From contig SHVZ01000012.1 of assembly GCA_009694025.1 (NCBI GenBank), forward strand, positions 1-49,220: 49,220 nt of DNA, given 5' to 3'. The notes under the pieces were generated by a model. That model was given only the letters and a program-made list of their open reading frames with translations. It made no database searches and was not told where the DNA came from. The position numbers and the translations under genes were made by a program. Shown piece after piece: positions 1 through 49,220 of this stretch. The DNA is from Alphaproteobacteria bacterium (GTDB lineage: Bacteria; Pseudomonadota; Alphaproteobacteria; SHVZ01). Positions within the stretch are counted from its first letter, which is position 1; every line of letters starts with the position of its first letter.

Positions 1-139
1 TGCTGAAAAACTCGGATCGAGAGCGACAATGAGGACGGATCGAATCAGAACGAGCGCAGTTTTAAATCGATCGTGCGTCGCAGCCTTCGTTCTTGAACCA
101 ACATTGCTCACTGATAGGGTGCGAAACCCTTTTTCAGCA
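1..139. repeat. Inverted-repeat pair, insertion-element end or MITE
   Basis: The first ten bases (TGCTGAAAAA) are the exact reverse complement of bases 130-139 (TTTTTCAGCA). Termini of this kind are common on transposase-mobilised elements. The segment between them has no convincing reading frame. It could be a short non-autonomous element, or the edge of a larger insertion sequence whose left part lies outside the window. The right-hand copy supplies the stop codon of the neighbouring minus-strand gene, so the element probably interrupted that gene. The family cannot be named from this much sequence. Confidence 0.5.
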
Positions 140-1834
140 AACTGCTAGACCGACCGACGTACCAACTTCAGCTGTGGCATCGATCAGCGTCGCGCCCAGC
201 GTCGAAAGAGCCTGACCGGTTTCGCTAAACTCAACAGCGCCTTTGACGACTGCGCCTAAGGCAGAGATGCTCAAGATGCCCAACAATGAGAGCAAATTGG
301 AGTTCGCTCTGTCGGCTAACAAGCGGGCGCGCTCTGGCATCCGCCCGACGCCAACCTCCTGGTTGATCTCTTTCACAAAGCGACCTGTTTCGGGCTCAGC
401 GAGTTCATTGCTCGCAGCCAAGGCCGTCGCAATCTTGAGCGTGCGCTCCCGATAAGCGAAATCTTCTTCGCGGGACCGCTGATATGCGGATGCATCTTCC
501 AAAAATTGCCGCCCCTCCGACGTCGCAAGTACGAAGGGACCGTTGAGCATAAGAACATTGCGCACTGCCGCAATTTGAGTCGCATTCAGAGGCGGCTCTA
601 GACTGTCTGTGGCCGAGCTTTGGACATCGTGCAGATTCTGAAGCTGAATGCCACGCGCGGCTAAGACGACAAGACGAACGTCACTGAGCGGTCGGTTAAT
701 GGCATCAAAATAGTCGGTAGCCACCCTGACCAAGTCGAGGTGAGAGTTGCTGCCCCGCATGCCATCAACCAAGGCATGGGTGGCCCGGATGAGTTCGGGA
801 TGAAGCTGCTCTAGGCGCGCTCTATCTGCATGGTCGAGATCCAACGGATCCGGTCGGAGTTCTATTCGACCGGCTTTCGAGATACCAAATCGCGGCCCCT
901 CTGCCTGCGCCGGGACCTTTGGAGTAGCGAAATTGTCAGGCCCGCCTTCATAATCACGGTAAATACCGATAATCGGGGCCCCACTTTTTCCGGGCTCAAC
1001 ATTGTCCTTTCGCGCCAGCTTAGACACCAGGAACTTTTCCAGCGCCGCGCTGGCCTCTCGGATTCCGTCGATCGAGGATGTGATCACGGCCTTATGGACC
1101 AGATCGAACCCGGCCTCGACGATGTCGGCGCCGAGCTGCACCGCCCGCGCGACGAAGACGGTGTAGTCCCCAGCGGCTGACGCCGCCCGGTTCAGCCGGT
1201 CGAGGAGCCGCACCCGCGGCTCGGCAGCACCCAGTTCGATCCGCTCCTGGCGGGCCAGCACCTCGACGTCCCTGATGCCGCGCATGAGATTGTCGGCGGG
1301 AATCGACCCCGGGATCTTGTGCCGGTCCAGATCGTCGGCGAGGTCGGCGGAGGTCTTGGCATTCTTACCGGCCGAATCGGCCAGCTCGCGAAGATCCGGG
1401 GTCCCACTCGTCGCCACCAGCGCCTCCGGCACCGGCGAGGCCTCCGCCGTCTCCTTCGCGGCATCCGCGTACCACGCCCGCGCGGCGCCGACATCCGCGC
1501 TGAGGAGGGCCAGGGGCGTGTCGATGCGCCCGCGCAAGGGCATTTCCGGCAGGTCATCTGCGTCTTCGACGACCTCGACCCAGCGTTGCCGCAGCTGCTC
1601 CAGCTTGTCGGCGGCATAGGTCAGGGCGCCGAGGGCGCCCTCGACCGACATGCCCGGCGTCTGCTCCAGGGTCGCGGCCAGGGCGTCGATGTCACCCTTG
1701 GGGAATCCGTCTGGAAGCAAGTTCTCGTCGGCCAGCGCCTCCCGCAGCGCCTTGGCGCTGGCGACGACCATGGCGAGCCAGCGGGCCAGCTCGGCGGGAG
1801 GGGCGACCGGTATGTCGGCGCGCGTCGGGTACAT
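134..1834 (-). CDS. Hypothetical protein, 566 aa, probably truncated at its C-terminus
   Basis: I do not recognise the family. The protein starts at an ATG at 1834. It is largely predicted alpha-helical, with many Ala, Leu, Glu and Arg residues. There is one hydrophobic stretch near the C-terminus (roughly residues 513-533, rich in Leu, Ile, Gly and Ala) that could be a membrane segment. No signal peptide or known catalytic motif is visible. The stop codon (134-136) is part of the inverted repeat at 130-139, so the natural C-terminus may have been lost to an insertion. Base composition changes inside the gene: the part encoding the N-terminal third is GC-rich like the chromosome, and the rest is visibly more AT-rich. 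It is transcribed divergently from higBA, 169 bp away. Confidence 0.6.
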   Translation of the reverse strand: MYPTRADIPVAPPAELARWLAMVVASAKALREALADENLLPDGFPKGDIDALAATLEQTPGMSVEGALGALTYAADKLEQLRQRWVEVVEDADDLPEMPLRGRIDTPLALLSADVGAARAWYADAAKETAEASPVPEALVATSGTPDLRELADSAGKNAKTSADLADDLDRHKIPGSIPADNLMRGIRDVEVLARQERIELGAAEPRVRLLDRLNRAASAAGDYTVFVARAVQLGADIVEAGFDLVHKAVITSSIDGIREASAALEKFLVSKLARKDNVEPGKSGAPIIGIYRDYEGGPDNFATPKVPAQAEGPRFGISKAGRIELRPDPLDLDHADRARLEQLHPELIRATHALVDGMRGSNSHLDLVRVATDYFDAINRPLSDVRLVVLAARGIQLQNLHDVQSSATDSLEPPLNATQIAAVRNVLMLNGPFVLATSEGRQFLEDASAYQRSREEDFAYRERTLKIATALAASNELAEPETGRFVKEINQEVGVGRMPERARLLADRANSNLLSLLGILSISALGAVVKGAVEFSETGQALSTLGATLIDATAEVGTSVGLAVC

Positions 1835-2003
1835 GCGGCTGATCCAGGCCGGAGCAAGGCTTCAGGTATCGATAGTAGAGTGTTCCTTGGACCTTGCCCA
1901 TGAGCGCTGCGACGACCGCATGCAGGCGACCGACCCGCCGGGGATGCCTGACAGTCGACGAGGCCCGATTGCGTCTTACCGTCCCTCGTAGTACGTTTTT
2001 GCC

Positions 2004-2291
2004 GTGATCCGGTCGTGGCGAAATGCAGCGAGCCGTAAAGTCTGGGAAGGTGAGCGGCCGAACCGCTTTCGAGGACTCGACTTCGAAGCGACCATCGATC
2101 TGCTCCTCGCCCTGAACGTCGCAGAGACGCTTCAGGACCTTGGGGCCTTCAGCAGCGTCGGGCTTCACAAGCTCAAAGGAGATCGCCGGAGCCAGTGGGC
2201 CATGACCGTCAACGGCCGTTGGCGGATCTGCTTCGAGTTCCGCAAGGGGGACGCCTACGAGGTCGAGATCGCCGACTATCACTCAGGATGA
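2004..2291 (+). CDS. higB: HigB-family toxin (RelE-like mRNA interferase)
   Basis: This is a 95-residue protein of the HigB/RelE fold, which cleaves mRNA on the ribosome when not bound by its antitoxin. It shows the family landmarks: an N-terminal MIRSW stretch followed by GERPNRF, a central LGAFSSVGLHKLKGDR segment, and a C-terminal WRICFEF strand followed by Glu-rich sequence and a terminal DYH. The start is a GTG at 2004. The toxin gene comes first and the antitoxin follows four bases after the stop, the reversed order typical of hig loci. Type II loci of this kind are usually repressed by the antitoxin or the complex binding the promoter, here expected in 1835-2003. Confidence 0.9.
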   Translation: MIRSWRNAASRKVWEGERPNRFRGLDFEATIDLLLALNVAETLQDLGAFSSVGLHKLKGDRRSQWAMTVNGRWRICFEFRKGDAYEVEIADYHSG

Positions 2292-2295
2292 AACC

Positions 2296-2583
2296 ATGAC
2301 TCCCGTCGCGCATCCCGGACGTCTTCTGAAACGCGAACTCTCGACACGCGGTCTGAGCGCCAACAAGCTGGCGATCGCGCTCGGCGTTCCGTCCGGCCGC
2401 ATCACCGATATCCTCAATGCGCGCCGCTCGATCACAGCGGATACGGCCGTCCGCCTCGGTCGTTTCTTCGGCAACCGGCCGCAGTTCTGGCTCGATCTGC
2501 AGAGCCAGCACGATATCGCCATCGTCGAGCGCGAGCACGGCCGGGAGATCGCCAAGCACGTTCATCCGGCCAGTGCTGCTTAA
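2296..2583 (+). CDS. higA: HigA-family antitoxin (XRE helix-turn-helix)
   Basis: This 95-residue DNA-binding antitoxin is the partner of the preceding toxin. The first residues, HPGRLLKREL, and the HTH region (about residues 15-65: LSANKLAIALGVPSGRITDILNARRSIT in two overlapping parts) are typical of the HigA/VapI group. The FFGNRPQFWLDLQ motif follows. It should neutralise HigB and autorepress the operon. The gene sits four bases after higB. Its stop codon at 2581-2583 is followed almost at once by the remnant of dnaJ, so this toxin-antitoxin module lies at the junction of an insertion. Confidence 0.93.
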   Translation: MTPVAHPGRLLKRELSTRGLSANKLAIALGVPSGRITDILNARRSITADTAVRLGRFFGNRPQFWLDLQSQHDIAIVEREHGREIAKHVHPASAA

Positions 2584-2598
2584 GGCACGTTCCGTTCA

Positions 2599-2810
2599 GG
2601 TATGAGCCATTTGCGCAGCACGCCCTCTCCTGCGCGCAGCGCGGCGACATGTATGTCGAGGTCATGGTCGAGACGCCGATGAGCCTGACCAAGAAGCAGA
2701 AGGAGCTCCTGGGCGAGTTCGAGGCCGCGGGCCCGGCCGAGAAGACCAGCCCGGAATCCGCCGGCTTCTTCGCCAAGGTCAAGGATCTGTGGACCGACCT
2801 CAAGAGCTGA
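2599..2810 (+). pseudogene. dnaJ: 3' remnant of dnaJ (Hsp40 co-chaperone)
   Basis: From about 2640 to the TGA at 2808-2810 the sequence reads as the C-terminal end of DnaJ: an RGDMYVEVMVETP strand, a TKKQKELLGEFE helix and the ending FFAKVKDLWTDLKS. Just upstream, in another frame, GMSHLRST (from 2599) resembles the DnaJ stretch that normally precedes RGDM, so there is also a frame disruption of about 18 bases. The J domain, the G/F region, the zinc-finger cysteines and most of the substrate-binding domain are absent. dapB lies downstream, as in the usual dnaK-dnaJ-dapB order of Rhodospirillales. A functional dnaJ must be elsewhere. Confidence 0.75.
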
Positions 2811-3465
2811 GGGCCGACAGCGCCTTGATCTGACGGCCGTCGGCGGAAAAATTCTCGGGCGCCAGCCAGGCGGCGAAGCGGGCAGCGATCGCCGGCCATT
2901 CGCGGTCGAGGATGGCGTGGACGGCGGTGTCGTAGTTGGCGCCCTTGATCCAGCGATGCTGGCGGAGGGTTCCCTCCAAGACGAAGCCGAAGCGGGCCGC
3001 CGCCCGCATCGAGGCGTCGTTCGCGGGATTGCAGCGCTACTCGACGCGGCGGTAGCCGAGCGTCTCGAACAGATGGCGGAGCGCCAGGAACACCGCCTCG
3101 GTGGCGCCGGTCCGGCGCTGCAGGCCGATGCCGAAGACGAGCCCGATTTCCGCCGTCCCCATCGCCGGCGCGATGCTGAGGATGAAGAGGAGGCCGGCGG
3201 CCTCACGCGTGCCCGCCGTCTTGTCGACGATCGCGAACATCGCCTGGTCCGGCTTCACCGCGCGGTCGCCGAGCCACGCAGCGAAGGCGGCTTCATCGAC
3301 GAACGGATCGACCGGCGTGCCCGCCCACAGAGAGGGATCGTCCCCGATCGCCCGCCACAACGCCGCGCCGTGGCGCCCGCGATCGACGCGCTCGAGATCG
3401 ACCGAGCGGCCGGGAAGCCCGCCGACATCGACGGGCGGACGCGGGAGCGAGGGGACCAGGGTCAT
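2800..3465 (-). pseudogene. GNAT acetyltransferase (RimJ/RimL type) with in-frame amber stop
   Basis: This would be a 221-residue GNAT-fold N-acetyltransferase. The first 142 residues (3040-3465) carry the N-terminal strands and acetyl-CoA region and end at GYRRVE. A TAG codon at 3037-3039 then interrupts the frame. Translation continues in the same frame with RCNPANDASMRAAARFGFV and a normal C-terminal domain to 2800. The intact relative at 31208-31897 reads YRRLEWKCNSRN at this point, so the amber replaces a conserved tryptophan (TGG to TAG). Either the gene is inactivated by one substitution or the base is wrong. Its 3' end overlaps the convergent dnaJ remnant by 11 bp. Confidence 0.8.
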
Positions 3466-3486
3466 CCGGCCTTGGAATGAAACAGG

Positions 3487-3774
3487 CTAAAGCTTGGGCA
3501 GGGTGGGCGGCATCGGGGAGAAGATCGGAGGGGATGCGAGGGTGCCGAACGGCCTGCCGCCCTTCTTGAGTTCGAGGAAGCCCGTCCACGCGGCGACGAA
3601 CTTGTCCGCATCGGCGTCCGAATGGAACCGGACGAGGCATCCCACGACCTTGCCATTGACCTTGAGCGGCCCGCGCAAGCTGGCGCGGCCTTCGAGGCCC
3701 ATGATCTCCAGCGCCCGCAGCACCAGCCCCGGACTGGGGTCGGCGGCGCCGAACTCGATCTCGCGAACGATCAT
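3487..3774 (-). CDS. Hypothetical protein, 95 aa
   Basis: This short protein begins MIVREIEFGAADPSPGLVLRALEIM and has a plausible compact alpha/beta composition. It has a VNGKVVGCLVRFHSDADADKFVAAW segment in the middle and a proline-rich C-terminal tail. I do not recognise a family. The gene lies 21 bp upstream of the broken acetyltransferase on the same strand and may be co-transcribed with it. Codon use matches the chromosome, which argues that it is real. Confidence 0.5.
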   Translation of the reverse strand: MIVREIEFGAADPSPGLVLRALEIMGLEGRASLRGPLKVNGKVVGCLVRFHSDADADKFVAAWTGFLELKKGGRPFGTLASPPIFSPMPPTLPKL

Positions 3775-3805
3775 GCCGCGATGTTAGCCGACGGCACGCC
3801 GCTCC

Positions 3806-4408
3806 TCAAACGACGGAGGTCGCGACCGGCGACAGCGGCGCGGCGACATCGGTCGGCAGGATCTCGACCTCGATTTCGGCGAGGCGGCGGTAGACCCGAA
3901 CCCGGCGTCGATACGGCCACCAGTCGTAGAGGTAGATTTCGAGCGGGCGCCAAAGCGCGACCCAGCCGGCGATCAAGAGGCCCTCGCCGACGATGCCGGC
4001 CGCCGTGCCGGCGTCGGCCGAAAGCACGAGCTGGCGGAGCAGGAGACAGAGGCCGAGGAAGCCGAGGCCGATCAGCAGGCTGTCGCGCCCGCGGCGGAGC
4101 TCGAGGCGGAGGTCGCGGGCGGTGATCTGGGCCTGGAAGGCGAAATAGTTGCGGATGGCGACGCCGAGGCCGCGCGCCTCCGCGGTATCGGCCTCCGCTG
4201 CCGGAAGGTGCAGGACCAGCCGCGCCGACATGGGCCCGAGCTCGCGGAGCGCGCCGACGATGTAGTCCTCCGCATCCCGGTCGAGATCCTTCCGGTGGAA
4301 GGGCGAGGGATCGAAGACGTTGAAGAGCTGCCGGAGCGTCTCCAGGCGGAGCTCGATCAAGGCGACCCCGTCCTGGATGCGGTAGGGGAGCGGGGCGAGA
4401 TCAGCCAT
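3806..4408 (-). CDS. Hypothetical membrane protein, 200 aa
   Basis: The family is not recognised. The N-terminal half (residues 1-105) is soluble-looking, with a VALIELRLETLRQLFNVFDPSPF stretch and an acidic DRDAEDYIV motif. Two hydrophobic segments follow, at about residues 110-128 (LLIGLGFLGLCLLL) and 137-155 (AAGIVGEGLLIAGWVALW). A basic YDWWPYRRRVRVYRRL segment comes next, with a short C-terminal tail. A cytoplasmic domain anchored by a two-helix hairpin is the simplest topology. The gene is in the same direction as the padR gene upstream, about 100 bp apart, so a functional link to that regulator is possible but unproven. Confidence 0.6.
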   Translation of the reverse strand: MADLAPLPYRIQDGVALIELRLETLRQLFNVFDPSPFHRKDLDRDAEDYIVGALRELGPMSARLVLHLPAAEADTAEARGLGVAIRNYFAFQAQITARDLRLELRRGRDSLLIGLGFLGLCLLLRQLVLSADAGTAAGIVGEGLLIAGWVALWRPLEIYLYDWWPYRRRVRVYRRLAEIEVEILPTDVAAPLSPVATSVV

Positions 4409-4490
4409 CGGGGCCCTCGCGGCCGGCGCCCGAGAGCCGCGAAAGCAGCGGGGCGTCCTCCGGAACCGCCTCGCGCTGGCAAAATCCCGG

Positions 4491-4507
4491 GTATGACCCG
4501 GTCATAC
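4491..4507. promoter_or_regulatory. Inverted repeat GTATGAC-CCG-GTCATAC, candidate operator
   Basis: A perfect 7-bp inverted repeat with a 3-nt spacer lies between the padR stop codon and the gene for the 200-residue membrane protein. The same GTATGACC octamer recurs at 4544-4551 (minus strand) and, as GTATGACCCG, at 5261-5270 upstream of dapB. Clustering of this octamer around padR suggests a protein-binding site, perhaps for PadR or another regulator. The repeat could instead be a short transcript-end hairpin, but no T-tract follows it. Confidence 0.4.
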
Positions 4508-4508
4508 T

Positions 4509-5093
4509 CTACGTCCCGGTGGTCGCGGCACCGACCGGGGGCTGGTCATACTCGGCGACGCCGAGGACCTGTCTTTCCCTCACCATGGCCTGCACGATGG
4601 CGCGACCTTCCCCTTCCAGGAACTCGATCTGGCCTCGCGCCTGGGCCAACATGTAGCGGAGGGCGAAGCACTGCCCCTCGGCCAGGTGTACCCGGGAGTA
4701 GCTTTGTAGAACCGATTGAATACCACGGGCTTCCGCCACCTTCTCGTCGGTAAGCCGACGGAGTTCCGAGACCGGCAGGAGATGGGCGAAGAACATCGCG
4801 ACCAGAAACTCCGAACGCAGCGTGTCGCGCCCCCGGGACTTGGACAATGTGGTCGAAAGCCGCGAACGGCCGCTCTCCGTGATGCGGTAGCGCTTGCGAT
4901 CCGGGAAACGGGCGTCACCGGCGGCGAGCACGGTCGCCTCTTTGTCTTCGACCAGCCGCGATAGCGCCGGGTAGATGGACCCGAAGCTGGCGTTATAGAA
5001 CGAACCGAAAACATCCTCGAGCGTCTGCTTGATCTCATAGCCCGATGCGTCTTCGAGGCTGAGGACACCGAGGCAGAGCGTGCGAACGTCCAT
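4509..5093 (-). CDS. PadR-family transcriptional regulator
   Basis: This protein of about 194 residues has an N-terminal winged helix (about residues 1-85: TLCLGVLSLEDASGYEIKQTLE, FYNASFGSIYPALSRLVED, then the wing DRKRYRITESGR). A C-terminal dimerisation helix region (about 90-180) follows. The IYPAL recognition-helix motif is diagnostic of PadR. An upstream in-frame start at 5162 exists, but the ATG at 5093 begins with the canonical MDVRTLCLG. The longer version would also put the operator-like palindrome at 5108-5124 inside the coding region, so I prefer the shorter start. PadR repressors usually autoregulate and control a neighbouring transporter or detoxification gene; the ligand cannot be inferred. 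Confidence 0.88.
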   Translation of the reverse strand: MDVRTLCLGVLSLEDASGYEIKQTLEDVFGSFYNASFGSIYPALSRLVEDKEATVLAAGDARFPDRKRYRITESGRSRLSTTLSKSRGRDTLRSEFLVAMFFAHLLPVSELRRLTDEKVAEARGIQSVLQSYSRVHLAEGQCFALRYMLAQARGQIEFLEGEGRAIVQAMVRERQVLGVAEYDQPPVGAATTGT

Positions 5094-5107
5094 AGGACCG
5101 GTCATCC

Positions 5108-5124
5108 ATATCGCGATTCGATAT
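5108..5124. promoter_or_regulatory. Candidate PadR operator, ATATCG-N5-CGATAT
   Basis: A perfect 6-bp inverted repeat separated by five bases starts 15 bp upstream of the chosen padR start codon, where an autorepressor would bind. AT-rich dyads of this size are typical of winged-helix PadR dimers. The assignment rests on position and symmetry only. Confidence 0.5.
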
Positions 5125-5237
5125 ATCATGACAGAGACGCGTTCCCCTGTCAATAAAATCATCTACTTACAGGGTTTATCTGAGGTTAAAAAAGAGTGAA
5201 ACCCGGTAAAGAAGTGCCGCAAAATCAAGGCTGCCGC

Positions 5238-5246
5238 TTATCCACA
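5238..5246 (+). promoter_or_regulatory. Perfect DnaA box TTATCCACA
   Basis: The nine bases match the strong consensus DnaA box exactly. They lie in the intergenic region between the divergent padR and dapB genes, next to an AT-rich stretch (about 5145-5230). A single box could mark DnaA-dependent control of dapB, or be chance; I see no second close match nearby. Confidence 0.4.
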
Positions 5247-5374
5247 GAACCGCCCGCGCGGTATGACCCGCGGTAACCACGGGACCTCTCTCGTCACCCG
5301 GAAAGAGCTCTGCCATACTCGCGCGCGACGGCCGGGGACGGGCCCGGAAGATCGGCGAGGGGGTCGGAACGCAC

Positions 5375-6187
5375 ATGAGCGAGGTCAGCATCGGCATCGT
5401 CGGAGCCGCGGGACGGATGGGGCAGATGCTGGTGAAGCAGATCGGCGACACCCCGGGCGCCCGCCTGGTCGCCGCCGCCGAGGCGCCGAACGGCGCGGCC
5501 GTCGGCAAGGACGCGGGCGAGGTGGCGGGGGTCGGCCGGCTCGGGGTTCTCATCTCTGGTTCAGCCGAAACGGTCTTCGAGCGATCTCAGGTGGTGATCG
5601 ATTTTACCGCGCCCAGGGCCAGCGTCGCCCATGCGGAGCTCGCCGCCACCCGCGGCACCGCGATGGTCCTCGGCACCACCGGGCTTTCCGCCGACGAGGG
5701 GGCCCGTATCCGCGCCGCCGCCGCCAAGGCGCCGATCGTGTGGGCGGACAATATGAGCGTCGGGGTCACCTTGCTCGCCGAGCTGGTCCGGCAGGTCGCC
5801 GGCACCCTCGATCCCGCCTACGACATCGAGATCGTCGAGATGCACCACAAGCACAAGGTCGATGCGCCCTCGGGCACCGCGCTCCTCCTCGGCCGTGCGG
5901 CGGCGGCGGGGCGCAAGGTCGACCTCGCCAAGGTTTCCCAGCGCGGCCGCGACGGCATTACCGGCGCCCGCAAGGCCGGCGACATCGGCTTCGCCAGCCT
6001 GCGCGGCGGCGACGTCGTCGGCGACCACACGGTCGTCTTCGCCGGACCCGGCGAACGGATCGAGCTCGGCCACCGGGCCCAGAGCCGCCAGCTCTTCGCC
6101 CAGGGGGCGGTTCGCGCCGCGCTCTGGGTCGCCGGCCGCGGTCCCGGTCTGTACTCGATGAAGGACGTTCTCGGGCTCACTACCTAG
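5375..6187 (+). CDS. dapB: 4-hydroxy-tetrahydrodipicolinate reductase
   Basis: DapB performs the NAD(P)H-dependent reduction in the diaminopimelate/lysine pathway that supplies meso-DAP for peptidoglycan and lysine for protein. The 270-residue length is normal. The N-terminal Rossmann motif GIVGAAGRMG is at residues 7-16. The substrate-binding and catalytic signature EMHHKHKVDAPSGTA is at residues 155-169, with His157/His158 and Lys161. The C-terminal RGGDVVGDHTVVFAG segment is also typical. The ATG at 5375 follows a purine-rich GAGGGGG stretch. The gene is downstream of the dnaJ remnant, its usual neighbour in this group, and is followed six bases later by an acetyltransferase gene, probably in the same transcript. 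Confidence 0.97.
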   Translation: MSEVSIGIVGAAGRMGQMLVKQIGDTPGARLVAAAEAPNGAAVGKDAGEVAGVGRLGVLISGSAETVFERSQVVIDFTAPRASVAHAELAATRGTAMVLGTTGLSADEGARIRAAAAKAPIVWADNMSVGVTLLAELVRQVAGTLDPAYDIEIVEMHHKHKVDAPSGTALLLGRAAAAGRKVDLAKVSQRGRDGITGARKAGDIGFASLRGGDVVGDHTVVFAGPGERIELGHRAQSRQLFAQGAVRAALWVAGRGPGLYSMKDVLGLTT

Positions 6188-6193
6188 AGAACC

Positions 6194-6745
6194 ATGTCCC
6201 TCTTTCCCGCTCCGATCGCCGCCTCGTCCGGGCTCCGCGACGGCTCCCGGCTCCGCCTCCACGCCATCGGCCCGGAAGACCGGGCCTGCATCGCCGCGGG
6301 CTTCCGGCGCCTCTCGGCCGCCTCGCGCTACAGCCGCTTCCTCAGGCCGATGCCGCGTCTGGACGCGGCCACCCTCGATTATCTGACGGCGATCGACGGC
6401 GCCCGCCACCTCGCGCTCGGCGCCAGCGCCGGCACCGGCGAGCGGGTCGGGATCGCGCGCTGCATCCGCCTGGCCGAAGATCCGGATACCACCGAGATCG
6501 CGGTGACGGTCATGGACGACTGGCAGCGCCGCGGCGTCGCCCGCGTGCTGGCGACCGAGCTTGCGCGCTGGGCCGATGCGGTCGCGATCAAGACGTTCCG
6601 GGCGCTGTTCAGCTACGAGAACCGGCCGGTCGCGCGCCTTCTGGCGGGTGCCGGCGTCGCCTTCGCCAACGACGGCGCCGGCCTCCTTCGCGCCGACATC
6701 GACCTGGGCCTGATCCTCAGAGGCGCGGGCCCCGCCAGCGCCTGA
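6194..6745 (+). CDS. GNAT-family N-acetyltransferase
   Basis: This 183-residue protein has the GNAT fold. The acetyl-CoA binding motif A is visible at about residues 108-125 (TVMDDWQRRGVARVLATELA, with the Q-R-R-G-V-A pyrophosphate loop). The strand FRALFSYENRPVARLLAGAGVAF, typical of the C-terminal half, follows. The substrate is unknown; related domains are also found fused to acyl-CoA synthetases as protein lysine acetyltransferases. It begins six bases after dapB, and its 3' end overlaps the convergent DUF2244 gene by 29 bp. Confidence 0.85.
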   Translation: MSLFPAPIAASSGLRDGSRLRLHAIGPEDRACIAAGFRRLSAASRYSRFLRPMPRLDAATLDYLTAIDGARHLALGASAGTGERVGIARCIRLAEDPDTTEIAVTVMDDWQRRGVARVLATELARWADAVAIKTFRALFSYENRPVARLLAGAGVAFANDGAGLLRADIDLGLILRGAGPASA

Positions 6746-7199
6746 GCGCGTCGCGGAGCGCGTCGGCGACCTCGAGCCGCTCGGCCGGTGGCAGGAACGT
6801 CCCGATGGCGAGGCTCCGGCCATGGGTCGAGAGGAGAAGCCGGCTTTCCGGTTTCGGCGGGTCGTCGAGGACGACCCGGAGCCAGTTCGGCTGGAAGCTC
6901 CAGTGCTCGGCCTTGCCGTCGACGGCGTGGCGGTCGACCGTCAGCTCGGTCTCCGACAGACGCACCCGCTCGGCCTCCCGCGCCGCCCGGTTGTTGAGGC
7001 GGAAGGCGAGCCAGAGCAGAGCCACATCCAGGCCGAGGAATCCCGAGACCGGCCAGGCGCCGAGGCTCAGGAACACCAGGCCGAGGATGAAGCCGGGGAC
7101 GGCGGCCAGCGCCAGCACGCACGCCACGCCCCGAGGGTTCAGGCTGCGGTGCGGCCTGAGCCAGGCATCGAAATAGACGGTGGGCGCCGAGGCGGACAT
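6717..7199 (-). CDS. DUF2244 membrane protein
   Basis: This 160-residue protein matches the DUF2244 pattern. A short N-terminal part (VYFDAWLRPHRSLNPRG) is followed by two close hydrophobic segments at about residues 27-45 and 52-67, and then by a beta-rich cytoplasmic domain with SETELTVDRH, WSFQPNWLRVVLDD and FLPPAERLEVADALRDAL. The function is unknown. The family is widespread in alphaproteobacteria and often lies near dapB or nth, consistent with this position. Confidence 0.88.
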   Translation of the reverse strand: MSASAPTVYFDAWLRPHRSLNPRGVACVLALAAVPGFILGLVFLSLGAWPVSGFLGLDVALLWLAFRLNNRAAREAERVRLSETELTVDRHAVDGKAEHWSFQPNWLRVVLDDPPKPESRLLLSTHGRSLAIGTFLPPAERLEVADALRDALRRWRGPRL

Positions 7200-7342
7200 G
7201 TCGTCGCATGAGAGACTAAGAGCGCCGTCGGGCGGAGGGAAGCCCTGCGCGCCCTCCCGACCGCGGGTTGACCGAGGTCGAAGCCACCGCGTAGAAGGTC
7301 TCGGCGTAGCGGCGATGGAGGCGGAGGCCTTGCGCGAACGCC

Positions 7343-7675
7343 TCAGCGGCCCGGCGGACGATAGGATTTCGACGCCTTGCCGGCCTTGCGCATCGCCTTC
7401 ACCGCCTCGGGCATGGTGAGGAGCGGCGTCGTCTGCACGTGGGTGAAGGCGCCGGAGGATCCGGTCAGCATGGCGGCGGCGGCGGCCGTCAGGTTGTCCG
7501 GCATCTCGGCGATGACGACCGCGTCGTGCGGCCCGAGCGCGAAGTAGTAGTCCTTCAGCCGGCCGCCGACGGCGCGCAGCGCCTTGTCCGCGGCGCGGCG
7601 CCGATCCTCGGGCTTGGCGACCAGCTTCCTCGTCGTCTCGGCGGCGAAGCTGAAGCTCAACAGATAATGGGCCAC
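7343..7675 (-). CDS. GYD-domain protein
   Basis: This small protein of about 110 residues begins AHYLLSFSFAAETTRKLVAKPEDRRRAADKALRAVGG and continues with KDYYFALGPHDAVVIAEMPDN. That is the GYD-domain pattern, with Gly-Asp-Tyr replaced by GPHD. The biochemical role of the family is unknown. The start is chosen at a GTG (7675) preceded by GGGAGG five bases upstream. A longer in-frame ATG version starting at 7795 adds a low-complexity extension lacking family similarity. The gene is divergent from the cyclase gene at 7816. Confidence 0.8.
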   Translation of the reverse strand: MAHYLLSFSFAAETTRKLVAKPEDRRRAADKALRAVGGRLKDYYFALGPHDAVVIAEMPDNLTAAAAAMLTGSSGAFTHVQTTPLLTMPEAVKAMRKAGKASKSYRPPGR

Positions 7676-7815
7676 GCGAACCTCCCTGTTTGCCGTCTCG
7701 TCGCAGTCGCGCGCGGGGCCGGCACTGCCGAACGCGGCGCGTGAACAGTCTTTCCCATCGATTGGCGAATGTCCACGATATGCCCTAATCTTCACCGAAA
7801 TCCGGGTCCGGGGGG

Positions 7816-9581
7816 ATGGTGGCGGAGGATCGCGCCAGGAGGCGGCTCGCGGCCATCGTCGCGGCCGATGTCGCCGGCTATAGCCGTCTCGTCGGCGCGG
7901 ACGAGGAGGGGACGCTGGCGCGTCTCAAGGCGCTCAGGCGCGAGCTGGTCGATCCGAAGATCGCCGAGCATTCCGGACGCATCGTCAATACCACCGGCGA
8001 CGGCCTCCTGATCGAGTTCGGAAGCGCCGTCGATGCGTTTCGCTGCGTCCTCGAGATCCAGCGCGCCATGACGTCGCGCGAGAGCGGTCTGCCCGAGAAC
8101 CGGCGCCTCGCCTTCCGCATCGGCGTCAACGTCGGCGACATCGTCGTCGACGGCGAGGACATCCTCGGCGACGGCGTCAACGTCGCGGCAAGGCTGGAGC
8201 AGCTCGCCGAGCCGGGTGGCATCTGCATCTCCGCCCGCGCCTACGAGGACGTCCGCGGCCGGCTCGACCTCGACGTCCAGGATATCGGCGAGCAGACCTT
8301 GAAGAACATCGAGCGCCCCATCCGCGTCTACCGCATCGCCGTCCATGCTGCCGGTGCCACGCCCCCCATCCCGCGCTGTCGCTCCCGGACAAGCCCTCGA
8401 TCGCCGTGCTGCCGTTCCAGAACATGTCGGGCGATCCCGAGCAGGATTATTTCTGCGACGGCCTGGTCGAGGATGTGATCACCGCGCTGTCACGCTTCCA
8501 CTGGCTCTTCGTCATCGCCCGAAACTCGTCATTTGCGTACAAGGGCCGGAACGTCGACGTGAAGCGCGTGTCGCGCGAGCTCGGTGTCCGCTACGTGCTC
8601 GAAGGCTCGGTGAGGAAGTCGGGCCAGAAGGTCCGCATCACCGGCCAGCTCATCGACGGCACGACCGGCGCGCACCTCTGGGCCGACCGCTTCGACGGCA
8701 CCCTCGAAGACATCTTCGACCTGCAGGACCAGGTGACGATGAGCGTGGTCGGCGCGATCGAGCCGAAGCTCAGGCAGGCGGAGATCGAGCGGGCCAGGCG
8801 GAAGCCCACGGAAAACTTGGATGCCTATGATTGCTACCTGCGCGGCGTCGCTCGCATGCCGGAAAGAAATCGCCAAGCCATGGACGATGCGCTGGCATTC
8901 TTCAGCCGGGCGACGGAGCTGGATTCCAACTACGCCGCCGCCTATGGCATGTCGGCATGGTGTCTAGTATCGCGACGAGTGAATGGATGGACGACGGATC
9001 CGGCAGGAGAGGCGCGGGAAGTCCAACGGCTCGTCGAGCGGGCAACGAAGACGGGGCGCGACGATCCGATTGCACTTTACACGTCCGGATGGGCTCTCGC
9101 CTACGTGCTCCACGATCTCGACGACGGAGCGGAGCTCATCGAACGCGCGCTCGAACTCAATCCCAATGTCGCCGCCGCCTGGGGCGCCAGCGCATACGTC
9201 CAGACCTACCTCGGCCGACCGCAGATCGGAATCGACCACGCAGCGAGAGCGTTGCGACTGAGCCCACGCGATCCATTGAATTTTTCGAGCATCAATGCCA
9301 TGAGCCTGGCCTACCTCCTGATGGGGCGCTACGCCGATGCAGCGGCATGTGCGCAGAAATCGCTGCAGGAACATTCCGAATCGATGTCGGCGCTGAGAAT
9401 CGGCGCTGCCTCCAACGCGCTTCTCGGACGGACGGAGGATGCACGAAAACTTGCGATGCGGGCTCTTGCGGTAGATCCCGGACTCACTCTTGCCAAAGTC
9501 AGGGGTTTGATCCCTCTCCGTCGGCCCGAGGACATGGATCGGTACCTGGAAGGCTTGCGCATGGCGGGTCTGCCCGAATGA
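7816..9581 (+). pseudogene. Class III adenylate/guanylate cyclase-TPR protein, frameshifted
   Basis: The first 190 or so residues form a class III nucleotide cyclase domain, with metal-binding aspartates in IVAADVAGYS (Asp18) and NTTGDGLL (Asp62) and the transition-state NVAAR motif. The frame then breaks in a run of six C at 8362-8367. The continuation, from LPFQNMSGDPEQDYFCDGLVEDV, is in another frame: a TolB-N-like domain, then TPR-like helices to 9581. Restoring one base gives 588 residues, exactly the length of the paralogue at 41527-43293, so the lesion is a single deletion. Such proteins are thought to make cAMP or cGMP under control of their C-terminal modules. If the lesion is real, the N-terminal cyclase domain could still be made alone. 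Confidence 0.87.
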
Positions 9582-9609
9582 CCGGCGCCGCACCGCGCGG
9601 CCCCCCCCC

Positions 9610-9891
9610 TCACCCGACCTCGACGTCCTCCCAGAAGCCGAAGCGGTCGGCGACCTGGCTCATCTTGGGCAGCGGCGCCTCGTAGCTCCAGGCGGCGCGC
9701 TCGTGGCGCTCGCCGTCGACCACCACGTCGTAGAACCGGACGCCGTGCGGGCATTCGTTGTCGGACTCGTTCTTCGGCGCCTGCTTCAGCCAGTCGGTGC
9801 GCACGGATGCCCGCGGGAAGTAGTGGTATCCCCCGACCTCGACCGTGTCGCTGCTGTCGGCCAGCACGCGCCCCTTGATGACCGCCTTCAT
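9610..9891 (-). CDS. DUF427 domain protein
   Basis: This 93-residue protein has the DUF427 (PF04248) pattern: KAVIKGRVLADSSDTVEVGGYHYFPRASVR with the conserved Tyr-His-Tyr-Phe-Pro, then a strand with RFYDVVVDGE and the closing WSYEAPLPKMSQVADRFGFWEDVEV. The function of the family is unknown. The gene is complete, with an ATG at 9891, and lies convergent to the frameshifted cyclase with a gap of under 30 bp. Confidence 0.88.
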   Translation of the reverse strand: MKAVIKGRVLADSSDTVEVGGYHYFPRASVRTDWLKQAPKNESDNECPHGVRFYDVVVDGERHERAAWSYEAPLPKMSQVADRFGFWEDVEVG

Positions 9892-9952
9892 GCCCCGATC
9901 CTCCGTTCGCGTTGGAGCCGTATCCGATCAGAAGAAATCACGTCGGTCGACT

Positions 9953-10095
9953 CCCTCCCCCGCGCGTGAGCGCGGGGGAGGGCGGGGTGGGGGCCGAGCG
10001 TAGCGAGGATCAGCGGGTTCGGCCGCACCGATATACCTCGCTTCGCTCGGCCCCCACCCTGCCCTCCCCCGGCTTCGCCGCGAGAGGGTTCCGAA
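9953..10095. repeat. GC-rich palindromic repeat (BIME/REP-like), copy 1
   Basis: Two 35-base arms (9974-10008 and 10036-10070) are reverse complements with about two mismatches and form a large stem. The outer flanks form smaller hairpins, such as the 13-bp stem CCCTCCCCCGCGC with GCGCGGGGGAGGG. The right end is GAGGGTTCCGAA. It is closely related to the repeat at 39082-39223. It lies two bases beyond the stop codon of the penicillin-acylase gene, so it may end or stabilise that transcript. Confidence 0.85.
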
Positions 10096-10096
10096 G

Positions 10097-12319
10097 TCAG
10101 GCCGGCGCGATCTCCGTCCGGCTCTCGAGATCGGCCTCGATGTCCGAGCGCTTCAGGTGCACCACGTGGTAGGCGCCCGCGAGGAAGGGCTCGAACTGGT
10201 CGCGGTAGTGCCTGGAGCCGGGGACGCCGGAATTGCCGATGTTCTGCACGGCGCGGAACGAGGTCGGCTTGGCGAAGTCGACGACGATCCGGTATTCGGC
10301 GCCGGATGACGCCGCGTGCGGCGGCAGCTCGCCGCCCATGTTGCGGACCGTGTGCGAGCCGCCGTCGGCCGGTTTCGGCCCGACGTCGAAGCTGGCGGCG
10401 TTGTCCGCGGCCGACAGCGGATGCTTCCAGTGCGCGACGTGGATCGCGCCCCAGGCCCACTTCTTCGCATCCGCGCCGAGACGCTTCTTCAAGGTCGCCA
10501 TCGCCTGCCTCGCCACCGTCGCCGCCTCGGCGGCGACGCCGGTCTTGAAGTACTTGGTCGCCGGCTTGGCCAGCAGGTGGAAGGCGAGATTGGTCTGCTG
10601 CATGGTGAGGTCGAGCAGCCGCTCCGGCAGGTGCTCGGAGAGCACGCGCCGCTGCCAGTGGAACATGAAGGTCTCGAACACCGTCGGCGCGATGCCGCTG
10701 GTGGTGTAGCGGAAGTCCCAGCCCTTCAGCGCATCGGCCACCGCCTTGGCGTCGGCGTCCTTGGAGCCGGCGAGCGCCTTCAGGAGATGCGGGACCGTCC
10801 GCTCGGCGCGCACGCTCTTGACGTCGTTCTGGAGCTTGACCGTCGCGTCCGCGTCCCACTTGCCCGCGGCGAAGGCTTGGTCGATGCGGATGGCGCGATG
10901 CGCCTGGGAATAGGCGCCGTAGAGAACGTGCGGGTAGTTCGGCGGCACCGCCCGCTGATTGGCGGAAGCGACGTAGCCGCGCTTCGGATTGTACGAATAC
11001 GGCAGCCCATCGAAGGGGACGTAGCCGGTCCAGCGGTCCTCGGGGTTGTCGGCGTCGCGGAGCCCGTGGGTGACGCGGCCGCGCACCGGCACGCGCCCGG
11101 CCATCTGATAGCCGACATTGCCCTTGGCATCGGCGTAGACGAAGTTGAAGACCGCGCCCGCCCAGTCGCGGAGCGCGTTCCTGAAGCCCTTGAAGTCCTT
11201 GGCGCGGCTCAAGCCGATGCTGGCGCGGAGATCGTCGAGATGCTCCATGCTCGACCAGCGGAGCGAGATCGGCGGATGGCCCTTGGGCTCGACCAGCGTC
11301 ACCAGGTCGTTGACGACGGGCCCGCGCACGGTCGAGCGCACGGTCAGCCTTTGCGCCTTCTCGCCGCGGACGGGGATGGTGACCTGGCGCTCCTCGAACT
11401 TGCGCCAGACGTCGCCGTCGCGATAGCGGCTCTTGTCCTTGGGATCGACCTCCTCGCGGTAGAGGTCGCGGGTCGACGCCATGTTGTTGGTGATCGCCCA
11501 GGCGATCTTGCCGTTCGATCCCCACCACAGGCCCGGGAAGCCCGGATGGCCGGAGCCGGCGGCATCGTCCTCGGGCCCGTGCAGGCCGTACTCGTACCAG
11601 CTCGACGGAATCCAGAACGGCTGATGCGGATCGCCCGCCAGCACCGCCTTGCCCGAGCGCGTGATGCGGCCGGAGGCGGCCCAGTTGTTGGAGCCGGTCT
11701 GGTCGTCGCTGCCGGCCATCAGCGAGCCGCCGTCGGGCAGGATCACGCGCTCGGCCGCTTCCGGCGTCAGGTAGAGCTCGCGCAGCGGCTCCGGCAGCAG
11801 CTTCGCCGCCTCGGCGGCGAGCAGGCGATCGATGCGGCCGTTCAACGACCACCAGAATCCCCGCGCGATCGCCACCACGTCGCCGACGCTGAAGGGCTCG
11901 GGCGCATAGTTCAGCAGCTTGAACTCCGGCGGCAGTTTCTTCCCGAAAATCTCGATCTGCCGGTTGATGCCGGAAACGAAGGCGGCGACGGTCTGGTAGG
12001 TCTTGCCGTCGAGCTTGGCCGGCTCGCTCGCGGCGATCAGGTCGATGCCGACGGTGAGGTTGGCGATGTCGCTCGCGACATAGGCCGGCCCCATGACCTC
12101 CGCCTGGCGGCCGAGCGCGCGGCGGCGGAGCCGGTCCATCTGCCAGAGCCGGTCCTCCGCCATCACCAATCCTAGGCCGAAGAAGAGATCGGATGTGGAC
12201 CCGGCGTAGATGTGGGGAATGCCGGCGCGGTCGCGCAGGATCTCGACCTTGCCCTTGACCGCACCGGTCAGGCGCGTGGCGGCGGAGCGAACTGGGGAGC
12301 GAACGTCGTCGGGGGCCAT
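10097..12319 (-). CDS. Penicillin acylase family protein (Ntn hydrolase)
   Basis: This amidohydrolase of about 740 residues belongs to the penicillin/AHL acylase family, which cleaves N-acyl bonds after autocatalytic processing. The alpha-chain region starts VEILRDRAGIPHIYAGS. The beta-chain begins at the nucleophile serine in SNNWAASGR (Ser210 from the chosen start). GDPHQPFWIPSSWYEYGLHG and later GYQMAGRVPVRG and YSYNPKRGYVASANQ are also family-typical. I chose the ATG at 12319; a TTG at 12382 would overlap the upstream gene by 11 bp. No signal peptide is evident with either start, unusual for a family that is usually periplasmic. It is probably co-transcribed with the secreted haem-motif protein upstream. 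The substrate is unknown. Confidence 0.9.
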   Translation of the reverse strand: MAPDDVRSPVRSAATRLTGAVKGKVEILRDRAGIPHIYAGSTSDLFFGLGLVMAEDRLWQMDRLRRRALGRQAEVMGPAYVASDIANLTVGIDLIAASEPAKLDGKTYQTVAAFVSGINRQIEIFGKKLPPEFKLLNYAPEPFSVGDVVAIARGFWWSLNGRIDRLLAAEAAKLLPEPLRELYLTPEAAERVILPDGGSLMAGSDDQTGSNNWAASGRITRSGKAVLAGDPHQPFWIPSSWYEYGLHGPEDDAAGSGHPGFPGLWWGSNGKIAWAITNNMASTRDLYREEVDPKDKSRYRDGDVWRKFEERQVTIPVRGEKAQRLTVRSTVRGPVVNDLVTLVEPKGHPPISLRWSSMEHLDDLRASIGLSRAKDFKGFRNALRDWAGAVFNFVYADAKGNVGYQMAGRVPVRGRVTHGLRDADNPEDRWTGYVPFDGLPYSYNPKRGYVASANQRAVPPNYPHVLYGAYSQAHRAIRIDQAFAAGKWDADATVKLQNDVKSVRAERTVPHLLKALAGSKDADAKAVADALKGWDFRYTTSGIAPTVFETFMFHWQRRVLSEHLPERLLDLTMQQTNLAFHLLAKPATKYFKTGVAAEAATVARQAMATLKKRLGADAKKWAWGAIHVAHWKHPLSAADNAASFDVGPKPADGGSHTVRNMGGELPPHAASSGAEYRIVVDFAKPTSFRAVQNIGNSGVPGSRHYRDQFEPFLAGAYHVVHLKRSDIEADLESRTEIAPA

Positions 12320-12371
12320 GGCAGATCCATCGGATTGGGGAGGGAATGCCCAACCTTGATCCCGTTGGCCC

Positions 12372-14501
12372 TCACCGCACAAGCGGATCCGGCCGGAGCT
12401 GGAAATGCACGACCCGGGGCCTGGACCCCTTGCCGCCTTCCATCAGCCAGGGCGTGCGGTCGCCTGAGGTGGTCCAGAGGCCGCGGCCCTTCCAGCCGGC
12501 GTTCGGGTCGTCGATGCGGCCGTCGAAGCCCTTGGCGTAGAAGCCCAGGGGATAGGGGACGCGGAGCACGATCGTCTTCCCGTCCTTGAGCGCGATCAGG
12601 CCGTCGTTGAGGTTGCCGGTCGACATCGGCACGTTCTCGCCCAAGCCGAAGGTGTCGTGCTGATCGACCCAGGTGTAATAGCTGGACTCGGCCGAGTTCT
12701 CGCCGATCCCCTCGAAGCCCGGGCCCGGATACTGGAAGAACGCCCAGCCTTCCGGGCAATGGTCGCCGGTCGCCGTGGGCCCGTTCAGGACCTTGCACTT
12801 GCGGCGGTCGAAGCTGCCGAGATGGCCGCTCGCCAGCGACACCCAGACGACGCCGTTCCGGTCGATGTCGCCGCCGCGGACGCCGAAGCCCGGCTTCGGC
12901 ACGTTGTAGACCTCGGCCAGCGCGGTTGCCGGCGGGTTCGGGCCGGGATCGAGGCGGATGACCGCGCCGGGACGCCCCGTCATCTGGGCCCCGAGCGCGG
13001 CCGAAGCGCCCCAGATCGAGCCGTCGACGGGGCTCGGCATCACCGCGTAGAAGCCGGTGGCGATGCGCTTGTCCTTGGCCGGATCGACCGGCCGGTCGGG
13101 CTCGACATAGTCGTCGCGCCGGCCGTTGCCGTTGGTGTCCAGCACCAGCGCGGTCCAGCCCTGGGACTTCGCCGCGTCGCCGGTCTCCTCGAACATCTTG
13201 GCGTTGACCCAGCCGACCACGGGACCGCCGCCGGAAGTCCACAGCGTGTCGTTGGCGTCGTAGCCGAATTGCAGGTGATGGGTCCCGAAGCAGGTGTCGA
13301 CGAAGCGGTAGGCCATCGTCTTCGGATCGAGGATGGTCAGTTGCCGGTTGGTGCGCTCGAGCGGGAACAGCTTCGCCGACGGGTGATCCGAGCCCCGCTT
13401 GCAGAAGGCCGGGTTGTCGGCGTCGCGAAAGCGCGCGGCGAACCACACCTTTCCGTGCCTGTCGAACATGCCGTTGTGGTTGTTGGCCTTGGTGTCCCAG
13501 ATCTTCTCCTCGCCCCAGTAGGGCGACGGCGCCAGCACCTTGTCGCTGGCGGCATGTCCGGGCCCCAGCGCCTCCTTGGTCGCGGGGTCGCGCACCGGCG
13601 CCTTGAAGGTCGAGACGGTATGCGTCCTCGGATCGAGGATCGGGAAGAGGTCGGTCGAGTATTCGGGCGAGCCGAACAGCGGTCCCCAGGCATTGACCGT
13701 GGGATATCGGCGATCCGAGGCGATCAGGTCATGGAGGTAGGCCTTCTCGCTGCCCCATTCCCAGGACGTCACGACGATGTTGCGCTCGACCCCCTCCGGC
13801 CGTTTCGGGCGGGCGTGCGGCAGCTCGCCCCTGGCGATGCGGTCGGTCCAGTCGCCGAAATACTTGAAGGGAACGCCGCCGAGCGGCCCGGCGAGCTGGT
13901 TCACCATCTGCTCGCCCGACTGGCCGGCCTGGACGCGGCGGATCCAGGCCTCCTCGCCGGACGCGAACTCGCCGAAGGCCGCGGGGATGGTCCGCGTCGA
14001 CTTCTGCCCGAGCTGGTGGCAGCCGATGCAGCCATTGTTCTTCATCGCGTTCAGCCACGCGGTCTGCGTCACGCCTTCGGGGATGTCGCCCTTGCCGCCG
14101 AACTCCGAGGCCGGAGGGATCTTCAGCATCGAATACCAGTAGATCGCCGGATAGACCTCGGCCGCCGCCTTGGCGTCCGGCGCCGGCACGGCGGCGAGGT
14201 CGACCGTGCGGCCGGGCTCGACCCGCTGCTTGGATGAATCGACCAGGCCGTATCCCCGGACCCAGACGCTGTAGGCCGCCTTCGGCAGATCCGGCACCAG
14301 GTAACGGCCCCGGTCGTCGGTGACGACGATGCGGGCGAACTTGGTCGGGAGGTCGGCGGTCTCGGCGATCACCCAGACCCCCGCCTCCGGCCCGTTCGGC
14401 CCGCTGACGACGCCGCCGATCTCGCCGGGCCCGACCGAGAGCTGGGCCAAGGCCGGGGCGGCGATGAGAAGGGTCGCGAGCGCGAGAGCGCCTGGGATCA
14501 T
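12372..14501 (-). CDS. Secreted carboxypeptidase-regulatory-like / c-type haem / beta-propeller protein
   Basis: This 709-residue protein has a Sec signal peptide (residues 1-19, ending APALA-Q). Residues about 25-90 look like a carboxypeptidase regulatory (transthyretin-like) domain: GGVVSGPNGPEAGVWVIAET and DDRGRYLVPDLP. A single CIGCH motif (Cys158, Cys161, His162) predicts covalent haem c attachment. The rest has repeated strands (KIWDTKANNHNGMFDRHGKVWFAA, GGDIDRNGVVWVSLASGHLG) suggesting an NHL/SMP-30-like propeller. It should be periplasmic. The function is unknown; a redox or lactonase-like role with the acylase encoded 52 bp downstream is an inference. Its start faces the cupin gene. 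Confidence 0.75.
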   Translation of the reverse strand: MIPGALALATLLIAAPALAQLSVGPGEIGGVVSGPNGPEAGVWVIAETADLPTKFARIVVTDDRGRYLVPDLPKAAYSVWVRGYGLVDSSKQRVEPGRTVDLAAVPAPDAKAAAEVYPAIYWYSMLKIPPASEFGGKGDIPEGVTQTAWLNAMKNNGCIGCHQLGQKSTRTIPAAFGEFASGEEAWIRRVQAGQSGEQMVNQLAGPLGGVPFKYFGDWTDRIARGELPHARPKRPEGVERNIVVTSWEWGSEKAYLHDLIASDRRYPTVNAWGPLFGSPEYSTDLFPILDPRTHTVSTFKAPVRDPATKEALGPGHAASDKVLAPSPYWGEEKIWDTKANNHNGMFDRHGKVWFAARFRDADNPAFCKRGSDHPSAKLFPLERTNRQLTILDPKTMAYRFVDTCFGTHHLQFGYDANDTLWTSGGGPVVGWVNAKMFEETGDAAKSQGWTALVLDTNGNGRRDDYVEPDRPVDPAKDKRIATGFYAVMPSPVDGSIWGASAALGAQMTGRPGAVIRLDPGPNPPATALAEVYNVPKPGFGVRGGDIDRNGVVWVSLASGHLGSFDRRKCKVLNGPTATGDHCPEGWAFFQYPGPGFEGIGENSAESSYYTWVDQHDTFGLGENVPMSTGNLNDGLIALKDGKTIVLRVPYPLGFYAKGFDGRIDDPNAGWKGRGLWTTSGDRTPWLMEGGKGSRPRVVHFQLRPDPLVR

Positions 14502-14628
14502 CGGAGGCTCCTTGGATGCGGCCGAGCTGGCACGATGGAAACCCGCCTCGATGCTGCGCTATTGGGAATTGCCGCACAAGCGGCCGGCCGGCAATATTGC
14601 GGAGAGCGAGCATGACGGAGAAACGTCG

Positions 14629-15099
14629 ATGACCAAGCCATCGGGCTACGACCCGAAATCGCTGCCGGAAAGCAACTCGACGAGCTATCCCGAGCCCTTT
14701 CGGGCCGGCGTCGTCAAGCGCTGGACGCGCCGCCTCGGCGACCACGCGGGCCTCGAGAACTTCGGCGTCAACCTGACGCGGATCGAGCCGGGCGGCATGT
14801 CGTCCCATCGCCACTGGCATCTGAAGCAGGACGAGTTCGTCTATGTGCTGGAGGGCGAGGCCGCGCTGGTGACCGACGCCGGCGAGGAGGTGCTCAAGCC
14901 GGGCATGTGCGCCGCCTTTCCGGCCGGCACGAAGAACGGCCACCACTTCCTCAACCGCTCCCGGACGGACCTGCTGCTGCTCGTCGTCGGCGACCGCACG
15001 CCGAACGAGGAGGCTGGGTATCCGGACATCGACCTGCACCTCACCACCGACGCCGCCGGCAAGTTCCGCTTCACCCACAAGGACGGCACGCCCTACTGA
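14629..15099 (+). CDS. Cupin-domain protein
   Basis: This 156-residue single-domain cupin carries the metal-binding motif 1 GGMSSHRHWHLKQDEFVYVLEG (shown in overlapping parts), with His60, His62 or His64 and Glu69, and motif 2 around PAGTKNGHHFLN with His105. The start ATG at 14629 has GGAG eight bases upstream; the longer open frame upstream has no family similarity. Cupins of this type include sugar isomerases and small dioxygenases or binding proteins, so no reaction is assigned. It begins a plus-strand run with the RidA and efflux genes, divergent from the haem-motif gene. Confidence 0.85.
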   Translation: MTKPSGYDPKSLPESNSTSYPEPFRAGVVKRWTRRLGDHAGLENFGVNLTRIEPGGMSSHRHWHLKQDEFVYVLEGEAALVTDAGEEVLKPGMCAAFPAGTKNGHHFLNRSRTDLLLLVVGDRTPNEEAGYPDIDLHLTTDAAGKFRFTHKDGTPY

Positions 15100-15144
15100 C
15101 GGTTTATGCTCTAGACTGGAGCACCCCTTCCGACACGAGCCTCC

Positions 15145-15525
15145 ATGACCGCGAGCGACATAAAGCGCATCCCCAACAAGGCCCTGCCGTCGAAGTCGGC
15201 GGTCGCGATCTATCGCTTTCCCGGCGGCGGCTTCCTTTGGGCGGTCGCCACCTCGCCCGACAAGACGCTCGACATCGCAGGGCAGACGCTGGGCGCGCTC
15301 GGCGTCCTCGACGGCTATCTCAAGGACGCCGGCCTCGACCGCACGCGCATCGTCAAGGCCGAGATCGTCGTCACCGACCACGACAACAAGCCGGACTTCG
15401 ACCGCGCCTGGGCGAGCTGGATGCCGGACGGGCACGGCCCCGTCCGCTCCTTCGTCCAGTCGGCGATGCCGGCGGGCGATCTGGTCGAGATCATCATCAC
15501 CGCCGCCCTTCCCGGCGGCGCCTGA
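15145..15525 (+). CDS. RidA family protein (YjgF/YER057c/UK114)
   Basis: This 126-residue protein has the RidA family layout: AVAIYRFPGGGFLWAVATSPD, a DIAGQTLGALGVLDGYLKDAGLDRTRIVKAEIVVTD core helix-strand, and the C-terminal MPAGDLVEIIITAALP strand. RidA proteins are trimers that hydrolyse reactive enamine or imine intermediates, or act in catabolic variants. The usual catalytic arginine region is not well conserved here, so deaminase activity is uncertain. It lies 45 bp after the cupin gene. Confidence 0.85.
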   Translation: MTASDIKRIPNKALPSKSAVAIYRFPGGGFLWAVATSPDKTLDIAGQTLGALGVLDGYLKDAGLDRTRIVKAEIVVTDHDNKPDFDRAWASWMPDGHGPVRSFVQSAMPAGDLVEIIITAALPGGA

Positions 15526-15557
15526 CCGTCGGCGACGACGACGACAAGAAAAAGAAG

Positions 15558-16769
15558 ATGCTCCACCGCGACAGCCGCCGCCTCATCGTGCTGCTCGGCG
15601 CGCTCACCGCCGTCGGCCCGTTCACCACCGACACCTACCTGCCGTCGATGCCGGCGATCCGCGATTTCTTCCAAGTCGACATGGCGGCGGTGCAGCTCAC
15701 CTTGAGCCTCGCCTTCGTCGGCGGCGCCGTCGGCCAGCTCTTCTATGGGCCCCTCTCCGACCGCTTCGGCCGCCGGCCGCTGCTGATCGGCGGGCTCGCG
15801 CTCTATGTCGCGGCGTCCGTCGCCTGCCTTTTTGCCCAGTCGATCGAGCAGCTCATCGCCGCTCGCTTCCTTCAGGTCTTCGGCTCGATCTGCGCCCCCG
15901 TTCTGGCCCGCGCCATGGTGCGCGACCTGCACGAGCGCGAGGCGGCCGCCCGCATGCTGGCGCCGATGGGCCTGGTGCTGAGCCTGGGGCCGATCCTGGC
16001 GCCGATCATCGGCGGCGTGCTCCAGGCCAACTTCGGCTGGCGGGCGAGCTTCGTCTTCGTGACGGGCTACGGGCTCGCGCTCCTCGTCATGGTTTCGCTG
16101 TTCTTAGGCGAGTCCGTCCGCGACAAGGATGCCGAGGCGCTCCGCCCGGGGCGCCTCGCCCGCACCTTCGCCCTGCTCATGCGAAGCCGCGTGTTCGTCG
16201 GCTACGGGCTGGTCAATTGCTTCCTGTTCGGCGGCCTCGGCGGCTACCTCTCCGGCGTCGCCTTCGTCGTCATCCAGGTGCTGGGCGTGCCGACCCAGTA
16301 TTTCGGCCTGGTGTTCGGCACCATCATGCTCGGCAGCCTCGCCGGCTACACCGTCTCGGGCCGGCTGGTGATGCGCCTCGGCCTCGACCGGACCCTCGAG
16401 ATCGGCGTGACCGGCGTGGCGCTGTCCGGCCTCCTGCTCGCCGCCTTGGCCTTCTCCGGCGTCGTCCACGTGGCGGCGCTGGTCATCCCGATGATGCTCT
16501 ACATGGGCTGCTTCTCCCTGAGCGGTCCCCAGGCGGTCGCCGGCGCGCTGACGCCGTTTCCGCGCGCCGCGGGCGCGGCCTCCTCGCTGATGGGGTTCTT
16601 CCAGTCGCTGACCAGCGCCTCGGTCGGCATGGGGGTCGCGCTCGCCTTCGACGGCACGCCCCGCGCGCTCGCCGGGTTCGTCTGCCTGATGGGTCTCCTG
16701 ACGCTCGCCGCCTATGTCCTGATCGTCCGCCGGATTCCCGACGCCGAGCGCCGCCACATCCACGCCTGA
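15558..16769 (+). CDS. Bcr/CflA-type MFS multidrug efflux transporter
   Basis: This 403-residue inner-membrane protein has about twelve hydrophobic segments and the MFS motif GPLSDRFGRRPLL between helices 2 and 3. The N-terminal GALTAVGPFTTDTYLPSMPAI stretch is the signature of the Bcr/CflA subfamily of drug/proton antiporters. The start at 15558 immediately precedes the LHRDSRRLIVLLGAL segment and lies 32 bp after the RidA gene. Cargo cannot be read from the sequence; bicyclomycin, chloramphenicol and dipeptides are known for relatives. Confidence 0.92.
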   Translation: MLHRDSRRLIVLLGALTAVGPFTTDTYLPSMPAIRDFFQVDMAAVQLTLSLAFVGGAVGQLFYGPLSDRFGRRPLLIGGLALYVAASVACLFAQSIEQLIAARFLQVFGSICAPVLARAMVRDLHEREAAARMLAPMGLVLSLGPILAPIIGGVLQANFGWRASFVFVTGYGLALLVMVSLFLGESVRDKDAEALRPGRLARTFALLMRSRVFVGYGLVNCFLFGGLGGYLSGVAFVVIQVLGVPTQYFGLVFGTIMLGSLAGYTVSGRLVMRLGLDRTLEIGVTGVALSGLLLAALAFSGVVHVAALVIPMMLYMGCFSLSGPQAVAGALTPFPRAAGAASSLMGFFQSLTSASVGMGVALAFDGTPRALAGFVCLMGLLTLAAYVLIVRRIPDAERRHIHA

Positions 16770-16787
16770 GCGCCGACGGGCTGCGCT

Positions 16788-19722
16788 TCAGGCGACCGGC
16801 CGGAGCGTCTCCTCCTCGGCCGCGCCGAGCGGGATGTACTCGCCGATCGCCCCCAGGAACTCCTTCACGTCGATGGGCTTGGTCAGGTAGCGGACGAAGC
16901 CGGCGGCGAGCCCGCGCCTTATGTCGTTCGGCATGGCGGCGGCGGAAAGCGCCATCACCGGGATGTCGCGCGTCTCCGGCATCGCCTTCAGGTGCTCAAA
17001 CATCTCATATCCGCTCATGTCGGGCAGATGCAGGTCGAGGAGGATGATGTCGGGCCGGTGAGCACGGGCGAGCTCGAGGCCGAGGCGCGGATTGGACGCG
17101 GTCAGCAATCCGACCCGCGGCAGGATCGAGACCAGGTGCTCCATCAGTCGCATGTTGGAGGGATTGTCCTCGACGTAGAGGAGCGAGAAGCCGCCGGGAT
17201 GGGCCGCGGTCTCGGCCGATGGCGGATCGGACGCTTCGGCGGCGGCCCCAGCCCCGGCGGCCGAGGTCGAGGTGTCGGCCGGCAGCTCGACCCAGAAGAC
17301 GCTGCCTCGGCCCGCCGCGCTGGAGAAGCCGATCGACCCGCCCATCGCCTCGGCCAGGCGCTTGCAGATGGTTAGCCCGATTCCGGTTCCGTCGACGGCG
17401 GAATGCTCCTGGCCGAGGCGATGGAACGGTTCGAACAGCTCCTTCTGCCGATCGGCCGCGATGCCGATGCCGGTGTCGGCGACGACGAAGCGGACTCGGT
17501 CGCCAGCCGCAACCTCGACCGAGACGCGGACCGATCCGCCCTTGCGGTTGTACTTGATCCCATTGGAGACGAGGTTGAGGAGGATCTGGTGGAGCCGCCT
17601 GTCGTCGGCGCGGAGGTCGGGGACGTCGGCGGCCGCGTCGATCCGCAGCTCGATGCCGGCGCGCTCGGCGATCGTCGTCATGGCGCCGCCGACGCCCGCG
17701 AGCGCGTCGGCGGCCGCGACGCGCTCGACCGACAGCCGCTCGTTGCCGGATTCGATGCGCGCCAGGTCGAGCACATCGTTCACCAGGGCCAGCAGGTGGC
17801 GGCCGGCGCTCTCGACGTCCTGGCAATACTCGCGCTGCTTCGCGGTCAGGGCGTCCCGGCGGTCGATCTGCAGCATCTGGGCGAAGCCGATCACGGCGTT
17901 GAGCGGCGTCCTCAGCTCGTGGCTCATCCGCGACAGGAAGTCCGACTTGGCCCGGTTCGCCGCATCGGCCGCAAGCCGCGCCGCCGCCAGCTCGGCCTCG
18001 CGCTGCTTCGCCTCGGTGATGTCGACGATGAGGTTGACCAGGCCGCCGTCCGCCGTGCGTCGATCGCGCATCGAAAGCCAACGGCCATCGGCGCGCTCGA
18101 CCTCGGTGGGTTCGCCGGTGGCGCCGCGGATCTGCGCCAGCCGCTCGCGGACATAGGCGTCCTCGCGGCCGATGGCGCCGGGAAAAAGGCCCAACCGGGC
18201 ACGGTGAGCGAGCACGTCCTCGAGACGAACGCCCGGTGTCAGGATGTCGCCGCCTGCTACTTTCGTGGCCGCATTGTTGGCGACGACGAGCCGCTCCTCG
18301 GCGTCCCACAAGTAGAATGGATCGGCCAAGCTCTCGACGGCGTCGCGAAGTCGGGCGAGGGCCTGGGCGGCCCGGGCCTCGCTTTCGCGGATCGCGATCT
18401 CCGTCCGCTTCAGATAGGTGATGTCGGCGAGGGAGATCGCGAGGAACCCGTTCGGCAGCGGCAGCCAGCTGACGTCGAGCACCGTGCCGTTCGGGCGCGT
18501 GCGCTCGTAGCGCAACGGCAGCGCGGCCTGCGCCATCTTCAGGCGCTCGGCGACGAAGGCTTCGCTATCGCCGGCGCCGTACTCGCCGCCTTTCGACATG
18601 GCGCGGAATATGGACTCGAACGTCGTTCCCCGGCCCAATTCCCGTGTGCCGCCGAGCATCTTCGTATACAGCTCGTTCCACGCCACCGCCCGGAGATCGC
18701 GGTCGAAGACGATGATCGCCTGGTTGGTGGTGGCGAAGACCATGTGCAGCAGCGCCCCGGTCTCCACGAGCTCGCGGGCGGCGGCCGGCGACGACCAGCA
18801 TCGCGCCGCCGATCGCCAGCGCGGCGACCGTCAGCGCCCCCTCGATCGCGGACGCGAGCAGGACCTCGCGGAACGGCGCGAGCGCGTCGGCGCGCGACAT
18901 GGTGGCGGCGATCACCAGCGGAAAGCCCGGGATCGCCCGGTATCCGGCGACCCGTTCCCGCCCGTCGAGCGCGCTCGTCGTATGCAGGTTGCCCGGCCGG
19001 TTCTCGATCGACTCGAACTGGATCACCCGGCTTATGGGGAGCGGCCGCCCCATCCACGCCTCGATCATCGGTGCTCGCACCAGGAGGACGCCGTCGCGCC
19101 GGACGAGGAGGACGACGGTGTCCGGTCCCAGGTTGATCGCGCGATAGAACTCCAAGAAGTAGTCGAGGCGGAGGACGGCGTTGACGATGCCGGCGAAGTG
19201 CCCGCCCGCGTCCTCGATCCGGCGGGAGACCGCGATGATCCAGGTGCCGTCGAGGCGCGAGCGGATCGGCGCGGAGATGTAGAGCCCGACCGCCGGATCG
19301 TCGCGGTGAACGCTGAAATGGTCCTGGTCGGCGAGGTTGAGCGGCGGCGGGTCGCGGAAGATCGAGGAGGCGACCCGGTCGCCGGCGGCGTCGCTCCAGC
19401 CGATCCCGAGGATCACCGGCGAGGCGCCCTGGATGGTTCGGAGCGCGTCATGGATCGCCGTGGCGCCGGCGATGTCGCCGGCATCGACGTCGGCGTGGAG
19501 GCCGCCCGTCGCGTCGAGAGCCCGGGAGACGCCCTCGAAGGTTCTGGCCGCGTGCTCGGCGAGGGCGCCGGTCGCGTTGAGGGTGTCGCGCTCGGCCCGG
19601 GCGAGCGCCTGACGGTAGGCGTGCTCGACCGTATAGGTCTTCGCCAGCACGACCAACGCCGCGAGGACGAGGACGACGGCGACGACGATCCGGTTCGTGC
19701 GCGAGAAAATCCGGCTCTTCAA
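16788..19722 (-). pseudogene. Hybrid sensor histidine kinase (Cache-PAS-PAS-HisKA-HATPase-REC), frameshifted
   Basis: Two overlapping frames together encode one 977-residue membrane kinase. The 5' part (from the ATG at 19722) has a transmembrane helix at residues 10-30, a periplasmic double-Cache-like domain to about 285, and a second transmembrane helix to about 308. After AGRRP the correct continuation RELVETGALLHMVF is in another frame, so one extra C near 18775-18785 breaks the gene. The 3' part (residue 1 at 18767) has PAS domains (about 10-115 and 135-255), HisKA with phosphoacceptor His283, HATPase (N398/N402, DTGIGI, GTGIGL) and a receiver with Asp578 and Lys630. Two separate coupled proteins are an alternative. 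The convergent efflux gene ends 18 bp away. Confidence 0.85.
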
Positions 19723-19871
19723 AGGACCCTCCCGGCGCGCGCTCGCTCCCGAGGAAACATCAGCGTGACCGCGGCGCCAGCGACGGCGGCGGGCGGGGCG
19801 AGGACGATGGAATATCCAAGGTCAGTCGACTCACAAAAAATTCAATCAAAAGATAGCATGGGTGCAAGCCG

Positions 19872-19892
19872 CTATGCGCCCCCGTCGCATAG
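19872..19892. promoter_or_regulatory. Inverted repeat CTATGCG-N7-CGCATAG
   Basis: A perfect 7-bp dyad lies in the relatively AT-rich 216-bp gap between the cobB stop and the histidine kinase start, both on the minus strand. It could be an operator for the kinase gene or a hairpin after cobB. No T-tract follows the stem directly on either strand, so an operator is somewhat more likely. Confidence 0.4.
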
Positions 19893-19938
19893 TATTCGTC
19901 GGGTTTGGTTAACGAATGCTAAGCGCCGGATCGGGGCC

Positions 19939-21252
19939 TCAGCGCCGGTCGATCAGATGCAGGAAGGAGCCGAAGACGGTGCCGGTCCGCCGGCCGGCCG
20001 GCCCGAGCGCGCCGCCACGGGCGTCGCCCGCCTCGAATAGGGGATCGCCGGCCGCGCCGGTCTCGCTCGCGTAGTGGAACTCGTGGCCGCGGTAGCGTGT
20101 GCCGGCGGGCCCAAGCGGTGTCGCCGCCGCACAGACGATCTCGCGGTACCCCAGATGCAGCTTCCGCTCGGCGAAGGAGGTCTCGACCGGCAAGAGGCCG
20201 GCCATCTCATGGCGGTGGCCCCGGGCATCGACGAGGCCGCGCCCGAGCGCCATGTAGCCGCCGCACTCGCCATAGACCTGGGCCCCGCGCCGGGCCGCCG
20301 CGGCGACGCCCCGCTTCCACGCGGCGTTGGCCGCAAGCCGCCCGGCATGCAGCTCCGGATATCCGCCGGGAAGGAAGACGGCATCGGCGTCCGCCCCCGG
20401 CGCCTCATCGGCCAGCGGCGAGAACGGCACGACCTCGGCGCCGGCCCGCTGCCAACCGGCGAGCATCGCCGGGTAGGCGAAGGCGAAGGCGAGATCGTCG
20501 GCAACCGCGATCCGCTGCCCCGGCGGCGGCACCGACGCGACGATGCCCGCTGGCGCCAGTGGCGACGGCAGGGCGAGCGCGATCAGCGCCGGGATGTCGA
20601 GGGCGGCTTCGGCGAGCCCGGCGGCACGGTCGAGGAAGGCGTCCAGATCGACCTGCTCGCGCGCCTGCACCAATCCCAGATGACGCTCCGGGCGCGTGAG
20701 CGCCGGCGAGCGCGGGATCGATCCGAGCACGACGACGTCGGGGAGCGTCCGCCGGCAGGCCTCGGCGACGGTCCCGCCATGGGCGGGCGAGCCCGTGCGG
20801 TTCAAGATGACCCCGGCGACCCGGATCGCCGGGCGGTGGCGGACGAGGCCGGCGAGAACGGCCGCGGCGGTCGCCGACTGGCCGAAGACGTCGAGCACGA
20901 GGACGACTGGCCAGCCGGTGATCGCCGCCAGATCGGCGGTCGAGCCCTCGCCGTCGGCGCCGATGCCGTCGAACAGGCCCATAACCCCTTCACAGACGAT
21001 CAGGTCGGCCTCCGCCTCGAGAAGCGCCAGGGTCGCCGCCAGCGTCGATGGCCGCATCGCCCAGGGATCCAGGTTGAGGCAGGGGCGATGGCTCGCCGCC
21101 GTGTGGAAGGCCGCGTCGATGTAGTCGGGACCGGCCTTGGCCGAGGCGACGCGCGCGCCGGAGCGGGCGAGCAGCCGCAGCAGCGCCAGGGTCAGTGTCG
21201 TCTTGCCGGAACCGGAGGACGCCGCCGCGACGATGAGGCCCCGCGCCCTCAC
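19939..21252 (-). CDS. cobB: Cobyrinate a,c-diamide synthase
   Basis: CobB/CbiA performs ATP- and glutamine-dependent amidation of the a and c side chains of cobyrinic acid (hydrogenobyrinic acid in the aerobic route) in cobalamin synthesis. The 437-residue length is typical. The N-terminal synthase domain has the P-loop SSGSGKTT (Lys17), KAGPDYIDAAFH and EGVMGLFDG. The C-terminal glutaminase-like domain has FLPGGYPELH and the nucleophile Cys330 in YGECGGYMALG, with RGHEFHYA near the end. The start is a GTG at 21252 overlapping the TGA of the preceding sco gene, indicating translational coupling in cobA-sco-cobB. Confidence 0.95.
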   Translation of the reverse strand: MRARGLIVAAASSGSGKTTLTLALLRLLARSGARVASAKAGPDYIDAAFHTAASHRPCLNLDPWAMRPSTLAATLALLEAEADLIVCEGVMGLFDGIGADGEGSTADLAAITGWPVVLVLDVFGQSATAAAVLAGLVRHRPAIRVAGVILNRTGSPAHGGTVAEACRRTLPDVVVLGSIPRSPALTRPERHLGLVQAREQVDLDAFLDRAAGLAEAALDIPALIALALPSPLAPAGIVASVPPPGQRIAVADDLAFAFAYPAMLAGWQRAGAEVVPFSPLADEAPGADADAVFLPGGYPELHAGRLAANAAWKRGVAAAARRGAQVYGECGGYMALGRGLVDARGHRHEMAGLLPVETSFAERKLHLGYREIVCAAATPLGPAGTRYRGHEFHYASETGAAGDPLFEAGDARGGALGPAGRRTGTVFGSFLHLIDRR

Positions 21253-21836
21253 AGCCTCTTCTTGATCTCGGCCGCCATCGGCTCGGGCAGCGTCATATGG
21301 GTGAAATGCGTGAGGTAGCGCCCGTCGCGCCCCATCAGGAAGACGATGGAGGAGTGGTCGACCAGATACTCGCCCGGCGCCGACTCGTCGGCCTTGCGGT
21401 AGAAAACCCGGTACGCCTTGGCCGCTTTGGCGATCTCCTCCGGCGTGCCGGTCAACGCCTTCAGCCGCGGATGGAACGCCTCGGCATAGTCCGTCAGCAC
21501 CTCGACGGTGTCGCGATCGGGATCGATGGTGATGAAGACCGGCACCACGTCCTCGCCGGCGGGGCCGAGCAGGTCGACGGCGTCGGCCATGTTCTGCAGC
21601 GCCGTCGGGCAGGCGTCCGGGCAGAAGACGAAGCCGAAATAGATCAGCATCAGCTTGCCGCGGAAGTCCCCGTCGGTGACGCGCCGGCCGGTCTGGTCGA
21701 TCAGCTCGAACGGCCCGCCGATATGGGCGCCGGCGACTTCCGGCGAGCGGAGCCAGGAGACCAGCAGGGCCGAGCCGCCGACGATCGCCGCCAGCAGCAG
21801 GATCGCCGCGGCGCGGAAGCGGTAGTCGGCGAACAT
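21249..21836 (-). CDS. SCO1/SenC family copper chaperone
   Basis: This 195-residue membrane-anchored thioredoxin-fold protein helps assemble the CuA centre of cytochrome c oxidase or handles periplasmic thiols. One N-terminal transmembrane helix lies at about residues 9-28. The copper-binding motif FCPDACP provides Cys72 and Cys76, and His161 lies in VDHSS. It is encoded between cobA and cobB with overlapping start and stop codons at both ends, which is unusual because its known role is unrelated to cobalamin. SCO proteins next to cobA-like methyltransferases may hint at periplasmic redox or metal handling, but that is inference. Confidence 0.93.
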   Translation of the reverse strand: MFADYRFRAAAILLLAAIVGGSALLVSWLRSPEVAGAHIGGPFELIDQTGRRVTDGDFRGKLMLIYFGFVFCPDACPTALQNMADAVDLLGPAGEDVVPVFITIDPDRDTVEVLTDYAEAFHPRLKALTGTPEEIAKAAKAYRVFYRKADESAPGEYLVDHSSIVFLMGRDGRYLTHFTHMTLPEPMAAEIKKRL

Positions 21837-22669
21837 CAGCCGGTTTCCCGCCGGGCCCCGAGCTTCAGCGGATCGGGATCGAGCCGCCGCCCGGCGATGG
21901 CGCCCAGCCAGTCGAGTCCGGCGGCGAGCCGAACCGCCGGGCCGACGACGACGATCGCCGGCGGCGCCATCTTCGCCGCCTCGGTCTCCTCGACCAGGCG
22001 GCCGAGGGTGGTGACGAGCGTGCGCTGGCGGTCGGTCGCGGCATGGCTCACCACCGCCGCCGGCTCGTCGGCCGGTCGGCCGGCCGATATCAGCCGGTCG
22101 CGGATCTCAGCCAGGTGCTTGAGTGCCATGTAGAACACCAGCACCGGCGCGCCCCGGGCCAGCGCCGGCCAGTCGAGGCCATCCGGCACCGCGCCGGTGA
22201 CGTTGTGGCCGGTGACGAAGGTGACGGCCTCGTTGACGTCGCGGTGGGTCGCCGGGATGCCGGCATAGGCCAGGCCGCCGATACCGGCGGTGACGCCGGG
22301 GACGACGCGGAAGGGAACCCCGGCCGCGACCAGCGCCAGGGCTTCCTCGCCGCCGCGGCCGAAGACGAAGGGATCGCCGCCCTTCAGGCGGAGCACGCGC
22401 TTGCCCTCGCGGGCGAGGCGGACCAGGCGCCGGGAGATGTTCGGCTGCCTGGGCGACGGCTTGCCGCCGCGCTTGCCGGCGAACTCGAGGACGGCGCCGG
22501 CGCGGGCGAGCGCGAGCGTCCGCTCGTCGACCAGCGCGTCGTAGACGACGGCGTCGGCCTCGGCCAGCGCCTTCAAGGCGAGCAGGGTGAGCAGGCCCGG
22601 GTCGCCGGGGCCGGCGCCGGCCAGCCAGACCCAGCCGGGCTCGAAATCGGGAAGCGCCGGAAGCTGCAT
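21836..22669 (-). CDS. cobA: Uroporphyrinogen-III C-methyltransferase
   Basis: SUMT methylates uroporphyrinogen III at C2 and C7 using SAM to give precorrin-2, the branch point from haem to cobalamin and sirohaem. The 277-residue protein has VWLAGAGPGDPGLLTLLA at the N-terminus, VVYDALVDERTL, the LRLKGGDPFVFGRGGEE motif, and VPGVTAGIGGLAYAGIPATHR, all diagnostic. The C-terminus carries an extension of about 25 residues beyond AGLDWL. It is first in a tightly coupled operon with sco and cobB. No convincing cobalamin riboswitch is visible in the 147-bp gap upstream. Confidence 0.95.
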   Translation of the reverse strand: MQLPALPDFEPGWVWLAGAGPGDPGLLTLLALKALAEADAVVYDALVDERTLALARAGAVLEFAGKRGGKPSPRQPNISRRLVRLAREGKRVLRLKGGDPFVFGRGGEEALALVAAGVPFRVVPGVTAGIGGLAYAGIPATHRDVNEAVTFVTGHNVTGAVPDGLDWPALARGAPVLVFYMALKHLAEIRDRLISAGRPADEPAAVVSHAATDRQRTLVTTLGRLVEETEAAKMAPPAIVVVGPAVRLAAGLDWLGAIAGRRLDPDPLKLGARRETG

Positions 22670-22816
22670 GGCGGCACCCTACATCCGACGGGCAGGGCCC
22701 GGCCACACTGCCGTCGGCGCGCCCTGCGAGAGCGAGCCGACATGTTATCATGCCCCCGCCTTGCTCCTCCTCGGCCGGTGCGCCGCCGTCGCCACGTCCC
22801 CCCTTTGGGCTCCTTC

Positions 22817-24235
22817 ATGCGCCGTACCCGCAACGCCAAGATCGTCGCCACCGTCGGGCCCGCCACTTCGACGCCGGAGATGCTGGCCCGCCTCTTCGCC
22901 GCCGGCGCCGACGTCTTCCGATTCAATTTCAGCCATGGCGGCTACGACGACCACCGCGCCCGCTTCGAGGCCGTTCGCGAGCTCGAGCGGAAGACCAAGC
23001 GTCCGATCGGCATCATGATGGACCTGCAGGGGCCGAAGCTTCGGGTCGGGGCCTTCGCCGGCGGCTCGGCCGAGCTGGTGGCCGGAAAGCGTTTTCGCCT
23101 CGACCTCGACCCCAGGCCCGGCGACGCCACGCGGGCGCACCTGCCGCACCGGGAGATCTTCGCCGCGATCGCCGCCGGCACCGATCTTCTGGTCGACGAC
23201 GGCAAGCTGCGCCTGCGTATCCTCGCCCACGGCCCCGACTTCGCCGAGACCGAGGTGGTGGCCGGCGGGCGCATCTCCGACCGCAAGGGCGTCAACGTCC
23301 CCAACGTCGTGCTGCCGCTCTCCCCGATCACCGACAAGGACCGGCGCGACCTGGCCTTCGGGCTCGAGCTCGGCGTCGACCTGGTCGCGCTCTCCTTCGT
23401 CCAGCGCCCGGACGACGTGGCGGAGGCCAAGAAGCTGATCGCCGGCCGCGCCGGCGTCGTCGTCAAGCTGGAGAAGCCTTCGGCGATCGACCATCTCGCC
23501 GAGCTGATCGACATGTGCGACGGGGTGATGGTGGCGAGAGGCGACCTCGGCGTCGAGATGCCGCCCGAAGACGTGCCCAGCATCCAAAAGCAGATCGTGC
23601 GCGCCTGCCGCGAGGCCGGCACGCCGGTGATCGTCGCGACCCAGATGCTGGAGTCGATGATGGCGTCGCCGGCGCCGACCCGGGCCGAGGCCTCGGACGT
23701 GGCGACCGCCGTCTACGACGGCGCCGACGCGGTGATGCTCTCGGGCGAGACCGCGTCCGGCATGTATCCGGTCGAGGCGGTCGAAATCATGGACCGGATC
23801 ATCCAGCGGGTGGAGAAAGACACGCTCTACCGGACGATCCTGGACGCGGTCCATCCGGAGCCGGAGGCGACCGCGGCGGATGCGATCTCGGCCGCCGCCC
23901 GCCAGGTCGGCCACACCATCTCGGCCGCCTGCATCGCGACGTTCACCATGTCGGGCTCGACCGCGCTCCGCGCCGCCCGCGAACGCCCGGACGTGCCGAT
24001 CTTAGGCTTGACCGGCAAGCCGGCGACGGCGCGGCGGCTGGCGCTTCTCTGGGGTGTGCACTGGGTCCTGACCCACGACATCGCCAGCTTCACCGAGATG
24101 GTGCAGATCGCCGCCGAGGCGGCCCGCACCGAGGGCTTCGCCGAGCCCGGCCAGCGCCTGGTGATCACCGCCGGCGTGCCCTTCGGCACGCCGGGCGCCA
24201 CCAACGTCTTGAGGATCGCAAGAGTCGGCGAGTAG
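22817..24235 (+). CDS. pyk: Pyruvate kinase
   Basis: Catalyses phosphoenolpyruvate plus ADP to pyruvate plus ATP, the last step of glycolysis. The 472-residue length is normal. The N-terminus RNAKIVATVGPATST is canonical; the FRFNFSHG and MDLQGPKLRVG motifs bind nucleotide and metal. The active-site region VVVKLEKPSAIDHL with VMVARGDLGVE is intact, as is MLSGETASGMYPVEAV. The C-terminal domain ends VPFGTPGATNVLRI. I chose the ATG at 22817 directly before RRTRNAK; another in-frame ATG at 22742 would add an Arg/Pro-rich leader not typical of the family. It is divergent from cobA. Confidence 0.97.
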   Translation: MRRTRNAKIVATVGPATSTPEMLARLFAAGADVFRFNFSHGGYDDHRARFEAVRELERKTKRPIGIMMDLQGPKLRVGAFAGGSAELVAGKRFRLDLDPRPGDATRAHLPHREIFAAIAAGTDLLVDDGKLRLRILAHGPDFAETEVVAGGRISDRKGVNVPNVVLPLSPITDKDRRDLAFGLELGVDLVALSFVQRPDDVAEAKKLIAGRAGVVVKLEKPSAIDHLAELIDMCDGVMVARGDLGVEMPPEDVPSIQKQIVRACREAGTPVIVATQMLESMMASPAPTRAEASDVATAVYDGADAVMLSGETASGMYPVEAVEIMDRIIQRVEKDTLYRTILDAVHPEPEATAADAISAAARQVGHTISAACIATFTMSGSTALRAARERPDVPILGLTGKPATARRLALLWGVHWVLTHDIASFTEMVQIAAEAARTEGFAEPGQRLVITAGVPFGTPGATNVLRIARVGE

Positions 24236-24364
24236 CGGGACGTCATCTGGGTCTCCCGCCCGCGGATTGTGGTGTAGAGTTGCCACCTTCGGTCTTTCGG
24301 CGCCCGACGCGCCGGGATCGGCCCAGGCCTACCCTTCCCCTCGTAACATCGAACGGACATATCC

Positions 24365-24982
24365 ATGATCGATCTCTATACCGCCTCCACCGGCAACGGC
24401 CGCCGCGCCACCATCGCGCTCGAGGAGTGCGGGCTCTCCTACAAGGTCCACAAGCTCGACCTCGCCCAGGGCGACGCCAAGAAGCCGGACTTCCTGAAGA
24501 TCAACCCGGCCGCCGCCGTCCCGGCGATCGTCGATCCCGACGGCCCCGGCGGCAAGGCGCTGATGCTCGCCCAGTCGGGCGCCATCGTCCTCTATTGCGC
24601 GGAGAAGTCGGGGAAGCTGATCCCCAAGGACCCGGCGAAGCGGGCCGAGGCCTATCAGTGGTTCATGCAGGCGACCACCGACGTGGCGCCGACCTCGTCC
24701 AACATCTTCTACATCTCGAGCCATGTGCCGGTGAAGGACCCGGCCAACACGGCCTATTTCGAGCAGAAGCTGCTGGCCCAGTGCGCCGTCGTCGACAAGC
24801 AGCTCCAGGGCCGCGACTACATCGCGGGCGAGATGTCGATCGCCGACGTCGCGCTCTATCCCATCGTCGCCGGCCGGAAGGCGTTGATCGACGCCGCTCC
24901 GGGCCTGGCCAACCTCAAGGCCTGGGCCGCCCGCATGGCCGCCCGGCCCGCCGTCGCCAAGGCGATCGCCGCCAACGGGTGA
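24365..24982 (+). CDS. Glutathione S-transferase family protein
   Basis: This 205-residue cytosolic GST-like protein has an N-terminal thioredoxin-fold domain (about 1-82: DLYTASTGNGRRATIALEECGLSYKV, INPAAAVPAIVD, and the glutathione-binding LAQSGAIVLYCAEK with the conserved Ser). An alpha-helical C-terminal domain follows, including the N-capping box GEMSIADVALYPIV. The conserved Asn/Ser of the NGRR motif could be catalytic. Sequence like this is close to the Ure2p/YfcG-type disulfide reductases. It follows pyk by 130 bp and is followed by a GC-rich repeat. Confidence 0.92.
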   Translation: MIDLYTASTGNGRRATIALEECGLSYKVHKLDLAQGDAKKPDFLKINPAAAVPAIVDPDGPGGKALMLAQSGAIVLYCAEKSGKLIPKDPAKRAEAYQWFMQATTDVAPTSSNIFYISSHVPVKDPANTAYFEQKLLAQCAVVDKQLQGRDYIAGEMSIADVALYPIVAGRKALIDAAPGLANLKAWAARMAARPAVAKAIAANG

Positions 24983-24984
24983 CT

Positions 24985-25018
24985 TTCAGAACCCTCCCCC
25001 GCGCACGGGGGGGGGGCC
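24985..25018. repeat. GC-rich palindromic repeat, short copy 2
   Basis: TTCAGAACCCTC followed by CCCCGCGCAC and a run of ten G forms one imperfect hairpin. The leading bases match the conserved end TTCGGAACCCTC of the larger repeats at 9953, 31073 and 39082. It starts just after the GST stop codon, so a transcript-end role is possible. Confidence 0.65.
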
Positions 25019-25063
25019 AAAAGCGTGGACGTCAACGGTCGTTCGGAGCGAGAGAGAATTGTG

Positions 25064-25177
25064 ATGCTCGAGCGTCCTGGGAAAAGATCGCGCCGGAAAT
25101 CGACCGTTCATCTCGCCCGGATCGAGGCGGCCGACGGCCGCCGCATTATTGCCGAGGTCGAGCCAGCGGCTGCTTGA
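25064..25177 (+). CDS. Possible small basic protein, 37 aa
   Basis: A short frame begins MLERPGKRSRRKSTVHLAR and ends AEVEPAAA. It is preceded by GGAG and AGAGAG purine stretches (25046-25056). A strong hairpin starts eight bases after its stop, which supports an expressed short transcript unit. The family is not recognised, and at this length chance cannot be excluded. Confidence 0.35.
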   Translation: MLERPGKRSRRKSTVHLARIEAADGRRIIAEVEPAAA

Positions 25178-25184
25178 ACGCGCA

Positions 25185-25214
25185 AAGGGCGGGATCTCTC
25201 CCGCCCTTCTCGTT
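25185..25214. terminator. Intrinsic-type terminator hairpin between the small ORF and rho
   Basis: A perfect 10-bp stem AAGGGCGGGA / TCCCGCCCTT with a TCTC loop spans 25185-25208, followed on the plus strand by CTCGTTT, a weak T-rich tail. It sits between convergent transcripts (the plus-strand GST/small ORF and the minus-strand rho gene) and could serve both. Confidence 0.7.
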
Positions 25215-25234
25215 TCGACCGGTCTCCCCGTGGC

Positions 25235-26608
25235 TCAGGTGTTCATCGCCTGGAAGAAGTCGGCGTTGGTCTTCGAGTGCTTCAGCTTGTCGAGCAGGAA
25301 CTCCATGGCGTCCACCGGACCCATCGGCATGAGGACGCGGCGGAGCACCCACATCTTGGCGAGCTGGCCCTTGTCGACCAGCAGCTCTTCCTTGCGGGTC
25401 CCGGACTTGGTGATGTCGATCGAGGGGAAGGTGCGCTTGTCGGAGAGCTTGCGGTCGAGAATGATCTCGGAGTTGCCGGTGCCCTTGAACTCCTCGAAGA
25501 TCACCTCGTCCATGCGGCTGCCGGTGTCGATCAGCGCGGTGGCGATGATGGTCAAGGAGCCGCCGAACTCGATGTTGCGGGCGGCGCCGAAGAAGCGCTT
25601 CGGGCGCTGGAGGGCGTTGGCGTCGACGCCGCCGGTCAGGACCTTGCCCGAGGACGGCACCACGGTGTTGTAGGCGCGCGCCAGGCGTGTGATCGAGTCC
25701 AAGAGGATCACCACGTCGCGCTTGTGCTCGACCAGGCGCTTGGCCTTCTCCAGCACCATCTCCGTCACCTGCACGTGGCGGGTCGCCGGCTCGTCGAAGG
25801 TCGAGCTGATGACCTCGCCCTTGACCGAGCGCGCCATGTCCGTGACCTCTTCCGGCCGCTCGTCGATCAGCAGCACGATCAGGTAGACCTCGGGATGGTT
25901 GGCGGCTATGGCGTGGGCGATGTTCTGCAGCATCACCGTCTTGCCGGTGCGCGGCGGGGAGACGATGAGACCGCGCTGGCCCTTGCCGAGCGGCGCGATC
26001 AGGTCGATGACGCGGGTGGTCACGTCCTTCCGCACCAGGTCCTTGCGGTCGGCCTCGCGCGCCAGCTCAAGCCGTCCGGTCCTGGCGGCGCTGATTTCCT
26101 TGCCGTCTTTTTCCTTGGGCTCTTTGGGCTCCTTCGGCGCCGGCAGCGGTTCGGCGACCTCGATCTCCAGGTGCAGGCGCTCGTCCGGATAGAGCGGCGT
26201 CAGGTTGTCGAAGTTGATGCGGTGGCGGACCTTCTCCGGGTCCTCGAAGTTGATGTTGTTGACCTTGAGGAGGGCGAAGTAGCGCTCGCCCTCCTTGGGG
26301 CTGCGGATCTGGCCCTCGACGGTGTCGCCGGTGCGGAGCCCGAAGCGCCGGACCTGGCTCGGGCTGACGTAGATGTCATCGGGGCCGGGAAGGTAGTTGG
26401 CCTCGGGCGAGCGCAGGAAGCCGAAGCCGTCCTGGAGGACCTCGAGGACGCCGATGCCGTAGATGGCCACCTCGTTCTCGGCCAGCTGCTTCAGGATCGC
26501 GAACATCATGTCCTGCTTCCTCAGCAGGGAGGCGTTCTCGATCTCGAGCTCTTCGGCGGTGGCGAGCAGGGCAGCGGGCGATTTCGCTTTGAGTTCCTGC
26601 AGGTGCAT
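25235..26608 (-). CDS. rho: Transcription termination factor Rho
   Basis: This hexameric RNA-dependent ATPase ends transcription at Rho-dependent sites. The N-terminal domain (about 1-48), the cold-shock-like RNA-binding domain (about 50-130, [22 protein letters not shown]), the Walker A loop SPPRTGKT (Lys223), Walker [17 protein letters not shown], and the Q and R loops are all present. The 457-residue length exceeds the usual 418-425. The extra residues form a charged linker between the RNA-binding and ATPase domains (about residues 153-195) with repeated Lys-Glu-Pro units, [13 protein letters not shown]. Catalytic residues are intact, so it should be functional. It lies downstream of hemJ, a common alphaproteobacterial arrangement. 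Confidence 0.97.
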
Positions 26609-26751
26609 TGAGAATCCGGTCTGTTCGTGATGGGCGTGGGATTTGAGGTCCGGCGACCGTCCTGCTTTGCAAGGACCGGCGCGAGCGTGGCGCGCCAGGG
26701 TCGGCGGTTCATCGGTAGGGGGGTGCGCGGAGCGGTCGCTCCTGCCCCGAA

Positions 26752-26780
26752 GAGTTAGCGAAGCGGCCTATCCAAGTCAA
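26752..26780 (-). promoter_or_regulatory. Possible sigma70-type promoter for rho
   Basis: On the minus strand TTGACT (26780-26775) is separated by 17 bases from TAACTC (26757-26752), upstream of the rho start at 26608. The -35 element is a good match and the -10 element is poor, so this is only a weak candidate. The remainder of the 217-bp gap holds no gene I can support and would form a leader of about 140 nt. Confidence 0.25.
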
Positions 26781-26825
26781 ATACAAACATGGCGCCCGGC
26801 AAGTGCCGGTTGCGGCGCCGACGGC

Positions 26826-27272
26826 CTAGAACGGCTTGACCGCCACCATCACGACGATGACGACCAGGAGAACGGTCGGGACTTCGTTGACCTTGCGGTA
26901 GAATCCGGCCGGGTGGCGGTTGCGGTCCAGGGCGAACTCCTTCCGCCAGCGCGCGAAGAAGTGATGGGCGATGCCGAGTCCGCTCACCGCGCCGAGCTTG
27001 ACCCAGATCCAGCCCTCCGACCAGACGACGAGTCCGGGCGTGCCGGCGAGGATGAGGCCGAAGAGGAGGCTCGCGATCATCGCCGGGTTGATGATCGCGC
27101 GCAGCAGGCGGCGTTCCATCGTCTTGAAAGTCTCGGACTGCACCGAGCCCGGGACGGCGTCGGCGTGATAGACGAAGAGGCGGGGCAGGTAGAGCATCCC
27201 GGCCATCCACGCCATCACCGCGATGATGTGCAGAGCCTTGATCCAGGGATACCAGGCGGCCATCCAGCTCAC
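26826..27272 (-). CDS. hemJ: Protoporphyrinogen IX oxidase HemJ
   Basis: HemJ is the membrane-bound protoporphyrinogen oxidase of many alphaproteobacteria. It converts protoporphyrinogen IX to protoporphyrin IX, the substrate of the adjacent ferrochelatase. The protein of about 148 residues has four hydrophobic segments, the conserved N-terminal YPWIKALHIIAVMAWMAGMLYLPRLFVYH (given in part; includes the essential His), the FKTMERRLLRAIINPAM loop and C-terminal RKVNEVPT. The GTG at 27272 overlaps the hemH stop by four bases (GTGA), so I favour it over the ATG at 27263; the difference is three residues. Confidence 0.93.
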   Translation of the reverse strand: MSWMAAWYPWIKALHIIAVMAWMAGMLYLPRLFVYHADAVPGSVQSETFKTMERRLLRAIINPAMIASLLFGLILAGTPGLVVWSEGWIWVKLGAVSGLGIAHHFFARWRKEFALDRNRHPAGFYRKVNEVPTVLLVVIVVMVAVKPF

Positions 27273-28285
27273 GCGGTCGCTCCATAGGGACAACGGCCAT
27301 GCGCGGTCGGGCAGATCCGACGCCCGCAGCCGGAGGATAGACCGACGCCGGCGCCGTGCACCAGGGCGGCGAGCCCATCGATGAAGCCGGGATCGCACAT
27401 CACCGTCGGCACCCGGAGGAAGCCGGGAGCGCCAGCCGATTCCGCGAGGTGGCGGTACTCCTGGTCGAGCTCGACCAGGGTTTCGGAATGCTCGGAGACG
27501 AAGCTGATCGGCACGACGACGGGGATCACCTTGTCCCGGGCGGCGCGACGGATCTCGGCCTCGGTCGAGGGGCCTATCCATTCGAGCGGCCCGACCCGGC
27601 TCTGGTAGCAGACGACCGAGTCCGCGGGCCGGCCAAGCGCGGCCATCACCGCCGCCGCCGACCGCTCGATCTGCCAGGGATAGGGATCGCCGCGGGCGAC
27701 GGTCCGCTTCGGCAGACCATGGGCGGAAAACAGGACACGCGCCGGGCCGCCGGCAAGGTCGAGAGTCTTCGCCAGAAGGCGCGCGGTGGCGACGACGAAA
27801 CCCGGGTGGTCGGGATAGCAGCAGAGGCGCGCGGTCGCCGCGGTGATCCCCCGCGCCGCCGCGGCCCGGTCCCAGGAAAGGAACGACGATGCCGTGGTGG
27901 TGGTCGAGAAGTGCGGATAGAGCGGCAGCAGCACGATCCGGTCCGGCGACCAGTTCATCACCGACCTCGTCACCTCCTCGACGAAGGGGTGCCAGTAGCG
28001 CATGGCGACGAAGACCCGCGTCTCCTCGCCGAGCGCTTTCTGCAAGGCGGCCGCCTGGGTCTCGGTGTTTTCCAGCAGCGGCGAGCGGCCGCCGAGCTTT
28101 GCGTAGATCGCTTGTGCCACCGGGGCCCGCCGCCGCGAGATCAGCCGGGCGAGCAGCCATCGGATCGGCACGGGGGCGGCGATGATCGCGGGGTCGCTGA
28201 ACAGGTTCTGGAGAAACGGCTGGACGGATGTCGGTTGGTCCGGGCCGCCGAGATTGAACAGGATGACGGCACGACGAAGACTCAT
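27269..28285 (-). CDS. hemH: Ferrochelatase
   Basis: Inserts Fe2+ into protoporphyrin IX, the last step of haem b synthesis. The 338-residue protein has RRAVILFNLGGPD at the N-terminus, RYWHPF, the catalytic His in VLFSAHGLP, and VVVPISFVSEHSETLVELD with the conserved Glu. The C-terminus has cysteines in SSGCGRRICPTAHGRC, resembling the cluster that ligates a [2Fe-2S] centre in some ferrochelatases. The ATG at 28285 overlaps the hemE stop (ATGA), and the 3' end overlaps hemJ. hemE, hemH and hemJ therefore form a coupled operon for the last part of haem synthesis. Confidence 0.97.
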   Translation of the reverse strand: MSLRRAVILFNLGGPDQPTSVQPFLQNLFSDPAIIAAPVPIRWLLARLISRRRAPVAQAIYAKLGGRSPLLENTETQAAALQKALGEETRVFVAMRYWHPFVEEVTRSVMNWSPDRIVLLPLYPHFSTTTTASSFLSWDRAAAARGITAATARLCCYPDHPGFVVATARLLAKTLDLAGGPARVLFSAHGLPKRTVARGDPYPWQIERSAAAVMAALGRPADSVVCYQSRVGPLEWIGPSTEAEIRRAARDKVIPVVVPISFVSEHSETLVELDQEYRHLAESAGAPGFLRVPTVMCDPGFIDGLAALVHGAGVGLSSGCGRRICPTAHGRCPYGATA

Positions 28286-29298
28286 CCGCGTTCCCTCAGC
28301 AATTCGGCGACGTGCGCGACATGGTCGGGCGGCGTCTCCGGCACGATGCCGTGGCCGAGGTTGAAAACGAAAGGCCGGTCGGCGAAGCCATCCAAGATCC
28401 GCCGGACCTCGTCGTCGAGCGCCTGCCCGCCGGCAACGAGCACCATGGGATCGAGATTGCCTTGCAGCACCTTCGATTCCATCGCCGTCTTCGCCCAGGC
28501 GACGGGGACCGTCGGATCGAGATTGATCGCGTCGACGCCGGTCTCGGCGGCGTAAGCCGCGATGAGCGCGCCGGCGGCACGGGGAAAGCCGATGATCGGG
28601 ATCGCCGGATAGGTCGTGCGGATGTCGTCGACGATGCGGCGCGTCGGCTCGATCACCCATTGCCGGAACATCGGCTCCGAGAGGACTCCGCCCCAGCTCT
28701 CGAACAGCTGCAGCGCATCGACGCCGGCCTCGACCTGGCGGCGGAGGTAGTCGCTCGTGGCGATCACCACCCGGTCGATCAGCCGGGCGAAGGTCAGCGG
28801 ATCGGAAACCGCGAGCTGCTTGATCTTGGCGAAGTCGCGGCTGGAGCCGCCCTCGATCATGTAGGTGGCGACCGTCCACGGCGATCCTGCGAAACCGATC
28901 AGCGCCGTCTCGTCCGGCAACGCGGCCCGGACCCGCCGGATCGTCTCGTAGACCGGGGCCAGCCTTTCTCCGGCACCGGCGCTCTCGAGGCGCTCGAGGG
29001 CGATCGGCTCGAGCTTCGGCCCCTCGCCCTGGAGGAACGACACGCTCTGTCCGAGCGCATGGGGGATGACCAGGATGTCGGAGAAGACGATGGCGGCGTC
29101 CATGCCGAAGCGTCGGATCGGCTGCAATGTGACTTCCGCCGCCAGCTCCGGTGTGAAGCAGAGGTCGAGGAAGTCCTTCGAGCGGCTCCGCACCTCCCGG
29201 TACTCCGGCAGGTAGCGCCCGGCCTGGCGCAGCATCCACCAGGGCGGACGCGTACGCACGATGCCCTTGAAAGGCGCGAGGAACGGTCGCTCGGTCAC
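28282..29298 (-). CDS. hemE: Uroporphyrinogen decarboxylase
   Basis: Removes four acetate carboxyls from uroporphyrinogen III to give coproporphyrinogen III. The 338-residue protein contains the signature PPWWMLRQAGRYLPEYRE, then FSDILVIPHALG with the catalytic Asp, GFAGSPWTVATYMIEG, ESWGGVLS, and the C-terminal FNLGHGIVPETPPD. It is first in hemE-hemH-hemJ, and the 330-bp region upstream, between it and the divergent ppsR, is a candidate chromosome origin. Confidence 0.98.
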   Translation of the reverse strand: MTERPFLAPFKGIVRTRPPWWMLRQAGRYLPEYREVRSRSKDFLDLCFTPELAAEVTLQPIRRFGMDAAIVFSDILVIPHALGQSVSFLQGEGPKLEPIALERLESAGAGERLAPVYETIRRVRAALPDETALIGFAGSPWTVATYMIEGGSSRDFAKIKQLAVSDPLTFARLIDRVVIATSDYLRRQVEAGVDALQLFESWGGVLSEPMFRQWVIEPTRRIVDDIRTTYPAIPIIGFPRAAGALIAAYAAETGVDAINLDPTVPVAWAKTAMESKVLQGNLDPMVLVAGGQALDDEVRRILDGFADRPFVFNLGHGIVPETPPDHVAHVAELLRERG

Positions 29299-29628
29299 CC
29301 TCTTCCTCTACCATCTTTCTTTTGAATCTTAGAAGGGTAGTAGTAGTGGATCCCTGTGAATCCCAGGGATGGGACTCCATCCCTCATTCCATCCGGACTC
29401 GGGCCCCACATGGCCGAGATCGGGTCGTCATGTGTATAAGTCGAGGAGAAGGCGGAGACCCCGCCATCGGCAATGCCGGCATTGCGGGGATCGATCGTTT
29501 CGGTTTGGACTCGTCCCCGGCTTCCTCGTCCGTGGAGGATTCTTGTCAACGCAGGTGCAGAAAACCGCAGGGCCTCGGGACGAGATGGGGGCGAGGCATC
29601 CACATCCCCTCTATGGGGCCTTACCCCC
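29299..29628. other. Candidate chromosome replication origin between hemE and ppsR
   Basis: In Caulobacter the origin lies between hemE and the first gene of the ppsR-maf-coaE-dnaQ series, and the same neighbours occur here. The 330 bp have no supportable gene. They contain an AT-rich stretch near hemE (about 29300-29350) and one exact DnaA box TTATACACA (minus strand, 29439-29431). Weak box-like matches are at 29596-29604 (GCATCCACA) and about 29355-29363. There are also two adjacent perfect hairpins: ATCCCTG-N7-CAGGGAT (29350-29370) and GGGATGG-GACT-CCATCCC (29366-29383). The hemE and ppsR promoters must also lie here. With one strong box the assignment rests mainly on gene order. Confidence 0.5.
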
Positions 29629-30477
29629 ATGTCGTTCATCGGGTTCGCGGGGCCTTATCCCGTGAAGAGCGTGCATCTCCATCTGGTCTCGGATTCGACC
29701 GGCGAGACCGTGCGCTCGGTCGCGCGCGCCTGCCTCTCGCAGTTCGAGGGGGTGGCGCCGGTCGAGCACTTCTGGTCCCTGGTCCGGAGCGAGGCGCATC
29801 TCACCAAGGTCGTCGCCGGCATCGAGGCCCATCCCGGCCCGGTCCTCTTCACCATGGTCGCCGACGGGCTCCGCGAGAGCCTGCTTTCGGCCTGCCAGCG
29901 CCTTCAGGTGCCCTCGATCTCCGTTCTCGATCCGGCGATGGCGGCGCTCGCAGGTTACCTCGGCGAGAAGAGCGGCCACCGGCCCGGCCGCCAGCACGCG
30001 CTCGACGCCGACTACTTCCGCCGCATCGAGGCGATGAACTTCACGCTCGCCCATGACGACGGCCAGCTTTCCCACGACCTCGACAAGGCCGACATCGTGC
30101 TGGTCGGCGTCTCCCGCACCTCCAAGACCCCGACCGCGCTCTATCTCGCCAACCGCGGCTACCGGGTCGCCAACATCCCGATCGTGCCGGGCGTGCCGGT
30201 TCCCGACGCGCTCTTCCGGCTCGAGGGTACGCTGGCGGTCGGCCTCACCAACGATCCGAGCCGGCTGGTGCAGGTGCGGAAGAGCCGGCTCTTGAGCCTG
30301 AACGAGCAGGCGGAGACCGACTACATCGATATCGACCGGGTGAAGGAGGAAGTCGCCGAGGCGCGGCGCATGTTCGCCCGCGCCCAATGGCCGGTGATCG
30401 ACGTGACCCGGCGCTCGATCGAGGAGACGGCGGCGGCGATCATCACGCTCCTGAACCAGAAGCGGGGCATCGAGTGA
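29629..30477 (+). CDS. ppsR: Pyruvate,phosphate dikinase / PEP synthase regulatory protein (DUF299)
   Basis: This bifunctional kinase/pyrophosphorylase switches PpdK or PpsA by reversible threonine phosphorylation. The protein has VHLHLVSDSTGET near the N-terminus, the nucleotide loop GVSRTSKT (residues 160-167 from the chosen start), ALYLANRGYRVANIPIVPG and GLTNDPSRL. The start is uncertain: ATG at 29629 gives 282 residues, and GTG at 29662 gives 271, beginning right at KSVHLHL. Neither has an obvious ribosome-binding site. Its stop overlaps the maf start, so the two are coupled. Confidence 0.93.
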   Translation: MSFIGFAGPYPVKSVHLHLVSDSTGETVRSVARACLSQFEGVAPVEHFWSLVRSEAHLTKVVAGIEAHPGPVLFTMVADGLRESLLSACQRLQVPSISVLDPAMAALAGYLGEKSGHRPGRQHALDADYFRRIEAMNFTLAHDDGQLSHDLDKADIVLVGVSRTSKTPTALYLANRGYRVANIPIVPGVPVPDALFRLEGTLAVGLTNDPSRLVQVRKSRLLSLNEQAETDYIDIDRVKEEVAEARRMFARAQWPVIDVTRRSIEETAAAIITLLNQKRGIE

Positions 30478-31067
30478 GCCGGGTGGTGCTGGCTTCCGCG
30501 AGCCCGATCCGGGCCGAGCTTCTCCGGCGCGCCGGCATCGCTTTCGAGGTCGAGGTCGCCCATATCGACGAGCCGGCGATCCGCGAGGGCCTGAAGGCGG
30601 AGAACGCCACGGCGGAGGAGGCCGCCGACGCGCTGGCCGAGGCCAAGGCGATGCGCATCGCACGGCGCCGTCCGGACGACCTGGTGATCGGCGCCGACCA
30701 GATCCTCGATCTCGGCGGCGAGTGGCTGGAGAAGCCGGGCACGCCGGAGCGGGCGAAGGCGCAGCTGGCATCTCTCTCCGGCCGCACCCATCGGCAGATC
30801 TCGGCGGTGGTCGTCGTCATCGGCGGCGCGCGCGCCTGGGGGATGGCGGACGCCGCCCACCTCTCCATGCGCGCGCTCGACGCACCGGCGATCGAGGCCT
30901 ATCTCGCCGCGGCCGGGCCGGAGGTGCTCGGGTGCGTCGGCAGCTATCAGATCGAGCGGGTCGGCATCCGCCTGTTCGAGCGGATCGAGGGCGACTACTT
31001 CACCATCCTCGGCTTGCCGCTGCTGCCGCTGATCAATTTCCTCCGCCTCCACGGCCACGCGCCGTAA
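30474..31067 (+). CDS. maf: Maf-family nucleotide pyrophosphatase
   Basis: Maf proteins hydrolyse non-canonical or modified nucleoside triphosphates and influence septum formation. The 197-residue protein starts SRVVLASASPIRAELLRRAG, the classic SxSPRRxxLL motif with Ile in place of an Arg. It has VIGADQILDL, the EKPGTPERAKAQL region and a GSYQIER motif near the end. The start is a GTG at 30474 that overlaps the ppsR stop codon (GTGA). In related genomes aroE follows; here a repeat and an acetyltransferase gene come next. Confidence 0.95.
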   Translation: MSRVVLASASPIRAELLRRAGIAFEVEVAHIDEPAIREGLKAENATAEEAADALAEAKAMRIARRRPDDLVIGADQILDLGGEWLEKPGTPERAKAQLASLSGRTHRQISAVVVVIGGARAWGMADAAHLSMRALDAPAIEAYLAAAGPEVLGCVGSYQIERVGIRLFERIEGDYFTILGLPLLPLINFLRLHGHAP

Positions 31068-31072
31068 TGATT

Positions 31073-31200
31073 TTCGGAACCCTCCCCCGCAAGGGAGGGG
31101 GGAATACGAAGGGGGACATCGTGCCCCCTCCCCCTTGATGGGGGAGGTACGCGCAACGCGAAGCGTTGTCGCGCTGGGTGGGGGTGCCTCGCGGAGGGCC
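31073..31200. repeat. GC-rich palindromic repeat, degenerate copy 3
   Basis: It opens with TTCGGAACCCTC, the conserved end of the family, then CCCCGCAAGGGAGGGGGG, a second CCCCCTCCCCC / GGGGGAGG hairpin, and CAACGC-GAA-GCGTTG (31154-31168), a perfect small hairpin. GGGTGGGGGTGCCTCGCGGAGG follows as a diverged version of the central arm. It fills the gap between maf and the convergent acetyltransferase gene. Confidence 0.7.
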
Positions 31201-31207
31201 GGGCTCC

Positions 31208-31897
31208 TTACGGCCGGCGAGCGGCGAGCGGCGACTTCTGCCGGCCGGCGGCGTCGAAATTCTTCGGATCGAGCCAGCGCTCGAACGCCGCCTTGATCGC
31301 CGGCCACTCGTCGGCGACCATGGCGTACCAGGTGGTGTCGCGGTTCCGGCCCTTGATCACCATGTGCTGGCGGAACAGGCCCTCGTAGGCGAAGCCGAAG
31401 CGGAGCGCCGCCGCTCTGGACGGCGCGTTCCTGGAATTGCACTTCCATTCGAGGCGCCGGTAGCCCCAGCGGTCGAAGACCTCGCGCATCATGAGGAAGA
31501 TCGCCTCGGTCGCGCCCCGGGTCTTCTGCAGCACCGGGGCGAACCAGATGTTGCCGATCTCGATCGCGCCCGATTTCGCGTCGATCCGCATGAAGCTGGT
31601 CATGCCGACCGCCTTCCCCGTCGCCCGATCGACGAAGGCGAAGTAGAGCGGATCGGGGGAGGCGGCGCAGCCGTCGAGCCAGAGGCGCATCGCGCCCGCG
31701 TCGGCGAACGGACCGTAGGCCATGTAGTTCCAGATGGTGTCGTCGCCCTTCGAGAGATCGTAGAGATCGGCGACGTGCCGGGCCGGGTTGATCGGCTCCA
31801 GGCGGACGGCGGTGCCGTCGATCGGGGTCTTTGGCGGCGGCGTCGCGCCCCGGAAGGTGAGGGCGGGTCCGAGGATCTGGTTGAGGTCGAGCGGCAT
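31208..31897 (-). CDS. GNAT-family N-acetyltransferase (RimJ/RimL type)
   Basis: This 229-residue acetyltransferase is similar in length and layout to the broken gene at 2800-3465. It has an N-terminal LEPINPARHVADLYDLS, AVGMTSFMRIDAKSGAIEIGNIWF with the beta-strands of the core, QKTRGATEAIFLMMREVFDRWGYRR (acetyl-CoA region), WKCNSRNAPSRAAALRFGF and a C-terminal VIKGRNRDTTWYAMV. The family acetylates protein N-termini or small molecules; the substrate is unknown. It is on the opposite strand between maf and coaE, at the position where relatives carry aroE. Confidence 0.9.
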   Translation of the reverse strand: MPLDLNQILGPALTFRGATPPPKTPIDGTAVRLEPINPARHVADLYDLSKGDDTIWNYMAYGPFADAGAMRLWLDGCAASPDPLYFAFVDRATGKAVGMTSFMRIDAKSGAIEIGNIWFAPVLQKTRGATEAIFLMMREVFDRWGYRRLEWKCNSRNAPSRAAALRFGFAYEGLFRQHMVIKGRNRDTTWYAMVADEWPAIKAAFERWLDPKNFDAAGRQKSPLAARRP

Positions 31898-32045
31898 CGG
31901 GACTCCGGTGTCAGGTGCAGGCTGAAGCTAGCAGCCGGGCCGGGCCGGCGCATGGACCAGTTGGCGGCGATGCGACTGGTCCGCGTTCTCCCGTCGGTCG
32001 GGCCGGCTGGCAGATCTCGGGGGCTTCGGGCATGCTCGCCCCCGC

Positions 32046-32687
32046 ATGCGCATCCTCGGCCTCACCGGCTCGATCGGCACGGGCAAGTCGGTGGCGGCCA
32101 GGACCTTCCGGCGGCTTCGCATCCCCGTGCACGACGCCGACGGCGTCGTCCACGCATTGCTGGCGAAGGGTGGGCGGGCGGTTCCCGTCGTCGCCCGGAT
32201 GTTCCCGGGCGTGGTCGGGGGCGGCGCCGTCGACCGGAAGAAGCTCGGAACCCGGGTCTTCGCCGACCGCGCGGAACTGAAGCGCCTGGAAGCAGTGCTG
32301 CACCCGATGGTGCGCGCCTCCGAGCGCCGCTTCCTCGCCGCCAACCGCCGCAAGCGCCTGGTCGTGCTCGACATCCCGCTCCTGTTCGAGACCGGGGCCG
32401 AGCGGCGCTGCCATGCCGTCCTGGTGGTCTCCGCCTCCAGGGCGATCCAGCGCCAGCGGGTGATGCGCCGGCGCGGGATGACCGAGGAGAAGCTCGCCCA
32501 GATTCTCTCGCACCAGATGCCCGATGCCGAGAAGCGCCGCCGCGCCGACTTCGTCGTTCCGACCGGCAACGGGTTCAGATCGACCTTGCGTCGGATCCTC
32601 GGCATCGCCAAACATCTCGCGTGCGGACCCTGGCCGAGGAAGCGACATGCGGGAAATCGTGCTCGACACGGAAACCACGGGGCTTGA
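32046..32687 (+). CDS. coaE: Dephospho-CoA kinase
   Basis: Phosphorylates dephospho-CoA at the ribose 3'-OH, the last step of CoA synthesis. The 213-residue protein has the P-loop GSIGTGKS (residues 8-15), VHDADGVVHALL, HPMVRASER and the DIPLLFETGAERRCHAVLVV core, as in CoaE. The C-terminal tail of about 20 residues (basic, RKRHAGNRARHG) is not conserved and overlaps the start of dnaQ by 41 bp. A slightly shortened C-terminus in the ancestor is likely. Confidence 0.95.
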   Translation: MRILGLTGSIGTGKSVAARTFRRLRIPVHDADGVVHALLAKGGRAVPVVARMFPGVVGGGAVDRKKLGTRVFADRAELKRLEAVLHPMVRASERRFLAANRRKRLVVLDIPLLFETGAERRCHAVLVVSASRAIQRQRVMRRRGMTEEKLAQILSHQMPDAEKRRRADFVVPTGNGFRSTLRRILGIAKHLACGPWPRKRHAGNRARHGNHGA

Positions 32688-33318
32688 TCCCGCGAGCGGC
32701 CACCGGGTGGTGGAGATCGCCTGCATCGAGCTCGAAAACCACGTGCCGACCGGGCGCCACTTCCACACCTATTGCAACCCCGAGCGCGAGATGCCGGCGG
32801 ACGCCTTCCAGATCCACGGCCTCTCGACCGAGTTCCTGGCCGGGCACCCGCCCTTCGCCGACAAGATCGAGGCGCTCCTGGCCTTCCTCGGCGAGGCCCA
32901 GCTGGTCATCCACAATGCCGAGTTCGACTTGCGATTCCTCGACTACGAGCTGACCCGCGCCGGCCGCCCGGCGCTCGGGCGCGAGCGCGGCATCGTCGAC
33001 ACGGTCACTCTCGCCCGGCGGAAGTATCCGGGCGCGCCGGCCAGCCTGGACGCGCTCTGCCGGCGCTTCGAGATCGATCTCACGGCGCGCGAGAAGCACG
33101 GCGCCATGCTCGACTGCGAGCTGCTGGCGCTGGTCTATCTGGAATTGGTCGGCGGGCGCGAGCCCGGCCTCGACCTCGCCGCCTCGGCCCGGCGCCGCCG
33201 GCGGGCCCTCGGCCAGGCCCAGGTCCGCCCGCCGCGCCCGCACGGCCCAAGCGAAGCCGAGCTCGAGGCCCACGCCGAGTTCGTGGCGAAGCTGAAGCAG
33301 CCGGTGTGGCTCGGCTAG
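32647..33318 (+). CDS. dnaQ: DNA polymerase III epsilon subunit (3'-5' proofreading exonuclease)
   Basis: The protein of 223 residues is a DEDDh exonuclease. Motif ExoI is DTETTG (Asp7, Glu9), ExoII is HNAEFDLRFLDYEL (Asp94), and ExoIII has KHGAMLDCELLA (His151, Asp156). The C-terminal PSEAELEAHAEFVAKLKQPVWL peptide is the likely segment for binding the polymerase alpha subunit. The ATG at 32647 lies inside the end of coaE. The stop TAG at 33316-33318 is directly followed by the terminal repeat of a 210-bp element, so an insertion occurred immediately behind the gene. Confidence 0.95.
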   Translation: MREIVLDTETTGLDPASGHRVVEIACIELENHVPTGRHFHTYCNPEREMPADAFQIHGLSTEFLAGHPPFADKIEALLAFLGEAQLVIHNAEFDLRFLDYELTRAGRPALGRERGIVDTVTLARRKYPGAPASLDALCRRFEIDLTAREKHGAMLDCELLALVYLELVGGREPGLDLAASARRRRRALGQAQVRPPRPHGPSEAELEAHAEFVAKLKQPVWLG

Positions 33319-33528
33319 CGGATTTCTCACAGCCACCTCGGATGAGACCACTGGTTGATACTTCTCGTCGCTGTCCAAGGGGTTGAAAGCGACGATGCGG
33401 AACGGGCCGGAGATCCCGAAATACAGACTGTTTTAGGTCCGTTGCGCGCCGACACGGCGCAACTCATTGATCCAGGATTCGAAATCAAACTTTGATCGGT
33501 CATTTACGACGGCGCTGTGAGAAATCCG
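33319..33528. mobile_element. MITE-like element with 15-bp terminal inverted repeats
   Basis: CGGATTTCTCACAGC at 33319-33333 is the exact reverse complement of GCTGTGAGAAATCCG at 33514-33528. The 180 bp between have no supportable reading frame and are more AT-rich than the surroundings. CTAG occurs directly before the left end (33315-33318) and three bases beyond the right end (33532-33535), a possible target duplication. Size and symmetry suggest a non-autonomous element mobilised by an insertion-sequence transposase, or the residue of a deleted one. The remaining 110 bp to the next gene show only a small GC hairpin. Confidence 0.7.
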
Positions 33529-33638
33529 GGTCTAGGGCAAGCGGGAGACGCATCGTCTTCGCTCCGGCGCTCCGAAGGGACGTATGGCGCGGCTCGCGCC
33601 CTTCCTGGGTCCCCACACGAGGCCGGGGAGCGCTCCGG

Positions 33639-34976
33639 CTACGCTGAGATGTCTCGCAGCCGTCCAATTTCGATGGCCATCATGTCGCGGGCTTTGGGGT
33701 TGGGCGCTCTCGACAGGAAACTCTCGAAGAGGGAAACGACTTTCAGACGATGGGCACCGTCGCGGCAAAGACCGACAGCGCGATCTACAACCACCCTGCA
33801 GCTCGGGTCCCCGCTGAATGCCAGCAACGCCGCCAGAAGCATGCAGCCTTCAGCACTGTAAGCCTGCGTCGCCCATGAGGCTTGCACCGAGTTCATCCTT
33901 ACCGACATGTCGGCCCACCCGTCAGGCGATTGCGGGGCCAGCCAATGTGCAACGACGAGCGGGTCCGCCGAAGTGCTTGGATCGAGGCCCAGCCAATCAA
34001 CTTGATCCGCCCGCCAGCTTCTTTCGGCCGACCACGCATGCCAATCGGTGCGGTCTTCTGTTGAAAATCTGGGTAGCGGCCAATCGAATCCCGAATCATA
34101 GTTGCGGATAGAGCGCGCGGAGAATGGAATCAGTGCTGTTCCGGATGGGCCTCTGTAGACGTCAAACGACGGGTCGATAGGTTCCGGATCGCCCCGGGTT
34201 CCGCAGATGATCGCCAATCCCATCTCGCCTTCGAAGGGCAGGATATAGTCTCGATCGAAGTTCTCGACGAACCGCCAGGATAGCCCCCAGCCGGCCGAAG
34301 CAAGCCGATTCAGCAGCCCATAGACTTCCGGTAACTCATACCGGCTGCCGGCAACATCGGTCACGCGATGAGATAGCCCGCGGCCTACTCGGCACGCGAG
34401 GATAAACTGCGCCGCCTTCTGCCGGGGCCTCTCCGAGAGGCAGTCGCACAACCCTGCGAGCGCGTCCTGATTCTGCCGCGCGGCGTTGACGAGCACGACT
34501 TGATCGTCGGGCATCACAGAGAACGCTTCGGCTGCGGACCCAACGGGAACGAGCCTGGCCCCTACAAATCCCGTCTCCTCGACCTCTATGGTGTGATGGA
34601 GATGCCGGAAAAGGCGAAGAACCTGTGGATCTCGGAAATAGCCAACAAATTCCGTTCGAGGCGGCGCCTGACGGGCTGATAGCTTTGCCGCCTCGAACTC
34701 CGCCCCGAGACGACAGAGCGGCTCGACAAGCGTTTTGCCTGTGCGCTCGACCAGTCGCCATGCCAGTGTGCCGAGGTAGAGCGACAGGGACTGGCGGGCC
34801 GAGTCGACTTTGGAAATGAGCCCATCGGTGATGGCATAGCGAAGAAGGCGAATGGTCGCGGCCTCCCACAGCTCAACATCTCCGTTGACGACATGGGGCC
34901 ACAATTTCACCACATGCAGCACCATGTCGGTACCGCGAATCCGGGTGAAGTCGCCGCAGGAGTGGAAGAGCTTCAT
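33639..34976 (-). CDS. Unknown 445-aa protein of accessory operon
   Basis: I do not recognise this protein. The N-terminal part (1-110) is helical (VLHVVKLWPHVVNGDVELWEAA, SLSLYLGTLAWRLVERTGKT). The middle (150-270) has an alternating strand-helix pattern (DDQVVLVNAARQNQDALAGLCDCL, then YELPEVYGLLNRLASAGWGLSWRFVENFDRDY). That pattern vaguely recalls the C-terminal half of a SAM methyltransferase fold, but without a glycine-rich loop. The C-terminal third is Trp- and Ser-rich, then helical. No signal peptide or membrane helix is seen. The ATG overlaps the stop of the methyltransferase gene upstream (ATGA), so the two are translated together. GC content is clearly below the core genes, suggesting acquisition. 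Confidence 0.65.
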   Translation of the reverse strand: MKLFHSCGDFTRIRGTDMVLHVVKLWPHVVNGDVELWEAATIRLLRYAITDGLISKVDSARQSLSLYLGTLAWRLVERTGKTLVEPLCRLGAEFEAAKLSARQAPPRTEFVGYFRDPQVLRLFRHLHHTIEVEETGFVGARLVPVGSAAEAFSVMPDDQVVLVNAARQNQDALAGLCDCLSERPRQKAAQFILACRVGRGLSHRVTDVAGSRYELPEVYGLLNRLASAGWGLSWRFVENFDRDYILPFEGEMGLAIICGTRGDPEPIDPSFDVYRGPSGTALIPFSARSIRNYDSGFDWPLPRFSTEDRTDWHAWSAERSWRADQVDWLGLDPSTSADPLVVAHWLAPQSPDGWADMSVRMNSVQASWATQAYSAEGCMLLAALLAFSGDPSCRVVVDRAVGLCRDGAHRLKVVSLFESFLSRAPNPKARDMMAIEIGRLRDISA

Positions 34977-35902
34977 GCGATGCTTCGGCGAAGCGCGTCG
35001 GCGGCGGGGAACAGCGGAAATCTCGCGACGATGTGCCTCTCGAACGCGACCTGCTCGACGCCCTTCTGATCGCCGAGGAAGTACCCGGTTCCGCCGGCGT
35101 TGTTCGCAAGGCCGAGGAACGGCCCTCGGCTGACGAGATAGTCATGGAATGGACCGTACGGGCGCCACATGTCATCCAGGTCGCTACGGCGGGGTGCGTA
35201 GTAGCGTTTGTGTGTCTGGGCGCCGCTGCGCCATATCGACAAGGGGCCGTCCGAGACCTCCAATGCCAGCAACACGGCGATGCGACAGACTCGCGCGATG
35301 CCGGCAAAACACGCCTGAGGGTCGCCGACGAAGCCGGCGACCGCGTTGCAGATGACTAGGTCGAAGCAGTTGTTTGGGAAGCGCCCCAGCTCGGCGCCAT
35401 CGTCGGCGATGGCAGTGAAGTGGGGGTCTCGCCGATGAGCGATCTGGGCGAACGAGGTGAGGCTTTCGCTCACTTCGATCCCGACGAACTCGATCTCTAT
35501 CGGTAGATTGGCTTGCGCGATGTGGTGCTTCAGGAGGTCGTAGTTTTCGCCGATGGTCGATCCGATCTCTAAGATCGTGATGCGTCGCCGCACGAGGGCC
35601 AGCCGGCGCAATACCATCGAAATGATCGTCAAGAATGTCGATTTCGATCCCGCTAGATCGAACAGCTCCGGCGGATCGGCGACGTAGCTTATGTAGTGGC
35701 GAAGGTAGTAGCTGCCCTCGGCCGTTGAGAGCGGGTACTTGTGGAAGATACGCCCGGTCTCGTCTCTAAGAACGTAGGCCCGCTCCAGCTCCAGAGCGAC
35801 GGGAGGGCTGCTTGCTTTGCGATTGCCGCCGAAGGCTTCAGCGCTTGCCCGGCGCAGATCGGTCCATTCGTCAGCGACCAGGACATAGTCTGGTGTGTGC
35901 AT
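34973..35902 (-). CDS. Class I SAM-dependent methyltransferase-like protein
   Basis: This protein of 309 residues shows a methyltransferase core: motif I ITILEIGSTIGENYDLL (Glu112, Gly114, Gly118), a strand with FVGIEVSESLTSFAQIA as the acidic ribose-binding position, and motif IV FDLVICNAVAGFV. The N-terminal 100 residues precede the core with a YYLRHYISYVADPPELFDL segment typical of sugar- or natural-product-type methyltransferases. The substrate is unknown. I prefer the ATG at 35902 (MHTPDYVLVADEW); a TTG at 36037 would add 45 residues with a hydrophobic stretch but no homologous feature. The lower GC marks it as part of the inserted pair with the 445-residue protein. The 232 bp upstream to secB hold no supportable gene and should contain the promoter. 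Confidence 0.75.
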   Translation of the reverse strand: MHTPDYVLVADEWTDLRRASAEAFGGNRKASSPPVALELERAYVLRDETGRIFHKYPLSTAEGSYYLRHYISYVADPPELFDLAGSKSTFLTIISMVLRRLALVRRRITILEIGSTIGENYDLLKHHIAQANLPIEIEFVGIEVSESLTSFAQIAHRRDPHFTAIADDGAELGRFPNNCFDLVICNAVAGFVGDPQACFAGIARVCRIAVLLALEVSDGPLSIWRSGAQTHKRYYAPRRSDLDDMWRPYGPFHDYLVSRGPFLGLANNAGGTGYFLGDQKGVEQVAFERHIVARFPLFPAADALRRSIA

Positions 35903-36134
35903 GTGGCGGCATCTCTGATCATGGCTTCTGTGCACCAGCGAGGCTAGCAACCGCGGCTCGACTGCAACAGAAGACCCCGGCACCAGCAGGACGCTGAAAA
36001 ATGTCTTGAGCCCAATCGGAAAGCACCGTCGGCGCAAGAACGAGGACGACGACGCACAATGGATTCAAATTGACGCTCGCTCGGATTTGATCCCCGCTCA
36101 TCGCCTCTCTCGAGCCGAGCCCCTCTGCGCCCTG

Positions 36135-36629
36135 CTACGCCTGCACGGTCTTGCCGTTGCCGCCCGGCGGGTTGCCCTGGCCGAGGATGCGCCGGCGGTA
36201 GAATTCGTTGAAGTCGATCGGCTGCAGGAGGACCGGCGGGAAGCCGCCGTCGCGGGTGCAATTGGCGATGATCTGGCGGGCGAAGGGGAAGAGCAGACGC
36301 GGCGCCTCGGTGTAGCAGAAGGGCTTCACGATCTCCTCCGGCATCTGGCCGACGTGGAAGATCCCGGCATAGACCAGCTCGCAGAGGAACAGCGTGCGGT
36401 CCTCGTAGCGCGCCTGGGCCTTGATCGCGAGATCGACCTCGAGGATGCCGTCGGCGACCTTGATCGGAGACACGTCGATGTCGAGCTCGATCTCCGGCGC
36501 GTCCTTCATCTCGGCGAGGCCGAGCGGACCGTCCGGGCTCTCGAAGGAGAGATCCTTCACGAACTGCGCCCCGACCATGATCGGAGCGCCGCGGCCGCCG
36601 CCGCCCTGGGCCTGATTTTCGTCGCTCAT
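36135..36629 (-). CDS. secB: Protein-export chaperone SecB
   Basis: This tetrameric cytosolic chaperone keeps preproteins unfolded and hands them to SecA. The 164-residue protein has the core KDLSFESPDGPLGL, ELDIDVSPIKVADGILEVDLAIKAQAR (part) and LCELVYAGIFHVGQMPEE. The C-terminal region RLLFPFARQIIANCTRDGGFPPVLLQPIDF (part) is diagnostic. I chose the ATG at 36629 (MSDENQAQ); the longer frame starts outside conserved sequence. It follows the phosphatase gene by about 37 bp on the same strand. Confidence 0.96.
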   Translation of the reverse strand: MSDENQAQGGGGRGAPIMVGAQFVKDLSFESPDGPLGLAEMKDAPEIELDIDVSPIKVADGILEVDLAIKAQARYEDRTLFLCELVYAGIFHVGQMPEEIVKPFCYTEAPRLLFPFARQIIANCTRDGGFPPVLLQPIDFNEFYRRRILGQGNPPGGNGKTVQA

Positions 36630-36666
36630 CGATCGGATCCTGACGGAGAAAGGGCGCCGCTGGCTA

Positions 36667-37224
36667 TCACGTCGCGGGGGGATGCACAATCTCGGCCGCC
36701 CCGTGCGACGCCAGGCGGACGACGGTGCAGTTGGGGACGGTCAGGCCGGTGGAGGCGCGGATGAAGCCCCAATGGGTGACGACGCCGGTCTCGGCGCGCT
36801 CGGGGTGGTCGCCCCAGGCGTCGTGGAAATCCCGCGCACGGAGCGCCAGGCCCTCCTCGGACTCCTCCAGACGCGGCCACCACTCCTCGTCGAGATGGTC
36901 GAGGGCGAGCCCCGGCCACGCGACCCGCAAGCCGGAAAGCGGCGTGCCGACGTCGCAGGCGAAGGCGGCACGCTCGCCGACCCGGCGGTCGATCTCGATC
37001 TCGAGCCCGCCCAGCACGTCCGCGATGATATGCGCGGTCTCGAGCGCCCTCGTATAGGGGCTGGAGACGAGCCGGCGGGGGGCGTGGCCGCGGAGCGCCT
37101 GGGCGGCGGCCTCGGCCTGGCGCTTGCCTTCTTCGGTGAGCTTGGGGTCGCGGATGCCGGGATCGACGCGGGTCTTCGAGAAGACGACGTTGAACTCGGA
37201 CTGGCCGTGGCGGATGAGCAGCAT
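36667..37224 (-). CDS. Histidine phosphatase family protein
   Basis: This 185-residue protein of the phosphoglycerate-mutase-like superfamily begins LLIRHGQSEFNV with the catalytic RHG triad (His6). LTEEGKRQAEAAAQAL and LVSSPYTRALETAHII follow, and a second conserved His lies in VVTHWGFIRA. It probably hydrolyses a phosphate ester of unknown identity. The start ATG is at 37224; the open frame upstream is an unrelated antisense stretch. It is likely co-transcribed with secB and divergent from the Tim44-like gene. Confidence 0.92.
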   Translation of the reverse strand: MLLIRHGQSEFNVVFSKTRVDPGIRDPKLTEEGKRQAEAAAQALRGHAPRRLVSSPYTRALETAHIIADVLGGLEIEIDRRVGERAAFACDVGTPLSGLRVAWPGLALDHLDEEWWPRLEESEEGLALRARDFHDAWGDHPERAETGVVTHWGFIRASTGLTVPNCTVVRLASHGAAEIVHPPAT

Positions 37225-37309
37225 GTTGCCCTTTATTCCCCAAGCGCCTACATACGGCAAGACGGCTTGGTTCCGATGACCGGCCGCCGGCGCTACGGAT
37301 CTGGGCCAG

Positions 37310-37978
37310 ATGGACTTTCCTTTCCTCGACATCGTCTTCTTCGCCATGCTCGCGGTCTTCCTCGGGCTTCGCTTACGCAACGTGCTGGGGCGGCGCACCG
37401 GGACGGAGAAGCGCCAACCCGATCCGTTCAAGCCGGCGGAAGCGGCCCCGCCGGCCGCCGACAACGTCCTCAAGCTGCCTGAGCGCGACCGCAAGGCTTT
37501 GGAAACGCTGGCTGGCGAGGCCGACACGCCGATCGGCCGCGGGATCAAGGCGATCAAGGGGGCCGACCCCGGCTTCGAGGAGGCCGGCTTCGTCGGCGGC
37601 GCCCGCGGCGCCTTCGAGATGATCGTGACCGCCTTCGCCAAGGGCGATGTCCAGACCCTCCGTCCGTTGCTCGCCGACGGCGTCTTCGACAACTTCAAGC
37701 GCGCCGTCGACGACCGCACGGGCCGCGGCGAGATCCTCGAGACCACGCTGGTCGGCATCACGGCGGCCGAGCTGATCGACGCCGACCTCGCCGGCTCGAC
37801 CGCCAAGGTGACGATCCGCTTCGTCTCCGAGCAGGTGAACGTGACCAAGGCCGCCGACGGCAAGGTCGTCGACGGCGACCCCGTCGGGGCGGTCGCCATC
37901 ACCGACATCTGGACCTTCGCCCGCGATGTGCGTTCGAGCGATCCCAATTGGATGCTCGTCGAGACCCGCGCGCCCTGA
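37310..37978 (+). CDS. Tim44/TimA domain-containing protein
   Basis: This protein of 222 residues has an N-terminal hydrophobic helix (residues 4-22, LDIVFFAMLAVFLGLRL) and a linker. From about residue 75 a C-terminal Tim44-like domain follows, with GFVGGARGAFEMIVTAFAKGDVQTLRPLLADGVFDNF, split here across the helix pair. The family is the bacterial counterpart of mitochondrial Tim44 and binds at the inner membrane. It lies next to secB and mltA as in Caulobacter. The mltA start is two bases after its stop. Confidence 0.93.
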   Translation: MDFPFLDIVFFAMLAVFLGLRLRNVLGRRTGTEKRQPDPFKPAEAAPPAADNVLKLPERDRKALETLAGEADTPIGRGIKAIKGADPGFEEAGFVGGARGAFEMIVTAFAKGDVQTLRPLLADGVFDNFKRAVDDRTGRGEILETTLVGITAAELIDADLAGSTAKVTIRFVSEQVNVTKAADGKVVDGDPVGAVAITDIWTFARDVRSSDPNWMLVETRAP

Positions 37979-37980
37979 CG

Positions 37981-39060
<1,080 letters not shown>

Positions 39061-39081
39061 GAGACCTGAGCACATCGAACC

Positions 39082-39223
39082 CCCTCTCCCGGCGAAGCCG
39101 GGGGAGGGACGGGGTGGGGGCCGAGCGAAGCGAGGGTCTTTCTTCGTTCGTCGCCACCGCTCCTCGCTGCGCTCGGCCCCCACCCTGCCCTCCCCCGCGC
39201 TGCGCGCGGGAGAGGGTTCCGAA
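39082..39223. repeat. GC-rich palindromic repeat (BIME/REP-like), copy 4
   Basis: Arms at 39100-39135 and 39162-39196 are near-perfect reverse complements around a loop of about 26 bases. They carry the core GGGTGGGGGCCGAGCG found in the repeat at 9953-10095. Outer hairpins CCCTCTCCCGGCGAAGCCG and GCGCTGCGCGCGGGAGAGGG flank it, and the right end is GGTTCCGAA. It separates mltA from the glycosyltransferase-like gene. Confidence 0.88.
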
Positions 39224-39239
39224 TGCGCCGGTGTTCTAG

Positions 39240-40403
39240 TTGGCTCGCAAGAAGACCATCCTCGTCCTCCATTTCTCCGGCCGGATGCCGATCGCCGGCG
39301 TCGGCTGGGAGGGGATGAACTGGGTGCTCGCATGTAAGAAGCTCGGCCACGACGCCTGGTACGTCGAGGACAACGGGGTCAACCCCTACTCCTTCGCGCA
39401 GAACTCGGTGGTCTGGGACTCGCGAGAGAACATCGGCTTCGTCAAACGCATGATGGAGCGCTTCGGCCTCGGCGAGCGCTGGGCCTATTGGGACCCGGTC
39501 ACCGGGTATTCCTGGCACGGCGTCTCCAAGGAGCGCGCCATGCGCCTCTACAAGGAGGCCGACGCGATCATCAACCTCTGCGGCGCGACGAAATTGCGGG
39601 ATGAGCACATGGCGTGCCCGGTGCGCATCCTCGTCGACACCGATCCGATCTACGAGCAGATCAAGCTCGCCAAGGGCGACCGGGACTCGATCGCCTATGT
39701 CGACGCGCACACCCATCTGGTGAGCATCGGCGAGAACCTGGGAGCCCCCGATTGCCCGGTGCCGCTGGATCGTGTCTGGCATCGGGTGCGCCCGCCGATC
39801 AACCTCGACGTCTGGCCGGCGGATTTCGACTCGACGCCGCCCAACTTCTCCAGCCTCGCCACCTGGGCGCATTCGTCCAAGAACATCGAGTTCGAGGGCG
39901 AGTCCTACCAGTGGTCGAAGCACATGAACTTCCTCCGCTTCCTCGACCTGCCGAAGCGGACGACGCAGCCCCTCGACCTGGCGCTGATCGTGCCCAACGC
40001 CGAGGTCGAGAAGAAAATCCGCGACAACGGCTGGAACCTGCTCGACCCGGTGCCGCTGTCGAGCACGCTCGAAGCCTATGCCGATTTCCTCTACCGCTCG
40101 CGGGGCGAGCTCTCGGTCGCCAAGGACATCTATGTGCGCCCGCGCTCGGGCTGGTTCTCCGACCGCAGCGTCTGCTACCTCGCCGCCGGGCGGCCGGTGA
40201 TCGCCCAGGACACGGCGTTTCCGAAATACGTGCCTACCGGCGAGGGGCTTTTCGCCTTCTCCAACCACGAGGAGGCGCTGGACGCGATCCTTCGCATCAA
40301 CAAGGACTACAGGCGCCACCAGAAAGCCGCCCGCGCCATCGCCGAGGATTATTTCGAAGCGGCCGCCCAGGTGAAGCGCGTGCTCGACGCGGCGGGGTTG
40401 TAG
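39240..40403 (+). CDS. Glycosyltransferase-like protein (GT-B type, family uncertain)
   Basis: This 387-residue protein has a Rossmann-like N-terminus (KKTILVLHFSGRMPIAGVGWEGMNWVLACKKLGHDAWYVED, part) and a C-terminal nucleotide-sugar-type domain. YADFLYRSRGELSVAKDIYVRPRSGWFSDRSVCYLAAGRPVIAQDT is given only in part; the RSVCYLAAGRPVIAQDT block is typical of GT-B enzymes. The donor and acceptor are unknown. The start is a TTG at 39240, the only option, because an in-frame TAG lies directly before it and the first beta-strand begins four residues later. No ribosome-binding site is seen, and the repeat ends 16 bp upstream. Confidence 0.75.
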   Translation: MARKKTILVLHFSGRMPIAGVGWEGMNWVLACKKLGHDAWYVEDNGVNPYSFAQNSVVWDSRENIGFVKRMMERFGLGERWAYWDPVTGYSWHGVSKERAMRLYKEADAIINLCGATKLRDEHMACPVRILVDTDPIYEQIKLAKGDRDSIAYVDAHTHLVSIGENLGAPDCPVPLDRVWHRVRPPINLDVWPADFDSTPPNFSSLATWAHSSKNIEFEGESYQWSKHMNFLRFLDLPKRTTQPLDLALIVPNAEVEKKIRDNGWNLLDPVPLSSTLEAYADFLYRSRGELSVAKDIYVRPRSGWFSDRSVCYLAAGRPVIAQDTAFPKYVPTGEGLFAFSNHEEALDAILRINKDYRRHQKAARAIAEDYFEAAAQVKRVLDAAGL

Positions 40404-40411
40404 ACGAGGCC

Positions 40412-40846
40412 TCAGGCGGCGCGGCGCAAGACCAGCTCGAAGACGACAGAGACGCCATTGTTGTCGACCGGCGGCGTCCGCACCACCGCGCGATCGCCCT
40501 CGAAGCGGCAGGTGCGAACCATCTCGATCCCGACCCAGTTGGGAAACATCGACATTTCGACAGCATGCACGAGGGTGTCGCCGTCCAGGCGCCAGCGTCC
40601 GCAATAGCTGAGACCGGTCGACATCGCCCGATGACACTCCTCCGCCGCGCCTCCGAAGGGATCGGTGCCGGCGAAAGGCTTCCGGCCGGGCGCCATCAGC
40701 GCGGCGAACATGAAGCCGTCTGCGGTGTAGGTGATCAGCCCGGTCGAGCCGGGCCCGAGGGGCTCCGTGCGTTTTCCGTCGGACTCGATCCGGAGCCAGC
40801 TAACGAGGCGCCAGGTGCCGATCAGTTGCTGGCCGACTGCGGTCAT
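40412..40846 (-). CDS. Lipocalin-like domain protein, copy A
   Basis: This 144-residue protein has a lipocalin-like fold (PF13924 type): QQLIGTWRLVSWLRIESDGKR, TGLITYTADGFMFAALM, then HRAMSTGLSYCGRWRLDGDTLVHAVEMSMFPNWVG. It has no signal peptide and binds an unknown small ligand. It is the tandem partner of the gene at 41017-41448; the two share most motifs. It faces the glycosyltransferase gene tail to tail, with nine bases between them. Confidence 0.85.
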   Translation of the reverse strand: MTAVGQQLIGTWRLVSWLRIESDGKRTEPLGPGSTGLITYTADGFMFAALMAPGRKPFAGTDPFGGAAEECHRAMSTGLSYCGRWRLDGDTLVHAVEMSMFPNWVGIEMVRTCRFEGDRAVVRTPPVDNNGVSVVFELVLRRAA

Positions 40847-41016
40847 GGTTCTTCCTCAAGCTCGCTGAATCCGGCGCCGATGGACCCGGGCTCCAAAAAA
40901 CTAGCGCAAACGGATCGCGCATTCCTACACCAGGTTCGGCCCGATGCAAGCCGAAGGTCCTGGGCCGAAGCCGCTTCGGAACGACCGTTGGCCGTCTTTG
41001 GTCGCCGGACTCCGAC

Positions 41017-41448
41017 TCAGACCCGGCGCCAGACCAGCTCGGCGATGCCGGAGGCCCCCTTCCGGGTCATCGGCGGTGTCCTGAGCGTGACGCGGTCGCC
41101 CTCGAAGCGGAAATGGCGGACCTGCTCGGTCCCGACCATGTTCGGATAAAGCGCCATCTCGACCGTGTGGACGACTGAGTCGCCGTCGAGCCGCCAGCGC
41201 CCGCAATAGCTGTGGCAGGTCGACATCGCCCGATGCGCCTCCTCAGGGCTCCCGCCCAAAGGGTCGGGTCCGGCGAAGGGCGCGCGGTCGGGCGCCGCCA
41301 GCATCGCGAACATGTAGCCGTCTTGGGTGTAGGTGAGCAGGCCCGTCACCTCCGGACCCATCGGCAGCGTGCGCTTGCCGGCGCCATCGGTGATGACCCA
41401 GCTCTCCAGCCGCCAGGTGCCGATGAGGTGTTGGTCGGTGATCGTCAT
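41017..41448 (-). CDS. Lipocalin-like domain protein, copy B
   Basis: This 143-residue paralogue of the preceding gene starts TITDQHLIGTWRLESWVI, followed by VTGLLTYTQDGYMFAMLAAPD and HRAMSTCHSYCGRWRLDGDSVVHTVEMALYPN. By eye the two proteins share well over half their residues, consistent with an old tandem duplication. No signal peptide is seen; ligand and role are unknown. Transcribed in the same direction as copy A with a 170-bp gap that holds nothing I can support. Confidence 0.85.
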   Translation of the reverse strand: MTITDQHLIGTWRLESWVITDGAGKRTLPMGPEVTGLLTYTQDGYMFAMLAAPDRAPFAGPDPLGGSPEEAHRAMSTCHSYCGRWRLDGDSVVHTVEMALYPNMVGTEQVRHFRFEGDRVTLRTPPMTRKGASGIAELVWRRV

Positions 41449-41526
41449 GTCTCGCTCACGATCTCATCCGCTGGTCTTTGCTTTCTTCGAGGGGCCGGTC
41501 TTCGTCGAACGGCGGCGCCGCGCCGG

Positions 41527-43293
41527 TCATTCCGGGAAACCCGCCTTGCGCTGGCCTTCGACGTAGCGGCCGATCTTGGGGCTTTGAAAGACCGCATATT
41601 TTCCGCGCAAGTGGTTCCCAATGGTGTAGCCGGGGGACAGTTTGAGAGCTTGATCGACGGCGACCTTCGCTTCCTCCATTCGTCCGGAGAGCGCGCAACT
41701 CACCGCCAGGACCCGATAAGCGGAGACCACGGGATTCTCTTGGAGGGATCGCCGCGCGAAGGCAATGGCCTGATCGAGTCGGCCCTCGCAAAAATGCGCG
41801 AAGGCCGTCATCATCAGAATTTGAAAGGACATCGGGTCCATCGGACTGAGGCGCTGGGCGCGGCTCAAGTGGTCGATGGCCGTCTCGCAGTCGCCGATGT
41901 AGACGCGGGCGTGGCCGCTGAACATCCAGGTGTGCGCGCAGTTCGCATTCATCGCCAGCGATCGGTCGAGCAGGTTGATCCCGAGCTCGGCATCGGCCGC
42001 GAAATACGCGAACGCGAACCCCGCCAGGCATATCGCATCGGCGTCGTTCCGGTCGGCTTCAAGGGCCGACCGCGCCAATCGCACGGCTTCGTCTCGGTCC
42101 GCGTCCAGGTCTTCGGACCATCCATTACCAACCCGGTGGCAGTAGAGCTGCGCAGCCCGCCCCAGGGCGATCGCGTACTTCGGATTTGTGGCAATGGCTC
42201 GCGTGAGCAGGTCGATCGCCGCCGAAATGCCGTCCTTGGTCAGAGTGTGCCATAGCGGCAGCGCTCGGAGATACAGATCGTAGGCATCGAGATCGTCGGC
42301 GGGTTTCCGCCTGGCACGCTCGATCTCCGCGGCCTGAACCTTGGGCTCGATGGTGCTGACGACGCTGACCGCAACCTTGTCTTGCAAATCGAAGACGTCG
42401 GCGAGATCGCCGTCGAAGCGGTCGGCCCAGAGGTGCGCGCCGGTCGTGCCGTCGATGAGCTGGCCGGTTATCCGCACCTTCTGGCCTGATTTCCTCACCG
42501 AGCCTTCCAGCACGTAGCGGACGCCGAGCTCACGCGACACGCGCTTCACGTCGACCGACTTGCCCTTGTAGGTGAACGAGCTGTTTCGGGCGATGACGAA
42601 GAGCCAGTGGAAGCGTGACAGCGCGGTGATCACATCCTCGACTAGGCCGTCACAGAAATAATCCTGTTCCGCGTCGCCTGACATGTTCTGAAACGGCAGC
42701 ACGGCAATCGAGGGCTTGTCGGGAAGTGCAAGCGCAGGCTGGACGAGCGCTGCGCCCTCGGCATGGACAGCGACGCGATAGACGCGGATGGGGCGCTCGA
42801 TGTTCTTGAGGTGCTGCTCGCCAATGTCCTGGACGTCGAGGTCGAGCCGGCCGCGGACGTCCTCGTAGGCGCGGGCGGAGACACAGATGCCCCCGGGCTC
42901 GGCGAGCTGCTCGAGACGCGCGGCGACGTTGACGCCGTCGCCGAGGATGTCCTCGCCGTCGATGACGATGTCGCCGACGTTGACGCCGATGCGGAACTGC
43001 AGGCGCTTGTTCTCCGCGAGGCCGCTCTCATGAGTAGCCATGGCGCGCTGGATGTCGACCACGCAGCGGATGGCATCGACCGCGCTGCCGAACTCCAGCA
43101 GCAACCCGTCGCCCGTGGTCTTGACGATGCGTCCTGAGTGTTCGGCGATTCTGGTGTCGACCAGCTCGCGCCGGAGCGCCTTCAGGCGCGCCAGCGTCCC
43201 CTCCTCGTCCGCACCGACGAGGCGGCTATATCCCGCGACATCGGCCGCGACGATCGCCGCGAGCCGCCTCCTGGTGCGATCGCCTTCCACCAT
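41527..43293 (-). CDS. Class III adenylate/guanylate cyclase with TolB-like and TPR domains
   Basis: This intact 588-residue protein has a cyclase domain at about residues 1-180, with Asp18 (AADVAGYS) and Asp62 (TTGDGLL) as metal ligands and Asn122/Arg126 in NVAARLE. A TolB-N-like domain covers about 195-320 (LPFQNMSGDAEQDYFCDGLVEDVITALSRF in part; GSVRKSGQKVRITGQLIDGTTGAHLWADRFDG in part). TPR-like helical repeats run from about 350 to 570. It should make cAMP or cGMP; no transmembrane helix is seen. The first 330 or so residues are nearly identical to the frameshifted gene at 7816-9581, whereas the C-terminal repeats diverge. Confidence 0.92.
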   Translation of the reverse strand: MVEGDRTRRRLAAIVAADVAGYSRLVGADEEGTLARLKALRRELVDTRIAEHSGRIVKTTGDGLLLEFGSAVDAIRCVVDIQRAMATHESGLAENKRLQFRIGVNVGDIVIDGEDILGDGVNVAARLEQLAEPGGICVSARAYEDVRGRLDLDVQDIGEQHLKNIERPIRVYRVAVHAEGAALVQPALALPDKPSIAVLPFQNMSGDAEQDYFCDGLVEDVITALSRFHWLFVIARNSSFTYKGKSVDVKRVSRELGVRYVLEGSVRKSGQKVRITGQLIDGTTGAHLWADRFDGDLADVFDLQDKVAVSVVSTIEPKVQAAEIERARRKPADDLDAYDLYLRALPLWHTLTKDGISAAIDLLTRAIATNPKYAIALGRAAQLYCHRVGNGWSEDLDADRDEAVRLARSALEADRNDADAICLAGFAFAYFAADAELGINLLDRSLAMNANCAHTWMFSGHARVYIGDCETAIDHLSRAQRLSPMDPMSFQILMMTAFAHFCEGRLDQAIAFARRSLQENPVVSAYRVLAVSCALSGRMEEAKVAVDQALKLSPGYTIGNHLRGKYAVFQSPKIGRYVEGQRKAGFPE

Positions 43294-43436
43294 CCCCCCG
43301 GCCGCATCGGCATAAACACCAGTGCATATTCGTGGACGATCGCCAATTGCCGAGGTGGGTCGGTCTTCGGATCGCCGAGCCGGGCTCTGGACGCGATGAC
43401 CGGGGTTAGCTAAGCTGGTGGCCTAAGGAGCGTCCC

Positions 43437-43667
43437 ATGGACCCGGTCACCATCCACAAGGCAAAGACGGACCTGTCGAAGCTGATCGCCCGCGTCGAGG
43501 CCGGCGAGGAGATCGTCATCGCGCGGGGCAAGACGCCGGTCGCTCGGCTGGTGCCGGTCGCGAAGCCGAAGCCCAAGCGGCAGTTCGGCTCGATGAAGGG
43601 CAAGATCAGGGTGACGGAGGCGTTCTTCGAGCCGCTGCCGGAGGAGGAGCTGAAGCTCTGGGAGTAG
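43437..43667 (+). CDS. Phd/YefM-family antitoxin
   Basis: This 76-residue antitoxin has the N-terminal DNA-binding part MDPVTIHKAKTDLSKLIARVEAGEEIVIARGKTPVARLVP (seen in two halves) and a basic linker KPKPKRQ. A C-terminal acidic toxin-binding tail, FFEPLPEEELKLWE, follows. AAGGAG is six bases before the ATG. It is expected to neutralise the PIN-domain toxin encoded four bases after its stop and to autorepress the operon. Confidence 0.92.
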   Translation: MDPVTIHKAKTDLSKLIARVEAGEEIVIARGKTPVARLVPVAKPKPKRQFGSMKGKIRVTEAFFEPLPEEELKLWE

Positions 43668-43671
43668 GCGG

Positions 43672-44058
43672 ATGCGCCTGCTCCTGGACACGCACGCGTT
43701 CCTCTGGTGGCTCGAAGGAAACCCGGCCCTGTCGCGGACGGCGCGCACCGCGATGGGCGAAAGCGACAACACGGTCTTCGTCAGCGCCGTCACCGCATGG
43801 GAGATCGCGACCAAGATCCGGCTCGGTCGGCTTCCCCTCGCCGAGCTGCTGGCGGACGACATCTCCGGCTATCTCGATGCCCAGGGTTTCGTCGAGATGC
43901 CCGTGAGAATCATCCATGGGCAGCGGGCCGGCGCGCTCCCCGATCTGCACCGCGATCCCTTCGACCGGATGCTGATCGCCCAATCCCTGATCGAGGGCTG
44001 CTCGCTCGTCTCCAACGAGCGGCTCTTCGACCGCTACGGCGTCGAGCGGTTTTGGTAG
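43672..44058 (+). CDS. vapC: PIN-domain ribonuclease toxin (VapC type)
   Basis: This 128-residue PIN-domain nuclease has the acidic quartet: Asp6 in LLLDTHAFLWW, Glu44 in VTAWEIATK, Asp95 and Asp98 in HRDPFDRMLIAQ. The TNERLF-like C-terminal motif is SNERLFDRYG. The THAFLWW start is characteristic of VapC proteins paired with Phd/YefM antitoxins. RNA target unknown. The pair lies between the cyclase gene and trcR. Confidence 0.93.
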   Translation: MRLLLDTHAFLWWLEGNPALSRTARTAMGESDNTVFVSAVTAWEIATKIRLGRLPLAELLADDISGYLDAQGFVEMPVRIIHGQRAGALPDLHRDPFDRMLIAQSLIEGCSLVSNERLFDRYGVERFW

Positions 44059-44185
44059 GGGCGCCCCTTCCCTTCGGCCCCGGGCCGCCCTATAAGAACC
44101 GCCAATCCCTGATTTCGCATGGCGTGCCGGCATGCCCCTAAAAGGGCGTGATGCCGGACGGATGCCCGCCTGAGAGGAGACCCCC

Positions 44186-44824
44186 GTGAGCCAGCTTCTG
44201 ATGCCGCGCGCGACCGCTGTCTGGCTGGTCGCCAACACCTCGCTCACCTTCGAGCAGATCGCCGAGTTCTGCAGGCTCCATGTCCTGGAAGTCCAGGCGA
44301 TCGCCGACGAGGAGGTGGCGGTCGGCATGCACGGGCTCGACCCGATCGCCAACGGCCAGCTGACCCAGGAGGAGCTGGTCCGCGTGCAGAAGGACCCGAA
44401 GGCGCGCCTGGTCATGGTGAGCCAGGACAACCTGCCGCAGCCGGTCGCCCGCAACAAGGGCCCGCGCTACACCCCGATCGCCAAGCGCGGCGACAAGCCG
44501 GATGCCATCGCCTGGCTGATCAAGAACTATCCGGACATGACCGACGGCCAGGTCGGCCGGCTGCTCGGCACCACCAAGTCGACCATCACCGCGGTTCGCG
44601 ACCGTTCCCACTGGAACCACCAGAACATCCGGCCCCGCAGCCCGGTGACGCTCGGCCTCTGCACTCAAGGCGACATGGACCAGGTGCTGACCAAGGCGGG
44701 CGCGACGGTGCCCTCGATCGGGGTGCGCTACATGACCGCCGAGGAAGCCGCGACCATCCCGGCGCCGAAGCCGGTCGAGCCGCACCCGGTCCAGGTCGGC
44801 TCGCCCTTCGGCGAGCGGCGGTAG
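44186..44824 (+). CDS. trcR: Cell-cycle transcriptional regulator TrcR (DUF1013)
   Basis: This protein of 212 residues matches the alphaproteobacterial DUF1013/TrcR family almost end to end. It has LLMPRATAVWLVANTSLTFEQIAEFC, GLDPIANGQLTQEE, PRYTPIAKRGDKPDAIAWLIKNYPDMTD (part) and the helix-turn-helix-like GQVGRLLGTTKSTITAVRDRSHWN. The last is the probable DNA-binding element. The start is a GTG at 44186 with GAGGAGA upstream. The family associates with RNA polymerase and the cell-cycle programme in Caulobacter; that role is known for the family and inferred here. Confidence 0.93.
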   Translation: MSQLLMPRATAVWLVANTSLTFEQIAEFCRLHVLEVQAIADEEVAVGMHGLDPIANGQLTQEELVRVQKDPKARLVMVSQDNLPQPVARNKGPRYTPIAKRGDKPDAIAWLIKNYPDMTDGQVGRLLGTTKSTITAVRDRSHWNHQNIRPRSPVTLGLCTQGDMDQVLTKAGATVPSIGVRYMTAEEAATIPAPKPVEPHPVQVGSPFGERR

Positions 44825-44833
44825 TTTGTAGCG

Positions 44834-44860
44834 CCCTCTCCCGCGTAGCGGGGGAAGGGG
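44834..44860. repeat. GC-rich palindromic repeat, short copy 5
   Basis: CCCTCTCCCGC-GTA-GCGGGGGAAGGG forms a hairpin starting ten bases after the trcR stop. It matches the outer hairpin of the larger repeats, and could act as a terminator-like end between trcR and the convergent synthetase gene. Confidence 0.6.
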
Positions 44861-44880
44861 TATGACGGCAAAGTCCGCCC

Positions 44881-46782
44881 TCACGACCCCTTGGCGTAGC
44901 CGACGGTCTTCAGGTCCTCTGCGATCTCCGCCAGGACCGCCGGATCGTCGATGGTCGCCGGCATCTTCCAGCTCTGGTCGTCGGCGATCTTCTGCATGGT
45001 GCCGCGGAGGATCTTGCCCGAGCGGGTCTTGGGCAGGCGCTTGATCACCACCGCGGTCTTGAAGGCGGCGACCGGGCCGATCGAATCCCGCACCATCTGC
45101 ACCACCTCCCTGACGATCGCCTCGGGCGGGCGATTGACGCCGGCCTTCAGCACGAGGAGCCCGAGCGGGAGCTGGCCCTTGAGCTCGTCGGCGACGCCGA
45201 TGACGGCGCATTCGGCGACATCGGGATGGTTCGACAGCACCTCCTCCATGCCGCCGGTCGAGAGCCGGTGGCCGGCGACGTTGATGATGTCGTCGGTGCG
45301 GGTCATGACGAAGACATAGCCGTCGGCGTCGAGATACCCCGCGTCGCCGGTCTTGTAGTAGCCCGGGAACTCCTGGAGGTAGGACTTTACGTAGCCCTCG
45401 TCGTTCCGCCAGAGCGTCGGCAGCGAGCCCGGAGGCAGCGGCAGCTTGAGCGCCAGCGCGCCGACGTCGCCGGCCTTGACCGGGTTGCCGTCGGGTCCGA
45501 GGGCCTGCACGTCCCAGCCGGGGACCGGCTTGGTCGACGAGCCCGGCTTCACCGGAAACGTCTCGAGGCCGAGGCAGTTGGAGGTGATCGGCCAGCCGGT
45601 CTCGGTCTGCCACCAGTGATCGATCACCGGCACCTTGAGCTTCGCTTCCGCCCACAGCAGCGTGTTCGGATCGCAGCGCTCGCCGGCGAGGAAGAGCGCG
45701 CGGAATCCCCGGAGGTCGTAATTCTTCATCAGCACGCCGTCCGGGTCGTCGCGCCTGATGGCGCGAAACGCCGTCGGCGCGGTGAAGAGGGCGACCGCCT
45801 TGTGCTCGGAGATCACCCGCCAGAAGGCGCCGGCATCGGGCGTGCCGACCGGCTTCCCCTCGTAGAGAAGCGTGGTCGCGCCGAAGAGTAGCGGCGCATA
45901 GACGATGTAGGAATGGCCGACCACCCAGCCGACGTCGGAGGCGGTCCACCACACCTCGCCCGGCTCGATCGCGTAGACGTTGGCCATCGACCAGCAGAGC
46001 GCCACCGCATAGCCGCCGCCGTCGCGGACCACGCCCTTGGGGATGCCGGTCGTGCCGGACGTATAGAGAATGTACAGCGGGTCGGTCGCCGCCATGTCGA
46101 CGGGCTCGACTGGGGCGCTCCTGGCTTCGAGATCGGCGAAGTCGACGTCGCGGCCGGCCACGGGCTCGGCCCGGAGCTGCGGGCGCTGGAACACGACGCA
46201 GCGCGACGGCTTGAACCCGGCGAGCTCGATCGCCTGGTCGACCAGCGCCTTGTAGGCGACGAGGCGGCCGGGCTCGAGGCCGCAGGAGCCGAAGACGATG
46301 ACCTTCGGTTTCGCATCGTCGATGCGGGTCGCCAGCTCCGGTGCGGCGAAGCCGCCGAAGACGACGCCGTGGATGGCGCCGATGCGCGCGCACGCCAGCA
46401 TGGCGACGATCGCCTCCGGCACCATCGGCATGTAGAGGAGGACGCGGTCGCCCTTCCCGACGCCGAGCGAACGGAGCCCGCCGGCGAATTTCGCCACGCG
46501 GAGCGTGAGCTCGCGATAGGTGAAGCGCTCGACCTTGGCGGCCATCGGGCTGTCGTAGATCAGGGCCGGCTGCTCGCCGCGGCCGGCCGCGACGTGACGG
46601 TCGAGGCAGTTGGCCGCGACGTTGAGCCGCCCGTCCGGGAACCAGCGGTAGAAGGGTGGCTTCGAGGCATCCAGCGCCCGGGTCGGCGGCGTGGTCCAGG
46701 TGACGGCCTCGGCCGCTTCCAGCCAGAAGCCCTCCTTGTCGGCGAGCGAGCGGCGATGCGCCTCGGCGTAGCGGCCGGTCAT
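44881..46782 (-). CDS. prpE: Propionyl-CoA synthetase (PrpE-type acyl-CoA synthetase)
   Basis: This 633-residue AMP-forming synthetase activates propionate (or acetate) to the acyl-CoA via an adenylate. The N-terminal ACS-type segment is seen, then LYILYTSGTTGIPKGVV (residues 236-252; P-loop A3 motif), WWTASDVGWVVGHSYIVY, WWQTETGWPITSN, YKTGDAGYLDADGY and VMTRTDDIINVAGHRLS. The catalytic Lys lies in KTRSGKILRGTMQ near the C-terminus. The ASDVGWVVGHSY form and the length fit PrpE better than Acs. It is divergent from the second synthetase over a 121-bp gap, suggesting a shared regulatory region. Confidence 0.92.
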   Translation of the reverse strand: MTGRYAEAHRRSLADKEGFWLEAAEAVTWTTPPTRALDASKPPFYRWFPDGRLNVAANCLDRHVAAGRGEQPALIYDSPMAAKVERFTYRELTLRVAKFAGGLRSLGVGKGDRVLLYMPMVPEAIVAMLACARIGAIHGVVFGGFAAPELATRIDDAKPKVIVFGSCGLEPGRLVAYKALVDQAIELAGFKPSRCVVFQRPQLRAEPVAGRDVDFADLEARSAPVEPVDMAATDPLYILYTSGTTGIPKGVVRDGGGYAVALCWSMANVYAIEPGEVWWTASDVGWVVGHSYIVYAPLLFGATTLLYEGKPVGTPDAGAFWRVISEHKAVALFTAPTAFRAIRRDDPDGVLMKNYDLRGFRALFLAGERCDPNTLLWAEAKLKVPVIDHWWQTETGWPITSNCLGLETFPVKPGSSTKPVPGWDVQALGPDGNPVKAGDVGALALKLPLPPGSLPTLWRNDEGYVKSYLQEFPGYYKTGDAGYLDADGYVFVMTRTDDIINVAGHRLSTGGMEEVLSNHPDVAECAVIGVADELKGQLPLGLLVLKAGVNRPPEAIVREVVQMVRDSIGPVAAFKTAVVIKRLPKTRSGKILRGTMQKIADDQSWKMPATIDDPAVLAEIAEDLKTVGYAKGS

Positions 46783-46903
46783 CGGCGTTTCCCCTTAGTT
46801 CGTCGTTGCCGGAGAGGATGGTCTTTCTCCGGGGCACTTGCCAAGCTCGCCGGAGGCCTTGGCGAAATTGCGGGCCGCGCCGGCTTGGCTTATGGAAGAG
46901 GCC

Positions 46904-48529
46904 ATGGCCTCCGCTTACGACACCGACCTCGACAAGAACCCGGCGAACCACGTCCCGCTCTCGCCGCTGGGATTCCTCGAACGCGCCGCGGCGGTCTATC
47001 CCGACCGGCTCTCGGTCGTTCACGGCAAGACGCGCTTCACCTGGAGCCAGACCTATGCCCGCTGCCGGCGCTTGGCATCGGCGCTGAAGCGCCGCGGCAT
47101 CGCCAAGGGCGACACGGTGGCGATCATGGCGCCGAACGTGCCGGCGATGGTCGAGGCGCATTTCGGCATTCCGATGACCGGCGCGGTGATGAACGCGCTC
47201 AACTACCGCCTCGATGCCCAGACCATCGCCTTCATCCTCGAGCACGGCGAGGCGAAGCTCCTGATCGCGGACACCGAGTATTCGCCCGTGGTCAAGGAGG
47301 CGCTGGCGCTGCTCAAGCGGAAGATCCCGGTCGTCGACATCGTCGACGCGATCGGGCCCGGCGGCGAGCGCTTAAGCGAGATCGATTACGAGGCGTTCCT
47401 CGGCGAAGGCGATCCCGACGCCGCGTGGGAGCATCCGGCCGACGAATGGCAGGCGATCGCCCTCAACTACACCTCGGGCACCACCGGCAACCCCAAGGGC
47501 GTCGTCTACCACCACCGCGGCGCGTATCTGAACGCGCTCGGCAACATCCTGGTGTGGAGCCTGCCATCGAAGCCGACGTATCTCTGGACGCTGCCGCTGT
47601 TCCACTGCAACGGCTGGTGCTTCCCGTGGACCCTGGCGGCGCTCGCCGGCACCAATGTCTGCCTCCGCCGGGTCGAGGCCAAGGCGGTGTTCGACGCCAT
47701 CGCCGACGAGGGCGTGACCCACCTCTGCGGCGCGCCGATCGTCATGGGGCTTCTGCTCAACGCCAGACCCGACCAGAAGCGCGATTTCGGCGGGCGGCGG
47801 ATCAAGATGATGACCGCGGCCTCGGCGCCGCCGGCCGCGGTGATCGAGGGCATGGAGAGGCTGGGCTTCGACATCACCCATGTCTACGGCCTGACGGAGG
47901 TCTACGGCCCGGCGGTGGTCTGCGCCTGGCACGAGGAGTGGAACGCGCTGCCTCCCGAGGAGCGGGCGCGGATCAAGGCGCGCCAGGGTGTGCGCTATCC
48001 GGTCCTCGAAGGCCTGATGGTGGCGGATGCGGCGACATTGAAGCCGGTGCCCGCCGACGGCAAGACCATCGGCGAGGTCTTCATGCGCGGCAACATCGTC
48101 ATGAAGGGATACCTCAAGAACCGACAAGCGACCGACGAGGCCTTCGCCGGCGGCTGGTTCCGCACCGGCGACCTCGGCGTCTGCCACGAGGACGGCTACA
48201 TCGAGCTCAAGGACCGTTCCAAGGACATTATCATCTCCGGGGGCGAGAACGTCTCGACCATCGAGATCGAGGGCATCCTCTACCGCCATCCCGCGGTGCT
48301 GGAAGCCGCCGTGGTGGCGAGGCCCGACGGTAAATGGGGCGAGACGCCGTGCGCCTTCGTGACCTTGAAGGAAGGCACGGCGGCAACGGCGGAGGAGATC
48401 ATCGCCTTCTGCCGAGAGAACATGGCGGGCTTCAAGGTGCCGCGCACCGTCGTCTTCGGCCCGCTGGCCAAGACCTCCACCGGCAAGATCCGGAAATACG
48501 TGCTGAGAGAGAAGGCGCGTGCACTTTAG
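46904..48529 (+). CDS. AMP-dependent acyl-CoA synthetase (medium-chain or AAE type)
   Basis: This protein of about 541 residues is in the acyl-activating-enzyme group. It has the A3 loop LNYTSGTTGNPKGVVYHHRGAYLNALG (part), LPLFHCNGWCFPWTLAALAGT, the VYGLTEVYGPA motif and FRTGDLGVCHEDGYIELKDRSKDIIISGGENVS (part). The C-terminal KTSTGKIRKYVLREKA carries the catalytic Lys. The start is uncertain: the ATG at 46904 (MASAYDTDLDKNPAN) matches the family and is preceded by GGAAGAG. ATG 46892 and TTG 46838 are alternatives. The substrate is probably a medium- or short-chain acid. Confidence 0.9.
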   Translation: MASAYDTDLDKNPANHVPLSPLGFLERAAAVYPDRLSVVHGKTRFTWSQTYARCRRLASALKRRGIAKGDTVAIMAPNVPAMVEAHFGIPMTGAVMNALNYRLDAQTIAFILEHGEAKLLIADTEYSPVVKEALALLKRKIPVVDIVDAIGPGGERLSEIDYEAFLGEGDPDAAWEHPADEWQAIALNYTSGTTGNPKGVVYHHRGAYLNALGNILVWSLPSKPTYLWTLPLFHCNGWCFPWTLAALAGTNVCLRRVEAKAVFDAIADEGVTHLCGAPIVMGLLLNARPDQKRDFGGRRIKMMTAASAPPAAVIEGMERLGFDITHVYGLTEVYGPAVVCAWHEEWNALPPEERARIKARQGVRYPVLEGLMVADAATLKPVPADGKTIGEVFMRGNIVMKGYLKNRQATDEAFAGGWFRTGDLGVCHEDGYIELKDRSKDIIISGGENVSTIEIEGILYRHPAVLEAAVVARPDGKWGETPCAFVTLKEGTAATAEEIIAFCRENMAGFKVPRTVVFGPLAKTSTGKIRKYVLREKARAL

Positions 48530-48602
48530 GCGGACGCAATGCTTGACGCCAATGCCGATGCATTAGCTTCGCATTGCGCGGTCCTTGGCGCTTCGCGCCT
48601 CC
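48530..48602. repeat. 73-bp direct repeat, copy A
   Basis: GCGGACGCAATGCTT begins a 73-base segment that recurs at 49058-49130 with about 62 of 73 positions identical by my alignment. It contains small dyads such as GCGCGGTCCTTGGCGC and GGCGCTTCGCGCC. The copy starts immediately after the synthetase stop codon. Confidence 0.85.
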
Positions 48603-48617
48603 TCCGGCCTTGCGAAG

Positions 48618-49042
48618 TCAGGGGCTGCCGAAGGTCACATATCCCTCCGGGCTGATCGGCCACATCGGATTCCAGGCGATCTCCCAGGCGTGGTCGTCGG
48701 GGTCGGCGACGTAGCCGCGGAGCCGCCATGGGGAGGCGCGCCGGCCGGGCGCAGGAGCCGGCCGCCGACGCGGGCCAGGCGATCCAGCATCGGCTGCACC
48801 GCGTCCCGGGAGGCGACGTTGTGGGCGAGCGCGAAGGCGCCGGTCTGCGACAGGCCCGGGCGCCGCATGTCGCCTTCGAGCGAAGAGGTCAGCCAGGTCC
48901 CCAGCACGAAGCCGTTCATCTGGCAGAAGGCGATCTCGTCGTTCTGGAACACCGGGGTCCAGCCGAAGCCGTCCATGTAGAAGCGGCGCGAGCGCTGGAC
49001 GTCGGCGATGCCGAGCGTGATGAGCGACATCTGCTGTTGCAT
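48618..49042 (-). pseudogene. VOC (glyoxalase/bleomycin-resistance) domain protein, frameshifted
   Basis: From the ATG at 49042 the frame reads QMSLITLGIADVQRSRRFYMDGFGWTPVFQNDEIAFCQMNGFVLG (part), typical of the first VOC repeat. At about 48730-48736, after PPHGG, the frame breaks. The normal end RGYVADPDDHAWEIAWNP, with metal-ligand Glu, continues in another frame to 48618. Adding one base near the GGCGGCTCCGC stretch restores a 141-residue protein, the usual length. The lesion is either real or a consensus error. VOC enzymes use a metal for isomerase, dioxygenase or binding roles; the substrate is unknown. Confidence 0.85.
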
Positions 49043-49057
49043 GGCTTCCTCCGGAAT

Positions 49058-49130
49058 GCGGACGCAATGCTTTACGCTATTGCTGACGCATTAGCTGCGC
49101 ATTGCGCGGTTTATGGCGCTCCGCGCCCCC
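49058..49130. repeat. 73-bp direct repeat, copy B
   Basis: Second copy of the repeat at 48530-48602, located 15 bases upstream of the VOC start codon. The two copies flank the VOC gene in the same orientation. The remaining 90 bp to the window end show no gene I can support. Confidence 0.85.
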
Positions 49131-49220
49131 CCGAGCGGGACGACGCGGCAGTTCGATTGCGGAGCATAGCGCAGCAATCGTAACGGGAGCGTCGGCCCAC
49201 CAAGCGAGGGACCGTGGCTT

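Follow-up and report, generated by a model that had tools for sequence, protein, structure and literature searches.

A horizontally acquired pair of accessory genes at an insertion-tolerant site between dnaQ and secB, the first gene product of which is predicted to modify a small molecule, lipid or glycan, is the reading that we prefer for this locus, and we give it about an even chance of being correct. The window (the whole 49,220-nt stretch of DNA that was analysed) carries the two genes on the minus strand. The first, P0001 (34973–35902), encodes a predicted class I SAM-dependent methyltransferase of 309 amino acids and the second, P0002 (33639–34976), encodes an orphan protein of 445 residues. 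The stop codon of P0001 and the start codon of P0002 share the four bases ATGA at 34973–34976, in agreement with the positions and the four-base overlap given for both open reading frames in a first-pass annotation of this DNA. From this arrangement, translation of P0002 is probably coupled to that of P0001. The overlap suggests a maintained operon and, as the sole pointer in this direction, a joint function of the two proteins.

The pair fills a 2.8 kb gap between dnaQ (DNA polymerase III epsilon; 32647–33318, plus strand) on the left and the convergent secB (36135–36629, minus strand) on the right. The two flanking genes are 74–83% and 81–87% identical, respectively, in five relatives. In the five genomes of the same genus dnaQ and secB are also adjacent, their aligned ends being ∼20–700 bp apart, and both genes of the pair are missing from the gap in each of them; the earlier observation that relatives carry no such pair at this position thus holds for all five. 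A search of 95 other relatives, all five members of the genus included, gave no P0002, and P0001 was not found in the three same-genus genomes that its class search listed. Two of the relatives carry other cargo in the gap: a chloramphenicol-phosphotransferase-like gene (PF07931, 1.2e-45) lies between dnaQ and secB in genome G001 (locus L023, contig C99), and a shortened, apparently decayed copy of such a gene is found there in genome G005 (locus L024, contig C69). The dnaQ–secB gap is therefore a variable site within the genus, and the space between these convergent genes tolerates insertions. Because both flanks keep the gene order of the relatives, it is unlikely that the pair is an assembly chimera. 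The completeness of the source genome is only 78%. The window also contains a tRNA-Ile (gat) gene at 21914–22003 (minus strand).

The base composition of the pair is atypical. The GC contents at codon positions 1, 2 and 3 are 0.63, 0.45 and 0.77 in P0001 and 0.65, 0.49 and 0.68 in P0002, so that a codon-position bias is present in both genes, and the third-position values fall below the 0.87–0.93 of the core neighbours maf, coaE, dnaQ, secB, the Tim44-like gene and mltA. The overall GC content is ∼61–62% in the region of the pair compared with mostly 63–75% across the rest of the window. The lower GC of the pair relative to the core, which had been noted previously, was thus confirmed. We infer horizontal acquisition from this composition together with the absence of the genes from the relatives; a donor or homologue was not found.

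The assignment of P0001 as a SAM methyltransferase, already proposed from the sequence, was upheld by profile searches. The best-supported domain was Methyltransf_11 (PF08241; E = 2.7e-9, 38 bits against a cut-off of 21.2), in which residues 111–207 were aligned to profile positions 1–88 of 95, and PF13649 was matched above its cut-off at 2.3e-6. The profiles Methyltransf_11, 25, 12, 23 and 31 all matched the same stretch of the protein (residues 97–221), two of them above cut-off. Motif I reads LEIGSTIGEN, the acidic end of β2 is contained in FVGIE and the post-I motif is CFDLVICNAVAGFV. When P0001 was compared using hhalign with a profile built from five methyltransferases found in this work, the probability was 98.5%. 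P0001 is accordingly classed, by predicted activity, with the class I SAM methyltransferases, in the broad Methyltransf_11 group. The 110 N-terminal and 88 C-terminal residues gave no family match in the profile searches. No close full-length relative was found; the distant matches were rejected as full-length relatives, only the SAM domain being common to them and P0001.

The better matches of P0001 in NCBIfam and the PDB included the phospholipid N-methyltransferase PmtA and small-molecule methyltransferases of the BioC and UbiE/MenG types. The scores were all far below the curated NCBIfam cut-offs for the PmtA, BioC and UbiE equivalogs (19.9 bits against 390 for PmtA and 18.2 bits against 185 for BioC), and the protein is not a member of any of the three. 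In the PDB, a phosphatidylethanolamine methyltransferase chain was matched weakly (0.0022). The substrate of P0001 is probably a small molecule, lipid or glycan; no genes nearby could name it.

The pair had also been put forward as a possible device for self/non-self marking. As a defence or counter-defence module acting by such marking or by phage-related modification, it would fit a variable insertion site with changing cargo and the orphan nature of P0002, and P0001 gave one weak match in PADLOC (mad2, 4e-4). This match is confined to 64 residues of the SAM fold, aligned to a model of 492 positions. A known anti-phage system would be recognized by a PADLOC match that covers the larger part of a component, and none was obtained. 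The motif [DNS]PP[YFW] of DNA amino-methyltransferases is missing from P0001, in which the sole DPP, within DPPE, precedes motif I; neither a nuclease nor a restriction domain was hit, and no phage or viral relatives were found. Marking of DNA is not borne out by these results, and we regard a defence role of any of these kinds as highly improbable.

Searches of Pfam, NCBIfam, PADLOC and PHROGs with P0002 gave nothing better than chance, no PDB chain was matched, and no relative was present in the plasmid, phage and viral-contig collections. When 84,980 species were scanned by motif, an approach that detects close relatives only, the result was likewise negative. The sampled class, the phylum and two further groups yielded chance matches only; part of these searches lacked a positive control, and that part carries little weight. 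The class-level matches (E values of 0.001–0.006) were rejected as chance hits: of the three frames inspected by eye, L003 looks like a CTP synthase, L004 like a periplasmic amino-acid-binding-like lipoprotein and L008 like a phosphonate-binding-type protein. A match in genome G003 was dismissed in the same way, as its frame reads like uroporphyrinogen decarboxylase. A search of the literature gave nothing specific. The description of P0002 as belonging to no recognized family stands, and assignment to a characterized family, which had been named beforehand as an outcome that would refute a new system, was not obtained.

The middle of P0002 had further been said to resemble, weakly, a methyltransferase fold that lacks a SAM loop, from which it could be a paralogue that has lost catalysis and keeps the substrate in place for P0001 in an active/degenerate heterocomplex. 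Paired active and inactive methyltransferases are known in METTL3–METTL14 and TRMT61A–TRMT6, and the present locus is like them in that two genes stand side by side and one of them encodes a methyltransferase; it differs in that P0002 has no detectable methyltransferase homology. The whole protein or its middle part was compared with the five-methyltransferase profile and with a second profile that also included P0001. The scores of 11.7–17.6 were indistinguishable from those of shuffled sequences (median 13, 95% at 17–18, maximum 20–22), while P0001 itself scored 98%. The alignment of P0001 with P0002 was not meaningful (best E value 0.42) and the middle of P0002 searched alone gave no family matches. 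The structure predicted from the single sequence does alternate between helix and strand at residues 140–195, in a block with a pLDDT of only ∼30–43, and the overlap of the two genes would also suit such a complex. Mean pLDDT values from AlphaFold2 run without an alignment were 39 for P0002 and 34.5 for P0001, and neither model was good enough for use in a fold comparison; the low value is uninformative for P0002, because that of a true methyltransferase was also low. A remote fold similarity of P0002 to methyltransferases is possible, the protein having been compared without an alignment of relatives. The heterocomplex itself is considered to be very unlikely. Of the original proposal of an accessory pair, the lower GC, the probable coupling and the absence from the site in relatives were retained and the degenerate-methyltransferase partner was not.

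A footprint of a mobile element adjoins the pair on the dnaQ side. A segment of ∼210 bp at 33315–33534 (no strand assigned), directly 3′ of the dnaQ stop, has the features of an insertion-sequence remnant or MITE-like element: it has inverted ends, CGGATTTCTCACAGC (33319–33333) and GCTGTGAGAAATCCG (33514–33528), with CTAG on both outer sides, and the dnaQ stop codon lies inside the left CTAG. The same end, GGATTTCTCAC, occurs beside CTAG elsewhere in this genome (contig C8 at 22075, C75 at 34190 and C88 at 127), the recurring motif being CTAG-CCCGGATTTCTCAC. All three copies lie no more than ∼150 bases from the end of a contig, a position expected of a multi-copy element that breaks short-read assembly. 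Since a perfect 15-base inverted pair was contained in 22 of 300 shuffles of the 2.9 kb region, the inverted pair by itself is weak evidence; the segment is called a remnant because its terminal inverted repeats are common to the other genomic copies and because of the CTAG flanks. IS1380 was considered, and searches for the family of the element gave no assignment. Two partial DDE_Tnp_1_4 transposase matches are present in the genome (contigs C76 and C74), and the stretches examined around both lack the remnant ends. As the secB side gave no counterpart of these ends, the pair is not established as one transposon.

This footprint bears on the main rival to acquisition as a functional pair, in which two unrelated or decaying genes were stranded by mobile-element activity and P0002, evolving fast or degenerating, is an ORFan that shares no function with P0001. 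Besides the adjoining remnant, the weakening of the codon-position signal in the C-terminal half of P0002 (the last 200 residues) is consistent with decay, as are its lack of conservation in any of the genomes sampled and the apparently decayed chloramphenicol-phosphotransferase-like gene at the same site in G005. Neither frame is interrupted, however, and the longest stop-free frame in the region (500 codons) exceeds that in every one of 500 first-order Markov simulations (median 211, maximum 401); the ATGA overlap, too, speaks for genes that are kept together. Stranding is regarded as a real but distinctly smaller possibility, and the readings as paired methyltransferases and as a defence module have little support beside it.

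In the preferred reading, that of a horizontally acquired accessory pair, a small cassette would have entered the dnaQ–secB intergenic space. P0001 would methylate a small molecule, lipid or glycan. P0002 would be produced together with it through translational coupling and would act in the same step, perhaps as a substrate-handling protein or a companion enzyme. That P0002 founds a new protein family as the obligate methyltransferase partner in a mobile two-gene modification system appears unlikely, and the tests run gave no evidence for a new kind of system. If true, the partnership would bring a protein family not seen before into methyltransferase biology. The case also illustrates how orphan accessory genes gather in insertion-tolerant spaces that separate convergent core genes, here with the footprint of a mobile element still visible.
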